From the NCBI RefSeq assembly GCF_019249725.2, contig NZ_CP137559.1, positions 353,501 to 417,500 of the forward strand: a DNA stretch of 64,000 bases, read 5' to 3'. Origin of the DNA: Segatella hominis. GTDB lineage: Bacteria > Bacteroidota > Bacteroidia > Bacteroidales > Bacteroidaceae. Made by a program: the position numbers and the translations under genes. Below the pieces are notes generated by a model, which worked only from the letters and a program-made list of their open reading frames with translations, was not told the origin of the DNA and made no database searches. Positions 1 through 64,000 of the stretch are shown piece by piece; positions within the stretch are counted from its first letter, which is position 1, and the number at the start of each line of letters is the position of its first letter.

Positions 1-590
1 CCAGGGTTAGTGATGACTTCCACCGACTTGATGTTGTCGGAATGCAAACGGTCCAGCTCGCTCTTGTCTCTCATCTGTCGTCCATTGATATAGATAACAG
101 GCTCACCGCGACCGAATACCTTGATGCTGCCATTCTGGGCAGACACGTTAGGGATGCGGTCGAGCAGGTTCTCCATGGTTCCTGCCTTCTCAAGTACGGA
201 TCCGACAATGGTTGTTGTCATTCCGCCATTCTTCAGGATAGTCTTAGGCAGGGATGACTTCACGACAACTTCGCCGAGCATCTTACTGTCTTCTTCCATC
301 TTGATAATGCCCACATTCTCACCTGTGCAATCCTTGCAGATTGTCTTATAGCCTACGGATGTCACCTTGATGATTCCGCCGTTGCAGGAAGAGTCGATGA
401 CAAAGCTGCCATCTTCTCCACTCACTGCGCCCTTGACGAAAGCCGAGTCTGTTCTATTCAATAATACTACATTGGCAAGCGCCAAAGGTTCTCCCTTGGT
501 ATTCATCACCTTGCCGATGATATTCTGTGCCATCATCGGAGTCATAGCCGAGAGGCACAACGCTGTGGTAAAAATTACTTTTTCCTTCAT
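1..590 (-). CDS. TonB-dependent receptor-like outer-membrane protein, N-terminal part
   Basis: The reverse strand is open from an ATG at 590 to the window edge, about 196 residues, so the protein is incomplete here. It begins with a signal peptide (MKEKVIFTTALCLSAMTPM, cleavage near AQN), continues with a carboxypeptidase-regulatory-like domain (NIIGKVMNTKGEPLALANV) and then a receptor plug segment (VVVKSSLP, later IYINGRQM and VEVITNPG). This is the layout of the outer-membrane beta-barrel family related to TonB receptors. The barrel lies outside the window. The same plug signature is found in the proteins at 7743, 14099 and 16181. Substrate unknown. Confidence 0.85.
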   Translation of the reverse strand, partial: MKEKVIFTTALCLSAMTPMMAQNIIGKVMNTKGEPLALANVVLLNRTDSAFVKGAVSGEDGSFVIDSSCNGGIIKVTSVGYKTICKDCTGENVGIIKMEEDSKMLGEVVVKSSLPKTILKNGGMTTTIVGSVLEKAGTMENLLDRIPNVSAQNGSIKVFGRGEPVIYINGRQMRDKSELDRLHSDNIKSVEVITNP

Positions 591-628
591 ATTGCTACAG
601 TTTTGCTTGATTCTTTATTTTTCTGCTG

Positions 629-636
629 CAAAAGTA
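629..636 (-). promoter_or_regulatory. -7 box TACTTTTG for the receptor-like gene
   Basis: CAAAAGTA on the + strand reads TACTTTTG on the minus strand, about 40 nt before the ATG at 590. It matches the Bacteroidetes TAnnTTTG element. No TTTG is seen at 19-21 nt upstream, which would fit a promoter needing an activator. Confidence 0.6.
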
Positions 637-660
637 TAGCTTTATATGAAAAAGCCTTTG

Positions 661-712
661 ACACAAAAGTGTATTTCTCAAGAGTGCGGCTTAAGAATTA
701 CACTTTTGTGTA
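661..712. promoter_or_regulatory. Paired palindromic operators upstream of the receptor-like gene
   Basis: ACACAAAAGTGTA (661-673) and TACACTTTTGTGT (699-711) are perfect inverted copies. Each is itself palindromic (ACAC-AAAA-GTGT), which suits two binding sites for one dimeric regulator better than a simple stem. The centres are 39 bp apart and the nearer copy begins 24 nt upstream of the -7 box at 629-636. The pair could instead form a terminator for the ATPase gene that ends at 776. Confidence 0.45.
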
Positions 713-775
713 TAAAAAGAAAGAATAGATAGCGCCTGGTGATAGGGGATAAATAAGGTAAAAGCATTTTTTATC

Positions 776-2341
776 TTATGCTTTTTCGATTACCCAATTT
801 TCGATATTCCCAGTTTTACTGTCGAAGTTGATGCCGACCTTGGTTATTGGCTTGCCGCTTAGCGCAAATCGTTTGTGATAGTTCTTCAGGTTGATTTGCT
901 GCATTGCAGACTTCGCGCTCCTGTCCAGCTTAATCTCCAACAGGAAAAGGTCTGTATGGGTGAGCAATACGATGTCAACTCTGCCGTTGGGTGTATGAAC
1001 TTCAACGTCCACCTGATAGTCTGTAAGCAGAGAGAATATGATGAAGAGCATCTGCTGGTAATGTCCCTCATAATGAGCGTTGTTGCAGTAAGGAACAGTT
1101 CCCAGGAATGTTTGGAGTAAGGTTAATGCCTCCTCCATATTCTGCTTATCCAATGCCTGTGCGATACGACGGGCTGTATTGGTTGTTGCAAGCGTATTCT
1201 GTGTGACGTATGATGGAATCAGTGCCTTGGTCAGTCCCATTTTTACCTCCTTGTTAGGAACATCAAGAACGTAATAGTTGTAGTCTTCATGATATTCCTT
1301 GATGGTGATATATCCACTTTGGTAAAGCAGCGGCATGATGGTTGGCATATTCTCCGTAGGAGCATCAAACTCACTGGCATCAGCCTCCACTCGGGTGATG
1401 ATATCTGTAGGAACTACTTGATATTTGCGCATCATATTGATGAGATAAGTTGGAGTGCCGGAAGTAAACCAATAGGATCCGAACTTGTTTTCTGCAAAGC
1501 AATTCAGCAGGCTATATGGATTGAAGATATCGGGTGAGAATCTTGTGAAATGATAGCCGTCATAATTCTCTTTTAACTTGTCGATGACTTGTTCTTTCGT
1601 TATGTTTCTTCTTCGGGCAAGTTCGTCAATATCTTCCGACATCTGCATCAGAAGTTCTTCTTTGGTGATGCCACAGATACCAGCATAATCATCATTCATG
1701 GATATGTTGGTGATGTTGTTCAGTTCGCTGAAGATGCTGACTTGCGAGAACTTGGTGATGCCTGTCAGGAAGACAAAGCGTAGTTTAGCTTCGCTGAATT
1801 TCAGAGGACTGAAGAAGTTGCGCATGATATTGCGCAAGGTATCTAACTGTTCTTGCTCGTGAGCCACATCCAGTATGGGCGCATCATATTCATCAATAAG
1901 CACGACTACCTGTTTTCCGGATTTCTCGTATGTAGTATTGATCAGTTCTGTCAATCGGTTATTGGCATCAATTTGTGGCTGTGTGATACCCCATTTCTTT
2001 TCTTCTGTTTCCAGTATGAATGCGAGATATCTCTCCAGCTGTTCTTTATTCATGTGTTTGCCTCCGCTCAAATCAAAGTGGAGCACAGGATATTCTGTCC
2101 ACTCCTTTTCCAGCTTTTCGATGGCAAGACCATTGAATAAGTCTTTCTTGCCTTCAAAGTAACTCTGGAGGGTGGTGAGAAACAGGGATTTTCCAAAGCG
2201 GCGTGGACGTCCCAAGAAGAAATAGGTACCGCTGGTGTGCGTCAGGCGGTAAACGTATTCCGTCTTGTCGATATAGAGCTTGTTTTCCTTGCGGATTCGC
2301 TCGAAAGTCTGTATGCCTAATGGATATAACTTAAGTGCCAT
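776..2341 (-). CDS. AAA-ATPase-like / PD-(D/E)XK nuclease family protein
   Basis: A 521-residue protein of a family very common in Prevotella and Bacteroides. The N-terminal ATPase-like domain shows a Walker A-like GRPRRFGKS near residues 44-52 and a Walker B-like VVLIDEYDAPI near 145-155. The C-terminal nuclease-like domain has D...(x)n...ExK (VDIVLLTHTDLFLLEIKLD, about residues 455-472), as in the PDDEXK_9 group. The real cellular role of this family is not established; links to mobile or defence functions are often suggested. A -7 box TACATTTG lies at 2375-2368. The reading frame is intact. Confidence 0.85.
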   Translation of the reverse strand: MALKLYPLGIQTFERIRKENKLYIDKTEYVYRLTHTSGTYFFLGRPRRFGKSLFLTTLQSYFEGKKDLFNGLAIEKLEKEWTEYPVLHFDLSGGKHMNKEQLERYLAFILETEEKKWGITQPQIDANNRLTELINTTYEKSGKQVVVLIDEYDAPILDVAHEQEQLDTLRNIMRNFFSPLKFSEAKLRFVFLTGITKFSQVSIFSELNNITNISMNDDYAGICGITKEELLMQMSEDIDELARRRNITKEQVIDKLKENYDGYHFTRFSPDIFNPYSLLNCFAENKFGSYWFTSGTPTYLINMMRKYQVVPTDIITRVEADASEFDAPTENMPTIMPLLYQSGYITIKEYHEDYNYYVLDVPNKEVKMGLTKALIPSYVTQNTLATTNTARRIAQALDKQNMEEALTLLQTFLGTVPYCNNAHYEGHYQQMLFIIFSLLTDYQVDVEVHTPNGRVDIVLLTHTDLFLLEIKLDRSAKSAMQQINLKNYHKRFALSGKPITKVGINFDSKTGNIENWVIEKA

Positions 2342-2367
2342 AATCTTCGATGTTTATATTTTCACCA

Positions 2368-2375
2368 CAAATGTA
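2368..2375 (-). promoter_or_regulatory. -7 box TACATTTG for the AAA-ATPase-like gene
   Basis: TACATTTG on the minus strand lies 26 nt before the ATG at 2341, a normal position for a Bacteroidetes promoter. Confidence 0.5.
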
Positions 2376-2495
2376 CAATTATTATTTGATATATGCAAAT
2401 AATCAAGCGCTTTTATGTTCTTTAACAATTTTTCGTGCAGTATTCATGCTGGTTTCATATCTATATATGGATAAATTGTGCAAAATAATATACTC

Positions 2496-4214
2496 ATGGA
2501 TTCAAATATACAAACTTTAGTATTTAAAGCAAAACAAGGAGATAATAGTGCTTTCAGCACATTGTATCAGATATATTATCCTAAAATGAAAGGTATATGT
2601 ATCAATATTCTTAAAGAGGACAAGGATGTCATTGATGACCTTGTCCAAGATGCATTTATACTAGCGCTTGTATCTTTGAAAGATTTGAAGAATCCTAACA
2701 GATTCGGTCAATGGCTTACAAGTATAACTTCTAATCTTGCATTAAAATACAAAGAAAAGGGTAATACATTTAGATATATTTCTTTATCAGACATAGATGA
2801 AAGTGTGATTGACAGCTGTGATGATTGTAGAAATACAGTATCTTCTATCCAATACGAGGATATTATGGCTGAAATTGATAAATTACCAGTTGGATACAAA
2901 AAGGTATTCAAGCTTTCTGTGCTAGATGGTTTGTCTCATCAGGAAATTGCAAAGTTGCTTGATATAGCTCCACACAGTTCTTCTTCGCAATTAGCGAGAG
3001 CTAAGGCTTTGTTGAGAAACAAATTGAGCAAGAGAACAATACTAATTATGGTATTGGTTCTCATCATTATTCCTGTATATAAGCAACTTATAACCAAAAA
3101 ACAGCTTATTTCAGAAAATGATACCAATATAACACGCAGACGTAAAATAAAAGGTCCAGTTAGTCCAGCATCAAAGAACGATGTTGACTCTACAAACTGT
3201 ACCCCAAAGCAGAATCCATGTACTCATTATCACAAGATACTAACCATAGAGACTATAGCAGCAATGCGTGATGACACAACGGAAATAAAACATAATATAA
3301 TTGCAAATATAACAGATACATTGCAAGATGAAAAGCAGTTTGCTGTAAATAGAACTGATAGTATCTTGGTAAAAGATTCTATCATCGCCCCTAATCTCTA
3401 TAAGGAATCATGGATTACAGAAAATCTTGAGGTTCACAAAAAGAATAAGTGGCAATTACTGGCTGCAGGTTCTTTGGGTACGACTCTTGTACAGAGTGTA
3501 TGTAAGTTTATGAAAAGTAACGATATTACTAGTGATTTGCCTTCTGGTCCGGACCTGCCAACAGGCCCAACCATCCCTTCAGGGAAGTATTTCACGACAT
3601 GGGAAGACTATGCAAAAGAGCTACATCGCATATCCCAGGCAGACCCTACTACAGAAAATGTAGCCATGGCAGATATTGCAGACCACAATAGTGGAGAAAT
3701 AGTAGAAGTAGAACATCATGACAAGCCAATAACATTGAGCATTGCTGTAAATAAAAACATAGGTAAAAGATGGAGTTTAGAGACAGGACTTCAATATTCT
3801 TATCTGAAATCATATCTCATTCTTGGTACTGGCAGCTATCGTGTTGACAAGGAACAAAAGCTCCACTATCTTGGTGTTCCTTTCAAACTGTCTTATCAAT
3901 TTATGAAGTTCAAGAGATTGTCAACTTATGGTTCTGTAGGCACTGGAATTCTGATTCCTATATATGGAAAAACTGATGCAGATTATATCGTTGGAGATAA
4001 GTCTGCATACACAACAGATTGGAAACTGACGCTCCCGATACAGTGGTCTGTAAATACAAACATCGGAATCCAATATCAGTTTGCACCAAATCTGAATCTG
4101 TTTATAGAACCAACCATGAATTGGTACATTCCGAATGGTAGCTGTATTAAGAATGCTTGGACAGAACGTCCATTCACATTTACCGTTCCGTTTGGAATAA
4201 GGTTCTCTTGGTAA
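2496..4214 (+). CDS. Sigma-70-family factor fused to a membrane helix and an outer-membrane beta-barrel
   Basis: One uninterrupted frame of 572 residues from ATG 2496 (a GTG at 2478 would add six). Numbered from that GTG: sigma region 2 at about 24-95 (DDLVQDAFILALVSLKDL, then FGQWLTSITSNLALKYKEK); region 4 helix-turn-helix at about 130-183 (LPVGYKKVFKLSVLDGLSHQEIAKLL); a single hydrophobic helix at about 187-205 (TILIMVLVLIIIPVYKQL); a polar, probably disordered linker to about 320; then alternating beta strands from about 323 to 578 ending FGIRFSW, with a terminal aromatic typical of outer-membrane barrels. In Bacteroides similar barrels belong to dual-membrane-spanning anti-sigma proteins encoded next to a sigma gene. 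Here the sigma factor itself carries the barrel and no anti-sigma domain is seen. No TAnnTTTG box is visible in the 150 bp upstream. Confidence 0.85.
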   Translation: MDSNIQTLVFKAKQGDNSAFSTLYQIYYPKMKGICINILKEDKDVIDDLVQDAFILALVSLKDLKNPNRFGQWLTSITSNLALKYKEKGNTFRYISLSDIDESVIDSCDDCRNTVSSIQYEDIMAEIDKLPVGYKKVFKLSVLDGLSHQEIAKLLDIAPHSSSSQLARAKALLRNKLSKRTILIMVLVLIIIPVYKQLITKKQLISENDTNITRRRKIKGPVSPASKNDVDSTNCTPKQNPCTHYHKILTIETIAAMRDDTTEIKHNIIANITDTLQDEKQFAVNRTDSILVKDSIIAPNLYKESWITENLEVHKKNKWQLLAAGSLGTTLVQSVCKFMKSNDITSDLPSGPDLPTGPTIPSGKYFTTWEDYAKELHRISQADPTTENVAMADIADHNSGEIVEVEHHDKPITLSIAVNKNIGKRWSLETGLQYSYLKSYLILGTGSYRVDKEQKLHYLGVPFKLSYQFMKFKRLSTYGSVGTGILIPIYGKTDADYIVGDKSAYTTDWKLTLPIQWSVNTNIGIQYQFAPNLNLFIEPTMNWYIPNGSCIKNAWTERPFTFTVPFGIRFSW

Positions 4215-4288
4215 AAAGTCTCTTTTTGCATGCAGTCTTTTTGGCAAATTTGTATCTATATGATAAAAGGTCAAAACATTATATAGAT

Positions 4289-5083
4289 ATGCAGAAAAGA
4301 CATACAGATAGAAAAATGTACTTCCATGACTTGGAAATTACATCAAAAGAGTTTTACGTCAGCTACTTATCAACTTTCAAAAAGTTGACTTCGGAAAGTA
4401 GAGTATTAGAGGTGGGTTGTGGCGAAGGAGGCAATTTAGTCCCCTTTGCCCAACTTGGCTGTAGAGTTACAGGAATAGACATAGCTGAATGCAGAATAAT
4501 AGATGCGAAAGCATACTTTTCGGAAATCTGCGAAAATGCCACATTCGTGTGTTGCGACTTTATGAAATACCATGCGCCAATCAATGAAGAGGAAAAGTTT
4601 GACGTGATACTATTACATGATGTAATAGAACATGTTCCAGCGAAAGGAAAATTTCTGTTACACCTCAAAAGTTTTCTAAAGTCAACAGGCGTTCTCTTTG
4701 TCGGATTCCCTGCATGGCAGATGCCGTTTGGTGGACATCAACAGATTTGCCGAAGCAAACTCTGTTCGCACTTTCCATTCATACATTTGTTACCAAACTC
4801 TATGTATAATTCATTATTGAAACTATGCAAAGAGGAAGAGGGTACTATAAGCGAGCTGATGAGCATAAAAGAGTGCAGGACAAGTATAGAGTTATTTGAA
4901 AAATTGATAAAAAGATGTGAATTCTCTGTTGTTGACAAGAAGTTTTGGTTTATCAATCCTCATTATAAGCAGAAGTTCCAGCTTACTCCATCGCTGTTGC
5001 CTCGTTTTGTTTGGAAAATTAAGTATGCAAGAAATTTCTTCACTACTTCTTGTTGGTACATATTGAATTTGAGCAATACGTAA
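4289..5083 (+). CDS. Class I SAM-dependent methyltransferase
   Basis: 264 residues from ATG 4289. The frame is open back to 4157, but that earlier start would lie inside the sigma-barrel gene. Motif I is clear (RVLEVGCGEGGNLVPFAQLG, then TGIDIAE), followed by CDFMKYH and the motif-IV-like DVILLHDVIEHV, placing it in the Methyltransf_11/23 type of Rossmann methyltransferases. The substrate cannot be read from sequence. It follows the sigma-barrel gene by 74 nt on the same strand, so the two may be co-transcribed; whether it is a functional partner is unknown. Confidence 0.8.
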   Translation: MQKRHTDRKMYFHDLEITSKEFYVSYLSTFKKLTSESRVLEVGCGEGGNLVPFAQLGCRVTGIDIAECRIIDAKAYFSEICENATFVCCDFMKYHAPINEEEKFDVILLHDVIEHVPAKGKFLLHLKSFLKSTGVLFVGFPAWQMPFGGHQQICRSKLCSHFPFIHLLPNSMYNSLLKLCKEEEGTISELMSIKECRTSIELFEKLIKRCEFSVVDKKFWFINPHYKQKFQLTPSLLPRFVWKIKYARNFFTTSCWYILNLSNT

Positions 5084-5202
5084 AAGTAATACTCTCTTGT
5101 AGAGTGATAGAATATAAAAAAGTAAAAAGAGAAATCTCATGCAAGTTTTGAAAACGAGTTGCGTTTATTAATTAGTTATAACCCTTTAATATAAAGAAGC
5201 GT

Positions 5203-6000
5203 ATGAAAATTAGAATGATTCTTATGGCATTAGCAGCTTTGCTCTGTTTGACAAGTTGTAGCGATGATGATTCTGGAATTCAGCTCACTGAAGACGAAGT
5301 AACCGGTGATATAATTACTGGTAAGCAGATTGTTATTAACACTCTTACAACCTATACCGATAGTGGCAGCAAGGTGAATGTTAATGGAGCTAAAGGTAAA
5401 GTATCAGCAACTTCTTCTGATGATAGTGTTGCCAAGGTTTCGTGTTCTTCAAATGAGTCTGAGAAGGAGATATACGTAAGTGGCGTTTCTGAGGGAAATG
5501 CTACTATAACCGTAACCGACTCAGACGGAAACTCTGCTATCTTAAAGGTAGAAGTAAAAAATTGGACTGCCCGTTGGAAGATATATAGAACGATGTATGT
5601 GGTAAATAGAAAATGTTTAGTTGAAGGCGTTTCTTCCGAGGATTCCGCAGCTATCGCAGCCGATGCCATAGAGAACGACAAGTTCTATAAATATTATACT
5701 TTCCGTACTCCTACTAATAATCCTTTTGGTGTTATAACCAAAAGACTTACCATAACTGACAGTGAAGGAAATACTCGTATGGAGGGAGTTCTTAACATCC
5801 AACAAAATGCTGATAATACAGAAGTTTGGTATTTGTTGCCTTTCAAAGATTATAGAGCAGTTGTCTTGGCTACATTCTATAGTGACGGTGAGAGTATCTT
5901 TAAAGATGTGACAGATAATTATAAGAAGACTTATCCTCACATTAAAAAGGTCGAGCTACAAGCCATTTGTGCAATAGAGGAATTGGAGCCGGACAAATAA
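5203..6000 (+). CDS. Lipoprotein with a bacterial Ig-like (BIG2-type) domain
   Basis: 265 residues. The N-terminus is a lipoprotein signal, MALAALLCLTSC followed by SDDDSG, with Cys about residue 20 as the lipidated residue. Residues about 35-115 resemble a BIG2 domain (SDDSVAKVSCSS, VSGVSEGNATITVTDSDGN). The remainder is not recognised. It would be anchored in the outer membrane, possibly surface exposed. A strong hairpin terminator follows at 6034-6075. Confidence 0.75.
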   Translation: MKIRMILMALAALLCLTSCSDDDSGIQLTEDEVTGDIITGKQIVINTLTTYTDSGSKVNVNGAKGKVSATSSDDSVAKVSCSSNESEKEIYVSGVSEGNATITVTDSDGNSAILKVEVKNWTARWKIYRTMYVVNRKCLVEGVSSEDSAAIAADAIENDKFYKYYTFRTPTNNPFGVITKRLTITDSEGNTRMEGVLNIQQNADNTEVWYLLPFKDYRAVVLATFYSDGESIFKDVTDNYKKTYPHIKKVELQAICAIEELEPDK

Positions 6001-6033
6001 GTAAGAGTGTTTCTTGTAATATTTTTGTGGATA

Positions 6034-6075
6034 AATCCCGAGGAAAGATTTCTAAAGAAACGTTTCCTCGGGATT
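6034..6075. terminator. Bidirectional hairpin terminator
   Basis: AATCCCGAGGAAA (6034-6046) pairs perfectly with TTTCCTCGGGATT (6063-6075) between the convergent lipoprotein gene and the gene ending at 6126. Confidence 0.8.
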
Positions 6076-6125
6076 GTTGTATTTATACAATCCCAAGAAG
6101 CTCGTGAGGATATCTTCAAAGCAGA

Positions 6126-6683
6126 TTAATATGCCCCTAAAACCTTCCAGTCGTCTATGAGTTTGAACAGTCGGGGCATGGCTGGCTTGTAACTGTCGGG
6201 ATAGGTGAGGGAATAAACGAAGAGTATTCTGCCACTCTTGATGAATTTATCGTAATGACTGTAGCCATCTACTCTTACTCCGTTTTCATAGACAGGACCA
6301 GAGAGGATGAATGCCTTATTCGATGCCTGCATCGTCCTTTCCGAATGAAGCTTCTGGGCTAGAGAATCGGCACAAGCCTGGAGGGTATTGCTATAGTTAT
6401 GGGTAACGTAACTCTCCAGGATGATATTGGCATGATTAGTGAATGAGAAGCGGGCATAGCCCTGGTATCCCGATACCGAAGTATCCTCCTGTTGGAAGAA
6501 GCAAGGATATTTGACAACGTAGCCGAAGTCCGGATCATTGTATTCCTTCATGGGTGCCATCTCTACCTTGGTCTTGAAATCCGCCATCGGTGTATGTTTC
6601 TCTTTCGTAATCTCATGGTGATAGTTGATGATGAAATTTATCATCATCAGCAAGACAACTGCTATCAAAAAAATCTTCTTCAT
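6126..6683 (-). CDS. Small membrane-anchored protein of unknown function, target of the adjacent regulator
   Basis: 185 residues from ATG 6683. The upstream in-frame ATG at 6713 overlaps the -7 box at 6718-6711, so it cannot be in the transcript and 6683 is the start. An N-terminal hydrophobic segment (MKKIFLIAVVLLMMINFI) is a membrane anchor or signal peptide. The rest is soluble-looking (DPDFGYVVKYPCFF, GRILFVYSLTYPDSY) and resembles small Bacteroidetes proteins with a PsbP-like fold, though I cannot confirm this. Its promoter carries the same direct-repeat operator as the gene at 7743, so the two are probably co-regulated by the protein at 6777-7550. Confidence 0.75.
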   Translation of the reverse strand: MKKIFLIAVVLLMMINFIINYHHEITKEKHTPMADFKTKVEMAPMKEYNDPDFGYVVKYPCFFQQEDTSVSGYQGYARFSFTNHANIILESYVTHNYSNTLQACADSLAQKLHSERTMQASNKAFILSGPVYENGVRVDGYSHYDKFIKSGRILFVYSLTYPDSYKPAMPRLFKLIDDWKVLGAY

Positions 6684-6710
6684 ATCTTTGCCACTTTTAT
6701 ATTTTAGCAG

Positions 6711-6770
6711 CAAAGGTATGAAGAAGATGGGAAAAAGCCAAATAATAAGTATGACATTTGGCTGACATTT
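6711..6770 (-). promoter_or_regulatory. Promoter with 11-bp-spaced direct-repeat operator
   Basis: On the minus strand: AAATGTCA-GCC-AAATGTCA (6770-6752), then 33 nt, then the -7 box TACCTTTG (6718-6711), with TTTG at 6742-6739 (20-nt spacer). The operator geometry, including the 33-nt gap, is the same as at 7655-7714. Direct repeats with 11-bp period are what PhoB/OmpR-type winged helices bind. Confidence 0.8.
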
Positions 6771-6776
6771 CTGAAC

Positions 6777-7550
6777 TTATCTGATAATCAGTCGGTAAGA
6801 CTTGCCTCTTTCCGACTCAATCATGAGGTTGCTATTCTGCTCAATCACCGGTTTGATACGGCGAATCAAGGTATAGAGCGTTTCGCTGGCATCCGGTTTC
6901 TTGGGCCAAAGAGCATTACAAATCTCCTGTTTGGAGAGTTGATGATGCGTATTGTTGAAGAAGAGTTGCATCAGCTGGTGCTGCATCGGAGTAAACTTGA
7001 TGGCTTGTCCGTTTTCCTGATTGTAGAAGGAATCCTCGTCTTGAGAATAGCACATGGTACCGAACATATCAGCCTCATGATTCCAGGGTTGTTTTCTGCG
7101 ATGATAGTATAGCGATGCAATTGCCCAAATCATAGCCATGAGGGTAAGCGTCAAAGATGTCCGCTGGTTGCTCATACTCAAAACATCTGCCATCGAACAG
7201 TTAGCATAACTTTGGATAGAATGCTCGTTGAGGAGCATCTGTTTGCTGCTGAGCAGGTTGGCGCTATTTACCAGCTGAGAATTGTTCTTGCCTCTTCTTC
7301 TGTCTTCCATCACATAGCAGAGATTACTGGTCGATTTCAGCAGGTCGATGCTGAGATGTGAGCGGTAGCTCTGGATGGTATCAGGCGTAATCCATTGATA
7401 TTTATTTTCCTGAAGAGTCAGAGCCAAAGCTTTGTTCATATCTTGTACAATGGCATACTGTGCCTTGCGGTAGTTGCTCACGCTGGAGAATGCTGCAGAC
7501 ATCACAAGGATGGCGAAGATGAGGATGGAATGATATGCTTTCAACTTCAT
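6777..7550 (-). CDS. Membrane-integrated winged-helix transcription regulator (one-component sensor)
   Basis: 257 residues. A hydrophobic helix at about 8-24 (SILIFAILVMSAAF), a presumed periplasmic sensor region of about 100 residues, a second helix at about 131-148 (LTLTLMAMIWAIASLYYH), then a cytoplasmic C-terminal PhoB/OmpR-type winged helix at about 180-257 (LSKQEICNALWPKKPD, TLIRRIKPVI, IESERGKSYRL). There is no kinase or receiver domain, so signal sensing and DNA binding sit in one polypeptide, with the DNA-binding domain at the C-terminus (the reverse of ToxR). Both flanking genes have promoters with an 11-bp-period direct repeat suited to this domain; one operator lies only 6 bp beyond its stop codon. 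Confidence 0.85.
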   Translation of the reverse strand: MKLKAYHSILIFAILVMSAAFSSVSNYRKAQYAIVQDMNKALALTLQENKYQWITPDTIQSYRSHLSIDLLKSTSNLCYVMEDRRRGKNNSQLVNSANLLSSKQMLLNEHSIQSYANCSMADVLSMSNQRTSLTLTLMAMIWAIASLYYHRRKQPWNHEADMFGTMCYSQDEDSFYNQENGQAIKFTPMQHQLMQLFFNNTHHQLSKQEICNALWPKKPDASETLYTLIRRIKPVIEQNSNLMIESERGKSYRLIIR

Positions 7551-7593
7551 TTTTTATATCGTTTAAATCTGTTACTGTTTAACGAATCAATTG

Positions 7594-7601
7594 CAAAAGT
7601 A
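7594..7601 (-). promoter_or_regulatory. -7 box TACTTTTG for the membrane regulator
   Basis: CAAAAGTA on the + strand reads TACTTTTG on the minus strand, 43 nt before the ATG at 7550. It lies back to back with the divergent promoter of the barrel gene at 7743. Confidence 0.6.
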
Positions 7602-7654
7602 CAGAAATTCAATGAAAGTTGGTGTAAGTTTTGATGTAATTTTCGTTAATTGAT

Positions 7655-7714
7655 AAATGTCAGACTCATGTCAGCCATATTTTTCGCTTCGGTCTTCTCT
7701 TTTTGATACCTTTG
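7655..7714 (+). promoter_or_regulatory. Promoter with 11-bp-spaced direct-repeat operator
   Basis: AAATGTCA-GAC-TCATGTCA (7655-7673), 33 nt, then -7 box TACCTTTG (7707-7714). The -33 position carries TTCG (7683-7686) instead of TTTG, which would fit dependence on an activator bound just upstream. Matches the promoter at 6711-6770. Confidence 0.8.
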
Positions 7715-7742
7715 CAGCAGAAAACAAGTTTTAGAAAAGTAT

Positions 7743-9848
7743 ATGATGACAATGAAGAAAAGTAAATTGTTAACAGCTATGGTGATTCTGTGGGCATTGA
7801 TCTCTTGTGCAGAAATAAGTGCCCAGGAGATTCAGCAGGTATCGAATGATTCTATAGCCTTGCAAGAGGTTGTTGTGAAGGCGGCACGAGTAGTCAACAA
7901 GGAAGATGGCAAGTTGATATTCCCAAGCGATATTCAGAAGCAGCGTTCTTTTTCTGGTTTTTCGCTTTTAGGAAAGTTGGCTTTGCCTCATATCAGGGTT
8001 GATGAGGCTGGCCGTTCCATTTCTGCTACCGATCATAAAGGAGAAGTGCAGATTCGTATCAATGGCATTCTCGCCAATATGCATGACGTGCAGATGCTGG
8101 ATGTAGCTTCTATTATGAGTGTAGATTATATCGACAGTCCTGGCGTAAGATATGGAAAGAATATTGCATACGTGATAGATATTCATACCCGCATGGCTTC
8201 ATCGGGTGGCAGTTTGGGCTTCAACTTGACCAATGCGCTAACTACCAAGCTTGGTTCGAACGATGTCTATGCATCCGTCAACAGAGGCAAGAGCCAATTG
8301 AATATTTTATATGAGCAGACTTATGTGGATAATAAGGCATCCGAATATAATGAGAATGCTCAATATCTTCTACATGATGGTTCTGAGTATCAGATATCTA
8401 GAAAAATCAAGAATGGGGCAACTCAAAATTATGGTAATACATTGCAGTTGAAGTATAATCTGGCTGATTCTGCATTATATGTATTCCAGACAACGCTTAC
8501 CACGGATTTCAGCAATCAGCCTTATACATCGAATGAGATGTGGTTTTCTGAATCTGGAAAGCCTGCGTATCCTGTTTGCAGAACCAGCAAGGGTAGGGAT
8601 TTTACTCCTGCTCTCGATTTGTATTTCTATCATCAGTTGGGCAAGCATCAGTCTTTATCGGCAGATGTTTTGGGCACTTATATCCACACCAAAGGAGCCT
8701 ATTATGAAGGTGAGGGCGAACCCTATCAATATCAGGTAGATGGAAAGACCTATTCGCTCATAGCCGAGGCTATCTATGAAAACCGGTTGAAACCCTTTAC
8801 TTTTTCTGCAGGAACCAACTTGAACTGGAAATATATGGATAATCAGTATTTGGGTGATGTGGTTAGCGAGAATGGTATCCGTTCATTGGGTATTTATGGT
8901 TTTGCACAAATCAAGGGAAGTTTGGGGCAATTCAAGGAAGGAACATCCCGTTTAACTTATGTAGCTGGCTTCGGGTTGAGTAATCAGTCTTATCGACAGG
9001 GAGATGAGGATTTTAGTTTTTGGCTTTGTCGTCCGAAACTCACATTGGCTTATTGCTTGACATCTTCGTTTCAGATTCGCTTGGGAAGTGAATTATCACA
9101 GCATATTTCGCAGATAGCTATGATTTCGGATACCCGTATTCGAAAGAACAGTATGGAATGGACTGTGGGTAATCCTTCGCTTAAGCCTAACAGTAGATAT
9201 GAAAACTGGGTTGCGTTCTCTTTCAGTAAACCAAGGATAAATACTGATTTTACCTTGAATTATCGCATCAATCGTCATTGTGATTTGGCGAAATACACCC
9301 GCACGGAAAATGATCAGTTTCTTTATTCCCAGACGAATCAGCCCCATTGTAATATGTTGTATCTTACGAATGATACCCGGTTTGACATTATTCCCGATCA
9401 CCTTATATTATCTGTGAATGCAGGTATTTACCGTTTTTTCAATAAGGGCGATGAGTACAGTCATTGTTATACCGCTTATAATTATGGTGGAACATTACAG
9501 GGATATTGGGGAAAATGGACTGTGATACTGTATGCTGATAACGGTTGGAACTTTATGGAGGGAGAGCACATCGGGCATAATCCTCCTTCATTGGCAGCCT
9601 CAGCCAGTTATCATATAGGTGATTTCGATTTTACGCTCTATATGCATAATCCGTTTATGGCTCATCCGAAATCCTATTCAGCAGAAATCGTCAACGCCTT
9701 GCTCCGTAAGCAGGTTAGTGGATATGACAATTCGGGAGGTAATTTGTTCCGTATCGGTGTTGCCTGGAATATCAATCGGGGAAAGGAATACCGTAAGATA
9801 CAGCGAAATATCAACAATGAGGAGCGCGAAACGGGTATCTTGAAATAG
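7743..9848 (+). CDS. TonB-dependent receptor-like outer-membrane beta-barrel protein
   Basis: 701 residues. Signal peptide at about 1-27 (LLTAMVILWALISC then AEISAQ), a receptor plug (LQEVVVKAARVVNKEDGKL, about 41-60; IRINGILANMHDVQMLDV; VDYIDSPGVRYGKN), and a long beta-strand-rich barrel. It lacks the carboxypeptidase-like N-terminal domain of SusC proteins and is shorter (SusC about 1000). The start may be the second or third Met (MMTMKKSK). It is divergent from the membrane regulator, and its promoter carries that regulator's likely operator. Ligand unknown. Confidence 0.8.
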   Translation: MMTMKKSKLLTAMVILWALISCAEISAQEIQQVSNDSIALQEVVVKAARVVNKEDGKLIFPSDIQKQRSFSGFSLLGKLALPHIRVDEAGRSISATDHKGEVQIRINGILANMHDVQMLDVASIMSVDYIDSPGVRYGKNIAYVIDIHTRMASSGGSLGFNLTNALTTKLGSNDVYASVNRGKSQLNILYEQTYVDNKASEYNENAQYLLHDGSEYQISRKIKNGATQNYGNTLQLKYNLADSALYVFQTTLTTDFSNQPYTSNEMWFSESGKPAYPVCRTSKGRDFTPALDLYFYHQLGKHQSLSADVLGTYIHTKGAYYEGEGEPYQYQVDGKTYSLIAEAIYENRLKPFTFSAGTNLNWKYMDNQYLGDVVSENGIRSLGIYGFAQIKGSLGQFKEGTSRLTYVAGFGLSNQSYRQGDEDFSFWLCRPKLTLAYCLTSSFQIRLGSELSQHISQIAMISDTRIRKNSMEWTVGNPSLKPNSRYENWVAFSFSKPRINTDFTLNYRINRHCDLAKYTRTENDQFLYSQTNQPHCNMLYLTNDTRFDIIPDHLILSVNAGIYRFFNKGDEYSHCYTAYNYGGTLQGYWGKWTVILYADNGWNFMEGEHIGHNPPSLAASASYHIGDFDFTLYMHNPFMAHPKSYSAEIVNALLRKQVSGYDNSGGNLFRIGVAWNINRGKEYRKIQRNINNEERETGILK

Positions 9849-9884
9849 GTGGCTTTGCTTTCTATATGGGTTGCATGGGCAACA

Positions 9885-9928
9885 GCCGGAATTTATTTCT
9901 TCCCTTTATTGATGATATAAATTCCGGC
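9885..9928. terminator. Hairpin overlapping the end of the EamA gene
   Basis: GCCGGAATTTAT (9885-9896) and ATAAATTCCGGC (9917-9928) are perfect inverted copies. The right arm lies within the last codons of the gene that ends at 9893. It could end transcription from both sides. Confidence 0.6.
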
Positions 9929-10831
9929 AGTAGCCAATGCGCCTGCTATCAGATACTTCCAGTAAAAGGTTTCGCCAAGACAGAGGCAGGAGGTGATGGC
10001 TCCTACTACGGGGATGAGCGAATTGTATATCGCTACCTTTCCTACGGGATTGCAGCTCAATAATTTGTTGTAGAGAGCGAAACTGATGGTTGAGATGGCA
10101 ATGAGCAGCAGAAGGATGGTGATGCCCCAGAGGCTGATGACTGGCAGATAGCCACCCATTAACAATGCGGGAATCACCAGCAAGGCTCCACCGATGCTCA
10201 GCGAATAACCGGTTCCTACGAAAACATCCACTCTCTTGCTCAATCCTCGGGTCAGCAGGGAAGCACTGGCTCCACACAGGGCATTGAGGATAATCATACC
10301 ATCGCCCAGGAATGTGAAACTTCCGCTTTCCTTTCCGCCAAGGTTCAAGGCAAGGATGCCCAGGAAGCCGATGATGCAGCCCAATGCCTTTCGCCACGTC
10401 ATCCTGTCGCTCTTGAAGAAGATGCAGGCAAAGATAACCACCGTGAAGACGCTCATCGAATTGAGTATCGCCGAACGTGCTCCTGCATTATGAGAGAGTC
10501 CGAAATAGAAGAAGGCATAATGAAGGGTGGTGTTGAGGAGTGCATAGAGGAGAAGGAACCAGACATTCTCTTGAACTGCTTTCTTCTTGAATCCGAATTC
10601 GCGATGCGAGCTTCTGGCGATGGCAAGGATGATGATGCCGGAGATGAAGAAGCGGATGCCAGCGAAAAGCATCTTGCTTCCGGTCATGTCTGCTGTAATC
10701 TGATATTCTTCCATTCCCATTTTGATCAATGGGTAAGCCCATCCCCACGAGATCGCAGCCGTAAGGGCGAACAGGCTTACCCATACCGGGCGCTGAAATA
10801 TACTGAGTGTATTTGTTTCTTTCTTTTCCAT
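9893..10831 (-). CDS. EamA/DMT-family inner-membrane permease
   Basis: 312 residues with about ten hydrophobic helices arranged as two repeats: WVSLFALTAAISWGWAYPLI at the start, and a second half beginning near FLGDGMIILNALCGASASLL. This is the drug/metabolite transporter (EamA) pattern. Substrate unknown. It lies 48 nt behind the pyridoxamine kinase gene on the same strand, so it may be the last gene of a three-gene unit with the radical SAM gene. Confidence 0.85.
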   Translation of the reverse strand: MEKKETNTLSIFQRPVWVSLFALTAAISWGWAYPLIKMGMEEYQITADMTGSKMLFAGIRFFISGIIILAIARSSHREFGFKKKAVQENVWFLLLYALLNTTLHYAFFYFGLSHNAGARSAILNSMSVFTVVIFACIFFKSDRMTWRKALGCIIGFLGILALNLGGKESGSFTFLGDGMIILNALCGASASLLTRGLSKRVDVFVGTGYSLSIGGALLVIPALLMGGYLPVISLWGITILLLLIAISTISFALYNKLLSCNPVGKVAIYNSLIPVVGAITSCLCLGETFYWKYLIAGALATAGIYIINKGKK

Positions 10832-10879
10832 TATAACTTAATTGGTATTCCCTTGCTTCTGTGTTTGCTAAATGGCAAT

Positions 10880-11701
10880 CTACAAGTCCCCCAGATGTCT
10901 TTCTATCGGAATACCGCGGTTCTTGTCCTTGTCATCCTTATTGATGTCTATCCAGTTGCGCAGGGTATCCATGGCGATGCGGGTGGCATGGCGAAGATGA
11001 TCGCCATCCTTCAGTCTGCCCACGATGATGCTGGAGAAGATGTCGCCGGTGCCTGGGAACTGAACTGGGATTTCTTCGTAGGGTAGGAGGAAATACTCTT
11101 CTGTAAGATGATTGAAACCTACTACGGCATGCTGACCCTCTACGATGCACGAGGTGATGAGCACAGAGTGGGAACCGATGACTCTCAGTTTATCTATCAG
11201 TTCATAGGCTTCCTTCTCCGAGATTCCCTCTTCCTTGTATTCCGAATCCGTCAGCAGGCAAGCCTCGGTATAGTTGGGAAAACAGAGATGCGATACGCTC
11301 AGCATCTCCTTCATGCATCTCACGGTACTCTCACTGGCTCCACCATAGAGCTTGCCGTAATCGCCCATCACTGGATCCACATAGATGTCGGTGCCCAGTG
11401 CTGCCTGTTCTCTGCAATAACGTGCCACTAACTTCGCCTGACGCTCCGAAGCCATGAAACCCGTGGTGATGGCATCGAAGTGAATGCCCAGTTCGTTCCA
11501 CTTCTGCAAGGCTTCCTCGATATACGAAGTGCATTCCAGAATGGCGTACTTGCCGTATGGGAAGGTATTGCTGATGAGCATGGTGGGCAGATTGAACACG
11601 TCGAGTCCCATATAAGAGAGGATGGGCATCTGAACGGCGGCTGATACCTTACCGTAACCACACATGTCGCTGATAATAAGGATATTACTTTTTGCTTTCA
11701 T
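10880..11701 (-). CDS. pdxY: Pyridoxamine/pyridoxal kinase
   Basis: 273 residues of the ribokinase-like fold. Visible signatures are ILIISDMCGYGKVSAAVQMP at the N-terminus, DIYVDPVMGDYGKLY in the middle and the ATP/anion-hole motif FPGTGDIFSSIIVGRL near the C-terminus with its catalytic Asp. It would phosphorylate pyridoxamine or pyridoxal with ATP in the cytoplasm for B6 salvage. The length matches PdxY-type enzymes (about 280). A hydroxymethylpyrimidine kinase is an alternative but less likely. Confidence 0.8.
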   Translation of the reverse strand: MKAKSNILIISDMCGYGKVSAAVQMPILSYMGLDVFNLPTMLISNTFPYGKYAILECTSYIEEALQKWNELGIHFDAITTGFMASERQAKLVARYCREQAALGTDIYVDPVMGDYGKLYGGASESTVRCMKEMLSVSHLCFPNYTEACLLTDSEYKEEGISEKEAYELIDKLRVIGSHSVLITSCIVEGQHAVVGFNHLTEEYFLLPYEEIPVQFPGTGDIFSSIIVGRLKDGDHLRHATRIAMDTLRNWIDINKDDKDKNRGIPIERHLGDL

Positions 11702-11781
11702 CGTTTTTTTTCTTCTTTCTTTTCTTTGTTCTTCTTTGCTTCATCGCAAGTCTTTAACAAATATCAAATCCTAATTATCTT

Positions 11782-12549
11782 TTAATAAGAGGCTGTACAC
11801 TTGATGCCCAATGCTTCTACTCGTTCCTTGATGGCATCGAGTACTTCCTTTGGTGCCTTTTCCAGCAATTTGTCTGGTGTTTCGCGGGCGATGGTATAAA
11901 CCATTACCTGCTGAGGCTGGATGTCTTTCACTGCCTCCAGCCAAGGAGCTACGAAATGCTCGCTGGTATTGTCCAAACCGTCACCTCTCAGGAACATGGT
12001 CTGGATGATGACGTGCCCCTTGAACATCTTCAGATATTTGATTACATCCTTCACGTCGTAGTTAGGCTGCTGAGGGCGGTCCAGCTTCTTGATGTAATCC
12101 ATATCCACGGTATCCAGTTTCAGGATGTTGTTATCCACGAGCATCAGCGCCTCTCTCACTTCCTCCTTATATATATAGGTGGCGTTGCTGAGTACGGAAA
12201 CCTGTACTCCTGGGAAATACTTCTTGCAGAGTTCCATCGTATCTTCCACGATTCCCTTGAAGTCTGGATGCCCCGTTGGTTCACCGTTTCCTGCGAAGGT
12301 GATGTCGTCCAAAGGCTGGTTGTTGTTGTGGCGCTCTTTCAGAACCTTCTCCAATCCTTCTCTTACCTCCTCGCGGGTAGGGCGCTTCTTCTTAGGACGG
12401 AAGTCGGCGTTGAATCCGCATTCGCAATAAACGCAGTCGAATGAACAGACCTTGCCATCAGATGGCATGAGGTTGATGCCCAATGAAACTCCCAGACGGC
12501 GGGAATTCACGGGTCCGAATATCGGTGATGGATAAATAATCGTTGACAT
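11782..12549 (-). CDS. Radical SAM protein
   Basis: 255 residues with the cluster motif CSFDCVYCE (CxxxCxxC) near residues 35-42 and FAGNGEPTGHPDF further on, the usual SAM-binding GNGEPT of this superfamily. It opens with IFGPVNSRRLGVSLGINLMP, a hallmark of the subgroup annotated simply as radical SAM protein in Bacteroidetes. The reaction is not known. The -7 box TACTTTTG at 12637-12630 probably drives this gene and perhaps the two genes behind it. Confidence 0.85.
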   Translation of the reverse strand: MSTIIYPSPIFGPVNSRRLGVSLGINLMPSDGKVCSFDCVYCECGFNADFRPKKKRPTREEVREGLEKVLKERHNNNQPLDDITFAGNGEPTGHPDFKGIVEDTMELCKKYFPGVQVSVLSNATYIYKEEVREALMLVDNNILKLDTVDMDYIKKLDRPQQPNYDVKDVIKYLKMFKGHVIIQTMFLRGDGLDNTSEHFVAPWLEAVKDIQPQQVMVYTIARETPDKLLEKAPKEVLDAIKERVEALGIKCTASY

Positions 12550-12629
12550 ATTCTTATTTTCCTTTATCTAATCTATTCTTTTTTATCTTGGTAATACCAA
12601 TTTTATTTACTTGTTTGTAATTTGGAGGG

Positions 12630-12637
12630 CAAAAGTA
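12630..12637 (-). promoter_or_regulatory. -7 box TACTTTTG for the radical SAM gene
   Basis: CAAAAGTA on the + strand, 80 nt before the ATG at 12549 on the minus strand. Confidence 0.55.
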
Positions 12638-12720
12638 CTAAAAAATGTTGGAATGAACAAATAAATCAACTGAAAATCGATTTATCCTAACCGTTAGTCT
12701 TCTATCTCCGATAGATTGTG

Positions 12721-12728
12721 TACTTTTG
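12721..12728 (+). promoter_or_regulatory. -7 box TACTTTTG for the first sigma-factor remnant
   Basis: TACTTTTG lies 109 nt upstream of the ATG at 12838. Its survival supports the view that the fragment at 12838 was once an expressed gene. Confidence 0.45.
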
Positions 12729-12802
12729 CATTCAAATCTGTGGAGAATCTTGGTGATTTCGATTCGGATTTAAAGAAAAAAACAAAAAAGTTGATGTTTT
12801 GC

Positions 12803-13132
12803 TTAGTTTTTCGCTTGGTTCAACTGTATAGTAGTATATGAACAGAAAAAAGGAGATAGAACAGTTATTCCGTCAGCATTACGCGAAGATGTACAATCTG
12901 GCCAGATGCATTCCACTTGTTTCCAAGGAGTCTTAGGATGTGCTTGTCGAAATTCTTCGGTAAGCATATTCGAAGCTTCTCCAAGAATTTCTATGTTCTT
13001 GACTACTGCGTAATACATCATGTCGTCTGCGATAAAATCCTCAAAGTTTTTACCTTTTGTATATCGGCAGATTCTTTCTATCGCCTGGAGCATGTGCTCT
13101 AGGCGGTTTTTATCTCTACTTCGTTCTCTCAT
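12803..13132 (-). pseudogene. Truncated HEPN (DUF86-type) toxin
   Basis: Residues 1-74 match a HEPN ribonuclease-type toxin (DKNRLEHMLQAIERICRY, YYAVVKNIEILGEASNML, TPWKQVE). Where family members continue with the catalytic R(N)x3-5H stretch, this frame runs into unrelated sequence read from the antisense of the sigma remnant and ends at residue 109. The RX4-6H motif is therefore missing and the toxin is probably inactive. It overlaps the MNT gene by 17 bp, as is typical for HEPN/MNT pairs. Confidence 0.7.
12838..12936 (+). pseudogene. N-terminal fragment of an ECF sigma factor
   Basis: ATG 12838 opens a frame whose first 23 residues (IEQLFRQHYAKMYNLAR) are the canonical start of region 2 of a Bacteroidetes ECF sigma factor. 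Homology stops near 12906 and the frame ends at 12936. From the same point the opposite strand encodes the truncated HEPN gene, so the break is shared: the toxin-antitoxin segment seems to have joined here and removed the rest of the sigma gene. Compare the second remnant at 13597. Confidence 0.6.
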
Positions 13133-13412
13133 ATACTAAGATTTTATCACGTTCTACTGATTCCTGTGCAAAAGGGAGTAAGGTTCCTTCTGATACCAAA
13201 TCAACTTTTCTACCTAAGAGTTCTTCCAAATCATTCCACATGCCAAAGAATTTTAAACCAATAGGTTTGCTCTTGTCCAAAGAAACCATAATATCGACAT
13301 CGCTATCCTTCGTTTCTTCCCCTCTGGAGAAAGAACCGAACAGCCAAGCTTTCAGTACGGGTTGGGTGCTGAAATAATGGCGTAAAGCTTCTATAATGGC
13401 TCGTTTACCCAT
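13116..13412 (-). CDS. mntA: MNT-type minimal nucleotidyltransferase antitoxin
   Basis: 98 residues with the nucleotidyltransferase signature WLFGSFSRGEETKDSDVDIM (G-S-x2-RG...DSDxD, residues about 24-42), complete in length for the family. In intact pairs, MNT proteins modify the HEPN toxin with AMP near its active site and so block it. Here the antitoxin frame is intact while its partner has lost the catalytic end. A promoter (-7 TATCTTTG) is at 13446-13439. Confidence 0.8.
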   Translation of the reverse strand: MGKRAIIEALRHYFSTQPVLKAWLFGSFSRGEETKDSDVDIMVSLDKSKPIGLKFFGMWNDLEELLGRKVDLVSEGTLLPFAQESVERDKILVYERTK

Positions 13413-13438
13413 ATTGTAATGATGTTGTTTCTTTGCTG

Positions 13439-13446
13439 CAAAGATA
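13439..13446 (-). promoter_or_regulatory. -7 box TATCTTTG for the MNT/HEPN pair
   Basis: It lies 26 nt before the ATG at 13412. The surrounding 27 bp (13436-13462) are nearly identical to the promoter remnant at 40188-40214 (25 of 27 positions). Confidence 0.65.
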
Positions 13447-13487
13447 CACTTTTTATTCGAAAGTGCAAACTTTTTCTAGTTTTTTAT

Positions 13488-13495
13488 TACCTTTG
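13488..13495 (+). promoter_or_regulatory. -7 box TACCTTTG for the second sigma remnant
   Basis: TACCTTTG on the + strand, about 100 nt upstream of the ATG at 13597, divergent from the MNT promoter. Confidence 0.5.
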
Positions 13496-13596
13496 CATCG
13501 GTTTTTCCAAAGGAAGTAGAAGATTTCTTCATTTTAGGGGTAATTGATTTCAGGAAAGCTTGTATATAAGAGTAGAAACAAGAAGAAAATGACGTG

Positions 13597-13916
13597 ATGA
13601 CAGAAGAAAATGAACAGCGGATGGAACGGCTGTTCCACGACCATTACGAGCAGATGTATCGCTTCGCCTTTGCCTTGCTCCATGATAATGAGGAGGCGAG
13701 GGATGTGGTGAGTGATGGCAGGCTGCCGTGGATTGCATCGACCATGACCTGACCGACCAGACAGCTTCCGTCATCCGACTGTGCTATCGGGAAGGAATGT
13801 CGTATTCTGATTATGAGGTGAAAGAAGATGGGAAGCATGTAGACAAAGTGAAATATGATGACGATGAAAGTCGTACGATTCTAGGTCCTGTTCATGAGAC
13901 GGATGCTATGAGTTAG
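13597..13916 (+). pseudogene. Decayed ECF sigma factor
   Basis: From ATG 13597 the frame encodes a clear region-2 start (RMERLFHDHYEQMYRFAFAL, then HDNEEARDVVSD) but stops at 13752. A region-4-like segment (TASVIRLCYREGMSYSD) follows in the +2 frame from about 13740 and ends at 13916 after unrelated-looking residues. The part between regions 2 and 4 is missing and the frame is shifted, so this is a broken gene. It lies upstream of two receptor-like barrels, the usual place for an ECF regulator of such genes. Confidence 0.65.
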
Positions 13917-14054
13917 TTTTTTTTAGAGATGATGTATAACAAAAAACGGGAATACATTCAGGCTAGGAGGGATGACGAACTGGATAGAAGTGGTAATTTG
14001 ATGCAGTTATACAAATTTAACGGAAGAGATGTAAGGGCTTTGGATAATAATGTG

Positions 14055-14062
14055 TACTTTTG
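14055..14062 (+). promoter_or_regulatory. -7 box TACTTTTG for the two-barrel operon
   Basis: TACTTTTG lies 36 nt before the ATG at 14099. No good TTTG is seen at 19-21 nt upstream. Confidence 0.5.
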
Positions 14063-14098
14063 TACTAGATAATGATGAAATAAAAACATATTGTAAGA

Positions 14099-16144
14099 AT
14101 GAAGACGGTTTTTTGCTCTTTTGGACTGCTGATGGCTGCTGTGCCCGTGTTCGCTCAGAACACTGGGAAGGACTCTATTGTCTCTACTAAAGCTTTGGAT
14201 GATGTGGTGGTATCAGCCTCCAATATCAGTCGTGTGGGTAATCATCTCGTCATCTATCCCAACAGCCAGCAACGAAAACATGCGGTCAATGGATTCGGGG
14301 TGTTGGAAAACCTGAATATCCCAGGACTCATCATCGACGCGAAGTCGAATCAGGTGGATGTGATGGGACTGCAAGCCACCTTGTATCTGAATGGGCAGGA
14401 ATGCGACATCCGGGAAATACAGATGCTCCGTCCTCGTGACATCGAGAAGATAGAATATCATGATGCTCCATCTGGAAAATACGCCAAGGATAAGCTTGTC
14501 GTCAACTTCATCACCAAACAATACCGATATGGAGGATATGTGCAGGCTGACGGACTGCAGACGATGGGATATGACCATGGCGACTATAACGTTGCCACCA
14601 ATTATGTAAAAGGTAACAATTCCTATACTGTGTTTGCTGGTGCAAACTATAGTCATGTAGATGGTACTGAGACCTGGAACAATGAGAACTATCAGTTTCC
14701 ACAATCCCTATTTGAAAGGGAGAGCTATAGTAAGAATTCTTACCGGAATCATCTGGAATATATGCAGTTCCGCTATCAGAACCAGAAGGGAAAGAGATAT
14801 TGGGTGGGCAAGTTTACGCTCGTCAACCTCTCTACTCCAAGAAATGTATCTTCTGGTTTTGCGAGGGAAAGCACAGAGACGAATGTATTCTCAAATATCC
14901 GGAAGAAGAGTCTGTCTCCTAAGATTGACCTGAACGCCAACTTACCATTAAGCAAGAATCAGACGCTTACTTTGGGAGTACATGGCAAGTATTCTGCCAA
15001 CTCCTATCATCGTCTTTGTCAGGAACAGCCTTTCGAGGCAATGACCGATGAAGACGAGAATGCACTGTCGTTCCAGCTGTCTGCCATCTATAATTATTTC
15101 TCTCAAAAGCATTCCTTATCTGTGGAACTGTTTCATTACCACGATGTCTGGAATGCCGATTATTCCGGCAATTGCGAACTTTGGCAGCATCTGTGGAAAG
15201 GGGAGTCGTTATTTTTCTTCTCCTATAATTTCCAGGTTAGCAGGCGCTTGAGCCTGAAAAACCGCATCGGATTGGATTGGCTTCAATATCATCTGCATGG
15301 AGACAACAGTTTTAGCCAGCTGTCTCCTCGCATCAATACGAATGTGCAATACCAGCTGAATAAGGGAATGCTCTTGTGGTCATTCAACTTTGTGAACTCC
15401 AATCATGGTATGGATGTCATCAACCGGGCTATGATTCAGGTCAATTCCCACATGATAGAAAAGGGAATGCCCGAACTGAAGAAATCGCATGGCATCAACA
15501 CCTATTTATATTATATGGGGCGTTTCAACAGGTTGAGTATTTCTGCCATCGGACAATTCCGTTACAATCATCATCCTGTAACTGATGATTATTACCTGGA
15601 TGAGGCAAACGGGAAAATAGTGAAGACTTACTCGAATGGTGGAAATGCTCAATATTATTCTGCTATCCTCGCCTTGCAGTACAAACTGTGTAAGTTTGCC
15701 AATCTGTCGGGAGATATCAGATATAACCATGCGGAGGTGAAGACTACCTGGTCGAAGCATAACAACAATTTGACGGGTAATCTTGGGTTGAATATGTTCA
15801 TGGGTGATTTTGCCTTGAAGCCTTACCTGCATTTTGGCAAGAAGTCTTTAGATGAAGCTGCTTTGGTGATAAGCAAGACTCCTATCGACTATGGAATGTC
15901 GTGTTCTTACAGCAGGGGCAACCTCTATGTAGAACTTCAGGCAGCATCGCCTTTCCAAAAGCAGGAGAAGCGATATTGGCTGGATTTGCCTATCTACAGC
16001 TACAGTAAGAGCATCAAAGACCAGACGGCTTCGCAATATGCCAGCATCAAGGTTGCTTACTCCTTCGACTTTGGCAGGAAGACCCAAAAAGTAGAGAAGG
16101 ATGTTAATAAGAATATAAACAGCTCTTTGTTAAGAGTGGAGTAG
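14099..16144 (+). CDS. TonB-dependent receptor-like outer-membrane barrel protein
   Basis: 681 residues. Signal peptide MKTVFCSFGLLMAAVPVFAQ, then a plug-type segment (LDDVVVSASNISRVGNHL about 34-51, LYLNGQECDIREIQMLRP, IEYHDAPSGKYAKDK) and a long barrel of amphipathic strands. It resembles the protein at 7743 in size and layout. It starts an operon with the gene at 16181 (36 nt gap). The ECF sigma remnant upstream suggests it once had a dedicated sigma regulator. Ligand unknown. Confidence 0.8.
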   Translation: MKTVFCSFGLLMAAVPVFAQNTGKDSIVSTKALDDVVVSASNISRVGNHLVIYPNSQQRKHAVNGFGVLENLNIPGLIIDAKSNQVDVMGLQATLYLNGQECDIREIQMLRPRDIEKIEYHDAPSGKYAKDKLVVNFITKQYRYGGYVQADGLQTMGYDHGDYNVATNYVKGNNSYTVFAGANYSHVDGTETWNNENYQFPQSLFERESYSKNSYRNHLEYMQFRYQNQKGKRYWVGKFTLVNLSTPRNVSSGFARESTETNVFSNIRKKSLSPKIDLNANLPLSKNQTLTLGVHGKYSANSYHRLCQEQPFEAMTDEDENALSFQLSAIYNYFSQKHSLSVELFHYHDVWNADYSGNCELWQHLWKGESLFFFSYNFQVSRRLSLKNRIGLDWLQYHLHGDNSFSQLSPRINTNVQYQLNKGMLLWSFNFVNSNHGMDVINRAMIQVNSHMIEKGMPELKKSHGINTYLYYMGRFNRLSISAIGQFRYNHHPVTDDYYLDEANGKIVKTYSNGGNAQYYSAILALQYKLCKFANLSGDIRYNHAEVKTTWSKHNNNLTGNLGLNMFMGDFALKPYLHFGKKSLDEAALVISKTPIDYGMSCSYSRGNLYVELQAASPFQKQEKRYWLDLPIYSYSKSIKDQTASQYASIKVAYSFDFGRKTQKVEKDVNKNINSSLLRVE

Positions 16145-16180
16145 AGTATTATAAAACAAAAGATATAGGAACGGATAAAA

Positions 16181-18295
16181 ATGTTAGATTTTAAGGTAAA
16201 AAGATTTGTTGGTATTATATTTCATTTGATTTTAGCTCAAATCTGTTTGGCACAGACTGGTATCGCTAACCAAAATTTTGGAAAGGATACTCTGCAATTA
16301 AGGGAGGTTGTTGTAAGAGCAACCCGCCCTTTGGCAAAGTTGAACAGCGAAGGCTTTGTGACAGAAGTCAAAGGTACCGTTTTGGAAAAACTTGGTTTTG
16401 CAAAAGACGTTATGGGTATGTTGCCTGGTGTACTGAATAATAATGGTTCCATTGAAGTTTTTGGCAAGGGAAAACCAGTCTTCTATATCAATGGACATAT
16501 TGTCCGCAATAATATAGAAGTTGAGCAATTGAAGGCTAACCAAATAGATAAGATAACAGTTATAACGAATCCAAGTTCACGTTATGCATCAACCGTAGGT
16601 TCCATCATAAAGATAACAACCATTAAAAAGGTTGGGGATGGTTTCTCCTTTGATAACATCGCGACTTTTGGTTATCGTAATTATCTGTATGGCAAAGACA
16701 ATTTGGACTTGAACTATAGGGCAGACAAGTTTGATGTTTTTGGAACGTTTGGATTTGAGAAAGGCAAGGATACGAACTCTAGCAAAAATGTTCAGAATTC
16801 ATGGCTCTCGTCACATCATCAGCAGAATACGACGATGAAATCGACACAGCACTCAAACTTGATTGATGGTAAATGGGGATTTGATTTTTCCTCATTTCCA
16901 AAACTCTCATTTGGCGCATTTTATCAAGTATCTTATGCTCCAACAAAGACCAATTCTAGCATTATGTCATCATTATATTCTGATGATGTAATTGAAAGTG
17001 AGACTTCTGCATACAAGGATATCAAATTAAGAGATTTGGAACATTTGTTAGATGGATATTGCCATGGGGTTTGGGGAAAATGGAATTTGGAAATGACTTT
17101 TGATTTAATGTGGAAAAAAACACGTGAAAATCAAAATGTTATAGAGCAAACCGGCATCAATCAGGATTTCGGAATAAAAGATGTTGGGCATGCTAGGTTA
17201 ATGGCAACGGAATTATATGCGTCACACCCATTTCTTAAAGGAAATTTTAGCTTTGGAGTAGATTTCACCAATAGTAGCCGTGAGGAAAATTCAGAAAGTG
17301 AAAATAGCATTATGGCAGGCGAGAACAATAAAATACAGGAGCTGAATATGGCATATTACGTTGAAACTATGCAGCATCTAGGCAATGTAACATTCCGTAT
17401 CGGTGGCAGGTATGAGCATGTGAACAGTGAATATTTTATAGGTGGCAGAAAAAATCACGAACAGTCACATGTTTATGATAAGTTTTTCCCGACAGCTTCA
17501 TTGTCTCTGCCCATTGGAAAAACTATGGTGCAGCTGAGCTATTCTAAGCAATGCTATCGTCCATTGTACTCTCAGTTGAGCAACACGGTTCACTATGTTA
17601 ACAAATATCTCTATCAAAGTGGAAATCCGTATTTGCAACCATCCTATAGCGACAATATCACTTTGAATTTGAGGTATCGCTGGCTGGCATTAACTGCTAA
17701 TTATAAAAAGGTGCAAAACCAAATAATAACATCATATACATATTATGATGATTCGAAGACTATTGCTTTGCTCAAAAAGAAAAATTCTAGAAACAGTCTG
17801 TCTAACTTACAGATAATGGCTTCTTTTATGCCCGGATTCCTTTGGAAATGCTATTATCCCGTATTGGCATGTGGTGTTGTCTCGCAATTTTACAAGATTG
17901 ATTACAGAGGGAATATAAAGCACGTGGACAATCCTTTGGTTGTAGTTAAGTTCAATAATATTTTCAAATTCCATAACAACTATATGGCGACAGTAAATTA
18001 CAGTTGGCGTAGTGAGGGAAATAGTGAGAATATTAAGATGGGGAGTATTGGACAGATAAATCTTTCTTTGGCTAAGGACTTATCTGAAAAATGGAATGTC
18101 AAGTTGTCTGCAAATGACATCTTTAATACTGCCCGCAAAAATACTTTTACCATTTTCAGCGGAATGAATGATGTCTATATTGAAAAGGCTGCGTCTGTAA
18201 GGGCAGTGGAATGTATCGTAAGATATAAGTTTAATACAGTTAAAACAAAATATAAAGGTAAAGGGGCAGGGAAAAAGGAAATGGATAGATTGTAA
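16181..18295 (+). CDS. TonB-dependent receptor-like outer-membrane barrel protein
   Basis: 704 residues with a signal peptide at about 1-24 (IIFHLILAQICLAQ), plug motif LREVVVRATRPLAKLN (about 40-55), VFYINGHIVRN and ITVITNPSSRYAS, then the barrel. The plug is close to that of the protein at 1-590 (VEVITNPG). It is the second gene of the unit beginning at 14099. It is more AT-rich than the gene before it, which may mean a different origin. Ligand unknown. Confidence 0.8.
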   Translation: MLDFKVKRFVGIIFHLILAQICLAQTGIANQNFGKDTLQLREVVVRATRPLAKLNSEGFVTEVKGTVLEKLGFAKDVMGMLPGVLNNNGSIEVFGKGKPVFYINGHIVRNNIEVEQLKANQIDKITVITNPSSRYASTVGSIIKITTIKKVGDGFSFDNIATFGYRNYLYGKDNLDLNYRADKFDVFGTFGFEKGKDTNSSKNVQNSWLSSHHQQNTTMKSTQHSNLIDGKWGFDFSSFPKLSFGAFYQVSYAPTKTNSSIMSSLYSDDVIESETSAYKDIKLRDLEHLLDGYCHGVWGKWNLEMTFDLMWKKTRENQNVIEQTGINQDFGIKDVGHARLMATELYASHPFLKGNFSFGVDFTNSSREENSESENSIMAGENNKIQELNMAYYVETMQHLGNVTFRIGGRYEHVNSEYFIGGRKNHEQSHVYDKFFPTASLSLPIGKTMVQLSYSKQCYRPLYSQLSNTVHYVNKYLYQSGNPYLQPSYSDNITLNLRYRWLALTANYKKVQNQIITSYTYYDDSKTIALLKKKNSRNSLSNLQIMASFMPGFLWKCYYPVLACGVVSQFYKIDYRGNIKHVDNPLVVVKFNNIFKFHNNYMATVNYSWRSEGNSENIKMGSIGQINLSLAKDLSEKWNVKLSANDIFNTARKNTFTIFSGMNDVYIEKAASVRAVECIVRYKFNTVKTKYKGKGAGKKEMDRL

Positions 18296-18408
18296 CTGTT
18301 TAAACTCTATCCATTCTGGGATATGCTTATCGATAGTTTGTCGTAGTTCATATACCCATATAAATGCAGCTTTATGCTTCAATTTAATAGGATTTTTCCC
18401 TCCGTTTC

Positions 18409-18439
18409 TTTGCCATTTCCATCTTTTTCCTTAATTTTG
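18409..18439 (+). promoter_or_regulatory. Canonical promoter of the hydrolase gene
   Basis: TTTG (18409-18412), 19 nt, TAATTTTG (18432-18439), about 30 nt before the ATG at 18469. Confidence 0.75.
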
Positions 18440-18468
18440 CAGTGGAAACTCTATAATAGATATATGTA

Positions 18469-19476
18469 ATGGCAATAAGAATGAAGATGAAACAGGAAAA
18501 GATGAGAAAGATAGGCATCGCTTCGGCTTTGGGCTTGGTGGTGCTCGTGATATTGGGACTGTATGGCGCCAGCAACAATATGCTCAATTATTCGCTCAAC
18601 TATCCGAAGGAGGAGAGAATGACGGCTGAGCATTGGAAGAACAGAATGAAGAACGAGTGCCCCTGGATGGTTGGCTGGATGGACTCCGTGTATCAGTATC
18701 ATTGTGTGAAGGATACCTTTGTCACGATGCCATCGGGCTACAAGGCCCATGCCATCTATCTCTATGCACCGAAGACTACGGAAAAGACTGCCGTGGTGGT
18801 GCATGGCTATCAGGTGCGCTCCGAGGGAATGCTGCACATCGCCTATCTCTATAATCACGATATGGGGTATAATGTGCTCCTGCCAGATCTGTATGGACAT
18901 GGAGAGAGCGAGGGCGACCATATCCAGATGGGATGGAAGGATAGATGGGATGTCATCAGATGGTCGGAAATCGCCAATGAGATTTTTAAAGTGAAGGGTG
19001 AAGAACGAAGAGTGAAGAATACCCGTCAGGTGATTCACGGTATTTCGATGGGTGCGGCAACCACGATGGCAGTATCGGGGGAGAAGACTCCCGATTACGT
19101 GAAGTGCTTTGTGGAGGATTGCGGCTATACCAGCGTGTGGGATGAGTTTGCTGCTCAGCTCAAAGACCAGTTTGGCTTGCCAGCCTTCCCGCTGATGAAT
19201 ACCACTTCCGCCCTTTGCCAGCATCGCTACGGCTGGTCGTTTGCCGAGGCTCAGCAGATAGAGCAGGTTCGCAAGAGCACCAAACCGATGCTCTTTATCC
19301 ATGGCGATAAGGATGCCTTCGTGCCCTACGCCATGCTTCATCCGCTTTATGAGGCAAAGACGAAAGGCCGTAAAGCCATCTTCATCGCCAAAGGTTCCGT
19401 TCATGCTATGGCATATCGCGACCATCACGAGGAATACACCCGCATCGTGAAAGACTTTGTATCGAAAGAGAAATAG
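18469..19476 (+). CDS. Alpha/beta hydrolase, membrane-anchored
   Basis: 335 residues. An N-terminal hydrophobic helix at about 12-29 (IGIASALGLVVLVILGLYG) anchors or exports the protein. The alpha/beta hydrolase core shows VVHGYQVRSEGM, the nucleophile elbow HGISMGAAT (GxSxG) and the late LFIHGDKDAFVPY with the acid, followed by SVHAMAY with the catalytic His. Starts at the Met codons 18481 or 18487 are also possible. A copy of a dispersed repeat (18991-19020) lies inside the gene and encodes KVKGEERRVKN, a charged insertion between strands. Substrate unknown. Confidence 0.8.
   Translation: MAIRMKMKQEKMRKIGIASALGLVVLVILGLYGASNNMLNYSLNYPKEERMTAEHWKNRMKNECPWMVGWMDSVYQYHCVKDTFVTMPSGYKAHAIYLYAPKTTEKTAVVVHGYQVRSEGMLHIAYLYNHDMGYNVLLPDLYGHGESEGDHIQMGWKDRWDVIRWSEIANEIFKVKGEERRVKNTRQVIHGISMGAATTMAVSGEKTPDYVKCFVEDCGYTSVWDEFAAQLKDQFGLPAFPLMNTTSALCQHRYGWSFAEAQQIEQVRKSTKPMLFIHGDKDAFVPYAMLHPLYEAKTKGRKAIFIAKGSVHAMAYRDHHEEYTRIVKDFVSKEK
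18991..19020. repeat. Dispersed purine-rich repeat, copy 1 (inside a coding region)
   Basis: GTGAAGGGTGAAGAACGAAG followed by AGTGAAGAAT, matching the copies at 28393-28421 and 62791-62822 almost base for base. Here it is in frame within the hydrolase gene. Confidence 0.75.
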
Positions 19477-19477
19477 G

Positions 19478-20099
19478 CTATTCATGCAAATGGCGGGCAG
19501 CATGAGAGGAGAGTTTCAGCACGGCAGGACCGCTCATGCCCCAATGGGTGATGAGGAGCGGACTAAAAGTCTTGTCGGCTATGTTGAAGGTGAAGAGCGA
19601 TGGGATAGGCTGTTCTATCGCATGTCCTAAATCTGAGAGATGCTTGAAGTTTTCCATCTTGGAATGACCGCCAGTGGTGATGGCTACCCGGTGGAAAGCT
19701 ATCTGTCTGATTTCGGAAACGGGATGAGAGGCAGAAGATGCTTTCTGAAAAGAGGCAGAAGATGCACCCGATAGATTTCCCTTTTCTTTTGAAACCTTGA
19801 AATCCAGGAGCAGGCGCTCATCCTCCAGTTCCGTGATGGCGGTGAGCAGGTGGTTGCATTGTATCTTTACGCCCAGTCGCTTGGCGGTATTCACCAGACA
19901 GTCGATGATGCTGTGTGAATCCTGCGATTGCGGAAACACGCATTGGCCTTCCTCCCGTGATTTCCACCTTGGCAAGTACCTTTGAATTCTTCTCGAATAT
20001 GGTGATGTCGGCGTGAGGGAAGTTGCGCTTGGCTTCTATTGCTGCAAAGAATCCTGCGGCACCCCCACCGATGATTGCAATATGTAGTGTTTGTGGCAT
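19478..20099 (-). pseudogene. Broken NAD(P)/FAD-dependent oxidoreductase (HI0933/BaiN-like)
   Basis: The 5' part from ATG 20099 encodes the dinucleotide-binding start (IAIIGGGAAGFFAAIEAKRN and KVLAKVEITGG). The expected GGRCN stretch and roughly 50 following residues are missing. After the junction near 19937 the homologous sequence resumes in another frame (CVFPQSQDSHSIIDCLVNTA) and continues to ITHWGMSGPAVLKLSSHAAR, where a stop at 19478 removes the usual C-terminal part. So there is an internal deletion with frameshift plus a 3' truncation. A 15-bp direct repeat (19727-19741 and 19751-19765) lies inside. The promoter (TAACTTTG, 20131-20124) is intact. Confidence 0.8.
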
Positions 20100-20123
20100 A
20101 TTGTATTTTTGATGATTAGGATG

Positions 20124-20131
20124 CAAAGTTA
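20124..20131 (-). promoter_or_regulatory. -7 box TAACTTTG of the broken oxidoreductase
   Basis: CAAAGTTA on the + strand, 24 nt before the ATG at 20099. Confidence 0.5.
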
Positions 20132-20233
20132 GCATAAAAAGAAGACATGGCAAAATAAAACCAGATTTTTTTTGTCATTCCGATTTTTCTTCGTAACTTA
20201 GCGGCGCAAATATAATATCATGTAATCTGAAAT

Positions 20234-20632
20234 ATGGCAAAAAAAGAATATGTAGAGGCCAACAAGCGTTGGCTGGAAGAAAAGGCTCAAGAGGAAGGTG
20301 TGAAAGCACTCCCTCGTGGTATATATTATAAGGTGTTGAAACAGGGAGATCCAAATGGGGCACAACCAGGCAAGCGCAGTATTGTGACTGCTCATTATAC
20401 GGGTTGGACCATCAATGGCAAGAAGTTTGATTCCAGCCGTGGCGGAACTCCGTTTGCAATGCGATTGAGCGATCTGATAGATGGTTGGATTGTGGCGATG
20501 CAACAGATGCACGTAGGCGACCAGTGGGAACTTTATATTCCTGCCGAAATGGGATATGGAAAGTTCTCTCAGCCAGGAATACCAGGAGGTTCTACTCTTA
20601 TCTTTGAAGTTGAGTTGTTGGGAGTGGGATAA
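20234..20632 (+). CDS. FKBP-type peptidyl-prolyl cis-trans isomerase
   Basis: 132 residues without a signal peptide, so cytoplasmic. The FKBP core is complete: VTAHYTGWTINGKKFDSS, FAMRLSDLIDGWIVAMQQM, GDQWELYIPAEMGYG and GSTLIFEVELLGV at the end. It would speed proline isomerisation during protein folding. The first 25 residues (KKEYVEANKRWLEEKAQEE) form a charged helix seen in this small Bacteroidetes version. It is a single-gene unit ended by the hairpin at 20682-20736. Confidence 0.9.
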   Translation: MAKKEYVEANKRWLEEKAQEEGVKALPRGIYYKVLKQGDPNGAQPGKRSIVTAHYTGWTINGKKFDSSRGGTPFAMRLSDLIDGWIVAMQQMHVGDQWELYIPAEMGYGKFSQPGIPGGSTLIFEVELLGVG

Positions 20633-20681
20633 ACGCACCTGTTGAAATCCCAAAGGTTTCTATTCCATCTTTAAATAAAAA

Positions 20682-20736
20682 AGTCCCATACGATTCCAGG
20701 TACTGCCAGATGGCATTCTGCGGATCGTATGGGACT
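20682..20736. terminator. Bidirectional terminator between the FKBP and mscL genes
   Basis: AGTCCCATACGAT (20682-20694) and ATCGTATGGGACT (20724-20736) are perfect inverted copies flanked by A-rich and T-rich runs, between convergent genes. Confidence 0.85.
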
Positions 20737-20765
20737 TCTTTTATTGTCACTTTTTGTTGTGGCAA

Positions 20766-21197
20766 TTATTTCTGCTGTGATTTCAGTAAGTCGCGAATCT
20801 CCATCAGAAGTTTCTCCTCAGCACTTGGCTCTGGTGCTTTTGGTGCCTCAGGCTCCTTAGGTTCTTCCTTCTTCTTAGCTAACTTGTTGACCACCTTGAT
20901 GAGCATGAAGATACAGAAAGCCACGATGAGGAAGTCGAAACAGGTCTGGAGGAAACTACCATAGTTGATGGTCGCAGTCTTGAATTCCTCACCGGCAACC
21001 TGTACGGTAGGCAAGGTCAACTTGAGGTCAGCGAAGTTGACGCCACCAATCAACCATCCGATAGGAGGCATGATGACATCATCCACAACAGAACTTACGA
21101 TTTTGCCGAAAGCACCACCGATGATCACACCGACAGCCATGTCAAGCACATTGCCACGCATGGCGAATTCCTTGAATTCATTCAAAAATTTACTCAT
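20766..21197 (-). CDS. mscL: Large-conductance mechanosensitive channel MscL
   Basis: 143 residues, the usual length. The N-terminal helix and first transmembrane segment are typical ([20 protein letters not shown], then [20 protein letters not shown]), and the second membrane helix is [20 protein letters not shown]. The C-terminal tail ([16 protein letters not shown]) is the cytoplasmic helical bundle. It opens at high membrane tension to release solutes during hypo-osmotic shock. A possible distant promoter is at 21481-21474. Confidence 0.95.
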
Positions 21198-21472
21198 AAC
21201 TTAATTCTTTTACTTTTGTTTATTTAAATGTTGATATAATTTTAGTTTTTATACTTTGTCATTTCTTGCAGAATGATGATTTTTCCAATATATATAATAA
21301 GGTGTAAGGCATCATTGGGTTTGATTTCTTCATCCGATATGCATATTTCATTCTTGTGAAAGGATTGAATTTTGCAATATGGAGTTGTCAGTCTGGCATG
21401 TTAACTGCTTTTTTTATAGCAAGATTAAACCTCAACTATCCTTTTTTAACTTATTTAATACTCTTTTCGTGT

Positions 21473-21502
21473 GCAAAGTTAGAAAAAAATTAGTAACTTT
21501 GC
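21473..21502. promoter_or_regulatory. Back-to-back -7 boxes forming an inverted repeat
   Basis: GCAAAGTTA (21473-21481) and TAACTTTGC (21494-21502) mirror each other around 12 A/T-rich bases. The right copy is the -7 box of gapA. The left copy is an equally good minus-strand -7 box that could serve mscL, although it lies 277 nt from its start. The rest of the 21198-21472 gap shows nothing else I can support. Confidence 0.5.
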
Positions 21503-21521
21503 GCTCGGAAAAAGAAAAAAA

Positions 21522-21578
21522 TGCTTGAAAGCTTATTTTTTTGAATGTTTCAGCACTTCAGGATTGCTTGAGAGCTTA
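21522..21578 (+). repeat. Direct repeat in the gapA leader
   Basis: TGCTTGAAAGCTTA (21522-21535) and TGCTTGAGAGCTTA (21565-21578) differ at one position. They lie in the roughly 120-nt untranslated leader between the gapA promoter and its ATG. The first copy is inside a seven-codon open frame (MLESLFF, 21521-21544). Function unknown. Confidence 0.4.
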
Positions 21579-21623
21579 AAATATGGAATTATTTTAAACC
21601 ATTAATTTTAAATATTAAAAAAA

Positions 21624-22652
21624 ATGACAAAAGTTGCTATTAACGGCTTCGGCCGTATCGGTCGTCTGGCTTTCCGTCAGATGTTTGAGGCAGATGGTTA
21701 TGAGGTAGTTGCAATCAATGACCTTACATCTCCAAAAATGTTGGCTCACCTTCTTAAGTATGATACAGCACAGGGTGGCTTCGCTGGTAAGTATGGCGAG
21801 GGCAAGCACACTGTAGAGGCAACAGACAACTCTATCATCGTTGATGGTAAGGAGATCACTATCTACGCTAAGCCTAACGCAGCTGAGCTTCCTTGGGGTG
21901 AGCTTGGTGTTGACGTAGTACTTGAGTGCACAGGTTTCTATACATCTAAGGAGAAGGCTTCTGCTCACCTTACAGCAGGTGCTAAGAAGGTAGTTATCTC
22001 TGCTCCAGCAGGTAACGATCTCCCTACTATCGTTTACAACACAAACCACAAGACTTTGACTCCAGCTGATACAGTTATCTCTGCAGCTTCTTGTACAACA
22101 AACTGCTTGGCTCCAATGGCTGACACTTTGAACAAGTACGCAGCTATCCAGTCAGGTATCATGTCAACAATCCACGCTTACACAGGTGACCAGATGATTC
22201 TCGACGGTCCTCAGCGTAAGGGCGACCTCCGTCGTTCTCGTGCAGGTGCTCAGAACATCGTTCCTAACTCAACAGGTGCTGCTAAGGCTATCGGTCTTGT
22301 AATCCCTGAGTTGAACGGTAAGTTGATCGGTTCTGCACAGCGTGTTCCTACTCCAACAGGTTCTACAACTATCCTCGTAGCTGTTGTTAAGGGTAAGGAC
22401 GTTACAGTTGAGGGTATCAACGCTGCAATGAAGGCTGCTTCTAACGAAAGCTTCGGTTACAACGAGGATCCTATCGTTTCTTCTGATATCATCGGTATGC
22501 GTTTCGGTTCTCTCTTCGATGCTACTCAGACAATGGTTAGCAAGATCGATGACGACACATATCAGGTACAGGTAGTTTCTTGGTACGACAATGAGAACTC
22601 TTATACTTCTCAGATGGTTCGTACTATCAAGTACCTCGCTGAGTTGAAGTAA
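21624..22652 (+). CDS. gapA: Glyceraldehyde-3-phosphate dehydrogenase, type I
   Basis: 342 residues. NAD-binding start [20 protein letters not shown], active-site [19 protein letters not shown] with the catalytic Cys near residue 152, the phosphate-binding [14 protein letters not shown] with its Arg-rich follow-up, and [13 protein letters not shown] near the C-terminus. It catalyses the NAD-dependent step of glycolysis from glyceraldehyde-3-phosphate to 1,3-bisphosphoglycerate. The codon choice is strongly biased, as expected for a highly expressed gene, and the gene is followed at once by a strong terminator. Confidence 0.97.
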
Positions 22653-22681
22653 TACCGCTGAAGCGATTTACGACAATATAT

Positions 22682-22712
22682 AGCCTGGCATTGTAAAATG
22701 CCAGGCTTTTTT
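22682..22712 (+). terminator. gapA terminator
   Basis: AGCCTGGCATT (22682-22692), loop GTAA, AATGCCAGGCT (22697-22707), then a T run. A textbook intrinsic terminator. Confidence 0.95.
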
Positions 22713-22812
22713 ATTATTTGTTTTTTTTGTCTAATGGCTTGAAGTTTTATAGCATAAAGGCATACTGATTCTCCTTTTCTTGCCTTGTTTTCCCATTTTT
22801 TTTATTTCTTTG

Positions 22813-22843
22813 TTTGTCTGTATCGGAAAAATTTGTATCTTTG
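22813..22843 (+). promoter_or_regulatory. miaA promoter, probably giving a leaderless transcript
   Basis: TTTG (22813-22816), 19 nt, TATCTTTG (22836-22843). Only four bases separate the -7 box from the ATG at 22848, so transcription should start at or next to the A of the start codon. This also rules out the upstream in-frame ATG at 22785. Confidence 0.75.
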
Positions 22844-22847
22844 CGCC

Positions 22848-23822
22848 ATGAAACATTCTATGATTACCATATTGGGTCCTACTGCCAGTGGAAAGACTAG
22901 TCTTGCCGCTGCACTTGCCTCGCATATCAATGGCATGGATTCTTCCATGTGGGGTGGCGATACGCATGGGGCTGAGATTATCAGTGCCGATAGTCGCCAG
23001 GTCTATCGGGGCATGGATATTGGTACGGGAAAAGATCTTGAGGATTATACGGTAGGGGGTAAACTGATTCCTTATCATCTGATAGACATCTGTGATGCCG
23101 GTACCAAGTATAATCTCTTCCAATATCAGCAGGACTTCTATGATGCCTATCAGGACATTACTCATCGTGGCGTACTTCCGATACTCTGTGGAGGTACCGG
23201 ACTCTATATCGAGTCTGTCTTGAAAGGTTATCATCTTTCACCAGTTCCTCAAAATCCTGCTCTTCGTAGTTCTCTCGAAGGTAAAACGCTGGAAGAACTG
23301 ACAGATATGTTGGTGGATTTGAAGGCGAAGAATGGTTCTAATATGCACAATCGCACAGATGTAGATACTGCGCAGCGCGCCATCCGTGCGATTGAGATTG
23401 AAACTTACAATCTCGAACATCCAATGCCAGAGCGGGAATTGCCTGCGGTTGATTCTTTGGTGATAGGAGTAAGTATCGACCGTGATGCCCGCCGTGATAA
23501 AATCACCCGCCGTCTGAAACAGCGTCTGGAGAATGGGATGGTAGAGGAAATCAAGGGACTCCTCGATCGTGGTATTCCTGCAGAAAACCTGTTGTACTAT
23601 GGGTTGGAATACAAGTTTGTCACAGAATATGTGATAGGGAAAACTTCTTATGAGGAGATGCTGAGAGGATTGGAAATCGCCATTCATCAGTTTGCCAAAA
23701 GGCAGATGACCTGGTTCCGTGGTATGGAGCGCAGGGGGGGTACCATTCATTGGATAGATGCACTTCAACCGATGGAGCAGAAGGTAGAGCAGGTTCTTGA
23801 ACTGATGAAATCTAATCAGTAG
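22848..23822 (+). CDS. miaA: tRNA dimethylallyltransferase
   Basis: 324 residues from ATG 22848. P-loop ILGPTASGKTSLAAALA, then ISADSRQVYRGMDIGTGK and DICDAGTKYNLFQYQQDFYD, followed by LCGGTGLYIESVLKGY, all family signatures. It transfers a dimethylallyl group to A37 of tRNAs that read codons starting with U. The start was chosen because the promoter ends four bases before it. It may be co-transcribed with the lipid kinase about 100 nt downstream. Confidence 0.93.
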   Translation: MKHSMITILGPTASGKTSLAAALASHINGMDSSMWGGDTHGAEIISADSRQVYRGMDIGTGKDLEDYTVGGKLIPYHLIDICDAGTKYNLFQYQQDFYDAYQDITHRGVLPILCGGTGLYIESVLKGYHLSPVPQNPALRSSLEGKTLEELTDMLVDLKAKNGSNMHNRTDVDTAQRAIRAIEIETYNLEHPMPERELPAVDSLVIGVSIDRDARRDKITRRLKQRLENGMVEEIKGLLDRGIPAENLLYYGLEYKFVTEYVIGKTSYEEMLRGLEIAIHQFAKRQMTWFRGMERRGGTIHWIDALQPMEQKVEQVLELMKSNQ

Positions 23823-23926
23823 CTATTTATATGATTGATAGATATTTGGATAAGTAATAGATGGATTTCTGATCGTATATACATTATTATTAATATAGAG
23901 AATATTATTATAGGAGAATAATCGAC

Positions 23927-24859
23927 GTGGCTGTAAATGAAAATAAATGGGGATTGCTCTATTGTCCTCGAGGAGGATGGAGGAGCAGTGCGCGCTGGAC
24001 TAAGATAGAGAAAGTTTTGCGCCAACTTCATGTGGACTATGATTTCGTGCAAAGCGAGAATCAGAAAAGTGTAGAGCGTCTGGTTAAGATGTTTATCAAT
24101 AATGGCTATAAGACAATCGTTATTGTGGGTGGAGATTCTGCATTGAATGATGCAGTAAACTGTCTGATGCAGGTAGATGCTTCCGTAAGAAACCAGATTG
24201 CGCTGGGTATTATTCCTAATGGACTGATGAATGACTTTGCTCATTTCTGGGGATTTGATGATAGTGATTATGAACAGACTATCAAATGGCTCCAGCAGCG
24301 TCGTGTGCGTAAGATAGATTTAGGTTGTATCCGTTATCAGAACAAGAAGGGGGAAAACTGTCACCGCTATTTTCTCAATTGCGTGAATGTCGGTCTGATA
24401 GCTGCTATCATGAACTTGCGTCGCAAGACCCATCATGTATTCGGTTCCCGCACCCTGTCGTTCCTCTTCTCATTCGTGCTGATGATTTTCCAGCGATTAG
24501 ACTATAAGATGCATATCCGCATCAATTCAGATGTCATTAAGCGTAGGGTGATGACCATGTGTGTAGGAAATGCATCGGGATATGGACAGACTCCTAATGC
24601 GGTGCCTTACAATGGTCTTCTGGATGTCTCTGTAGTTCATCATCCTGGTATGACCCAGCTCTTTGAAGGCTTTTATCTTTTCGTCAAAGGTAAATTCCTC
24701 AATCATAAAAGTGTGCATCCCTATCGCACGAGAGAGGTGGTGGTAGAGGATTCTTCTCATGCGATGATTGGTGTAGATGGTCGATTGATGAAGACGCCTG
24801 TTGGGCCTTACCGCATTACGGTGGAGCAGGAAGTAATCAACTTCCTGATACCGCAGTAG
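23927..24859 (+). CDS. Diacylglycerol/lipid kinase family protein
   Basis: 310 residues starting with GTG 23927, placed 10 nt after an AGGAG ribosome-binding site (23912-23916); no in-frame ATG exists before residue 55. The nucleotide-binding signature is IVIVGGDSALNDAVN (GGDG-type loop with Ser in place of Gly), followed by GIIPNGLMNDFAHFWG and KIDLGCIRYQNK. The family phosphorylates diacylglycerol or sphingoid-type lipids on the cytoplasmic face of the membrane. The lipid substrate is not readable from sequence. Confidence 0.85.
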   Translation: MAVNENKWGLLYCPRGGWRSSARWTKIEKVLRQLHVDYDFVQSENQKSVERLVKMFINNGYKTIVIVGGDSALNDAVNCLMQVDASVRNQIALGIIPNGLMNDFAHFWGFDDSDYEQTIKWLQQRRVRKIDLGCIRYQNKKGENCHRYFLNCVNVGLIAAIMNLRRKTHHVFGSRTLSFLFSFVLMIFQRLDYKMHIRINSDVIKRRVMTMCVGNASGYGQTPNAVPYNGLLDVSVVHHPGMTQLFEGFYLFVKGKFLNHKSVHPYRTREVVVEDSSHAMIGVDGRLMKTPVGPYRITVEQEVINFLIPQ

Positions 24860-24903
24860 TCAGATTGATCTTATTTCAAGAATAATAAGGTTTTAAGAAT
24901 AAT

Positions 24904-24941
24904 AAGGTGTATCGGAATACAAGTTCCGGTGCACCTTTTTT
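24904..24941 (+). terminator. Terminator after the lipid kinase
   Basis: AAGGTGTATCGGAA (24904-24917) pairs with TTCCGGTGCACCTT (24924-24937) with two G-T pairs, followed by a T run. The rest of the gap to 25080 shows no gene. Confidence 0.85.
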
Positions 24942-25080
24942 CGATTGTGTGATTGTTGTAAAGAGGCTACACAAAACTGTGTGTATTCATCTAAGTGACT
25001 TAAAAACGGGGAATATTTGCCCTTTAAAAGCTTATAAAACATTAAATATAGCGATTTTCTTAAATTCTTTGCCAAAAAAC

Positions 25081-25111
25081 TTTGTCGTTTCGCTTTTTTT
25101 CCTTACCTTTG
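25081..25111 (+). promoter_or_regulatory. Promoter of the alpha-glucan operon
   Basis: TTTG (25081-25084), exactly 19 nt, TACCTTTG (25104-25111), 47 nt before the ATG at 25159. A canonical Bacteroidetes promoter. Confidence 0.85.
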
Positions 25112-25158
25112 GATGCAATAAAGTCAACAAAAAATATTAAAAACCTTAATATAGATCT

Positions 25159-27102
25159 ATGAGTTATCTAAAATTCGAAAAGGCCCTGATGACCAACCTA
25201 CAGGAGTCATTGCCGAAGGAGTTGCTTAGAACCAACCGCTCGGGTGCTTATTCGTGCTCTACGATTGTTGACTGTAATACTCGAAAGTATCACGGTTTGC
25301 TGGTTATCCCTGTTCCAGAACTGGATGGCGACAATCATGTATTGCTGAGTTCTCTCGATCCTACAGTCATTCAGCATGGCGCTGAATTCAATCTCGGATT
25401 GCACAAGTATCAAGGCAACAACTTTAGCCCGATGGGCCATAAATACATTCGTGAGTTTGATTGCGATAAGGTGCCAACAACGCTTTACCGTGTAGGTGGT
25501 GTCATCTTAAAGAAAGAGGTCGTTTTTCAGCATTATGAAGATCGCATCTTGATCAGATACACCATGGTGGATTGTCATTCAGCTACCACCTTGCGTTTCC
25601 GTCCATTCTTGGCATTCAGAAGCGTGCGTCAGTTTACCCATGAGAATGGAACAGCATCCCGTGAGTATTCAGCAGTGGATAATGGTATCAAGACTTGTAT
25701 GTATGCAGGTTATCCAGACCTTTATATGCAGTTCTCCAAGAATAACGAGTTTGTTTTTGCCCCAGACTGGTATCGTGGTGTGGAGTATCCTAAGGAGCAG
25801 GAGCGTGGCTATGCTTCCAATGAGGACCTTTATGTACCTGGTTATTTTGAGATGCCAATCAAGAAAGGTGAGAGCATTGTCTTTGCTGCATCTACATCTG
25901 AAATCAAGACCGGTACATTGAAGAAACTTTTTGATAAGGAAGTGGCAGAAAGAGCCCCTCGTGACAATTTCTTCCATTGTCTTGTCAATGCTGCCCATCA
26001 GTTCCACCGTCGTGAGAAAAATGATGACCGATACATTCTGGCTGGTTATCCTTGGTTCAAGTGCCGTGCGCGAGATACATTTATTTCTTTGCCGGGTCTT
26101 ACCCTCTCTATAGAGGAAAATGACTACTTTGAACTGGTGATGAAGACTGCCATGAAGGGATATCAGGAATTCATGGAAGGAAAGGATATCACGGTGAATA
26201 TTACCGAATTGGAACAGCCGGATGTTCCTCTCTGGGCAATCTGGGCTCTTCAGCAGTATGCTAAGGAAACCAGCAAGGAGGAATGTCTGAAGAAATATGG
26301 TAAGTTCATCAAGAGTGTCATGCTCTTTATCGAAGGCAATCACCATCCTAATCTGGAATTGCATCCTAACGGACTCCTTTACGCTGATGGAAAGAATAAG
26401 GCTGTGACATGGATGAACTCTACTGCCAACGGAAAACCTGTAGCTCCAAGAAGTGGCTATATTGTGGAATTCAATGCGTTGTGGTACAATGCATTGTGCT
26501 TCTGTGCTGCTCTCTGCGAACTGGAAGGCAAGCAAGAGAGACAACAGCATCTTCTGGAATTGGCAGAGAAGACCAAGCAGTCTTTCCTCGATACTTTCCT
26601 CAATGAGTATGGTTATCTCTATGACTATGTAGATGGTAACATGATCGATTGGAGTGTTCGACCTAATATGATTTTCCCAGTCGCTTTCGACTATTCTCCT
26701 CTTTCTCAAGACCAGAAGAAGAAAGTGCTCGATATCTGTACACGTGAACTCCTGACCCCTAAGGGATTGCGCTCTCTTTCTCCTAAGAGTGGCGGTTATA
26801 ATCCTGTCTATGTAGGTCCTCAGAGCCAGCGAGATTATGCATATCATCAGGGTACTGCATGGCCTTGGCTCGGCGGTTTCTATATGGAGGCAAGTTTGAA
26901 ACTCTACAGAAGAACCCGATTGAGTTTCATCGAGCGCCAGATGGTGGGATATGAAGATGAAATGTCTTATCATTGTCTCGGTACCATCAGCGAACTCTTT
27001 GATGGTAACCCTCCATTTGCTGGACGTGGTGCCATTTCCTTTGCCATGAATGTGGCAGAGATTCTGCGTGCACTCGAATTACTCGATAAGTATCAATATT
27101 AA
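25159..27102 (+). CDS. Glycogen debranching enzyme (amylo-alpha-1,6-glucosidase type)
   Basis: 647 residues, the size of the bacterial/archaeal single-activity type. The N-terminal domain shows LLRTNRSGAYSCSTIVDCNT, RKYHGLLVIPVP and the C-terminal GH133-like (alpha/alpha)6 domain shows AGYPWFKCRARDTFISLPGL, VRPNMIFPVAFDYSPLS and HQGTAWPWLGGFYMEA. It hydrolyses alpha-1,6 branch points of glycogen in the cytoplasm. It is the first gene of a three-gene operon with a glycosyltransferase and a GH57 enzyme, a standard Bacteroidetes set for storage glucan. Confidence 0.92.
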   Translation: MSYLKFEKALMTNLQESLPKELLRTNRSGAYSCSTIVDCNTRKYHGLLVIPVPELDGDNHVLLSSLDPTVIQHGAEFNLGLHKYQGNNFSPMGHKYIREFDCDKVPTTLYRVGGVILKKEVVFQHYEDRILIRYTMVDCHSATTLRFRPFLAFRSVRQFTHENGTASREYSAVDNGIKTCMYAGYPDLYMQFSKNNEFVFAPDWYRGVEYPKEQERGYASNEDLYVPGYFEMPIKKGESIVFAASTSEIKTGTLKKLFDKEVAERAPRDNFFHCLVNAAHQFHRREKNDDRYILAGYPWFKCRARDTFISLPGLTLSIEENDYFELVMKTAMKGYQEFMEGKDITVNITELEQPDVPLWAIWALQQYAKETSKEECLKKYGKFIKSVMLFIEGNHHPNLELHPNGLLYADGKNKAVTWMNSTANGKPVAPRSGYIVEFNALWYNALCFCAALCELEGKQERQQHLLELAEKTKQSFLDTFLNEYGYLYDYVDGNMIDWSVRPNMIFPVAFDYSPLSQDQKKKVLDICTRELLTPKGLRSLSPKSGGYNPVYVGPQSQRDYAYHQGTAWPWLGGFYMEASLKLYRRTRLSFIERQMVGYEDEMSYHCLGTISELFDGNPPFAGRGAISFAMNVAEILRALELLDKYQY

Positions 27103-27118
27103 TAAGGAGGACTGCTAT

Positions 27119-28387
27119 ATGAAAGTATTAATGTTTGGATGGGAGTATCCTCCTCATGTATTTGGTGGTTTGGCTACTGCTAACTTTGGTATTTCTCAGG
27201 GCTTGCATGCCCAGGGTGACATTGAAACCATACTCTGTCTTCCTCATCCTTTCGGTGATGAGGACCGCAGTGCTTGTAAGATTGTGGCCATGAATAGTGT
27301 GCCTATCGCCTGGCGTGATGTCAATCATGATTACGTACAGCAGCGAGTAGGCAATATTATGAATCCGGATGACTATTTCCGTTATCGCGATCATATCTAT
27401 GCCGACTTCAACTATATGAATGTCAACGACCTCGGATGTATGGATTTTGCAGGTGGTTATCCATCCAATCTCCACGACGAGATCAACAACTATAGCATCA
27501 TTGCCGGTGTGGTAGCTCGAAGTGAGGAATTTGATATTATCCATGCTCACGACTGGCTGACTTTCCCTGCTGGTATTCATGCCAAGAGGGTGAGTGGTAA
27601 ACCATTGTGCATTCACGTGCATGCTACCGATTTCGACCGTAGCCGTGGTAAGGTAAACCCTACCGTTTATTCCATCGAGAAGGATGGTATGGACAATGCT
27701 GACTGTATCATGTGTGTATCTGAGTTGACCCGACAGACGGTCATCAATCAGTATCACCAGGATCCACGCAAGTGCTTTGCTATGCACAATGCGGTATATC
27801 CATTGAAGCAGGAGTGGCAGGATATTCCTCGTCCTGATCATCAGGGCAAGGAGAAGGTGGTTACATTCTTGGGTCGTCTCACCATGCAAAAGGGACCTGA
27901 ATATTTCGTTGAGGCTGCCAATATGGTGCTTCATCGTACCCGTAATGTGCGTTTCTGCATGGCTGGTTCAGGAGATATGATGGATCAGATGATTTATCTT
28001 GCAGCAGAGCGAGGTATTGCCGATCGTTTCCATTTCCCTGGTTTCATGCGTGGCAAGCAGGTGTATGAGTGCCTGAAGGATTCCGATGTCTATGTCATGC
28101 CTTCTGTGAGTGAACCTTTCGGTATCTCTCCTTTGGAGGCCATGCAGTGTGGTACACCTACCATCATTTCCAAGCAGAGTGGTTGCGGTGAGATTCTTAC
28201 CAACTGCATCAAGGTAGATTACTGGGATATTCATGCCCTTGCAGATGCCATCTACAGTATCTGTCATAATGAGAGTCTTTTCGACTATCTTTCTGTGGAG
28301 GGCAAGAAGGAAGTTGACCAGATTACCTGGGAAAAGGTGGGTGCCCGCATCAGGGACTTATACCTTAAAACCTTAGGATGGAAGTAG
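27119..28387 (+). CDS. Glycogen synthase-like glycosyltransferase (GT4/GT5 fold)
   Basis: 422 residues from ATG 27119, which follows AAGGAGG (27104-27110) by 8 nt, an unusually perfect ribosome-binding site for this phylum. The open frame reaches back to 27050, inside the preceding gene. Signatures: MFGWEYPPHVFGGLATANFG, IIHAHDWLTFPAGIHAKR, VTFLGRLTMQKGPEYFVEAA and VMPSVSEPFGISPLEAMQCG (E-x7-E region). It would extend alpha-glucan chains from a nucleotide sugar. It starts 16 nt after the debranching gene stops. Confidence 0.88.
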   Translation: MKVLMFGWEYPPHVFGGLATANFGISQGLHAQGDIETILCLPHPFGDEDRSACKIVAMNSVPIAWRDVNHDYVQQRVGNIMNPDDYFRYRDHIYADFNYMNVNDLGCMDFAGGYPSNLHDEINNYSIIAGVVARSEEFDIIHAHDWLTFPAGIHAKRVSGKPLCIHVHATDFDRSRGKVNPTVYSIEKDGMDNADCIMCVSELTRQTVINQYHQDPRKCFAMHNAVYPLKQEWQDIPRPDHQGKEKVVTFLGRLTMQKGPEYFVEAANMVLHRTRNVRFCMAGSGDMMDQMIYLAAERGIADRFHFPGFMRGKQVYECLKDSDVYVMPSVSEPFGISPLEAMQCGTPTIISKQSGCGEILTNCIKVDYWDIHALADAIYSICHNESLFDYLSVEGKKEVDQITWEKVGARIRDLYLKTLGWK

Positions 28388-28392
28388 GTTAA

Positions 28393-28421
28393 GTGAAGAG
28401 TGAAGAACGAAGAGCGAAGAA
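28393..28421. repeat. Dispersed purine-rich repeat, copy 2 (intergenic)
   Basis: GTGAAGAGTGAAGAACGAAG followed by AGCGAAGAA, between the glycosyltransferase and GH57 genes. Matches copies 1 (18991) and 3 (62791). Confidence 0.8.
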
Positions 28422-28475
28422 CTCTTTGTCTTTGCTTGTCATAAAGTTAAACGTTCAAATATCAAGTTTCAAATT

Positions 28476-29894
28476 ATGAAGACAATTTGTTTATATTTCG
28501 AGATACATCAGATTACCCATCTGAAACGCTACCGCTTCTTCGACATCGGTACTGATCATTATTACTATGATGATTACGAGAATGAGCGTTCTATCAGCGA
28601 GATAGCTGAGAAGTCATATATGCCAGCGCTCAATGCCCTGTTGGAGATGATCCATCAGAGTGACAAGTATTTCAAGGTAGCCTTTTCACTCTCAGGAGTC
28701 GGCATGGAACAGTTGGAAATGCATGCTCCTCAGGTATTGGAAAAATTGCAGGAACTGAATGCTACCGGTTGTGTAGAGTTCCTCGCAGAGCCATATTCTC
28801 ATGGTCTTGCCTCTCTCGTCAATGAGGATAGCTTTGCCAAGGAGGTTAAGCGTCAGGCTTCCAAGATCAAGGAATATTTCGGTAAGGAGCCAACTGTGCT
28901 TCGCAATTCATCACTCATTTACAGCGATGATATTGGTTTGCAGGCTTCTCAGATGGGCTTCGAAGGTATGTTGACCGAAGGTGCCAAGCATGTATTGGGC
29001 TGGAAGTCTCCACACTATGTTTATCATTGTCCGATAGCTCCAAATCTGAAGCTTTTGCTCCGTGATATCCGTTTGAGCGATGATATCTCTTTGCGTTTCA
29101 ATAATAGTAGTTGGGATGGTTATCCACTTTTTGCTGATACCTATATCAATGAGATAGCAGCTTTGCCACAGGAAGAGCAGATTATCAATATCTTCATGGA
29201 ACTGTCAGCCCTTGGTATTGCCCAGCCATTGTCCAGTAATATTCTCGAGTTCTTCAAGGCATTGCCGGAATGTGCACGCCAGAAGGGCATTACCTTCTCT
29301 ACACCTTCAGAGATCTGCAAGAAGATGAAGTCAGTGGGCGAGTTGAATGTACCTGATACATTGAGTTGGGTGGATGAGGAGCGTGATGTCAGCACATGGC
29401 TCGGAAATCCGATGCAGCGTGAGGCTTTCAACAAACTCTATAGTGTAGCCGACCGTGTACGTATTGCCAATGATCCTCGTATCAATCAGGACTGGGATTA
29501 CTTGCAGGCAAGCAATAACTTCCGTTTCATGACTACCAAGCCAAGTAATGTGGGTCTTGACCGTGGTATCTATTCAAGTCCATTTGATGCTTTCACAAAT
29601 TACATGAACATTCTGGGCGACTTCCTCAACCTAGTAAACTCTCTCCATCCAGAGATGGACAATGAGCAGCTCGATAATTACATGACCAGTGTAACCAATA
29701 TGGAGGAGGAGATAGAGATGAAGGATAAGGAAATCACCCGTCTCCAGGCTAAGTTGGACAAGATAGAAAAGGAAGTAGAGAAACTGCGTGAAGCACAGAA
29801 ACCTGCCAAGACTGCTACAAAGAAGACTGCTACAAAGAAGGCACCTGCCAAGACAGCAGCAAAACCTGCTGCCAAGAAAACTACTGATAAGTAG
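28476..29894 (+). CDS. GH57 alpha-amylase-family enzyme with a lysine/alanine-rich tail
   Basis: 472 residues. The GH57 domain occupies about 1-400: ICLYFEIHQITHLKRYRFFD, EFLAEPYSHGLASLVNED (the nucleophile-region motif), LRNSSLIYSDDIGLQASQMG and GWKSPHYVYHC. A coiled coil follows at about 400-440 (EIEMKDKEITRLQAKLDKIE) and the last 30 residues are a low-complexity Lys/Ala/Thr tail (KTATKKTATKKAPAKTAAKP) like that of histone H1-type proteins. It acts on alpha-glucans in the cytoplasm, probably with the two preceding enzymes. The tail is not needed for GH57 catalysis; its role is unknown. Confidence 0.9.
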   Translation: MKTICLYFEIHQITHLKRYRFFDIGTDHYYYDDYENERSISEIAEKSYMPALNALLEMIHQSDKYFKVAFSLSGVGMEQLEMHAPQVLEKLQELNATGCVEFLAEPYSHGLASLVNEDSFAKEVKRQASKIKEYFGKEPTVLRNSSLIYSDDIGLQASQMGFEGMLTEGAKHVLGWKSPHYVYHCPIAPNLKLLLRDIRLSDDISLRFNNSSWDGYPLFADTYINEIAALPQEEQIINIFMELSALGIAQPLSSNILEFFKALPECARQKGITFSTPSEICKKMKSVGELNVPDTLSWVDEERDVSTWLGNPMQREAFNKLYSVADRVRIANDPRINQDWDYLQASNNFRFMTTKPSNVGLDRGIYSSPFDAFTNYMNILGDFLNLVNSLHPEMDNEQLDNYMTSVTNMEEEIEMKDKEITRLQAKLDKIEKEVEKLREAQKPAKTATKKTATKKAPAKTAAKPAAKKTTDK

Positions 29895-29903
29895 GAATGA
29901 GAT

Positions 29904-29926
29904 TCTTCAGGAAATCCCTGAAGAAA
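29904..29926 (+). terminator. Hairpin directly after the GH57 gene
   Basis: TTCTTCAGG (29904-29912) and CCTGAAGAA (29918-29926) form a 9-bp stem with a 5-nt loop, 9 nt after the stop codon. First of three hairpins in a row. Confidence 0.55.
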
Positions 29927-29941
29927 AAAATATAAAACAAG

Positions 29942-29980
29942 AGTGTATCTTCTGACTTTTTTAGAAGATACACTTTTTTT
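29942..29980 (+). terminator. Main terminator of the alpha-glucan operon
   Basis: AGTGTATCTTCT (29942-29953) and AGAAGATACACT (29963-29974) form a perfect 12-bp stem followed by a T run. Confidence 0.9.
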
Positions 29981-29996
29981 GAATATAAACGTATAA

Positions 29997-30033
29997 AAAG
30001 CGCTTCATCTGATGGAAGATGGGCGCTTTTTTA
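29997..30033 (+). terminator. Third tandem hairpin before the SusC promoter
   Basis: AAAAGCGC (29997-30004) and GCGCTTTT (30023-30030) followed by T residues, ending just upstream of the operator at 30042. Confidence 0.65.
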
Positions 30034-30041
30034 TACACTTG

Positions 30042-30109
30042 TTCGTAAACGTTTACGTTATTTTGTGTATGTAATTGCATTGACCTTTTGAGAATTTTTC
30101 ATACCTTTG
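30042..30109 (+). promoter_or_regulatory. SusC promoter with PurR/LacI-like palindrome
   Basis: The operator is TTCGTAAACGTTTACGTT (30042-30059), with a perfect 14-bp palindromic core around a central CG. Exactly 42 nt follow before the -7 box TACCTTTG (30102-30109). The leader to the ATG at 30263 is about 150 nt. Confidence 0.8.
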
Positions 30110-30262
30110 CAGCATAACAAACCTACATAATAACTAAGGAGCCGCTTCATAATAACGGAACCAAGTCGTGATGAATAAGGTGAGTTTGTATGAAAACTGA
30201 ATAAAAGCAAAATTAAGTTCAGCTTAAAAACTTGAAATAATAATAACCTAAAACAGAAGTTT

Positions 30263-33200
30263 ATGTATCAACAACTGAAACGTGTCAGTATGGCACTGGC
30301 TTTAGGCTCTGTTTGTTTTGGTGCTTTTGCACAACAGAAAACAATCAAGGGTACAGTGAAGGATTCTAATGGCGAACCAATGATTGGCGTTAGTGTTGTT
30401 CCTGAAGGAATGGCAGGCTTAGGCTCTGTCACCGATTTGGATGGTAACTTTTCTATTAACGGAGTTAATCCATCTACAGTTCTCAAATTTACCTATATCG
30501 GTTACAAGGAAAAGAAGGTAAAGGTAGGTGCACAGAACTCAGTCGATATCGTGATGGAGGAAGACAACAATTCTCTGGATGAATTGGTTGTCATCGGCTA
30601 TGGCGTAGTGAAGAAACGCGATTTGACAGGTTCTGTCGCTTCCATCAAGTCTGACGATCTTAAGAATGTAGCTTCATCCAATGCGATGCAGGCGATGCAG
30701 GCTAAGATTCCTGGCATGGACTTGCAGCAGTCAAGTGGTGAGTCAGGTTCTGGTGTAAGCATCAATCTCCGTGGTGCCCGTTCTATGTTGGCATCCAATA
30801 ATCCGTTGATTCTTGTGGATGGAGTGGCTTATGGTTCTACGCTCGACCTTAATCCATCAGATATTGAGTCTATGGAGGTATTGAAGGATGCTTCTTCTAC
30901 TGCTATCTATGGTACCCGTGGTGCCAATGGTGTTATCATCATTACTACTAAGCGTGGTAAGGCCGGTAAGACTTCAGTAGGATTCAATTTCTACAATTCT
31001 TTCAACAGTGCTACCAATGCAGCAAATTCTATGTACGGTGCAAAGGAAGTACAGCGCCTGATAGACAAGAGTGCTTATTCGACTTGGTATAAAGGTGCTG
31101 ACAAGACTTTGGAGGCTTACAATACCGTGCTCGGCAGCATCACTCCTGAAAGTGTACTGACCAATAAACTGGATGATGGTACATCTACATTCGATATTTA
31201 TAATGATGGTTCCTATACTGATTGGGGCGATTTGCTCTTGAAAAACAGTACCTCTCAGAACTATGAAGTAAATGTAGCTGGTGGTAGTGAAAAGACCAAT
31301 TTCAATATTTCCTTGGGTGCTATGTACGACCGTGGTTTGATGAAGAACGATCAGATGAGCCGCTACAATGGTAAGGTGAATATCGACCATCGCATCAATA
31401 AGGTTGTGAAGGTAGGATCCAGCTTACTCTTTACTTACAAAAACTGGAATCGTCGTAATTCCGGTGTTTACAACCAGGCTTTGAAGATGACCTCCATTAC
31501 TCATCCATATTTGACAGATGGAAGCATCAATGCAACTCCAAACCCTTGGTATGCAGCTCACTGTTCTCCATTGCTGGATGATGTGGATGGTGCTTATCAG
31601 AATAATACAGAGTCAACCCGTTTCTTCGGCAATGCTTATGTGGAGGTTGCTCCTCTGAAGGGTCTGAACTTGCGCTCTATGTTTGCTGTAGATAGAAGCG
31701 ACTCACGCAATGGCTTGTATCAGGACTATCAGAGTCAGCAGAGATACCAGTCTCCTTCTACCAGCTATATTCGTCAGATTAGAAATAACTCTACTGCGAT
31801 TACATGGGATAATACCATCAATTACAATACTACGATAGCAGAGAAGCATGATTTGACAGCATTGCTTGGTCATGAGTTGACCCAGACAGTGACAGAAAGT
31901 TCTACCGTAGGCGGTGATGCAGGTGCTACTCATTATTATGAGAGCGGTTACAATGATCTGTCTAAGATCCTTTCTCCTGTGACAACTTCTACCTACGTCA
32001 AGACTTCCATGTTGTCATTCTTTGGTCGTTTGAACTATTCTTATGCCAGCAAGTATCTGTTGACCGCTTCACTTCGTGCTGATGGTTCATCTACTTTGGC
32101 AAAGGGTCACAAGTGGGGTTACTTCCCATCTGTAGCAGGTGGTTGGAGAATGATCGAGGAGAGTTGGTTGAAAGACCAGAAAGTTTTGAGCAACTTGAAA
32201 CTTCGTGCTTCTTGGGGTATTTCCGGTAATGCAGCTATTGACGCTTATTCTACATTGACATCACTGAGTGCCAATACCTATTATTACTATTTAGGCAACA
32301 CAGATGTATCTGGTAAGATTCCAAGCCAGTTGGGTAATCCTAACCTGACATGGGAGAAGACCTCATCATTCAACCTTGGTCTCGACTTCGGTTTCCTCGA
32401 TGGCCGTATCAGCGGTAGCATTGATTACTATTGGAACCATACCTACGATTTGTTGTTCTATAAGACAGCACCTGCATCATCATTCCCTACCGTTATCGAC
32501 AATATCGGTAAGACAAAGGGACAGGGTCTTGAGATCTCTTTGATGACAGATATCGTTCGTACCAAGAACTTCGACTGGACAGCCAACTGGTCTTACTCTC
32601 ATTTCAAGGATGAGATTACTGAGTTGACAGGTGGTGTTGATAAGTATGTATCTGGTACCAAGGGCTTGTTCGTAGGCAATCGTGTAAACGCATTCTATGA
32701 TTACAAGGTACTCGGTGAGTGGGGTATTGGTGAGTTCGACCAGTATGTAGAAGACTTTAAGGCTGCACATGAAGGCAAGAAGCCAGGTTGCACAGGTACC
32801 AAGGGCTATGGTACACCAGGTTCTCCAAAGATTTTGGATAAGGATGGTGATGGCAATATCACCTCTGACGACCGTGTACTCTACAACCAGGATCCTAACC
32901 ATGTATTCGGTATGACCAATACATTCACCTATAAGGACTTCTCACTCTCAGTACAGTTGATGGCTCGTTTGGGCGGTTATATTTCATACGCAATGAATGA
33001 GCAGTTGAACTTTGAGTCTGCTAACTGGGGTGATGCTATCGATTATTGGACACCAACCAATACAGATGCAAAATTCCCTAACCCAGGTTTGGATACTAAT
33101 TCCAGCAAGATCTGGTCAACTTACAAGTCTGCGTTCACATACGAAAAGGCTGATTACTTCAAGATTAAGGATATCACCCTTTCTTATAATGTGCCAGCTA

Positions 33201-33361
33201 AGTGGTTGCATACTATCGGTATGAATAAGGCTCGAGTATATTGCTCAATGAAGAACTTCATGACATGGAGTAAGATTGACAACTACGACCCAGAGCGTGG
33301 TGGTAGCATCTCATTCCCTATGCAGAAGCAGGTTGTAATCGGTCTTAATGTAGAATTCTAA
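30263..33361 (+). CDS. SusC/RagA-family TonB-linked outer-membrane transporter
   Basis: 1032 residues. Signal peptide (SMALALGSVCFGAFAQ), carboxypeptidase-regulatory-like domain (KTIKGTVKDSNGEPMIGVSV), the TonB-box/plug region (LDELVVIGYGVVKKRDLTGS, then VEVLKDASSTAIYGTRGANG, the SusC signature) and a full barrel ending VIGLNVEF. It imports oligosaccharides together with the SusD lipoprotein that follows 16 nt later. The operator shared with pectinase genes points to a pectin-derived ligand; this is inference from regulation and position. Confidence 0.95.
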   Translation: MYQQLKRVSMALALGSVCFGAFAQQKTIKGTVKDSNGEPMIGVSVVPEGMAGLGSVTDLDGNFSINGVNPSTVLKFTYIGYKEKKVKVGAQNSVDIVMEEDNNSLDELVVIGYGVVKKRDLTGSVASIKSDDLKNVASSNAMQAMQAKIPGMDLQQSSGESGSGVSINLRGARSMLASNNPLILVDGVAYGSTLDLNPSDIESMEVLKDASSTAIYGTRGANGVIIITTKRGKAGKTSVGFNFYNSFNSATNAANSMYGAKEVQRLIDKSAYSTWYKGADKTLEAYNTVLGSITPESVLTNKLDDGTSTFDIYNDGSYTDWGDLLLKNSTSQNYEVNVAGGSEKTNFNISLGAMYDRGLMKNDQMSRYNGKVNIDHRINKVVKVGSSLLFTYKNWNRRNSGVYNQALKMTSITHPYLTDGSINATPNPWYAAHCSPLLDDVDGAYQNNTESTRFFGNAYVEVAPLKGLNLRSMFAVDRSDSRNGLYQDYQSQQRYQSPSTSYIRQIRNNSTAITWDNTINYNTTIAEKHDLTALLGHELTQTVTESSTVGGDAGATHYYESGYNDLSKILSPVTTSTYVKTSMLSFFGRLNYSYASKYLLTASLRADGSSTLAKGHKWGYFPSVAGGWRMIEESWLKDQKVLSNLKLRASWGISGNAAIDAYSTLTSLSANTYYYYLGNTDVSGKIPSQLGNPNLTWEKTSSFNLGLDFGFLDGRISGSIDYYWNHTYDLLFYKTAPASSFPTVIDNIGKTKGQGLEISLMTDIVRTKNFDWTANWSYSHFKDEITELTGGVDKYVSGTKGLFVGNRVNAFYDYKVLGEWGIGEFDQYVEDFKAAHEGKKPGCTGTKGYGTPGSPKILDKDGDGNITSDDRVLYNQDPNHVFGMTNTFTYKDFSLSVQLMARLGGYISYAMNEQLNFESANWGDAIDYWTPTNTDAKFPNPGLDTNSSKIWSTYKSAFTYEKADYFKIKDITLSYNVPAKWLHTIGMNKARVYCSMKNFMTWSKIDNYDPERGGSISFPMQKQVVIGLNVEF

Positions 33362-33377
33362 AAACATCGAATCAATT

Positions 33378-35435
33378 ATGAAAACAAAGATATTATTCAT
33401 GGCAGCGGCATCTTCTATGATGTTGGGACTTACCTCTTGTTCTGATTTTCTGGAAGAAGAGAATAAAGTGGGTGAAACTGCCGGTTTGGCATATAAAACT
33501 CCTGCTGGTCTGGAAGGTCTTGTAGCAAACTGCTACACCTTTGCCCGTGGCTGGTATGGTAAGGAAGCAGGTTTAGGTTTAAGTGAAATGGGTACCGACC
33601 TCTTCTATTATGGTTATGATAACAAGCAGAAGAGCCTTTGCTCTTACAATTTCAATGCAGCAGCATTGGAAAACAATGTGGCAGATAACCCTTGTCTTGA
33701 TAACTATTGGGAACTTTTCTATAGTGCTACAGATGTCTGCAACAATGCCATCAAGTATGTGAATGATGCAAACTTCTTGGGTGAGGATCTGAAGAACCGT
33801 TATCTGGGTGAGGCTCTTTTCCTGAGAGCTTTCTATTATTTCCACATGGTTAACACCTGGGGAGCTATCCCATATAATTCAGAACCAGTAACAGCTCAGA
33901 ATTTCAATCCTACCAGAATGCCAGAGAATGAAGTGTTCGGTAAGGTATTGGACGATTTGGATGAATCTATCGCTAAGTTTGAGGCTGCAGGTTACAAGAC
34001 CAAGGCTGATGGACGTGCCAACTATTGGGCAGCTAAGGCTTTGAGATCAAGAGTATTGCTTTATGCAGCATCCTGGTTGGGTGGTCAGTTAGGTCAGACC
34101 GTCAAGGGTGGCAATTATGATGGTAAAGACAAGAATGCTCTCTATACAGCTGCTCAGGCAGATGCAGAGGCTGTTATTGGTGCAAGCGATTATGCAAGTC
34201 TTGACAATAACTACAAGCATGTATGGACGATGGCTAATGAGAGCTATAATACCAATCAGGAGGCGCTCTTCGGTGTAACCTATTCTCAGGACATCAAGAC
34301 CAATGCCAACTGCATTCCTTACCGTTATCGTTTGGAAGGTGGTAGCCCAATGCAGTACAATAGTTTGATTACCCGTACGGGTTATACTCGTGGTGGTAAT
34401 GCCATGTTGTTGATGTTTGTTTCTATGTGGAACAATGGCGCTAACGACTTGGGTGGCAATGGTCAGAAAGACACACAGGTGTTCTGGCGTATAGCTGCTG
34501 GCAAGACAACCATCAAGAGTAAATCAACTGGTAAGAATGTAGAATGTGGCGCAGCTTATTCTCCATACGGACGTGGATTCACCCGCTACTTGCCTTCATT
34601 GCACTTGTGGAACCTGTTGGAGAAGCATAAGACAACCGATCAGCGTTCAGAAGCAACTTTGCTTGATCACTATGATATAGCTTCACCTGATTTGGCTAAG
34701 AATTCAAAGAATTATCCAGAGTTGCAGGATACCGCTATTTACTATTGTCCAATGGATGGTGATTCTCCAGAGGGACAGGCTATGCAGGCTTGGGCAAAGA
34801 ACAGATACCGTATCCAGTTTATGGCAGGTGGTGACATCCCTGTTTACACATCTATGGATGAGGCTACAGCCAAGCCAACAGAAGCAGCCGTGCCAACCTC
34901 AAAGGTTTATGGTGATAATCGTTACAACCTGTATAAGATTGCTGGTTGGTGCTCATTCCCTGGCATCAAGAAGTTCTTGGATGATGTTTATGATCCAAAC
35001 TACCCAACTCATGACATCTCCAGCCGTGATGCCATCGTGATGCGTATCCCAGAGATGTATCTCATCAAGGCAGAATGTCAGTTGGCTCTCGGTGATGGTG
35101 GTGCAGCCATGGCAACTATCAACCAGCTCCGTCAGGCGCGTGCTATCGAGGGTAAGGATAATACCTTGAGTGGTAATGCAACTATCGATACCATCCTTGA
35201 GGAGCGTGCAGTAGAGTTCTGCGGTGAGCAGATGCGCTGGTTTGATTTGAAGCGTACAGGTAAGCTTTACGAGTACGTACAGAAGTATAATGCACAGGCA
35301 GCTGACAACCTGAAGGCTGATGTCAGCAAGCATTATCTCTATCGTCCAATCCCACAGAATGAGATTGACGCTGTTCAGAACTTCACCACAGAGGTGAATA
35401 GTACGACAGGTTTCTGGCAGAACCCAGGATACTAA
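33378..35435 (+). CDS. SusD/RagB-family surface glycan-binding lipoprotein
   Basis: 685 residues. Lipoprotein signal with SMMLGLTSC, Cys as the lipidated residue, followed by SDFLEEE, the standard SusD opening. Helical repeats typical of the family follow (YLGEALFLRAFYYFHMVNTW, about 153-172, and NYWAAKALRSRVLLYAASW), and the C-terminal part has IVMRIPEMYLIKAECQLALG and AVEFCGEQMRWFDLKRTGKL. It caps the SusC transporter on the cell surface and binds the ligand. A strong terminator follows at 35470-35497. Confidence 0.95.
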   Translation: MKTKILFMAAASSMMLGLTSCSDFLEEENKVGETAGLAYKTPAGLEGLVANCYTFARGWYGKEAGLGLSEMGTDLFYYGYDNKQKSLCSYNFNAAALENNVADNPCLDNYWELFYSATDVCNNAIKYVNDANFLGEDLKNRYLGEALFLRAFYYFHMVNTWGAIPYNSEPVTAQNFNPTRMPENEVFGKVLDDLDESIAKFEAAGYKTKADGRANYWAAKALRSRVLLYAASWLGGQLGQTVKGGNYDGKDKNALYTAAQADAEAVIGASDYASLDNNYKHVWTMANESYNTNQEALFGVTYSQDIKTNANCIPYRYRLEGGSPMQYNSLITRTGYTRGGNAMLLMFVSMWNNGANDLGGNGQKDTQVFWRIAAGKTTIKSKSTGKNVECGAAYSPYGRGFTRYLPSLHLWNLLEKHKTTDQRSEATLLDHYDIASPDLAKNSKNYPELQDTAIYYCPMDGDSPEGQAMQAWAKNRYRIQFMAGGDIPVYTSMDEATAKPTEAAVPTSKVYGDNRYNLYKIAGWCSFPGIKKFLDDVYDPNYPTHDISSRDAIVMRIPEMYLIKAECQLALGDGGAAMATINQLRQARAIEGKDNTLSGNATIDTILEERAVEFCGEQMRWFDLKRTGKLYEYVQKYNAQAADNLKADVSKHYLYRPIPQNEIDAVQNFTTEVNSTTGFWQNPGY

Positions 35436-35469
35436 TAGATATTTTTGGTTAGAAACACACTAGTTTTGG

Positions 35470-35497
35470 GCGAGCATCATCGAGGGATGGTGCTCGC
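35470..35497 (+). terminator. SusCD operon terminator
   Basis: GCGAGCATCATC (35470-35481) and GATGGTGCTCGC (35486-35497) pair with one G-T, followed by T-rich sequence. Confidence 0.85.
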
Positions 35498-35575
35498 TTT
35501 CTTTATTCTTAGATTCTTTGCCATTTATCTTAGGATAGTTTGGCAAGTATCTTAGGATACTTTTTTGTGTTTTAC

Positions 35576-35627
35576 TCAAACAAAATCCCCCAACCAAAAT
35601 TGATTGGCTGGGGGACTTTGTTTGAGT
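35576..35627. terminator. Second, bidirectional terminator between convergent SusD and GH28 genes
   Basis: Long inverted repeat: CTCAAACAAAATCCCCCAAC on the left and TGGGGGACTTTGTTTGAG on the right, closed by a short A/T loop. It would also end the GH28 transcript from the other side. Confidence 0.8.
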
Positions 35628-35643
35628 GATATAGTGTTTTATA

Positions 35644-37656
35644 TTACTTTGCAATGTACTTTCTGTTGTTGTGGATATAAATACCCTTGTTGAGAGCCTG
35701 CAAATCGCTTGTAGAAGCGTTCTTGATTACCAGGCGACCGCTGAGGTCATAAACATTGTTGTCCGCCTTGTTTTTATTATCTAATGTGATACCAGCTATA
35801 GAGTTGGTTACTTCAGTATAAAGAGTAAATGCCAAAATGCATTGTTTTACTTTCGGTGTGAAGGTCAATGTGTGCTCTACAGGAGAATCAAACTCTACAG
35901 TATATTTCTTCACGCTCTTGTCCTTTGGGAAGGCATAGGTTGTTGCATCATAGCTTGTACCATTAATCTCGCCGATATAGGCATCAGCAGTATCATAGTT
36001 GTTGCGACCCTCAATATCCATCTTGGTTATCTTTACTCCATCAGGAATAATGATGGTGTATTGGTTTGCACTGTACTTGATGTAGTTTGTACCAGACCCA
36101 ATATCATATGTCTTTCCTTTTTCATTGCTGATGGCGAAACCATTGCTGAAAGAACCTGCTGTTTTATCAGTTAGGGTCTTTGAGTTCAAAGTGAAAGGCC
36201 CTTTTGTATCTGTTATGGTAGAACCTGTAGTTGTAGCACCGCACTGATCATCCCATGTAGAATCAAACTTCTTGATCCAGATAGAACCGCTGCTGACGGT
36301 AATCTTAGAGTTGTTCTTGAATACGAGATTATCTACGAAGCGGATATCGATACCCTTCTTTGCTGAAATCTGCACATTGTCGAGTGTCACGTTCTTGATG
36401 TGGCTCTCTGGGCGACCAACAAAGAAGATAGCGTTGCCATCGCAAACATCTGTAGTCTTTACATTCTGCAGATAAATACCATTATAGGTTGGGGTAGTGC
36501 CATCTACAGCTCTTGCGTTTGCCTTATCTACAGCAGGATCGCTATTGTAGTTCTTGTCGTAGAAGCAGTCGATAGAGAGTGGGTTCTTTACCTTGGTCAT
36601 GGTGAAGTTAGTAAACTTCCAGTCTTCCTCACAACCGCCACGGAGAGTTACCTTGTTGGTTGTTTTGTCTACATCTTGACCTGTCTTCATGCGGATGCCC
36701 GCAGTAGTACCGTTCATGGTGATGTTATCGAACCATACATGCTTGATGTTGTTGGTGAAGCTGCCGATAGAAGCACCATGTCCAGTTCCGAAGTAGCAGT
36801 TCCATACATGGATATATTGTGCATCGTTGTCGCAAACGATATTGTCATCGCCGTTGCTGATGTTGCAGTTGTAGATATTGACGTATGGACCCCAGATGGA
36901 GATTCCATCGGTGTTATGCGATGCCTTTCCCCTGCCAGCTTCAGATGATGGTTCACTGATGGTTACATCATGGATGGTAGCATGGCTAGCCTTACCGCTG
37001 TTGCTGATGGTGATGTTTACACCTGGAGTATTCTGAATCTTGAAGTTGCGGAGCAGGAAACGCTTGCCCTGCTCGAAGCGGATCATTGCACCAGGATTGA
37101 AGGTTTCGCCATTCTCTCTTGCGAGCCACCAGCGTGCACCCTGACCGTCGATGACTGAAGTTTCACCTTCACCCTCGATAACAATGTCGGTAACGTTCTT
37201 ACCCTTGTTCTTTCCGCCGATGAAGACAGTCTTATTGTTAGGAGCCTTGTCGTATTCCACGAGCTTCAAGGTGGCTCCAGCGCAAAGGTGGAGTACAGTC
37301 TTAGACTTGATGCTGAGCACCTCTGTCTTGCTGGTCATCTGGTCTGTGCTACCAAACATCCAGATACCCGCAGGTATTACGACCATACCGCCGCCAGTTG
37401 AAGGAACTGCATCCAGGGCTTTCTGAATAGCCTTGGTGTTATCTGCAGCCGATGTAGATGCACCATAGTTTATGATGTTAAACGTATTTGCCGATGTGAT
37501 GGCTGGCAACTGTGGTAATGTTACTGCTGTCCATCCCTCAGGAGTATTCTGGGCATTTTGCTCAGAAGTAATACCTGTAAAAGTCTGGGACTTGGCAATG
37601 CCTGGCAGAGCCAAGAGTGCTGAAAGCACGATAGTTTTGATGATTGATTTTCTCAT
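35644..37656 (-). CDS. GH28 polygalacturonase with C-terminal sorting-type tail
   Basis: 670 residues. Signal peptide (VLSALLALPGIAKSQ), then a right-handed beta-helix with GH28 signatures: NTDG (in ASHNTDGISIWG), GDDNIV, TGHGASIGS and IRMKTG, together the catalytic Asp/His/Arg/Lys set. After about residue 450 comes a beta-sandwich region, and the C-terminus (VYDLSGRLVIKNA, KGIYIHNNRKYIAK) resembles type IX secretion sorting tails. It would hydrolyse homogalacturonan outside the cytoplasm. Its promoter carries the shared operator (37736-37753). Confidence 0.88.
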   Translation of the reverse strand: MRKSIIKTIVLSALLALPGIAKSQTFTGITSEQNAQNTPEGWTAVTLPQLPAITSANTFNIINYGASTSAADNTKAIQKALDAVPSTGGGMVVIPAGIWMFGSTDQMTSKTEVLSIKSKTVLHLCAGATLKLVEYDKAPNNKTVFIGGKNKGKNVTDIVIEGEGETSVIDGQGARWWLARENGETFNPGAMIRFEQGKRFLLRNFKIQNTPGVNITISNSGKASHATIHDVTISEPSSEAGRGKASHNTDGISIWGPYVNIYNCNISNGDDNIVCDNDAQYIHVWNCYFGTGHGASIGSFTNNIKHVWFDNITMNGTTAGIRMKTGQDVDKTTNKVTLRGGCEEDWKFTNFTMTKVKNPLSIDCFYDKNYNSDPAVDKANARAVDGTTPTYNGIYLQNVKTTDVCDGNAIFFVGRPESHIKNVTLDNVQISAKKGIDIRFVDNLVFKNNSKITVSSGSIWIKKFDSTWDDQCGATTTGSTITDTKGPFTLNSKTLTDKTAGSFSNGFAISNEKGKTYDIGSGTNYIKYSANQYTIIIPDGVKITKMDIEGRNNYDTADAYIGEINGTSYDATTYAFPKDKSVKKYTVEFDSPVEHTLTFTPKVKQCILAFTLYTEVTNSIAGITLDNKNKADNNVYDLSGRLVIKNASTSDLQALNKGIYIHNNRKYIAK

Positions 37657-37685
37657 TGTAATTTAGGCTAAATTTATATTTGTGG

Positions 37686-37753
37686 CAAAATTACAACTAT
37701 TCTTTATATTATAAGGTATAATCATCTCAAAATAATACGAAAACGATTGCGTG
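37686..37753 (-). promoter_or_regulatory. GH28 promoter with PurR/LacI-like palindrome
   Basis: On the minus strand: operator CACGCAATCGTTTTCGTA (37753-37736), 42 nt, -7 box TAATTTTG (37693-37686), 29 nt before the ATG at 37656. Confidence 0.8.
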
Positions 37754-37762
37754 ATTGTACAT

Positions 37763-37799
37763 AAAAAGTGCAATGCTCTCATCGGGCATTGCACTTTTT
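37763..37799. terminator. Hairpin after the rpn-like gene
   Basis: AAAAAGTGCAATGC (37763-37776) and GCATTGCACTTTTT (37786-37799). A near-copy of this hairpin stands at 40233-40268 on the far side of the rpn/IS segment. Confidence 0.85.
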
Positions 37800-37805
37800 A
37801 TGTAT

Positions 37806-38765
37806 TTATGAATTTATCTTTTTGATTTCCTCTATAGATAATCCTGTAGATTGGGAAATGATGTCCATTGGCGTATTTAAAGCAAGAAGTTTGAGGGCGA
37901 TTTCTTTGGTCTTTTCTTTTTCTCCTTCTGCTCTTCCTTCTGCTCTTCTTTCAGCTCTTCCTTCAATTCTTCCTTCTGTTAGTCCATCTTGATAACCCTC
38001 GTCATGGCTGGTATCAAAGAGACTCTTCATGTGTCTAACCGCTTCTAAATGACGGAAATAGGCTTGCTTGTCTTTTTGAGAGAGTGAATCTACACGCAGG
38101 CGTTCGCGTGCTTCTGGTAATCCTGCAGCAGTGGCTTTTGAACTGATAGAACCTGTTTTTAGAAATTCAATCCATTCATCAAGTGGAGTAGTTGCTACCT
38201 TGTCAAAATCATTGACACGTAGTATGTAGTATTCTGGGAATAAGTCTCCCGGCCCCTTCCTTAGTTCTAAATCTTTATCCTTGATGCCAAAGAATTTCTC
38301 ATTCTGTCGGATGGAGAGCTTAAGAGTATCATGTGGTTCGTGCTCACCGATGAACTCGGTTTTGCCATGGTAAACATAATCTTTGCCTTGTCCCAGTTTA
38401 AAATACACAATATAGATAGAATATACCTTGCTGACAGCTTCGTATGGTTTGACAAAACCAATATACTCTGTTATTGCCTTAGATGCACCATAGCGTATAC
38501 GGTGGTAATAGGTTACTTCACGGCTATTTTGTACTTCAATGATGCATAATTGCCCATCTTCGCTTTCTGCCAGAATATCGGCTCGGTTATATTTATCGTA
38601 TTCGTCTTCTTGGTTGCTTTCGCTTTCCAGAAAGCGGTGAATCTTAAATTTCTTCCCAAGCAATGAAGATAGAAATCCTTCAAGCACAACATAGTTAGCT
38701 TTGTTGCGCAGCAGACGTTTCATCGCCCAGTCGAATCTTATATAGTTTTCTCCGTTCATTGTCAT
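37806..38765 (-). CDS. Rpn-family / PD-(D/E)XK nuclease-type protein
   Basis: 319 residues of the Rpn (recombination-promoting nuclease, PDDEXK transposase-like) family: IRFDWAMKRLLRNKANYVVL at the start, ADILAESEDGQLCIIEVQNS (D...ExQ catalytic region, about residues 58-77) and YHRIRYGASKAITEYI. Near the C-terminus there is a repetitive charged stretch (GRIEGRAERRAEGRAEGEKE) common in the family. Its promoter seems to have been separated from the gene by the IS element at 38791-40184, so it may now be silent or driven from within the IS. Confidence 0.85.
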   Translation of the reverse strand: MTMNGENYIRFDWAMKRLLRNKANYVVLEGFLSSLLGKKFKIHRFLESESNQEDEYDKYNRADILAESEDGQLCIIEVQNSREVTYYHRIRYGASKAITEYIGFVKPYEAVSKVYSIYIVYFKLGQGKDYVYHGKTEFIGEHEPHDTLKLSIRQNEKFFGIKDKDLELRKGPGDLFPEYYILRVNDFDKVATTPLDEWIEFLKTGSISSKATAAGLPEARERLRVDSLSQKDKQAYFRHLEAVRHMKSLFDTSHDEGYQDGLTEGRIEGRAERRAEGRAEGEKEKTKEIALKLLALNTPMDIISQSTGLSIEEIKKINS

Positions 38766-38784
38766 TTCTTATTTGCTTAATACT

Positions 38785-38790
38785 TCCCTG
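38785..38790. repeat. Left target-site repeat of the IS element
   Basis: TCCCTG, repeated at 40185-40190 on the other side. The identity extends to TCCCTGCAA (9 bp) if the terminal CAA is counted as target rather than element. Confidence 0.7.
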
Positions 38791-40184
38791 CAATAGTTCG
38801 TTAATAATTCAATAATGTGCTAAGCAGCTATACGCTGTAAGCACGAGAGATCTTTGAAAATCTTGCTAATTAAAGTTCGGTTCGGGGTGTACCCGCTTGC
38901 TTTAAAAATTCGTTTCACCAGATAAATGTTGGTCATCAGTGACTTGAATGAAGACATAGAATATTCCATTCCCATCTCCTTCATAGTTACCTTGGCAACA
39001 TTTAGTGATGTGAACGAAGCATTGAAAGCAAAATCGAGTTTCCACTTATCGCGAGCCTGGCAGTCCATAAGACCAGTATAGCCTTTGGCGTCACGAAAGC
39101 AAAATTCGATCTGGAACCTGGTTCTATAATAAAGAAGTACTTCTTCACCCGAAAGTGAGGTGTCTGTAGAGAAGAATAGTTTCTTCTTGCCATTCGGCAT
39201 CTGCCAGATGACAAGTCTAACTTTACACCTGAGTGCCTTGGAATAGGCTATCAAAGTATAAGCTGTTCCTTCTATATCTTTCATCTCCATCTTCTCCATT
39301 CGAGTGAGGTCAAGATTCTTCATATCAATCTTGCCATCCTTGGTCTTGGGGCGACCACGTTTTCCAGTACGTGGACCAGCATAGACATAAAAGAGACAAG
39401 CATTGTCACGAAAGCGGCTTATCAAAGAGAACCCTTCTTTCTTTATCCCATTAACAAATGTACTTGTAGAGAAGTAAGCATCTGCAACTATGAGGGTTGA
39501 GAGTTTAAGAAGTTCCTTGCGGTAACGCTTAATGACGCTGATATAGAAATCTACCATAGTCTTGTTTCTAAGACTCAGTTCTTTATTACTTAGCGACTGG
39601 TGTGCTTTTAACATCATGCAGTCTTTGGCATCAATATCAATGAGGCCAATACCCATGATTTCGAGACCATGTTTAACAGACTGAGCACATCCTGACCAAA
39701 AACGACCGATATGTGGTGTTTTCTTGCCAGCTTTACTGATGTAGCTGGGATCAATGGCAATAGCCCATCTTCCCTGTTTACCCAAGAAGCGCTTGGCAAG
39801 TGAGACATTAAGTTTGAGCCAATCAATGCACTTCGACTTTTTCAAGCCGAATGCGTTGCGATAGGTTTGCTCAACATGCAAGCCATACCTCCCCATTTGG
39901 GTGAAATTTATCTTTCTTGGTATTACCATGAACAAAATTATCACCTCGATGAGTATTTTCTCGAAACTTTTTGTTATCTTTGCAGCTGAATCTTCAACTG
40001 CATCTTTAAAGATATCCATATATTGGTCAAGTCCTGTATTCATGTAATATTGTATTTGTCGTGATCTACAAAGTTACTGAAAATCAGCGACTTGACCAAC
40101 TTTTTACAGTTAAGTTTTCATAAGCACTTCTTAATATAAGTTATTGATTTACAGACGATTAAATATTAATTTAACGCAGTATTG
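38791..40184. mobile_element. IS4-type insertion sequence
   Basis: About 1.39 kb. The ends are imperfect inverted repeats: CAATAGTTCGTTAA (38791-38804) and the complement of TTAACGCAGTATTG (40171-40184), 12 of 14 matching. It carries one transposase gene and is flanked by the direct repeat TCCCTG(CAA). The element boundary is uncertain by three bases because CAA can belong to either side. It is inserted between the rpn-like gene and its -7 box. Confidence 0.8.
38820..40043 (-). CDS. IS4-family DDE transposase
   Basis: 407 residues, intact. Catalytic triad: D98 in AIAIDPSYISKAG, D188 in STLIVADAYFSTS and E313 in LYYRTRFQIEFCFRDAK, where the Y-(2)R-(3)E-(6)K signature of IS4 transposases is visible. 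Between D188 and E313 lies the insertion domain rich in beta strands (RGRPKTKDGKIDMKN). It catalyses cut-and-paste movement of the element. The intact gene and nearly perfect target repeats suggest a recent insertion. Confidence 0.92.
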   Translation of the reverse strand: MNTGLDQYMDIFKDAVEDSAAKITKSFEKILIEVIILFMVIPRKINFTQMGRYGLHVEQTYRNAFGLKKSKCIDWLKLNVSLAKRFLGKQGRWAIAIDPSYISKAGKKTPHIGRFWSGCAQSVKHGLEIMGIGLIDIDAKDCMMLKAHQSLSNKELSLRNKTMVDFYISVIKRYRKELLKLSTLIVADAYFSTSTFVNGIKKEGFSLISRFRDNACLFYVYAGPRTGKRGRPKTKDGKIDMKNLDLTRMEKMEMKDIEGTAYTLIAYSKALRCKVRLVIWQMPNGKKKLFFSTDTSLSGEEVLLYYRTRFQIEFCFRDAKGYTGLMDCQARDKWKLDFAFNASFTSLNVAKVTMKEMGMEYSMSSFKSLMTNIYLVKRIFKASGYTPNRTLISKIFKDLSCLQRIAA

Positions 40185-40190
40185 TCCCTG
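40185..40190. repeat. Right target-site repeat of the IS element
   Basis: TCCCTG (continuing CAA), the same as at 38785-38790. Confidence 0.7.
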
Positions 40191-40198
40191 CAAAGATA
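40191..40198 (-). promoter_or_regulatory. Displaced -7 box of the rpn-like gene
   Basis: TATCTTTG on the minus strand lies directly outside the IS. With the IS and one target repeat removed it would be about 25 nt before the rpn ATG, a normal distance. The 27 bp at 40188-40214 match the MNT promoter at 13436-13462 at 25 positions. Confidence 0.65.
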
Positions 40199-40232
40199 CG
40201 CTTTTTATTCTAAACTTCCAAGAAAATCAAAA

Positions 40233-40268
40233 AAAAGTGCAACGCTCAAATTTGAGCATTGCACTTTT
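40233..40268. terminator. Hairpin after the SusE-position gene, near-copy of 37763-37799
   Basis: AAAAGTGCAACGCTCAAA (40233-40250) and TTTGAGCATTGCACTTTT (40251-40268) are inverted copies with one mismatch and essentially no loop. Confidence 0.8.
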
Positions 40269-40288
40269 AAATATTTAAGAGATGAATT

Positions 40289-41977
40289 TTAATCCTCTAC
40301 TGCATACCAGCGTGGGTCACCAGCTCTTTCCTTCAAAGTTCCGGCCTTGATGGTAAAGTCGCCATTGGCTGGGTCCTTGAACAACTGGGTAGAGCTGAAT
40401 TCTGTATCATTCACACCCTTAATCACCTTGAAGAAGTCTGTTGTTCTGAAGCTGTTGGCTACAGTAGCTGGAGTCTTGCTTCTGATGTTCTTGTTGGTAG
40501 CTTCATCTGCACTCTTACCGAAGATACAATTCTCAATTGTGAATGTGTTTGGACCGAATGTATCAACGTTGAAGTCTACGAAGTATTGTCCGTTACCATT
40601 ACAGTTGTAGAATGTACTGTTCTTGATGGTGATGTCCTGCATATCTGTCTTCTTGCTGAAGATGAAGACCTTACCAGTTACACAGATGCTGTTGAATGTA
40701 CAACCGTCAATCTCTACGTTGTCAAGATGGCCAGCTCCGCTTCCAGCATCAACGTGGATGAAACCATAACCTGCGCAGAGGTTTGTGAAGATACTGTTCT
40801 TCAAAGTCAGCTTGCCGATAGACTTGGCATCACTTCCCTGAATACGGAAGAATGATGTCTTGAGATTGCTAACCTCGCAATCCTCCAAAGAGAACTCGCT
40901 TACAGTACAAGCCTTGCTCTGGTTGATGAAGTAGCCGGCACCATTCTCTTCCAACTTCACGTTCTGGAACTTGATGTAAGCATGAGAACCTGCTATATCA
41001 AAGTTCTTGTCGAGGGTGATGGTTGGAGTCTCGCCACCAGCCAAACCGAAGAATGTAACAGACATTCCGTCTGGGATGGTTACGTTGGTCTTGCCACCGT
41101 CAGAATCATTTGTGCCGTAGAGAGCTACCTTAGCACCAGCAGGAATACAGATGGTTGCGCTATAGTTGGTCTCGTTTCCTGCTTCTGCCTTTGCCTGTTC
41201 AGCAATCTCGTCGATGAGAGTCTGAGAGATGATTGTTACATCGCTAGGAAGTGTATACTTGATGCTGGCTGCTGGAGGAGCTGCTGGAGTTGTAACCTGC
41301 AACTGACCGCGCTTTACATCATTCTTATAGATAGTGATGGTATAAGTGCTTGTTGGCTGCAAGTTGGTAAGGGTATATTTACCAGCTGCCTTTTGCTCAT
41401 CTGTCAAATTGATGGTCTGGATGTTCTCTGCATCGTTAGCTTTGACGTAAGTGATGTGAGTAACTTCAGCACCTGGAGTCCAGCTCAAGTTCACATGATC
41501 CTCGAAGAGGTCGGTTGACTCAACGTTGTTGAAGATTTGCTCTGCCTTCGTCTTGAAAGAGGAACCATCCTTATAGTAAACCCACTTAGACTCGTTGGTA
41601 GTAGAAGACATAGCCTTTACACGCATGAAGTACTTGCTGTCTCCATCGAGACCTGAGAGAACTACAGGAGAAGAAGTCAAGGTCTTATCTTCACCGTATT
41701 TGATGATGTTGGCATTCTCGACACCCTCATAAAGAGAGTCCTTGCTTACCTCGAATACATAGTATTCAGGTTCTGCAACTGCTTTTGATGTGAAGGCAGA
41801 GAATGTAACAGTAGCTGATGTTTCGGCAGTTTCAACGGTGATTTTGTCACCGTTGAGACCGAACAATCTTGACAGGCTGCCATCTACGTCCCAGTCATTG
41901 CCATCGGTACAAGAAGTAGCCGACAGAGCCAATGCCATCATAGACGCTGTGCCCAATATGTTTTTAATGCTCTTCAT
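40289..41977 (-). CDS. SusE-position surface lipoprotein (fibronectin-type plus beta-helix)
   Basis: 562 residues from ATG 41977; the frame is open to 42022, inside the SusD gene, but the lipoprotein signal starts at 41977 (SMMALALSATSC, Cys then TDGNDW). Two fibronectin-III-like regions (EPEYYVFEVSKDSLYEG; NLSWTPGAEVTHITYVKAND) precede a right-handed beta-helix of about 280 residues (ITIKNSTFYNCNGNGQYFVD) as in DUF4957/DUF5123-type PUL lipoproteins. No catalytic motif is seen, so it is probably a surface glycan-binding protein. It is the third gene of a SusC-SusD unit, 28 nt after SusD. Confidence 0.82.
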   Translation of the reverse strand: MKSIKNILGTASMMALALSATSCTDGNDWDVDGSLSRLFGLNGDKITVETAETSATVTFSAFTSKAVAEPEYYVFEVSKDSLYEGVENANIIKYGEDKTLTSSPVVLSGLDGDSKYFMRVKAMSSTTNESKWVYYKDGSSFKTKAEQIFNNVESTDLFEDHVNLSWTPGAEVTHITYVKANDAENIQTINLTDEQKAAGKYTLTNLQPTSTYTITIYKNDVKRGQLQVTTPAAPPAASIKYTLPSDVTIISQTLIDEIAEQAKAEAGNETNYSATICIPAGAKVALYGTNDSDGGKTNVTIPDGMSVTFFGLAGGETPTITLDKNFDIAGSHAYIKFQNVKLEENGAGYFINQSKACTVSEFSLEDCEVSNLKTSFFRIQGSDAKSIGKLTLKNSIFTNLCAGYGFIHVDAGSGAGHLDNVEIDGCTFNSICVTGKVFIFSKKTDMQDITIKNSTFYNCNGNGQYFVDFNVDTFGPNTFTIENCIFGKSADEATNKNIRSKTPATVANSFRTTDFFKVIKGVNDTEFSSTQLFKDPANGDFTIKAGTLKERAGDPRWYAVED

Positions 41978-42005
41978 TTTCTTGTCTTTTTTTATTAAAG
42001 ATGAA

Positions 42006-43949
42006 TTAGTCTGCATAACCATAAGAGTTGTGGATCTTGCCGTTGGTTGCAGAGATGGTTGTTGAAGCGATTGGCATGAGGTAGCGGTTCTTCACTGCTA
42101 CGTCTTCGCCAACCAGACCGCTGCTGATAGATGGCAGGTTTACGTCAACCTGTGTATCGTTACCTGTATCCAGCTTAGCTGCACCGAATGAATCGATGCT
42201 GTCATCGTAGTCAGCAGATGTCTTTCCGTCAGGAATACCATACCATGTTACGCTAGAGAAGTCAATCTTAGTCTTGTTCTTATCCAGGTAGTTGAAGTAG
42301 ATAGTCTTCTGGTAAGTACCGTCTGCAAGCTCAGCCAGGTAAGTCTGCTTGAACTCAATGATCTTCTCTGCGAGGAGGTTCCAACGGATCAGGTCGTACT
42401 TGCGGATACCTTCACCGGCAAACTCCCACATGTTCTCCTGAACGAGAGCATTGAAGAATGCGTCCTTGTCTGAAGCGATGTTGTTGACGTAAGCCTTGGC
42501 ATCGTTCTTGTCATCCTTGTTGAAGGCACGTGTGTGAACTGCTTCCAGAGCCTGGCGGGCTGTCATACCGTTTGCAGAACCTTCATAGTTGGCATCTGGA
42601 TTGCCAGCCAACTCGTTCATGCACTCAGCATAGTAGAGCAATACCTGAGCATAGCGCATCTTCACAGGGTTGATACCTGTGGTATGCTTAGCTGTAGCCT
42701 TCAGGTTGTTCTGCAACCAGGTGTTGTTCATCTTGCGGGCATCCCACTTTCCTACATACATACCGAAAGGAGCATTCTTAATCATGCTCTCTATGGTGTT
42801 GCTGCCATCCTGCTTGATTTCGAAGTTAGCGCAAGTGATGTCACGGCGTGTATCCTTCTTGTCGTAAGAATAGAGCAGAGGAGCTGTAACCTTCATCTTA
42901 CCAGATGAGTTGCCATAGCCATATTCTGTTGTGACACCATTCAGACGAACTCCCACTGTGTAACCCAGCTCACCTGTAACGTTCTCACCGAAAGGAATCT
43001 CGAAGAGGTTCTCGTGGTAAGTCTTGTCGAGAGAGAGCTGGTTGATCAGGTACCACTCGTTCTCGAAAGATGGGTTGAGGTTATGAGTATTGTCATTGAT
43101 GATAGCTGACCAATGCTTCAGGGCACGCTCGTAGAGAGCCTTGCGGTCTGCTGCACCTGGGCGCTGTGTTGGATAGGTAGCATCGCTGTAAGATGCAGTC
43201 TCATATCCATCCTTTGATTTCTCACGAATTGCGTAGCCGGCACGAGTCATGGCAATCTGTGCCAGGAGGGCGTGAGCATAACCCTTGGTTGTGCGCTCTG
43301 TGGTATAGCCTGATACCTGGTCTGCCCATGGCAGGTATTCGATAGCCTCATCCAGGTCGTTCATCAGGGAATCCATGATCACGTCGCGGTCGGTCTTCTC
43401 CAGGTAAGCGTTGCTCAAGTCAGACTTTGATGCTTCTCTCTTGAAAGGAATATCACCAAAGATACGAACCAGGTCAAAGTAAACCATGGCACGGATGGTA
43501 AGCGCTTCGCCGAGGCTGCGCTCCATAGACTTCTGGTTAGCACCGCCGGCTGTGAGTGTAGCGCTGCTGCGGATACCCTCGATAATCTGGTTGGCATCCT
43601 CGATGATACCATACTCAGCATCCCATACACCGCTGATCTTGCTCCATCCCGGGTCCATGTTATAGTTCATGTTTCCACGCTCATTTGAGGTATTGGTTGC
43701 GTTGCTTCCAAGACCATCAACTAATTCGCAGTCGCTGTTCAGGTTCCATACGATAGACAAGTCCTGTGCGTAGGTACGGTCCTGTCCCATGCCACCATAG
43801 AGCTTATTGACGCGAAGATTGGTATAATAAGGTGAGGCGTAGGTATTCTCTGCAGTCATCTCTGATGGAGAAGTCTGATCCAGGAAGTCGGAGCATGAAG
43901 ACAATCCTAATACGCCTACCAATGCAAATGCATATAATATCTTGTTCAT
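42006..43949 (-). CDS. SusD/RagB-family surface glycan-binding lipoprotein
   Basis: 647 residues. Lipobox VGVLGLSSC then SDFLDQTSPSEMT, the standard opening. The helical core includes SLGEALTIRAMVYFDLVRIF and TTKGYAHALLAQIAMTRAGY, and the C-terminal region has MRYAQVLLYYAECMNELAG and VQENMWEFAGEGIRKYDLIR. It forms a lid over the SusC barrel encoded 18 nt upstream. Ligand inferred to be a pectic oligosaccharide from its operon's operator. Confidence 0.95.
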   Translation of the reverse strand: MNKILYAFALVGVLGLSSCSDFLDQTSPSEMTAENTYASPYYTNLRVNKLYGGMGQDRTYAQDLSIVWNLNSDCELVDGLGSNATNTSNERGNMNYNMDPGWSKISGVWDAEYGIIEDANQIIEGIRSSATLTAGGANQKSMERSLGEALTIRAMVYFDLVRIFGDIPFKREASKSDLSNAYLEKTDRDVIMDSLMNDLDEAIEYLPWADQVSGYTTERTTKGYAHALLAQIAMTRAGYAIREKSKDGYETASYSDATYPTQRPGAADRKALYERALKHWSAIINDNTHNLNPSFENEWYLINQLSLDKTYHENLFEIPFGENVTGELGYTVGVRLNGVTTEYGYGNSSGKMKVTAPLLYSYDKKDTRRDITCANFEIKQDGSNTIESMIKNAPFGMYVGKWDARKMNNTWLQNNLKATAKHTTGINPVKMRYAQVLLYYAECMNELAGNPDANYEGSANGMTARQALEAVHTRAFNKDDKNDAKAYVNNIASDKDAFFNALVQENMWEFAGEGIRKYDLIRWNLLAEKIIEFKQTYLAELADGTYQKTIYFNYLDKNKTKIDFSSVTWYGIPDGKTSADYDDSIDSFGAAKLDTGNDTQVDVNLPSISSGLVGEDVAVKNRYLMPIASTTISATNGKIHNSYGYAD

Positions 43950-43967
43950 TGTTATTATCTTATAAAG

Positions 43968-46900
43968 TTAGAATGTAACGTTAATACCACCTACGAAGGT
44001 GCGGCTCTTTGGATAAGCTGCATAGTCGATACCTGGGGTCATTGGGTTCTTCTTAGAACTTGTATCCACCTCAGGATCGTAGCCTGTGTAGTTGGTGAAG
44101 CAAAGCAGGTTGTAACCTGTGAAGTAGATGCGTACGTTCTGCAAGTAGCACTTGTTTACCCACTTCTTTGGCAAGGTGTAACCCACTGTTACGTTCTGCA
44201 GACGCAGGAATGATGCATCCTCTACAGCATAGCTGATGAGCTGCATGTTTGATACGCCTGCTGGATTGTAGATATTAGCGTTGGCGTTAATCTCATTCAA
44301 GCGGTTCATTACATTCTCTACACCACCATACTCTGCAATGAGGCTAGCTGATGGGCGACCGATGTTGTTACCGTTGGCTGGGTCAATCCAGGTATAGCGG
44401 TTGCCTACGCTGAAGTCATCTACCAGGTTGTAGTTCTTGGCTGAACCTGCATAGAATGCGTTGGCAAGCTTGGTACCGTTTACCAGCTTGTTGCCCAATG
44501 AGTAGTTGAAGAACAGGTTGAAGTCGAGGTTACCAACGTGACCGTCGAAACCGAAACCACCAGTTGTGGTTGGTACGGTGTTACCCAGACGCTGCTTCAC
44601 TGCATCACCATTCTCGTCAACTTCTACCTTGGCTACGCCTGGATAGAGGTTACCGCCGAAGAGCTTGTAGCTGTTGTCCTTTACGCCTTCAGCCAGTGCC
44701 CAGGTGCCGTTTTCTTTCAATACCAAATCACCCTTGCCTGTTGCTGCATCATATACGGTGTAGAAACCATTGCTCTTGTAACCCCAAAGCTCACCGAGGC
44801 GACCCCCTTGCTCTACGCGGAAGTCTTCATATTTGGAGATGGTAGAACCACTCCAGTTAGAGCTCTGCCATGGGTTCTCCATGTTCAACTCATCAATCTT
44901 ATTCTTGTTGTAAGATACGTTGAAGTTGAAGTTCAAACCGAAGTTCTTCTTGTCTACGATTACTGCATTGAGTGCCAACTCAATACCCTTGTTAGAGGTC
45001 TTACCGAAGTTCTGGAACTGGTAAGAGTAACCTGTATTGGCAGGGATGATACTCTGCATCAAGAGATCCTTGGTTGTATTCCAGTAGAAGTCTAATGTAC
45101 CGCTGATGCGACCATTGAAGAAACCGTAATCGATACCGAAGTTACGGGTCACTGTGGTTTCCCACTTCAGGTCTGGATTATAGAGATATTTACCATGCTC
45201 AAGCATAGAAGCTCTGTTCTCTTCGAAGAATGGAGCCTTTGATGTGTTGTCTGCCATAGAGTAGGTGGTAGTCAACAAACCAGAGTTGATACGGTTGTTA
45301 CCTGCTGTACCGAAGCTCAGACGAGCCTTCAAGTTAGAAAGCCAGCTGGAAGCACCCTTCAGGAATTCCTCGTCAGACATACGCCAAGCCAAGGCTGCTG
45401 ATGGGAAGATACCCCAACGGTTGTCCTTGCCGAACTTGCTGGAACCATCGGCACGAACGGTGATGGTAGCCAGATACTTGTCGTTGAGTGTATAGTTGAT
45501 ACGGCCGAAGTAAGAGAGAATGTTCTCCTCAGCCTTGATATTACCCTCGTTAGGAAGTGCTGTACCTGCTGCTGTGTTAGCCAATACCTCGTTCACGTTG
45601 AATGAAGTTGGGAAGGCTACTGAAGTGCTGGTACGGGTTACGTCCTGGCTACTGCTCCATTCCTGACCTACCAATACATTGATATGGTCACGACCATGGA
45701 AGAGCTTCTTATTGTCATAAGTTAATGTATTTGCGTTACGCCAGTTCTTGTTCTCCAAACGCACGAACTGTGCCTGTGGCTGACCGTTGTAACCATACTT
45801 AGAGTTGGTAGTTGCATTAGAACCCCAAACCTGGTCGGTATTGTTATACTTCCAGCCATAGCCGAACTCAGAACGGAATGTGATATTTTTGAATGGCTTC
45901 CAGTTTAAGCCAACGTTGTAGTTTTGCTGGAAACGCTCCTGATACTTATAGGTATCGGTGATACGCTCTGTTGGGTTACGGCGTGTAGATGTGCTGTTCT
46001 CCTCATCATCGTCTGATGTGCCAGAGAGAGGCTCTACCGGGTTCCATCTTACGGTGTTGGCAACAACTGAGTTTGCTGCACTCGACTCGTTGGTATCTGC
46101 ACCACCATTCAAGCCATCCAGCTTGGTGAATGCCATACGGCCATTGAAGTCGAGAGACAACCACTTGTTCAGGTTGGCATTGATCTTGGCGTTTACATTG
46201 TTCTTGGCGTAGCCAGAACCCTGCATGATGCTCTTCTCGTCGTTGTGAGAGAAACCGATGTTGTACTTGATGTCCTTGGTACCACCGCTTACGTTCACGT
46301 TATACTGTTTCTGGTTACCTGTACGGCCGAATACCTCATCCTGATAGTCACGTCCTTCAATAGACTTCCAGATGTCGAGATCGTTGTAGTTACCATAGTC
46401 AGTGCTACCCAACTCATACTGATAGTATGCATAGTCGTATGGAGACATAGTCTTCACCAACTTAGAAACCTTCTTGTAGCCGAGAGAAGCATTGAAGTTT
46501 ACCTGAGTCTTACCCTCAGAACCGCTCTTGGTTGTAACGATGATAACACCATTAGCACCACGGGCACCATAGATGGCTGTAGAAGAAGCATCCTTCAAAA
46601 CGTCGATGCTCTGAATTTCGCTAGGAGCGATGTCGCTGATAGAGCTTACAGGGAAACCATCTACGATGTAGAGAGGAGAGTTGTCCTGTGAAAGAGAACC
46701 ACCACCACGCACGCGAATCTTCACGTCAGCATCTGGTGAACCCTCGGTGGTGGTGATGTTCACACCCGCCATCTTACCGGTCATCGCCTCGCTCACGTTA
46801 GATACAGGAATGTTGGCAATCTGCTTATCGCTGATAGAAGAAACAGAACCTGTAAGGTCCTTCTTTCTAACAGTACCATAACCGATAACGACTACGTCAT

Positions 46901-47216
46901 TCAAGCTGTTTGCTTCGTCTTCAAGTTTTACAGTAATGTTAGTTTTACCTGCAACGTTCACTTCCTTAGATTTCATACCGATGTAAGTAATCTTCAGTTT
47001 GTTACCTTTGCCTTTCAAGTTTACGGTGAAATTACCATCAATGTCGGTCACGCCACCATTACCTGCTACACCTACCTCCATGACAGATGCGCCGATAATA
47101 GGCTCGCCCGTATTGTCAGTAACAACGCCCTTAACGGTCTGCGCTGAGATGCTCGTTACACAGAACATCAATGCACCTGCTAACGCAATTTTCTTTTTGT
47201 TTGAATTACCAGACAT
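43968..47216 (-). CDS. SusC/RagA-family TonB-linked outer-membrane transporter
   Basis: 1082 residues. Signal peptide (IALAGALMFCVTSISAQ), carboxypeptidase-regulatory-like domain (VKGVVTDNTGEPIIGASVME), TonB-box/plug (LNDVVVIGYGTVRKKDLTGS, then IDVLKDASSTAIYGARGANG) and barrel ending FVGGINVTF. First gene of the three-gene unit SusC-SusD-SusE-like. The promoter bears the same operator as the first SusC, the GH28 and the pectinesterase, which ties this transporter to pectin use. Confidence 0.95.
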   Translation of the reverse strand: MSGNSNKKKIALAGALMFCVTSISAQTVKGVVTDNTGEPIIGASVMEVGVAGNGGVTDIDGNFTVNLKGKGNKLKITYIGMKSKEVNVAGKTNITVKLEDEANSLNDVVVIGYGTVRKKDLTGSVSSISDKQIANIPVSNVSEAMTGKMAGVNITTTEGSPDADVKIRVRGGGSLSQDNSPLYIVDGFPVSSISDIAPSEIQSIDVLKDASSTAIYGARGANGVIIVTTKSGSEGKTQVNFNASLGYKKVSKLVKTMSPYDYAYYQYELGSTDYGNYNDLDIWKSIEGRDYQDEVFGRTGNQKQYNVNVSGGTKDIKYNIGFSHNDEKSIMQGSGYAKNNVNAKINANLNKWLSLDFNGRMAFTKLDGLNGGADTNESSAANSVVANTVRWNPVEPLSGTSDDDEENSTSTRRNPTERITDTYKYQERFQQNYNVGLNWKPFKNITFRSEFGYGWKYNNTDQVWGSNATTNSKYGYNGQPQAQFVRLENKNWRNANTLTYDNKKLFHGRDHINVLVGQEWSSSQDVTRTSTSVAFPTSFNVNEVLANTAAGTALPNEGNIKAEENILSYFGRINYTLNDKYLATITVRADGSSKFGKDNRWGIFPSAALAWRMSDEEFLKGASSWLSNLKARLSFGTAGNNRINSGLLTTTYSMADNTSKAPFFEENRASMLEHGKYLYNPDLKWETTVTRNFGIDYGFFNGRISGTLDFYWNTTKDLLMQSIIPANTGYSYQFQNFGKTSNKGIELALNAVIVDKKNFGLNFNFNVSYNKNKIDELNMENPWQSSNWSGSTISKYEDFRVEQGGRLGELWGYKSNGFYTVYDAATGKGDLVLKENGTWALAEGVKDNSYKLFGGNLYPGVAKVEVDENGDAVKQRLGNTVPTTTGGFGFDGHVGNLDFNLFFNYSLGNKLVNGTKLANAFYAGSAKNYNLVDDFSVGNRYTWIDPANGNNIGRPSASLIAEYGGVENVMNRLNEINANANIYNPAGVSNMQLISYAVEDASFLRLQNVTVGYTLPKKWVNKCYLQNVRIYFTGYNLLCFTNYTGYDPEVDTSSKKNPMTPGIDYAAYPKSRTFVGGINVTF

Positions 47217-47260
47217 ACATTTATTTTGGTTAGATTAGTGAAATATTGTATAATTCTGTG

Positions 47261-47328
47261 CAAATATACGAATATTAGTTTATCTGACAATACATTTTAA
47301 TATAAAAAATAACGTAAACGTTTTCAAA
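47261..47328 (-). promoter_or_regulatory. SusC promoter with PurR/LacI-like palindrome
   Basis: On the minus strand: operator TTTGAAAACGTTTACGTT (47328-47311), 42 nt, -7 box TATATTTG (47268-47261), 44 nt before the ATG at 47216. Confidence 0.78.
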
Positions 47329-47376
47329 GTTCTTTCACAAAATAGCTTCTGTGTAGTGTATTCGTTAACACAAAAG

Positions 47377-47425
47377 TCCCCAACAAGAATCCATCGAACT
47401 TCTTCCGATGTCCTCTTGTTGGGGA
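47377..47425 (-). terminator. Pectinesterase gene terminator
   Basis: TCCCCAACAAGA (47377-47388) and TCTTGTTGGGGA (47414-47425) form a perfect stem, with an inner CATCG/CGATG helix (47392-47396 and 47406-47410). Confidence 0.85.
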
Positions 47426-47471
47426 TTAACTATGATTTTAGTTGCTTCAATGCAACATCTTCCAATTTAGC

Positions 47472-50400
47472 TTACTTGATGATAATCTTGCTTGTCTTCT
47501 TGCTACCGTCAGACATGGTCTTTACGACGATGTTGATGCCTTTCTGCAACTTGCTTACCTGTACACCGTCGGCAGAGTAGATCTTGGTACTCAAAACATC
47601 GGCAGAAGTTGTGATGTTCTCAATACCTGTACTGGTAGTAGCTTCTGTAGCTTCGCCAAGACCACCCATCTCGTTGGCTGCACGAACACTCCATGTAGCA
47701 GAAGCATCGTCAACGTTGTAGGTAGGCTCAACGGTGAAGTCAACCACCTTGCCGTTCTTGCATACAGCCCAAAGCAGAGCGTAGTTGCTGTTGTCCCATG
47801 TCAGGTTGTTACCAGCAATCTTCACATTAGTTGGAGCTGAAGCCTGTTCTGTGGCAGCTGTTGGATCCCAGTCATCATCACCGCCCATAACGGTTTCGAT
47901 AGTGTAGGATGCGGCTTCTTCTGCTGTAAGGACAGGACTTTCTGCTGTCTCGTTGCGACGGTTGGTATAGTTATTTCCATCCTTTGCATCGTAAGCATCA
48001 TAAACCTGCTTTCTTCCGCTCAAATCTACTACAGTGCCTGTAGCTGTGGTAGAGTTGTATTCAGCAAATCGCTTAGGATAACCACCGCTCATCTCGTTCC
48101 AACCTGCTGCTGTAGGAATCACTTCCATCTTGGTGTCGATGAAGAGAGCGATAGGAGTGCCCTTGCCCCAAGGACGACCGAGTTTGTACTTGCCGTTGAT
48201 ACCTGCGGTTGATCCGTCCTTGATGGTACAATCTTTGAAGATATAACCATACTTGGTAGGCTGTGAAGGTACGGCGAGATAGCCTGTGCCACACATCAAG
48301 AGATCTACATTATTATAATATACGTCACCCTTACCGCAGAGATAGTCGGTGTTACCACGCAGGATACCGCCCTCGAAGTAGAAGCGACCCTTCTGGTTGT
48401 TGGATACGTAGGTGTCCTGATAAGCCCAGAGGTTGACGTTCTTACAGATAGTCTTGTTACTCTTATCGTTGAGTACGATGTCACGACCCTTGCCGTCGCC
48501 CATGCTGCTATACATCTTGATGTCCTGGAAGTAAGTGTTTGTTGCACCGCTTTCCAAACTCAATACATCACCACGTCCAATTCCTTCCAATACGTTGGCG
48601 ATATTGTAGCCATTGCTGCTTTCTACTGCTGGTACGGTATTGGTAATTGAAGTAGTCTCATTGCTTTCACCGATGATAGATACATTAGGTGTATTCATAT
48701 AGGTGGTAGCACTTGGATACTGCTTGCCATCAGTACCAGTCACCATGCTGTTCGGGTTGGCAGGAATCTTATAGTCGCCCTGCTTGATGAAGATGCGGAA
48801 ACGCTTGCTGGTATCAGCACGCTTGGCTGCTGCTGCGAGAGCTTCAGTGAATGTTCCGTCTGTTGGTACGATGAAATCATACAGAGCCTTGGTCACTGCA
48901 GGCTTCTCCTTGGTGGTGAAGCTGAAGGTAATGTCGCTCTGGATAGCATTGTCTGTCAAGTCGGCTACAGAACCAGCTGCGAGAGCGAAGGTATATTCTG
49001 TAGCGTAGCTCAAACCCTTGTAGGCAAATGTGATGGTCTTGCCAGATACAGTGCCTGTCAAATTCTGGCCATTGAGGGTCGCCTTGGCGCTTTCAGTCAG
49101 TTTTACTTTCTCATCGAAGGTCAATACAATCTTACCATTGGCTGAAGCATTGGTTGCACCTGCTGCAGGTACCTGGCTCTTGAGTACAGGAGCTGTGCCG
49201 TCATCGAAGAGCTTGGCTGTTCCTGTGATATAGATCTGAGCGAGAGCGATACCGTCGTTGGTTCCTGTTGTTCCCTTGACAGATGAATTCTTGTCGGCAA
49301 TCCAGCGAACAAATACTGCAGCCTGGTTGTTGGCATCGGCTGGGAGAGTGAACTCTTCTGTAGTCCATGCCTTGGCTCCTGGCATAGCGATGGTGCCAAC
49401 CTTGGTCCATTTCTCGCCGTCAAGAGAGTACTCTACATTGTAGGTCTCGTAAGCATTATAGTTGTAGAGCATGCTGCTCTTTACCTTGATGTCAGTGAAT
49501 GCAGTGGCGTTGAACTTGGTCTGCCAGTAGGTTTCACCTAAAGCCTTTGTTGAAGTCTTGGTCCAGTTGACAGCTGCATTCTTGCCTTCGTAACCACCAG
49601 CCGTGTTGCTCTTGTCGAGCCAGCCGTATGAGTTGCTTTCTGCATCACGGAGTACGAGCTGTACTGCGTCGTTGTCTGCTGCTGCAAAGTCTGCTGTGCG
49701 ACCTTCCTTGCCTTCCTGATAGAAGTCCCATGCCACGATGTAGTCCTTAGCCGAGAATGTGGCAGTGAAAGCCTGGTCTGCATTCATGGTTGTCTTGATT
49801 TCTGCTGTTGTCTCACCATTGCTCCAGTTGTTGAAGTCGATGATGTCGTTTCCTGTTGCGGTAAGCGTTACCTCTGTACCTTCTTCATACATCTTCTTGC
49901 CATCTACCATCTCTGGGGCAGGAGAGAGAGTCACCATATAGTCCTTGGCGCCACCTTCTACGTTTACGTCGAGCGCATAGGTCTTTACCTTCTTGTAGTT
50001 GGCAGTGAGAGTCTGGTTTTCTGTTACAGTATATTTGAATTTGCTCTCAGTAGAAAGCTCTGTGCCATTCTTGTCAGTCCAGTTGACAAAATTATAACCG
50101 AATTTATCGGCTGCAGTCAGTGTTACCTCGTCGTTCTCCTGATATTCGTCAGACTTAGGATAGACGGTAACGTCTGCGATGCCTTCAGGATTGGTTACGA
50201 CAGAGAGTTTGTATTTGTTTACTGCAACGAGTGTTCCGTTGACGGTTCCTTCGATCGTAACAGGACCGAAAACAGCCTGCTTGTTAGAAGCTACACCGAT
50301 AGTAGATGTCAGATAGAAGCCATCTGTACCAGCCAAGGCTGCCTGCTGCTCTGCTGTCAGTGTGATTTCAAACTGATGGATAGCGGTGTTATCATATAGT

Positions 50401-52028
50401 TGTTTTGATGTAGCCTTGCCTTGGCGCCAAGCGGTATAGGTGCCCAGTGCTACTACTTCTCCGTTTGCCTTATGGGCACTGATAACGATTCCGTTTTCTA
50501 CATCCGTACCACAGCGGTTTACATAACCGCTCACCTTGGTTGGGGTGAAAGTAAGTCCTGCAGCAGGACGAACAAACCAGTTGATTTCTGTTTCCTTCTT
50601 TCCTGAGTCATTACCAATTTTGAGACCTTTGATACCTGATGCGGTACCATCCGCCTTGGTAATTTCGAGAATTCCTTTCAAAGATAAGTTTGCTCCATAA
50701 TCAAATGCAATGGTGCTGAAAGCATCAGTTGGAGAGGTTGTGTTGGCACTTGCATTACTGAGGTCGTTCATAGCAAATACGACGCTGGCAGCCTCATTGT
50801 TGAAAGTCTTGCCAGCAGGTTTGCTTGCAACGACAGGAAGAGTGATCTTCAAATAGCTATAGTATGAACCATCGCCAATGACGATGTTCACTGTTTCAGC
50901 ACTTGATGCAATGGTCTGGCTAATCACTTTACCTGAAGTATATTCTGCCTGACCATCAATTGTTGTCGTTGTGATGTTGCCGTATGCAGCCATTTCGATG
51001 GTTGCACCTTTGCAAGAAGGTACGGTGATGATGCCGTTTGCATTCATCTGTGCCCATTCGTCTGTACGGCCTGCATTGTTGAACTTAGCTCCGCTTGGTG
51101 TTCCGTCAAGGTCAATCTTTACATCTATGGTTTCACCATCGACAGTAGCCTGGGTTACCAAAATGCCTTTCTTTCCTTGATAGTTGATATCCTGGGCACC
51201 ATTCGTGTGACCAAAGTAATAGGTAAGGGTGGTTTCCTCTGTGCGGTCGGCAAGCGACTTGGTGTTGGCAGTGAATACTGGGGTCAGTGTAGCACTTGCG
51301 CTTGGGGCAGTGATGGTCTCTCCTGTTTTATAGGTGTTGGTGCCATCTGTCCAACCTGTCAGCGTGCTGCCAGCAACGTAAAGCGTGGTGTTCGTAGGAA
51401 GCGTATAGCTGCTTCCCACTTCTACCTTTGCGCTTGCAGGGAGTGTTCCTTCTGCAGTTGTCGTTCCTAAAGAGTAAGTGAGGGTAATGTCACTTGCCAA
51501 GTCTGCAGCGTTTACTGCCTCAACTGCCAAATAAGGAACATAGCCTCCACCTTCTATAGTCAGGGTAGTGGCTTCTGTGCCTTTGTAAACGCAAGAGGTT
51601 ACATTGGCGGTTTTGTTACCATGCCAGCAATTTCCTGCTTCTTTTACATTAATTGTTCCGATGGTGGTTCCTTGTGCGTCTTTTACAGTGGCAGTACTAC
51701 CATAGGTACAATTACCCATTGTGATTTTTACGGGACCTGTTACAGGGACTGTTGCCTTGAAGTTGGTCACTCCATGTTGATTGTCATGATACTTGCATGA
51801 AATCGCAACATTTGCATCCGTTGCATCTGCTGCAACACGAGTCGCGCTTCCGTCGGTAGCTATTGAGACTCCGAAAGACGTAGCCGACTGAGTTGACATT
51901 TCATCAGCAGTAAATAAACTGCCGCCTGCCAAGTCGAGCTTAATGTCTCGGAAATCACCAGCCTTTGTAACGACTGAAACGAGTAGGACTAAGCATAGTA
52001 GTCCGAATCTCAGTAGATTTCTTTTCAT
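47472..52028 (-). CDS. Very large multidomain CE8 pectinesterase
   Basis: 1518 residues. Signal peptide (LLCLVLLVSVVTKAG), several beta-sandwich modules over the first 630 residues, two bacterial-repeat domains at about 635-770 (VTLTAADKFGYNFVNWTDKN), a carbohydrate-binding-like module at about 780-920, an Ig-like Big_5 domain at about 930-1030 (LKSQVPAAGATNASANGKIV), then CE8 pectin methylesterase at about 1050-1360 (LWAYQDTYVSN, RGNTDYLCGKGDVYYNN, YKLGRPWGKG near 1282, with catalytic Asp residues in the first two). The tail (IYSADGVQVSKLQKGINIVV) is a type IX sorting domain. It would remove methyl groups from pectin outside the cell so that PL1 and GH28 can act. Typical CE8 domains alone are about 300 residues. 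Confidence 0.9.
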   Translation of the reverse strand: MKRNLLRFGLLCLVLLVSVVTKAGDFRDIKLDLAGGSLFTADEMSTQSATSFGVSIATDGSATRVAADATDANVAISCKYHDNQHGVTNFKATVPVTGPVKITMGNCTYGSTATVKDAQGTTIGTINVKEAGNCWHGNKTANVTSCVYKGTEATTLTIEGGGYVPYLAVEAVNAADLASDITLTYSLGTTTAEGTLPASAKVEVGSSYTLPTNTTLYVAGSTLTGWTDGTNTYKTGETITAPSASATLTPVFTANTKSLADRTEETTLTYYFGHTNGAQDINYQGKKGILVTQATVDGETIDVKIDLDGTPSGAKFNNAGRTDEWAQMNANGIITVPSCKGATIEMAAYGNITTTTIDGQAEYTSGKVISQTIASSAETVNIVIGDGSYYSYLKITLPVVASKPAGKTFNNEAASVVFAMNDLSNASANTTSPTDAFSTIAFDYGANLSLKGILEITKADGTASGIKGLKIGNDSGKKETEINWFVRPAAGLTFTPTKVSGYVNRCGTDVENGIVISAHKANGEVVALGTYTAWRQGKATSKQLYDNTAIHQFEITLTAEQQAALAGTDGFYLTSTIGVASNKQAVFGPVTIEGTVNGTLVAVNKYKLSVVTNPEGIADVTVYPKSDEYQENDEVTLTAADKFGYNFVNWTDKNGTELSTESKFKYTVTENQTLTANYKKVKTYALDVNVEGGAKDYMVTLSPAPEMVDGKKMYEEGTEVTLTATGNDIIDFNNWSNGETTAEIKTTMNADQAFTATFSAKDYIVAWDFYQEGKEGRTADFAAADNDAVQLVLRDAESNSYGWLDKSNTAGGYEGKNAAVNWTKTSTKALGETYWQTKFNATAFTDIKVKSSMLYNYNAYETYNVEYSLDGEKWTKVGTIAMPGAKAWTTEEFTLPADANNQAAVFVRWIADKNSSVKGTTGTNDGIALAQIYITGTAKLFDDGTAPVLKSQVPAAGATNASANGKIVLTFDEKVKLTESAKATLNGQNLTGTVSGKTITFAYKGLSYATEYTFALAAGSVADLTDNAIQSDITFSFTTKEKPAVTKALYDFIVPTDGTFTEALAAAAKRADTSKRFRIFIKQGDYKIPANPNSMVTGTDGKQYPSATTYMNTPNVSIIGESNETTSITNTVPAVESSNGYNIANVLEGIGRGDVLSLESGATNTYFQDIKMYSSMGDGKGRDIVLNDKSNKTICKNVNLWAYQDTYVSNNQKGRFYFEGGILRGNTDYLCGKGDVYYNNVDLLMCGTGYLAVPSQPTKYGYIFKDCTIKDGSTAGINGKYKLGRPWGKGTPIALFIDTKMEVIPTAAGWNEMSGGYPKRFAEYNSTTATGTVVDLSGRKQVYDAYDAKDGNNYTNRRNETAESPVLTAEEAASYTIETVMGGDDDWDPTAATEQASAPTNVKIAGNNLTWDNSNYALLWAVCKNGKVVDFTVEPTYNVDDASATWSVRAANEMGGLGEATEATTSTGIENITTSADVLSTKIYSADGVQVSKLQKGINIVVKTMSDGSKKTSKIIIK

Positions 52029-52147
52029 TGTTTGTTACTTTTAGGTTTAAATTTATAATGTTTTATATTTATTCTTGTATAGTTTTACTTGTTTGTTTCA
52101 AGTATGATGAATCCACTACGATTTGTTGCCTAAATAGATTCACGTGG

Positions 52148-52265
52148 CAAAAATACAACAAATATCTGTAATATGTATGTAAGATACCGGTGAAACGCAC
52201 GTAATCGTTTGCGTGAGATTTCTCTACTTTTCTGTTCTATTTTATCAGATAATGTGTTACTTTTG
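52148..52265. promoter_or_regulatory. Divergent promoters sharing one central PurR/LacI-like palindrome
   Basis: Operator CACGTAATCGTTTGCGTG (52198-52215). To its left, 42 nt away, the minus-strand -7 box TATTTTTG (52155-52148) serves the pectinesterase gene. To its right, also 42 nt away, TACTTTTG (52258-52265) serves the gene at 52337. The geometry is exactly symmetrical, so one bound regulator could serve both directions. Confidence 0.85.
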
Positions 52266-52336
52266 CAAACGAAAATAAGCTAATAACTTAAATTTTCAAA
52301 CAAATTACAGATTAATAAACTTAAAACGTAACAATT

Positions 52337-53041
52337 ATGAAGAAATTCTTTACTCTTATTGCCGCTGTCGCTATGGCAGCAAGTATGAACGCTCAGGGAA
52401 CTTACGCAGTAGCGGAAGGTGATAAGGTGACAGCTGGTGATCAGATTACATCTGTAAACAATGTAACTTTGACTTATTGCGAGAATGCTGGTACTGCTTT
52501 TGCGGTAGGTAAGGCTACGGACAATTGGGCTGATGCAGACTTTACAGCTTATGTTTGTGGTAAGAGCAACGGTAAGTTGGTGTCAGATGCAGCGCCAACT
52601 GGTTGTGTTTATAAGTTCGAAACAGTAAAGGCTGGTTCTCTAACAGTAGGTGTTCAGTTGAATGGAAACAAGGGTTTCCATATCCTGGATGCAGAATTTG
52701 CTGAGGTAGCTCCTGCTTCTTATAATTTGCCTGCTGCCAAGGATGGTGATTCTCAGGAGTTCACACAGAACGACAAGGGCGAGAATATTGTTTCTGTAAA
52801 GTCTAATGGTACTGTAACATTCAGCGTTGCTGAGGGTGGTACATACTATGTACTCGCTGCTGGTACTAAGCTGGGCTTCTTCGGCTTCAAGTATGTGACA
52901 GGCACATCTACTGGCATTTCTGATATCCAAGCTCCAAAGTCTTCTAAAGATGGCGCAACATTCAATCTCTTAGGTCAGAAAGTTGCAAATGATGCTAAGG
53001 GTATTGTTATCAAGAATGGAAAAAAGTTCATTAATAAATAA
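52337..53041 (+). CDS. Secreted protein of unknown function, co-regulated with the pectinesterase
   Basis: 234 residues: signal peptide (LIAAVAMAASMNAQG), about 160 residues rich in beta strands with no recognised catalytic motif (VYKFETVKAGSLTVGVQLNG, GTYYVLAAGTKLGFFGFKYV), and a sorting-type tail (FNLLGQKVANDAKGIVIKNG then KKFINK) nearly the same as that of the protein at 55291. It resembles the small beta-sandwich modules in the front part of the pectinesterase, so a glycan-binding role is possible but not shown. It shares its operator with that enzyme. Confidence 0.8.
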   Translation: MKKFFTLIAAVAMAASMNAQGTYAVAEGDKVTAGDQITSVNNVTLTYCENAGTAFAVGKATDNWADADFTAYVCGKSNGKLVSDAAPTGCVYKFETVKAGSLTVGVQLNGNKGFHILDAEFAEVAPASYNLPAAKDGDSQEFTQNDKGENIVSVKSNGTVTFSVAEGGTYYVLAAGTKLGFFGFKYVTGTSTGISDIQAPKSSKDGATFNLLGQKVANDAKGIVIKNGKKFINK

Positions 53042-53099
53042 TTTCCTTTTGAAAGCGTAAAAAGGTTTATCATAGGTTTAAGGATATAGTTTAGTTACC

Positions 53100-53131
53100 C
53101 CCCTGTCGGCAATATGCTGGCAGGGGATTTT
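53100..53131 (+). terminator. Terminator after the secreted protein gene
   Basis: CCCCTG (53100-53105) pairs with CAGGGG (53121-53126), with partial inner pairing, then a T-rich run. Confidence 0.7.
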
Positions 53132-53186
53132 TATTTGTTTTATCTTGCGATATAATCTATCTTTTTCTATGATATGGTATGGTTCC

Positions 53187-53216
53187 GACAAGGTTATCCT
53201 ATTTGATAACCTTGTC
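53187..53216 (-). terminator. Hairpin inside the end of the pectate lyase gene
   Basis: GACAAGGTTATC (53187-53198) and GATAACCTTGTC (53205-53216) are perfect inverted copies. The right arm encodes the last residues of the lyase (DKVIK), so the coding end doubles as one arm of the likely terminator. Confidence 0.6.
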
Positions 53217-55019
53217 AGTCTTTATTGTCCCATTCGTCAATTCTATCTTTCTGATGTTTACTCCTTTATTGGGAGTAGGTAACTTTGTCCCATTCAGGGT
53301 ATAGTAAGTGATGGATTTGATGGCGCTATTGCCTACTTCCTGGTTATTCTCTATCTGAGAAATGCCGGTGGAAACGGTAGTTGGATAATACTCATCTACT
53401 TCTGAAAGGGCATCCTGGTTTTCTACCTTCATGATATTCTCTACCAGAGAGTTGGCATAGACTTCGATGTTTGTATAATAACCCTTCTCGTCGAGCGAGT
53501 AGGTGAGGGCATCAGAAGCGTCGTTTGGATTCAAGCCATTCGCCTTCTCCCATTCGTCTGGTATGCCATCCTTGTCTGTATCAAAGTCGGCAGGACGTGT
53601 GCCGGTTCCGAAGTTGTCTTCTGTATATCCATTCACATCTGATACCTTGTCGATGATTCCTGGCGATTGGGTGATGCTTCCTTTGTAAGTAGCGGTACCT
53701 GTCTTGGCTTCTTCCATGTATCGAGCATCTATTTCGTCGCGATAGAGGGATGCTCCCACATAGGCTAAAACCTTTTCGTATGCTTCGGCAGCAGAGTGGG
53801 TGGTTACTTGTCCTGTTGGAGCTGGTTCATCCATCTTGATTTTGACGCACGACTTGCCACTGATAGTGGTATGAGCCACAGCATCGCCATAGTAGTTGTT
53901 CGCGTCCGGACTATAGTATTCACCGTTCAGGCTTGGAATACCCTTGTCGTAGCTTATGCCCTTCCAGTCTTTGTTCTCCGTCTTCTGACCCTTCGTGGTT
54001 TCTGTCGTATTACCATTGATATAGTAACGGCTGGTCATGTCGTATAGTTCTGGATGATTTTTGTCGGAGTTGCTCTGTGTAGAAAGTGTGACAAGGGTGA
54101 TACGGTCTTGGCTTCCTCGCTCTTTACCTGTGCTCACATCCACCTTGAGTCCATTCAAAGTTGTACCTTTCAAACTATGGCTGGGACCAGCCTTGTAGTA
54201 GTTGTTGACGATATTGATCTGTCCGCCACCAGGACCGCCATAGCAGGTTCCTTGTGCATTATACATCACGCAGTTACGGAAATCCACGTTTTCAGCCTGC
54301 ACGGTGTTTTGCCATTTATAGGTATCGTAATCCTTGTTGCTGGTGTATCCTGTCCATCCATATCTGGCACCATTGAATCGAGGACCACGGTTCATGAGAT
54401 GAGCTACAAAGTTATGGTGGAAGCTTGCCAACTTACCGCCCCAAATACCACCATAGCCGTGTGCTCCCTTGGAGTGACCTGGGTTGGTGAGGCTTTCTGC
54501 TACAGTACACCACTGCATGGTGAAATTGTTGTTGTCGTAGAAAGAGGCTACTTCATCAATACTCCAACTCAAGGAGCAATGGTCGTAAATAATGCCGGTC
54601 TTGTTGCGCTGCCATGAAGCATCAGCTCCGTCGTTGATGTCTTTCTCTTGTCCACGGCGAATGCGAAGGAAGCGGATGATGTTGTTGCTGCCCGGTTGAA
54701 CCGTATAATAGCGCAGGGTGATGCCTGGAGATGGGGCAGTCTGTCCAAGAATCGTGATATTGTCTGCGAATTTAAGGTCAGACTTCAGCGCAATCACACC
54801 AGCCACATCGAAGACGATGATCTTATTGCCTGACTTGACAGCCTCTCTGAAAGAGCCAGTTCCGCTGTCATTGAGATTCGTTACGTGTACGATTTTGCCG
54901 CCTCTACCACCCGTTACGTATCTTCCGTGACCTTCGGCTCCAGGAAAGGCAGGGGCTTGCGCCATGGATGCTGCGCTGATGAGCGAAGCAGCCAATAGTG
55001 TAAAAACTTTCTGTTTCAT
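53199..55019 (-). CDS. PL1-family pectate lyase with type IX-like sorting tail
   Basis: 606 residues. Signal peptide (LLAASLISAASMAQ), then a right-handed beta-helix lyase: AFPGAEGHGRYVTGGRGGKI, VTNLNDSGTGSFREAVKSGN, IIYDHCSLSWSIDEVASFYD and LMNRGPRFNGARYGW with the catalytic Arg region. A Ca-binding-like DTDKDGIPDEWEKANGLNP stretch (thrombospondin type 3-like) lies at about 480-500. The C-terminus (YYTLNGTKLPTPNKGVNIRK) is sorting-type. It cleaves demethylated homogalacturonan by beta-elimination, the step after the CE8 enzyme. Its promoter lacks the shared operator. Confidence 0.9.
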   Translation of the reverse strand: MKQKVFTLLAASLISAASMAQAPAFPGAEGHGRYVTGGRGGKIVHVTNLNDSGTGSFREAVKSGNKIIVFDVAGVIALKSDLKFADNITILGQTAPSPGITLRYYTVQPGSNNIIRFLRIRRGQEKDINDGADASWQRNKTGIIYDHCSLSWSIDEVASFYDNNNFTMQWCTVAESLTNPGHSKGAHGYGGIWGGKLASFHHNFVAHLMNRGPRFNGARYGWTGYTSNKDYDTYKWQNTVQAENVDFRNCVMYNAQGTCYGGPGGGQINIVNNYYKAGPSHSLKGTTLNGLKVDVSTGKERGSQDRITLVTLSTQSNSDKNHPELYDMTSRYYINGNTTETTKGQKTENKDWKGISYDKGIPSLNGEYYSPDANNYYGDAVAHTTISGKSCVKIKMDEPAPTGQVTTHSAAEAYEKVLAYVGASLYRDEIDARYMEEAKTGTATYKGSITQSPGIIDKVSDVNGYTEDNFGTGTRPADFDTDKDGIPDEWEKANGLNPNDASDALTYSLDEKGYYTNIEVYANSLVENIMKVENQDALSEVDEYYPTTVSTGISQIENNQEVGNSAIKSITYYTLNGTKLPTPNKGVNIRKIELTNGTIKTDKVIK

Positions 55020-55086
55020 TTGTTTCAGTATGTTATTTTGTTAGATTCTTTTTATCTGATAATTTGTTTTGAAACTAATATATTAA

Positions 55087-55094
55087 CAAAGTTA
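55087..55094 (-). promoter_or_regulatory. -7 box TAACTTTG for the pectate lyase
   Basis: CAAAGTTA on the + strand, 67 nt before the ATG at 55019. No CG-centred palindrome stands 42 nt upstream, unlike the other five pectin-region promoters. Confidence 0.5.
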
Positions 55095-55192
55095 AGCATA
55101 AAATATGTAATAAGTGGAGTTTTCCTTTTCTTTTATATATTTTTATGACAAAATGGGCCTTCTTCATGGTGTGATTGAATGTAGAGAATAAA

Positions 55193-55234
55193 AAATCCCA
55201 GTTTCTCGTCTGTTACAACGTGAAACTGGGATTT
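55193..55234 (-). terminator. Terminator of the gene ending at 55291
   Basis: AAATCCCAGTTTC (55193-55205) and GAAACTGGGATTT (55222-55234) form a perfect 13-bp stem. Confidence 0.85.
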
Positions 55235-55290
55235 GATGTTAGGGGATCTGATAAATGGAATTGTATCCTATCAGATTATTTTGTTTACTT

Positions 55291-56556
55291 TTACTTCTGG
55301 ATAAACTTCTTGCCAGCCTTAATAACGACACCCTTGTATTCCTTACCTACCTTCTGACCAGCGAGGTTGTAAGCAGGAGCATTAGCGTCAGCTGCCTCGG
55401 GTGTAATGTTGTTGATACCTGTTGGTACAGGAGCAGAGATAGGAGCAAATTCTTTAATGATGTTACCGCTCAACTTAGCTGTGACAAAGATACCAGTTAC
55501 GTCAAAACCTTCACCATCTGTGATGTTAGTCTTGGTTTTGAATTTGTCGTAAATCATAACTTTATCAGTACCATTTGTAAGATATTGATTAGTATAAGTT
55601 CCTGAAGTTTCAGATATTATATTTGCATTCTCTACTGTTACAAGATCGCAAAGATATTTATTTGTTGTGAGGTCTGCTACTGTAACCTTAGTAGGAACTG
55701 CGGTTTCTCCGTCTGTAATAGTTAACTTTTCTGCAGATGTATTTGCGGTCTTTGTAGCCTCAGGCAATTCGTTGAAAGGAGAGTATGTAACCTCTACTGT
55801 ACCATTGATTACCTGATTTACATTTAATTCCAAATCTGTATTGAAGAACTGAATAGCACCTGATGCATCGCGAACATAGTACTCTGTGTTTGTTGCACCT
55901 GATTTTGTTGTGTAAACGTTCTTGTAAACTACTTGCGCATTCTTGAGAGTTAAAGTAGCAGTTGTTCCACTTGCCAAAGCCTTGAATGCTGCAATATTTT
56001 CAACTTTGGTTTCTTCTACAGGAGGAGTAGGAGTTTCTCCACCACCTTGACCATCAGAGGTGATGTCAACTTTGTCTACATTAAACTGTCCAGCTCTTGT
56101 TTTTTCAGCTGTTCCATATGCGTTTTTGTCGCCAACTGTTAATGTTACAGATGAAGAACCATTGGTGTTTTCCCATGTTGCTGTACCACTATTTACATCC
56201 ACGGTCATTGTGCCTTCTGATGCAGTTACAATGGCCCATTGTCTTTTACCCGCTTTAGATATAGTAAAGACCATTTTTGTCATTTTGGCACCGCTTATGG
56301 TAATGGTGTTCTTGGCATAGTGGCGTAGGTCTTTGGAGCTGGTATTTTGGGTTGGTACAGTTTGACCCTTATTTTTCTTTGCTGTAAATGTGAAGTCGCC
56401 TGATGTGAAAGTATAGCCGTTGTTTTCCTTGTTGTTTTCATCACTAACAGTTTTAACAGCAAGTTTTGTAAAATCAATGGTTGATACACCAGCAAAGCTG
56501 ACATTAGCAATTAATGCCAATACAGCGATCATTGAAATGCGTAAAATTTTATTCAT
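55291..56556 (-). CDS. Secreted protein with beta-sandwich and OB-fold-like regions, function unknown
   Basis: 421 residues. Signal peptide (ISMIAVLALIANVSFAG), a first region of about 150 residues beginning VSTIDFTKLAVKTVSDENNK and containing GYTFTSGDFTFTAKKNKGQT, a Gly/Pro/Thr linker (GQGGGETPTPPVEETK), then an OB-fold-like region (ATLTLKNAQVVYKNVYTTKS, EYYVRDASGAIQFFNTDLEL, VINGTVEVTYSPFNELPEAT). The tail (APAYNLAGQKVGKEYKGVVI then KAGKKFIQK) matches the one at 52337. No catalytic residues can be assigned. It lies among pectin genes but lacks their operator. Confidence 0.78.
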   Translation of the reverse strand: MNKILRISMIAVLALIANVSFAGVSTIDFTKLAVKTVSDENNKENNGYTFTSGDFTFTAKKNKGQTVPTQNTSSKDLRHYAKNTITISGAKMTKMVFTISKAGKRQWAIVTASEGTMTVDVNSGTATWENTNGSSSVTLTVGDKNAYGTAEKTRAGQFNVDKVDITSDGQGGGETPTPPVEETKVENIAAFKALASGTTATLTLKNAQVVYKNVYTTKSGATNTEYYVRDASGAIQFFNTDLELNVNQVINGTVEVTYSPFNELPEATKTANTSAEKLTITDGETAVPTKVTVADLTTNKYLCDLVTVENANIISETSGTYTNQYLTNGTDKVMIYDKFKTKTNITDGEGFDVTGIFVTAKLSGNIIKEFAPISAPVPTGINNITPEAADANAPAYNLAGQKVGKEYKGVVIKAGKKFIQK

Positions 56557-56671
56557 AAACGTAAGATTTAAAAGATTAATTAATGTTTTATTTAACTCTT
56601 AGGTGAAGAAATTGCAAACGAGCGCAATGAAAGACAACTTTCAGATTGCCGAGTGCTCTTATCTTCTTTTG

Positions 56672-56679
56672 CAAAGATA
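56672..56679 (-). promoter_or_regulatory. -7 box TATCTTTG for the gene at 55291-56556
   Basis: CAAAGATA on the + strand, 115 nt before the ATG at 56556. No shared operator upstream. Confidence 0.55.
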
Positions 56680-56749
56680 GTAAAAATATGAATTGGTTGT
56701 TTCAAAAAACGTATTAAAATTTGATGAATATACCAAAAAACACAAAAAA

Positions 56750-56785
56750 AGGTGGAAAAGAACATTAATAAGTCCTTTTCCACCT
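56750..56785 (-). terminator. Terminator of the GH28-GH105 gene
   Basis: AGGTGGAAAAG (56750-56760) and CTTTTCCACCT (56775-56785) form a perfect 11-bp stem. Confidence 0.85.
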
Positions 56786-56852
56786 CAGTATTTTCTAAAT
56801 TTTCTGTGTATTACAGTTCTCCTGTGCGTTCAGGTAGCTCTATATCAGCAAG

Positions 56853-59468
56853 TTATTCTGCCTTTAGTCCCTGCTGTTCCATCTCCAAACTTGCCCAGAT
56901 AAATGGACCTACACCCTTAGGGTCATTGTCACGGATTGGTTCGCTCATGTAATATTCAAAGCTTCCGTCACGCTTATAGTTTGGCTTCTTTACGTATGGA
57001 CCATCGCCAGGACCGAGACCGCTTACACTGCAGCACTTGGTCAGACTGATGGTCTTGTCAGGGTTCACCTGGATGAATTCCTTCAAGATTCCCTTGTAAG
57101 CCTTGATGCCGGCATCACGATATTGTTCTGCGAGGTAACCCTTGCGATAACCCTTCAGGAGTACATAGGCAAACATGCTGGATGCTGTACTCTCCAGATA
57201 GTTGCGAGGATCCTTTACGTCCATCACGTCATACCATACACCGGTTTTCTTATCCTGATACTTCACGACACTTGCCATCGCCTTGTTGAGCAGTTCGATC
57301 ACTTCACCACGGCGGGCATAGTCCTCTGGCATTGCATCGAGACATTCGGTCATTGCCATCACATACCATCCCAAGGCTCTTGCCCAGGTATGCTGGCTCT
57401 TACCATTTTCTTTGTCAGCCCAGAACTGCTGATGTGTCTCATCCCAAGCATGTTTCCAGAGCTGAGTCTTTTCATCGTATGTACGCTTGTCAGTCTTGAT
57501 CATCTGGTCAACGGCATCATCGAGGTATTTCTTTGCCTTCTTTGGTTTCATGGTCTGCACCGCATAGTTGCAGTAGAAAGGCAAGCCCATAAAGATACCG
57601 TCGAGCCAAACCTGATTGGCATAGATAGCTTTGTGCCAATAAACACCTTCCTTGGTACGAGGTTGCTTCTGCAACTGCTTGAAGAGTGTCTTCAGTGCCT
57701 TGTCGGTACCCTCAGAAGGGAAGAGATTGTGCATACGGAGGATGAATTTAGCCGTGCGAACATTGTCGAGATTGAAATCCTCGTACTTGTAACCGGTGAT
57801 ATTGCCCTGTTCGTCAATCATCTTGGCAGGGTATTCCTTCAGGTAGTTGAGGATAGCCTCATTGTTGGCTTCTGCATCCTTGCCCTTGAAAGTGCTCTTT
57901 TTGTCCTTATAATATAAATAGGTGTCGAGCATACCTTCCATCTCGATGCCCATCACGTAGCTCCACTTAGGTTTGCTGCTGAAATCGAGCAGGTATGGAT
58001 GAGCCACACGGCTCATCTCGCTATGGGTAAGCCACTCGCTGTATGCCTGGTATGGACGGTCTTCCTTGTTGAGAACGAGGGAACCGTTGATGATGAGATT
58101 GTCGAACTTCACATCACGGGTCTTGCCGGTAATCTTGACAGGCTGTTTGATGACGCCATCAAACTTACAGTTCTTGACGGTGATATCAGTTACGTTCTCT
58201 ACCTGGTCGCGACCAACGATGAGCACGCCATAGTTGCTCTTCTTGCAGGTTACATTTTCCACATACACCTGAGATACGCTTGGTTCAAAACCGCGATAGC
58301 AGATCTCCTTTGGCTCGTAGTCGAGGTTGATCTTTACGACAGCTTCCTTACATTGTCCCACAGTGACGTTGCGCATGTTGATGTTCTTGATGACACCACC
58401 GCGGCAGTTGTTGGTCTTGATGCGCAGGATGCGGTCGAGGTGAGGAGAGTCCATTTCGCAATCTTCTGCATATACATTCTCGCATCCGCCAGAGATTTCA
58501 CTTCCGATTACCACACCTCCATGTCCATCTTCCATCTTACAGTTGCGGATGATGATGTTTTTGGAAGGTTGGTTCCAGAGGCGACCATCATTGTTGCGTC
58601 CGCTCTTGATGGCGATACAGTCATCGCCGGTATGGAAGATACAGTTCTGGATAAGCACATTCTCGCAAGCCTCAGGGTCGCATCCGTCACCATTAGGACC
58701 TTCATTCCAGATGGTCACACCATCTACGGTGATGTTCTTGGAGAGCAGAGGATGGATAACCCAGAAAGGAGAGTTGAGCATCTTGACACCCTGGATGAGG
58801 ATGCGCTCAGAACGTACGAAGTTGACGAGCTGTGGGCGCAGCCCTTGTCCCTTACCAAATTTTCTTTCGTCGAAAGGCACGCCGTCTTCAGCCTGTTTCA
58901 GCAATTTGGCACGTGAGCCGAGTCGCTGTGCTTCCTTGGTTATGCCTTCCTGATAACCGAAACGTGGATGCCCATTCATAGGCCACCAGGTCTCGTTGTT
59001 ACCACCACCGTCGATGGTACCCTTACCCGTGATGGCGATGTCAGTCACCTTGTAGCCATAGATGCATGGAGAATAGTTCCAACAAGCCAGACCTTCCCAA
59101 GAAGTACGGACGAGTGGATAGAGATTGGTATCGAAAGCGAATTTCAGCGTCGCACCTTCCTCGAGAACGAGGTTGACATGACTTTTCATTTCGATGGCAC
59201 CTGTGTTCCAGGTTCCTTTCGGTACAATCACCTTACCGCCACCTTTTTTGGAAACCAGAGAGATGAGTCGGTTGATAGCCTTCTGGTTTTGGGCTGCAGA
59301 CGCATTGGTCTTGGCACCAAAAGAAGAGATGACAAACTGGCGCTCATGAAGTTGAGGCTTTAGAATACTTTGTTCGATCTGCTTGTACTCCTGTTCGTTC
59401 CATCCCGATGCAAAAGCGAGGGTAGGGAAGAGTAGTAAGGCAAGCAGCAACGTTTTTAAGTGTTTCAT
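56853..59468 (-). CDS. GH28-GH105 fusion enzyme
   Basis: 871 residues. After a signal peptide (LLLALLLFPTLAFASG) the first half, to about residue 460, is GH28 with all signatures: NGDGCDPEACENVLIQNC, HTGDDCIAIKSG, DGHGGVVIGSE and RILRIKTNNC. From about 480 to the end is a GH105 unsaturated uronyl hydrolase (alpha/alpha barrel): VWLDGIFMGLPFYCNYAV, HTWARALGWYVMAMTECLDA, YLESTASSMFAYVLLKGY. One protein could therefore cleave galacturonan and remove the unsaturated end sugar left by lyases such as the PL1 enzyme nearby. No sorting tail is seen, so it is probably periplasmic. Confidence 0.92.
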   Translation of the reverse strand: MKHLKTLLLALLLFPTLAFASGWNEQEYKQIEQSILKPQLHERQFVISSFGAKTNASAAQNQKAINRLISLVSKKGGGKVIVPKGTWNTGAIEMKSHVNLVLEEGATLKFAFDTNLYPLVRTSWEGLACWNYSPCIYGYKVTDIAITGKGTIDGGGNNETWWPMNGHPRFGYQEGITKEAQRLGSRAKLLKQAEDGVPFDERKFGKGQGLRPQLVNFVRSERILIQGVKMLNSPFWVIHPLLSKNITVDGVTIWNEGPNGDGCDPEACENVLIQNCIFHTGDDCIAIKSGRNNDGRLWNQPSKNIIIRNCKMEDGHGGVVIGSEISGGCENVYAEDCEMDSPHLDRILRIKTNNCRGGVIKNINMRNVTVGQCKEAVVKINLDYEPKEICYRGFEPSVSQVYVENVTCKKSNYGVLIVGRDQVENVTDITVKNCKFDGVIKQPVKITGKTRDVKFDNLIINGSLVLNKEDRPYQAYSEWLTHSEMSRVAHPYLLDFSSKPKWSYVMGIEMEGMLDTYLYYKDKKSTFKGKDAEANNEAILNYLKEYPAKMIDEQGNITGYKYEDFNLDNVRTAKFILRMHNLFPSEGTDKALKTLFKQLQKQPRTKEGVYWHKAIYANQVWLDGIFMGLPFYCNYAVQTMKPKKAKKYLDDAVDQMIKTDKRTYDEKTQLWKHAWDETHQQFWADKENGKSQHTWARALGWYVMAMTECLDAMPEDYARRGEVIELLNKAMASVVKYQDKKTGVWYDVMDVKDPRNYLESTASSMFAYVLLKGYRKGYLAEQYRDAGIKAYKGILKEFIQVNPDKTISLTKCCSVSGLGPGDGPYVKKPNYKRDGSFEYYMSEPIRDNDPKGVGPFIWASLEMEQQGLKAE

Positions 59469-59546
59469 GCTTGTTGTTCTGTTTGTAGATTTATATTAAA
59501 TTTTGATTTGGCTTGGTTTAGAACCTTATCTTTTATAAAGATACTG

Positions 59547-59554
59547 CAAAGATA
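59547..59554 (-). promoter_or_regulatory. -7 box TATCTTTG for the GH28-GH105 gene
   Basis: CAAAGATA on the + strand, 78 nt before the ATG at 59468. No CG-centred palindrome at the 42-nt position. Confidence 0.55.
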
Positions 59555-59615
59555 CGATTTTATTTTGTAATGTACACGCACACAATGTTAAAAAAGTAAT
59601 TTTGCCTTAAAAAAG

Positions 59616-59647
59616 TTTGGAGATAATCGGAAAAAGGCGTATATTTG
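59616..59647 (+). promoter_or_regulatory. Promoter of the candidate small RNA
   Basis: TTTG (59616-59619), 20 nt, TATATTTG (59640-59647). Transcription should start a few bases after 59650. Confidence 0.75.
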
Positions 59648-59651
59648 CACC

Positions 59652-59723
59652 CGTAATACTTTAAAGCCGTTTGCTTCAAAGTATTCATTTTTGGTTGGCT
59701 ACGTCCTGTAACCAACCTTTTTT
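59652..59723 (+). ncRNA. Candidate small RNA of about 70 nt with two hairpins
   Basis: A canonical promoter is followed at once by hairpin 1, AATACTTTAAAGC (59655-59667) with GCTTCAAAGTATT (59673-59685, 12 of 13 pairs, loop CGTTT), then hairpin 2, GGTTGG (59693-59698) with CCAACC (59712-59717) and inner TAC/GTA pairs, then TTTTTT (59718-59723), an intrinsic terminator. There is no useful open frame, so the unit looks like a free-standing RNA gene between the GH28-GH105 gene and the ECF sigma gene, which has its own promoter 11 nt later. I do not recognise the family. The exact 5' end is an estimate. Confidence 0.65.
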
Positions 59724-59733
59724 ATGTTAAAAT

Positions 59734-59765
59734 TTTGGTGGTTTCTCAGAAAATTATTATCTTTG
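59734..59765 (+). promoter_or_regulatory. Promoter of the ECF sigma gene
   Basis: TTTG (59734-59737), 20 nt, TATCTTTG (59758-59765), then a leader of about 80 nt. Confidence 0.75.
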
Positions 59766-59854
59766 CCAACGATAATTAACTTATATTGTGCAATTCTTAA
59801 AAAAAATAGCCTATTGATAAGACATTTACTTAATTAAAAATAAAGGATTAAGAA

Positions 59855-60451
59855 ATGAGAAATCTACAAGATTTGACCGACGAGGAGTTGGCCCTTCTTT
59901 ATGTCGAAGGTAACAATCGTGCCTTTGACTTACTGCTTTCGCGCAATGAAGTGAAGTTGTTTACATACATCATGTTCTTTGTGCGTGATCAAGAGGTGGC
60001 TAATGACATCTTCCAGGAAACCTTTTTGAAGGTGGTAAGCAAACTTCAGAACCACGAATATTCTGCAAACGGAAAATTCGGAGGCTGGTTGTTGCGTATT
60101 GCTCATAACGTCATGATGGATATGTATCGTGGTCAGCGCTATAAGTATGTCGTAGAATCGAAAGACGACAATGATCTGTCTAATATCAGTGGTGATGATT
60201 TGTTGGAAGCAAATGCAGAAGTTAATTTGATTAATATCCAGATTCTTTCTGATGTCAGAAAGATGATGGAGCAGTTGCCTATTTTACAGCGTGAAGTAGT
60301 GTATATGCGCTACTATCAGCAACTCACATTCAAGGAAATCGCTGAGGCTACAGGTGTAAGTATCAATACCAGTCTCGGAAGAATGCGCTATGCTCTTCTC
60401 AATCTTCGCAGAATGGCTAAGAAGCATGACGTATATCTTCAGTTAGACTAG
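59855..60451 (+). CDS. ECF-type RNA polymerase sigma factor
   Basis: 198 residues, full length. Region 2: LYVEGNNRAFDLLLSRNEVK and NDIFQETFLKVVSKLQNHEY, with KFGGWLLRIAHNVMMDMYR for promoter melting. Region 4: LPILQREVVYMRYYQQLTFK then EIAEATGVSINTSLGRMRYA. No FecR-type or other anti-sigma gene is adjacent, and the next gene is convergent, so regulation must be by another route. It has its own consensus promoter and a candidate small RNA directly upstream. Target genes unknown. Confidence 0.92.
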   Translation: MRNLQDLTDEELALLYVEGNNRAFDLLLSRNEVKLFTYIMFFVRDQEVANDIFQETFLKVVSKLQNHEYSANGKFGGWLLRIAHNVMMDMYRGQRYKYVVESKDDNDLSNISGDDLLEANAEVNLINIQILSDVRKMMEQLPILQREVVYMRYYQQLTFKEIAEATGVSINTSLGRMRYALLNLRRMAKKHDVYLQLD

Positions 60452-60476
60452 TATTGGATATTTTATTTCCGGAGGC

Positions 60477-61142
60477 TTAATCCTCTGGCTGTTTCAATTC
60501 TTTGAGGGCATGGATGGTGGAAATAGGATCTGTGCTCTTAAACACATAACTTCCACTTACCAGTACGTTGACTCCTGCTTTGGCCAGGCGTGGGGCTGTT
60601 TCTGCCTGTACGCCACCATCTACTTCGATGAGGGCGTTGGAGTGTGAATCCTTGATGAGTTTTCTCAGTCTTTCCACCTTCTTGATGGTGTTCTCGATGA
60701 ACTTCTGTCCTCCGAAACCTGGGTTTACACTCATCAGCAATACCATATCTACATCGCAGATGATATCTTCCAGTACGCAGACTGGAGTAGATGGATTCAG
60801 TGTAACACCTGCTTTCATGCCAGCTGCATGAATCTGCTGGATGATACGGTGCAGGTGGGTACATGCTTCGTAATGTACATTCATCATCATGGCACCAGTC
60901 TTGGCAGTCTGCTCGATGTATTCTTCCGGATGTGCTATCATGAAATGCACATCAAGAGGTTTTTTGCAAACCTTGGCTACGGCTTCAAGAACAGGAAAAC
61001 CAAAAGAGATATTGGGCACGAATACCCCATCCATAATGTCCATGTGGAGCCAGTCGGCTTCACTCTGATTAATCATTTCAACTTCGCTTTTCAGATCCAA
61101 AAAATTGGCTGAAAGCAAAGATGGTGATACCAATGTCTTCAT
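60477..61142 (-). CDS. rpe: Ribulose-phosphate 3-epimerase
   Basis: 221 residues. Family signatures: LVSPSLLSANFLDLKSEVEM, WLHMDIMDGVFVPNISFG, LDVHFMIAHPEEYI, MSVNPGFGGQKFIENTIKKV and ALIEVDGGVQAETAPRLA, including the metal-binding His/Asp residues. It interconverts ribulose-5-phosphate and xylulose-5-phosphate in the pentose phosphate pathway. It lies 12 nt behind the 42-residue gene at 61155-61283, so the two are probably co-transcribed. Confidence 0.95.
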   Translation of the reverse strand: MKTLVSPSLLSANFLDLKSEVEMINQSEADWLHMDIMDGVFVPNISFGFPVLEAVAKVCKKPLDVHFMIAHPEEYIEQTAKTGAMMMNVHYEACTHLHRIIQQIHAAGMKAGVTLNPSTPVCVLEDIICDVDMVLLMSVNPGFGGQKFIENTIKKVERLRKLIKDSHSNALIEVDGGVQAETAPRLAKAGVNVLVSGSYVFKSTDPISTIHALKELKQPED

Positions 61143-61154
61143 ATTTTGAGTTCG

Positions 61155-61283
61155 TTAGTTAAGACAGTACACCTCGTACTTACCATTCCTCTTAATCGTT
61201 CGATAGGTGTATGCTATCTGTTTGATAATGCTGATCGTCCTTTTGGATGGTCTCATTTCTTCGGAAGTAAAAACTTGCTTCAT
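61155..61283 (-). CDS. 42-residue conserved-looking small protein
   Basis: Open frame from ATG 61283 to the stop at 61155. It reads KQVFTSEEMRPSKRTISIIK, continues QIAYTYRTIKRNGKYEVYCL and ends in N. From memory, short Bacteroidetes proteins of this kind (FTxEExRP...IRQIAYTYR...YCLN) occur in many copies per genome; I could not check this. No membrane segment or metal site is seen. It is 12 nt upstream of rpe on the same strand. Function unknown. Confidence 0.65.
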   Translation of the reverse strand: MKQVFTSEEMRPSKRTISIIKQIAYTYRTIKRNGKYEVYCLN

Positions 61284-61521
61284 AGGCGTTACTGTTATGA
61301 TAGTTAATATAATGATACTAAGATTCAGTTTATTTCTTCATCTTTATTAGTATAACGAAAGATTTTCTACTTTATTACATTTGAAATGTATTTTTTTATC
61401 AACTTGACTCTTGCCTTATTATATATAATAATGTATAGTGGCTTGAAACACTTGATTTTACCCCCAAAAGTAGCTTTTAATTACTTATTTCTGTTAAATT
61501 CTAAAATTTTTCGCCAAAAAG

Positions 61522-61552
61522 TTTGTAGTTTAATAGAAAAAGCGTACTTTTG
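61522..61552 (+). promoter_or_regulatory. trp operon promoter
   Basis: TTTG (61522-61525), 19 nt, TACTTTTG (61545-61552), 24 nt before the leader-peptide ATG. The region 61284-61521 between this promoter and the small gene holds nothing else I can support. Confidence 0.85.
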
Positions 61553-61576
61553 CAATTGAATTTAAAAATAAACAAT

Positions 61577-61642
61577 ATGATGACAACATTCGTATCTTCA
61601 ACAGCATGGTGGTGGCGTATCTCAAGATTTAAAAAGTCGTGA
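61577..61642 (+). CDS. trpL: trp leader peptide with three consecutive Trp codons
   Basis: A 21-residue frame starting MMTTFVSSTAWWWRISRF and ending KKS. The TGG TGG TGG run (61607-61615, residues 11-13) is the sensor for charged tRNA-Trp. TCGT/ACGA (61637-61640 and 61644-61647) forms a small stem at the stop codon, and TGGAT/ATCCA (61659-61663 and 61668-61672) another, before the terminator at 61684. When Trp-tRNA is scarce the ribosome would stall at the Trp run and keep the terminator from forming. Confidence 0.88.
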   Translation: MMTTFVSSTAWWWRISRFKKS

Positions 61643-61683
61643 GACGATAAGCCGTGCGTGGATATGAATCCATGATATAATTA

Positions 61684-61714
61684 AGGCCTGCCGTACTTAC
61701 GACAGGTCTTTTTT
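61684..61714 (+). terminator. trp attenuator terminator
   Basis: AGGCCTG (61684-61690) pairs with CAGGTCT (61703-61709) with one G-T, continued by CGT/ACG after a mismatch, followed by a run of T. It lies between the leader peptide and trpD. Confidence 0.85.
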
Positions 61715-61781
61715 CATATATTTACCTTAGGAATGGGGGATTGGGAATAGAAAATAAAAATAAAATATAGGAGAATAAACT

Positions 61782-62786
61782 ATGGAAATGAAGGACATTT
61801 TGAACAGAATGTTGAATCACGAGGAACTTTCCCGTGAGGAAACCAAGAACATCATCGTGGGTATCACCAAGAGTGAGTTCCCTGAGGAGCAGATTACCGC
61901 TTTGCTTACCGGTTTGCAGATGCGAGGCGTTACCGTAGATGAACTGTTGGGCTTCCGTGATGGTATCTTGGCTACCGGCGTTCCTGCCATCTTAGATTGC
62001 GACCGATACATTGATGTGGTTGGTACAGGTGGCGACCGCAAGAATACTTTCAATATTTCTACTACCGCTTGCTTCGTCATTGCTGGTGCTGGTTATAAGG
62101 TTGCCAAGCATGGTAATTATGCGGCTACTTCTGTGAGCGGTGCTTCGAATGTCATCAAAAACCATGGTGTGCAGTTTACTGATGATTTGGATAAGTTGAA
62201 CCGTTCTATCAATGAGACTGGTATCGTCTATCTCCATGCCCAACTCTTTGCCAAGGCAATGAAGTTTGTTGGTCCTATCCGTAAGGCACTCCAATTCCCA
62301 ACCGTTTTTAATCTCCTCGGTCCATTGGTTAATCCAAGTCTGCCTAAATGCCAGTTGCTCGGTGTAGCCAACCTGGACCAGATGCGACTCTATAATCAGG
62401 TTTATCAGAAGTTAGGCATCGACTATGGTATTGTAAATAGCATCGACGGTTACGATGAGATTTCCCTGACCAGTGATTTCAAGGTAACGACCAATCATTA
62501 TGAGCGCATCTTCAAGCCACAGGATCTTGGTTTTGAAATTGCTAAACCTGAGGAAGTTAGAGGTGGTGCTACAGAGGAAGAGGCTAAGGAAATCTTTGAT
62601 GCCGTACTTGAGAACCGTGCATTGCCTGCCCAGAAGAATATCGTACTTGCCAATGCCGCCTTCGGTATTCAGGTTATGGAGAAGGGAAAGAAGAGTATTG
62701 AGGAATGTGTGGAGATTGCACGAGAGAGCATCGATAGTGGCAAGGCACTCGCTACATTCAAGAAATTTGTAGAACTGAATAGTTAA
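61782..62786 (+). CDS. trpD: Anthranilate phosphoribosyltransferase
   Basis: 334 residues. The PRPP-binding core is complete: IDVVGTGGDRKNTFNISTTA, CFVIAGAGYKVAKHGNYAAT and SVSGASNVIKNHG, then FNLLGPLVNPSLPKCQLLGV. It joins anthranilate to PRPP in tryptophan synthesis. It is the first structural gene behind the leader and attenuator; trpE and trpG are not between them, so they must lie elsewhere. It has no fused TrpG domain. Confidence 0.96.
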   Translation: MEMKDILNRMLNHEELSREETKNIIVGITKSEFPEEQITALLTGLQMRGVTVDELLGFRDGILATGVPAILDCDRYIDVVGTGGDRKNTFNISTTACFVIAGAGYKVAKHGNYAATSVSGASNVIKNHGVQFTDDLDKLNRSINETGIVYLHAQLFAKAMKFVGPIRKALQFPTVFNLLGPLVNPSLPKCQLLGVANLDQMRLYNQVYQKLGIDYGIVNSIDGYDEISLTSDFKVTTNHYERIFKPQDLGFEIAKPEEVRGGATEEEAKEIFDAVLENRALPAQKNIVLANAAFGIQVMEKGKKSIEECVEIARESIDSGKALATFKKFVELNS

Positions 62787-62790
62787 GTAT

Positions 62791-62822
62791 AGAGTGAAGA
62801 ACGAAGAGTGAATAGTGAAGAA
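62791..62822. repeat. Dispersed purine-rich repeat, copy 3 (trpD-trpC spacer)
   Basis: AGAGTGAAGAACGAAGAGTG followed by AATAGTGAAGAA, matching copies at 18991 and 28393. Confidence 0.8.
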
Positions 62823-62876
62823 TTCAAATGTTTGAGGGCGTATGCCTCATTTCTCATTTAACATTTAACATTGAAA

Positions 62877-63704
62877 ATGGCTGATATTTTAGAAGAGATT
62901 GTCGCTCATAAGCGAATCGAGATAGAACAGCGCAAGCGCTTCATCCAACCCCGGCAGATGATTTCCCTGACGGAACAGAAGATGCAGGCGGATGACGGAC
63001 TGGTACCTGGAGGCAGCATGCGCAAGGCACTGATGGAGTCCTCTACGGGTATCATCGCTGAGTTTAAGAGAAAATCACCGTCCAAGGGATGGATCAAGGA
63101 GGAGGGTAAGGCAAGTATCATCCCGTTGGCTTATCAGGAGAATGGAGCTTCAGCTCTCAGCATCCTTACCGATATCGACTACTTCGGCGGTTATGATGAG
63201 TTTATACAGGAGGCTCGCCACGTGGGGGTTCATATACCTATATTATATAAGAACTTCGTTATCGAGGAATACCAACTCCTGCAGGCGAGATATTGCGGTG
63301 CTTCTGCCGTACTCCTGATAGCTGCCTGTCTGACGAAAGAGGAATGTAAGCGTCTTCTTGATATGGCGCACCAACTCGGAATGGAAGTACTCTTGGAGAT
63401 GCACAACGACCGGGATTTCGAATATGCAGAACTCGAACCTGATATGTATGGCATCAACAATCGCAATCTCGGTACGTTTGTTACCGATGTGGAAAACAGT
63501 TTCCGCCTGGCAGAGCAGTTGCCGAAGGATGTGTGCAGAGTCAGCGAAAGCGGTATCTCCCATCCGCAAGTTGTCAAAAGGCTCCGTGAGGAAGGCGGTT
63601 TCCGTGGCTTCCTGATGGGAGAGCAGTTTATGAAACAGGCTGACCCGGGACAAGGACTTGCGGATTTTCTGAAGCAACTGGAAATCAATGATGCGTTCAG
63701 ATGA
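62877..63704 (+). CDS. trpC: Indole-3-glycerol-phosphate synthase
   Basis: 275 residues from ATG 62877; a TTG two codons earlier is possible but less likely. Signatures: IIAEFKRKSPSKGWIKEEGK with the catalytic Lys and Glu, ALSILTDIDYFGGYDEFIQE, ILYKNFVIEEYQLLQARYCG, YGINNRNLGTFVTD and CRVSESGISHP. It closes the indole ring in tryptophan synthesis. It is separated from trpD by 90 nt that contain the dispersed repeat, and its end nearly touches trpF. Confidence 0.95.
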   Translation: MADILEEIVAHKRIEIEQRKRFIQPRQMISLTEQKMQADDGLVPGGSMRKALMESSTGIIAEFKRKSPSKGWIKEEGKASIIPLAYQENGASALSILTDIDYFGGYDEFIQEARHVGVHIPILYKNFVIEEYQLLQARYCGASAVLLIAACLTKEECKRLLDMAHQLGMEVLLEMHNDRDFEYAELEPDMYGINNRNLGTFVTDVENSFRLAEQLPKDVCRVSESGISHPQVVKRLREEGGFRGFLMGEQFMKQADPGQGLADFLKQLEINDAFR

Positions 63705-63732
63705 AAATACTAACGAGAAAAAAGAAAGAGAA

Positions 63733-64000
63733 ATGAATACAGATAAAATGTTGGTTAAGGTGTGTGGTATGCGTGATGCCGATAACATTCGCGAAGTTTC
63801 CCAACTCGGGGTTGATATGATAGGATTCATCTTCTATCCGAAGTCACCGCGGTTTGTGCAGATGATCAGCAGCAAGGCTGGCATTATACCAGACTACTCG
63901 GAAGAGCGTATCGAACTTGCGATGGCGCGTAAGACTGCTGAGACTCAAAAGCAACCGGCAAGGGTGGGAGTCTTTGTGGATGATATGCCCCAGAACATCG
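63733..64000 (+). CDS. trpF: Phosphoribosylanthranilate isomerase, N-terminal part
   Basis: About 89 residues before the window edge. LVKVCGMRDADNIREVSQLG and MIGFIFYPKSPRFVQM are the family signatures, with the catalytic Cys in KVCGM; RVGVFVDDM follows. It isomerises phosphoribosylanthranilate in tryptophan synthesis. Start taken at ATG 63733; an in-frame ATG at 63691, overlapping trpC by 14 nt, would add a charged 14-residue extension and could allow translational coupling. Confidence 0.9.
   Translation, partial: MNTDKMLVKVCGMRDADNIREVSQLGVDMIGFIFYPKSPRFVQMISSKAGIIPDYSEERIELAMARKTAETQKQPARVGVFVDDMPQNI

Follow-up and report, generated by a model that had tools for sequence, protein, structure and literature searches.

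The open reading frame at 2496..4214 (+ strand) of the window, i.e. of the whole 64,000-nucleotide stretch of Segatella hominis DNA analyzed here, is intact and encodes one protein of 572 amino acids in which a sigma factor is joined, via a transmembrane (TM) helix and a polar linker, to an outer-membrane beta-barrel (Dma3-type fusion). We consider it moderately probable that this protein acts as a Dma3-type switch leading from the envelope to the promoter within one molecule, which would be inhibited by its tether, activated by proteolysis and directed at two promoters, P1 and P2. Since a sigma-fused Dma protein, Dma3, is already in print, the kind is known and the window protein is most likely its Segatella member. 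While the architecture has thus been named before, the design seen in the window appears striking, and we propose below how it would act.

Dma proteins follow a plan of anti-sigma binding domain, TM helix, disordered tether and barrel and are encoded beside an ECF21 sigma gene (PMC13088901). The preliminary description of this DNA had assumed that the known dual-membrane proteins carry an anti-sigma domain and act on a separate sigma factor, which is correct for Dma1 and Dma2 but not for Dma3 of B. thetaiotaomicron, where the sigma factor is the protein's own N-terminal domain (Pardue et al. 2026, PMC13088901, Discussion). In dma1 and dma2 mutants, expression of the dma3 locus (bt_2778-2779) is increased (PMC13088901), and PMC10434189 counts BT_2778 among the sigma-70 family factors. 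Like the window protein, Dma3 belongs to the Dma family, has an N-terminal sigma domain and lacks an adjacent sigma gene, and its locus holds two genes, as does the unit of fusion and methyltransferase described here. This comparison draws on the published description of Dma3, which stems from another genus (Bacteroides). In the literature on Dma, ECF21, tethered or fused sigma factors and copri, the only sigma-fused Dma protein we found is Dma3 in PMC13088901.

The fusion starts at the ATG at 2496, which is kept together with the subsequent codons in the relative L021 (74-75% identical); an in-frame GTG is also present upstream at 2478. Sigma region 2 (residues 2-91; 2499..2768, +) is recognized by Pfam PF04542 (Sigma70_r2, residues 23-88, 2.6e-7) and by the helices of the AlphaFold2 model, and sigma region 4 with its helix-turn-helix (residues 120-177; 2853..3026, +) by PF08281 (Sigma70_r4_2, residues 121-173, 1.7e-12), by AlphaFold2 and by alignments, in which its PHSSSSQL motif is conserved across the family. 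The TM helix (residues 181-199; 3036..3092, +), delimited by hydropathy and HMM ends, begins about five residues past the end of the region 4 match. It is followed by a polar periplasmic linker (residues 204-362; 3105..3581, +), which is predicted to be disordered with a pLDDT below 50 over most of its length, and by the outer-membrane beta-barrel (residues 404-572; 3705..4211, +), which ends in FGIRFSW and was assigned by AlphaFold2 and Foldseek; the OMP_b-brl match to this part (residues 408-538, 2e-5) falls under Pfam's own cut-off. Between the window protein and L021, the linker is the least conserved part (58% identity), compared to 79% for the sigma part and 88% for the barrel.

In the AlphaFold2 model, for which an alignment of 46 fused proteins served as input (mean pLDDT 73.6, pTM 0.45), both sigma regions (residues 2-91 and 120-177) are confident, and the last helix of region 4 extends across the TM segment as one long helix (159-203). 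Confidence is very low in residues 203-362, save for one short strand, whereas the barrel (approximately 404-572) has pLDDT values mostly at or above 90. Foldseek returns sigmaE, SigE, SigW and AlgU as best matches of the front part and the Dot/Icm porin and the OmpA, Ail and OmpX barrels as best matches of the rear part. Among the 25 matches listed for the family alignment against solved structures, there are sigma factors only, and these cover the sigma part only. The preliminary description had read the frame as two sigma regions (2 and 4) followed by a single inner-membrane helix, a long polar linker and a barrel with FGIRFSW at its end, and had suggested structure prediction of the full protein as a check; Pfam, AlphaFold2 and Foldseek bear out this reading, including the C-terminal barrel.

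A frameshift, chimera or assembly error, which had been considered for the sigma/TM junction, can be ruled out as the origin of the fusion. Among the best 120 of 1580 matching proteins, 79 have a length of exactly 572 amino acids and 95-99% identity to the fusion, and these 79 proteins show 23 different sequences across residues 171-215. Moreover, the same fusion gene is found in S. copri Indica (98% identity), and a homolog with 74% identity is present in a water-deer MAG, from which the source of the window would be S. copri or a species close to it. The same domain order recurs in other genomes, as the preliminary description had suggested looking for: the fused-protein profile matches at E 1e-30 or better in 186 of 299 sampled genomes of the family, and an uninterrupted fusion is present in 72 of the 299, which represent 16 of the 27 genus codes (a hand count). 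The sigma-fused form is thus not a Bacteroides oddity. The 72 genomes comprise 62 with a single unbroken sigma-to-barrel match, of which those in G271 and G142 begin within the sigma part, and 10 with both parts in one frame, which were confirmed as fused ORFs. Three further genomes (G158, G206 and G210) carry the fusion with an internal stop. As at most four candidates were scored per family genome, copy numbers are lower bounds.

In a sample of the phylum (392 genomes, three candidates scored in each), 26 genomes gave a match at E 1e-40 or better; the sole full-length fused match lies in G064, which belongs to the genus of the window, and G062 of the same family has both parts on one contig in separate frames. 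In the first sample, which covered 60 relatives, the window protein was matched in 14. The open frames of 591 and 607 in G698 and the loci L068-L070 look fused because an open frame runs from stop to stop; they were discarded as fusions, since all of them consist of a sigma and a Dma gene. The fused genes of L050 and L060 are interrupted by a stop and retain the -35 word described below upstream. L035, L036 and L037 form a divergent fused group with proteins of approximately 500-550 amino acids whose C-terminal residue is not W, and they lie among large genes with signal-peptide-like starts.

Matches to the barrel alone belong mostly to two-gene systems, in which a sigma gene (mostly approximately 180-200 amino acids) is followed by a gene for a protein of approximately 400-450 amino acids. 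The latter consists, in this order, of an N-terminal domain of about 40 amino acids, a TM helix, a linker and a barrel, and in many cases the N-terminal domain carries the motif W..xxRxRMxDYSEPxPxxLWxxLE. For 31 distinct split Dma-like genes, with L006, L050 and L060 (fragments or interrupted fusions) and L079 (frame unclear) set aside, the sigma gene lies directly upstream in 28, at an offset of -7 to +16 nt; for the remaining three, it is 185 nt away in one and none was detected in two. In the split locus of G057 the neighbor is a NigD-like lipoprotein. Judged by their domain and gene order, these split systems match the published Dma plan, from the anti-sigma domain, TM helix, disordered tether and barrel to the sigma gene alongside. 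The pairs Dma1/Das1 and Dma2/Das2 of Bacteroides share the succession of TM helix, disordered tether and barrel with the fusion, and the split relatives built on their plan share with it a homologous sigma factor, a homologous barrel and the same -35 word. In Dma1/Das1 and Dma2/Das2, however, the sigma factor (ECF21) and the anti-sigma factor are separate proteins, whereas in the window protein the sigma factor is covalently attached and the anti-sigma domain is absent.

This absence was evaluated on all ORFs with both sigma and barrel among the fetched loci, i.e. 109 fused ORFs representing 92 distinct proteins. An anti-sigma HMM built from 30 split N-termini matches 33 of 33 split ORFs tested, which, given its origin, is no independent test; its silence on the fused proteins is one. 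None of the 109 fused ORFs gives a match below E 1, the best scores (E 11) being those of the window protein and its Indica copy. Four of the 37 barrel-only ORFs, which lack a TM helix or are over-long, are outside the 33 scored. An anti-sigma domain hidden between region 4 and the TM helix is likewise ruled out, by the silence of the HMM and by the spacing of the two elements: a TM helix was called in all of the 92 distinct fused proteins except L126, and in these 91 it starts at most 6 residues downstream and at most 4 residues upstream of the end of the region 4 match. By these measures the anti-sigma domain is absent throughout the fused set and the sigma factor occupies its place, just as the preliminary description had it. 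Inhibition, if there is any, would thus come from tethering or from the rest of the chain.

The relationship between the two forms was assessed with quick, unrooted trees of 45 fused proteins and 21 split pairs, which were left of 87 and 29, respectively, after thinning at approximately 72% identity. In the sigma tree, which contains these two kinds only, the fused sigma domains make up one side of a branch (SH-aLRT 98), and the window sigma domain groups beside the sigma factors of split dma-like pairs. The barrel tree, in which several branches are long, needs two changes, and a single fused group is not rejected (p-AU 0.80). A single fusion event would be compatible with both trees. Homologs are not always two separate genes, a possibility raised earlier; both forms exist, and the fused sigma factors form one group. 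The split form is probably the older one, as it is more widely spread, although the trees themselves are unrooted. L075 and L076, in which a split sigma and Dma gene are followed by a homolog of the window methyltransferase, appear to provide a telling link between the split and the fused form, and in L075 the same promoter word stands before the sigma gene and before the methyltransferase gene.

Upstream of most fused genes inspected, one conserved block stands out. In the window, a pattern search places this putative ECF-type promoter of the fusion gene, P1, at 2436..2466 (+), with the -35 element TGCAGTATT, a 13-nt spacer and the -10 element TATCTATAT. P2 (4231..4261, +), with the -35 element TGCAGTCTT, again a 13-nt spacer and the -10 element TATCTATAT, starts 16 nt past the stop codon of the fusion and 58 nt ahead of the ATG of a methyltransferase gene. 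The preliminary description rightly stated that the region upstream of the fusion has no TAnnTTTG box (2342-2495, + strand), but the unusual expression it derived from this does not hold in view of the ECF-type promoter at 2436-2466. The two-part pattern TGCAGTNTTN{11,15}TATCTAT (TGCAGTnTT N11-15 TATCTAT) has two matches in the 64 kb (2436 and 4231) and none in 100 shuffles; since it was drawn from these same sequences, the shuffles gauge its rarity and do not amount to an independent prediction. The word TGCAGTCTTTT alone, with one mismatch allowed, is not rare (4 occurrences in the window vs 1.99 expected), so that the evidence lies in the two-part pattern. In the 3.9-Mb genome of S. copri Indica, the zero-mismatch sites (spacer 11-15) are the same two only. 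With a 13-nt spacer, Indica has no site with one mismatch, one with two and 33 with three mismatches, compared to 9 sites in all for a reversed control pattern; this excess of three-mismatch sites may include weaker targets or be an effect of base composition. Given that only P1 and P2 match in Indica at up to one mismatch, the sigma domain probably reads these two sites and thereby activates the fusion gene as well as the neighboring one. The repetition of the ECF-type promoter before the next gene points to self-activation.

Of 87 distinct fused genes, 59 have TGCAGTNT (TGCAGTnT) in the 250 nt before their start (expected, 0.04 each). In the other 28 the word is absent within 250 nt of the called start; several of these have it inside an over-long ORF call or one base off, and in others none was seen. 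It also precedes 22 of 36 sigma-only ORFs, including the interrupted fusions L050 and L060 and the probable truncated fusion L017. Of 91 fused loci, 44 have both P1 and a second copy up to 420 nt past the fused gene, and the stretches searched in the remaining 47 contain the first copy only (25), the second only (12) or neither (10). The -10 element varies by group (TATCTATA, GGACTATA, CTCCTTTTAA, TATCATATA), and the -10 elements of the two promoters of a locus agree at a mean of 8.49 of 12 positions vs 6.61 in shuffled pairings (sd 0.22, maximum 7.40 of 2000). This test on 43 loci includes near-copies (L061-L064, and the window and L020), and the agreement may partly be due to shared descent. 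In 5 of 33 split loci (L071, L074, L133, L135 and L137), the -35 word lies before a gene with both NigD Pfam domains, as expected if this is the Das promoter, Das1 being reported to raise nigD1 (PMC13088901, Discussion). In the literature on Dma, ECF21, tethered or fused sigma factors and copri, which was queried by subject and not by the letters of the motif, we came across no account of the TGCAGT promoter. In L028 and L029 a promoter copy precedes a gene for a lipoprotein-like protein of 444-445 amino acids upstream of the fused gene, and in L035 it precedes a 324-aa gene two genes ahead; with the promoter before an upstream gene, these loci may be operons in which the fused gene is not the first one.

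The gene behind P2 (4289..5083, +) encodes a class I SAM-dependent methyltransferase (Pfam Methyltransf_31/23/11) and is a probable second target of the sigma domain. Homologs of the methyltransferase occur in 37 of 109 fused loci vs 2 of 37 split loci, as fetched. On its other side, the fusion adjoins an AAA-ATPase-like/PDDEXK_9 gene (776-2341, - strand; PF09820, PF08011); L038 and L069 contain genes whose N-terminus resembles that of this gene. With these two genes as neighbors, no cognate sigma gene adjoins the fusion, and the sigma profile matches no other ORF in positions 1-12000 of the window. The methyltransferase is followed by a lipoprotein-like gene (5203-6000, +), for which Big_2 and pilus-domain matches are the sole ones over the cut-offs and before which there is no TGCAGTnTT site; on both grounds we rejected it as a NigD-like output of the kind seen with Dma1. 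In other fused loci (L025, L026, L030, L032, L033 and others), the promoter copy is followed by other genes instead of the methyltransferase, encoding either lipoprotein-like proteins of approximately 190 amino acids or a radical-SAM/SPASM protein and then a GFO/IDH/MocA protein (domains checked in L030). Perhaps one switch has several outputs across the fused groups. Further downstream in the window, the product of the gene at 6777-7550 (-) is a possible membrane-bound transcription factor, with hydrophobic stretches and, at its C-terminus, a winged-helix domain (Trans_reg_C, 3e-10). The gene is divergent from a 701-aa gene (7743-9848) of outer-membrane-protein-like character; homologs of this pair lie near the fused gene in L031, and a homolog of the 701-aa protein alone is found in L032 and L009, which represent the same genome region.

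From the architecture, the missing anti-sigma domain, the kinship to das-dma-like pairs and the two matching promoters, all of which can be read directly from the DNA, we infer the following course of events. An ancestral pair of a das-like ECF sigma gene and a dma-like gene directly after it would have fused in frame, and the anti-sigma domain would have been lost, so that the sigma factor became bolted onto the inner-membrane helix of the former anti-sigma protein. With the barrel in the outer membrane and the disordered linker spanning the periplasm, the whole protein would hold its sigma domain at the inner membrane with little or no activity. A signal at the barrel or tether would then open the periplasmic part to a protease, after which an S2P/RseP-type protease would cut within the membrane and free the sigma domain. 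The latter would bring RNA polymerase to P1, i.e. to its own gene in a positive feedback, and to P2, with the methyltransferase as the output. Against this course speak the 28 of 87 fused genes without the -35 word and the 47 of 91 loci that lack one or both promoter copies in the stretches searched, as well as the methyltransferase homolog, which was found in about one third of the fused loci only.

We favor tethering with regulated release because region 4 runs directly into the membrane, because an S2P-family protease is present and because IutY, the nearest tested precedent, is freed by Prc and RseP. The second of these reasons says little, since M50 proteases are encoded not only in S. 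copri Indica, where an M50/S2P-family protease was found, but in all 14 control genomes. A proline in the TM helix might favor S2P cleavage; it occurs in 58 of 92 fused TM helices, is absent in 34 and occurs in 12 of 33 split ones, and we rejected it as a mark of S2P substrates since it does not discriminate. IutY of P. putida is a membrane-bound sigma factor that is processed by Prc and RseP to a free sigma domain (PMC5411451, PMC8999054). As in the fusion, a single chain comprises an ECF sigma domain together with a periplasmic part bound to the membrane. Its activation by proteolysis is published there, whereas for the fusion we propose it, and it serves cell-surface signaling with a separate outer-membrane receptor, whereas the fusion has the barrel in the same chain. 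In ECF48/52/53 of Actinobacteria (e.g. SCO4117), as in the fusion, the sigma factor is joined to a C-terminal membrane part, and activation by proteolysis is predicted; unlike the fusion, they have a zinc-finger domain of the anti-sigma type and no outer-membrane barrel (PMC8999054).

The preliminary description had named proteolytic release and action at the membrane as the two routes open to such a protein, and both are still live at the level of a proposal. In the latter case, the sigma factor would work while tethered, in a ToxR-like manner: RNA polymerase would be drawn to the inner membrane and P1 and P2 transcribed there with no need for cleavage, the barrel or tension on the tether altering the accessibility of the sigma domain. 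This would suit the fact that neither a cleavage site nor a dedicated protease gene was identified and that the candidate promoters flank the gene, so that the DNA could be near the nascent membrane protein. Little room would be left for the polymerase, however, by a region 4 helix that is continuous with the TM helix (159-203) and by the close spacing of the two elements in 91 of 92 fused proteins (region 4 end from 6 residues before to 4 residues past the TM start), and IutY, the closest tested precedent, is released by proteolysis (PMC5411451). We thus regard action of the tethered sigma factor as unlikely. It is likewise improbable that this clade does without any anti-sigma factor and that one molecule, as sensor, tether, positional inhibitor and sigma factor, relays a state of the outer membrane to RNA polymerase, possibly while it spans both membranes and draws the polymerase to the inner membrane at the two gene-side promoters.

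We deem it quite unlikely that the sigma domain is no longer functional and that the protein serves chiefly as outer-membrane tether or as competitor for another sigma factor. Activity is reported for no fused protein in the sources cited here, deletion of dma3 in B. thetaiotaomicron left the altered gel profile of the OMV fraction of dma1 and dma2 mutants unreverted, and its authors call for more work on the role of Dma3 (PMC13088901). A loss of function is, however, at odds with ten sigma-part residues (F54, L64, W73, L130, P131, H148, I157, S162, L166 and A169) that are invariant in 46 fused proteins with whole-protein identities to the window protein of 26-76%, with 46 silent vs 37 replacing codon differences between the sigma parts of the window and L021, and with the matching promoter pair kept with many fused genes. 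We give the least credence to an ordinary Dma anti-sigma protein whose target is another sigma factor and whose own N-terminal sigma domain came as an add-on. The barrel is homologous to split Dma-like barrels, and TM helix and linker come in the same order, but the anti-sigma domain is missing from 109 of 109 fused ORFs and an extra sigma-only ORF is present in 1 of 109 fused loci (L106), with flanks of unequal length.

In conclusion, a tether-inhibited switch that is activated by proteolysis would connect the outer membrane with the promoter by a very short route. To the published Dma3 architecture, the present analysis adds the lack of the anti-sigma domain in all fused ORFs examined, the one group formed by the fused proteins and its distribution, and the paired promoters. 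The promoter word shared by fused and split systems may allow the targets of both to be read from genomes, and the circuit of two promoters would provide a clean read-out, at P1 and P2, of how dual-membrane Dma proteins sense and signal.
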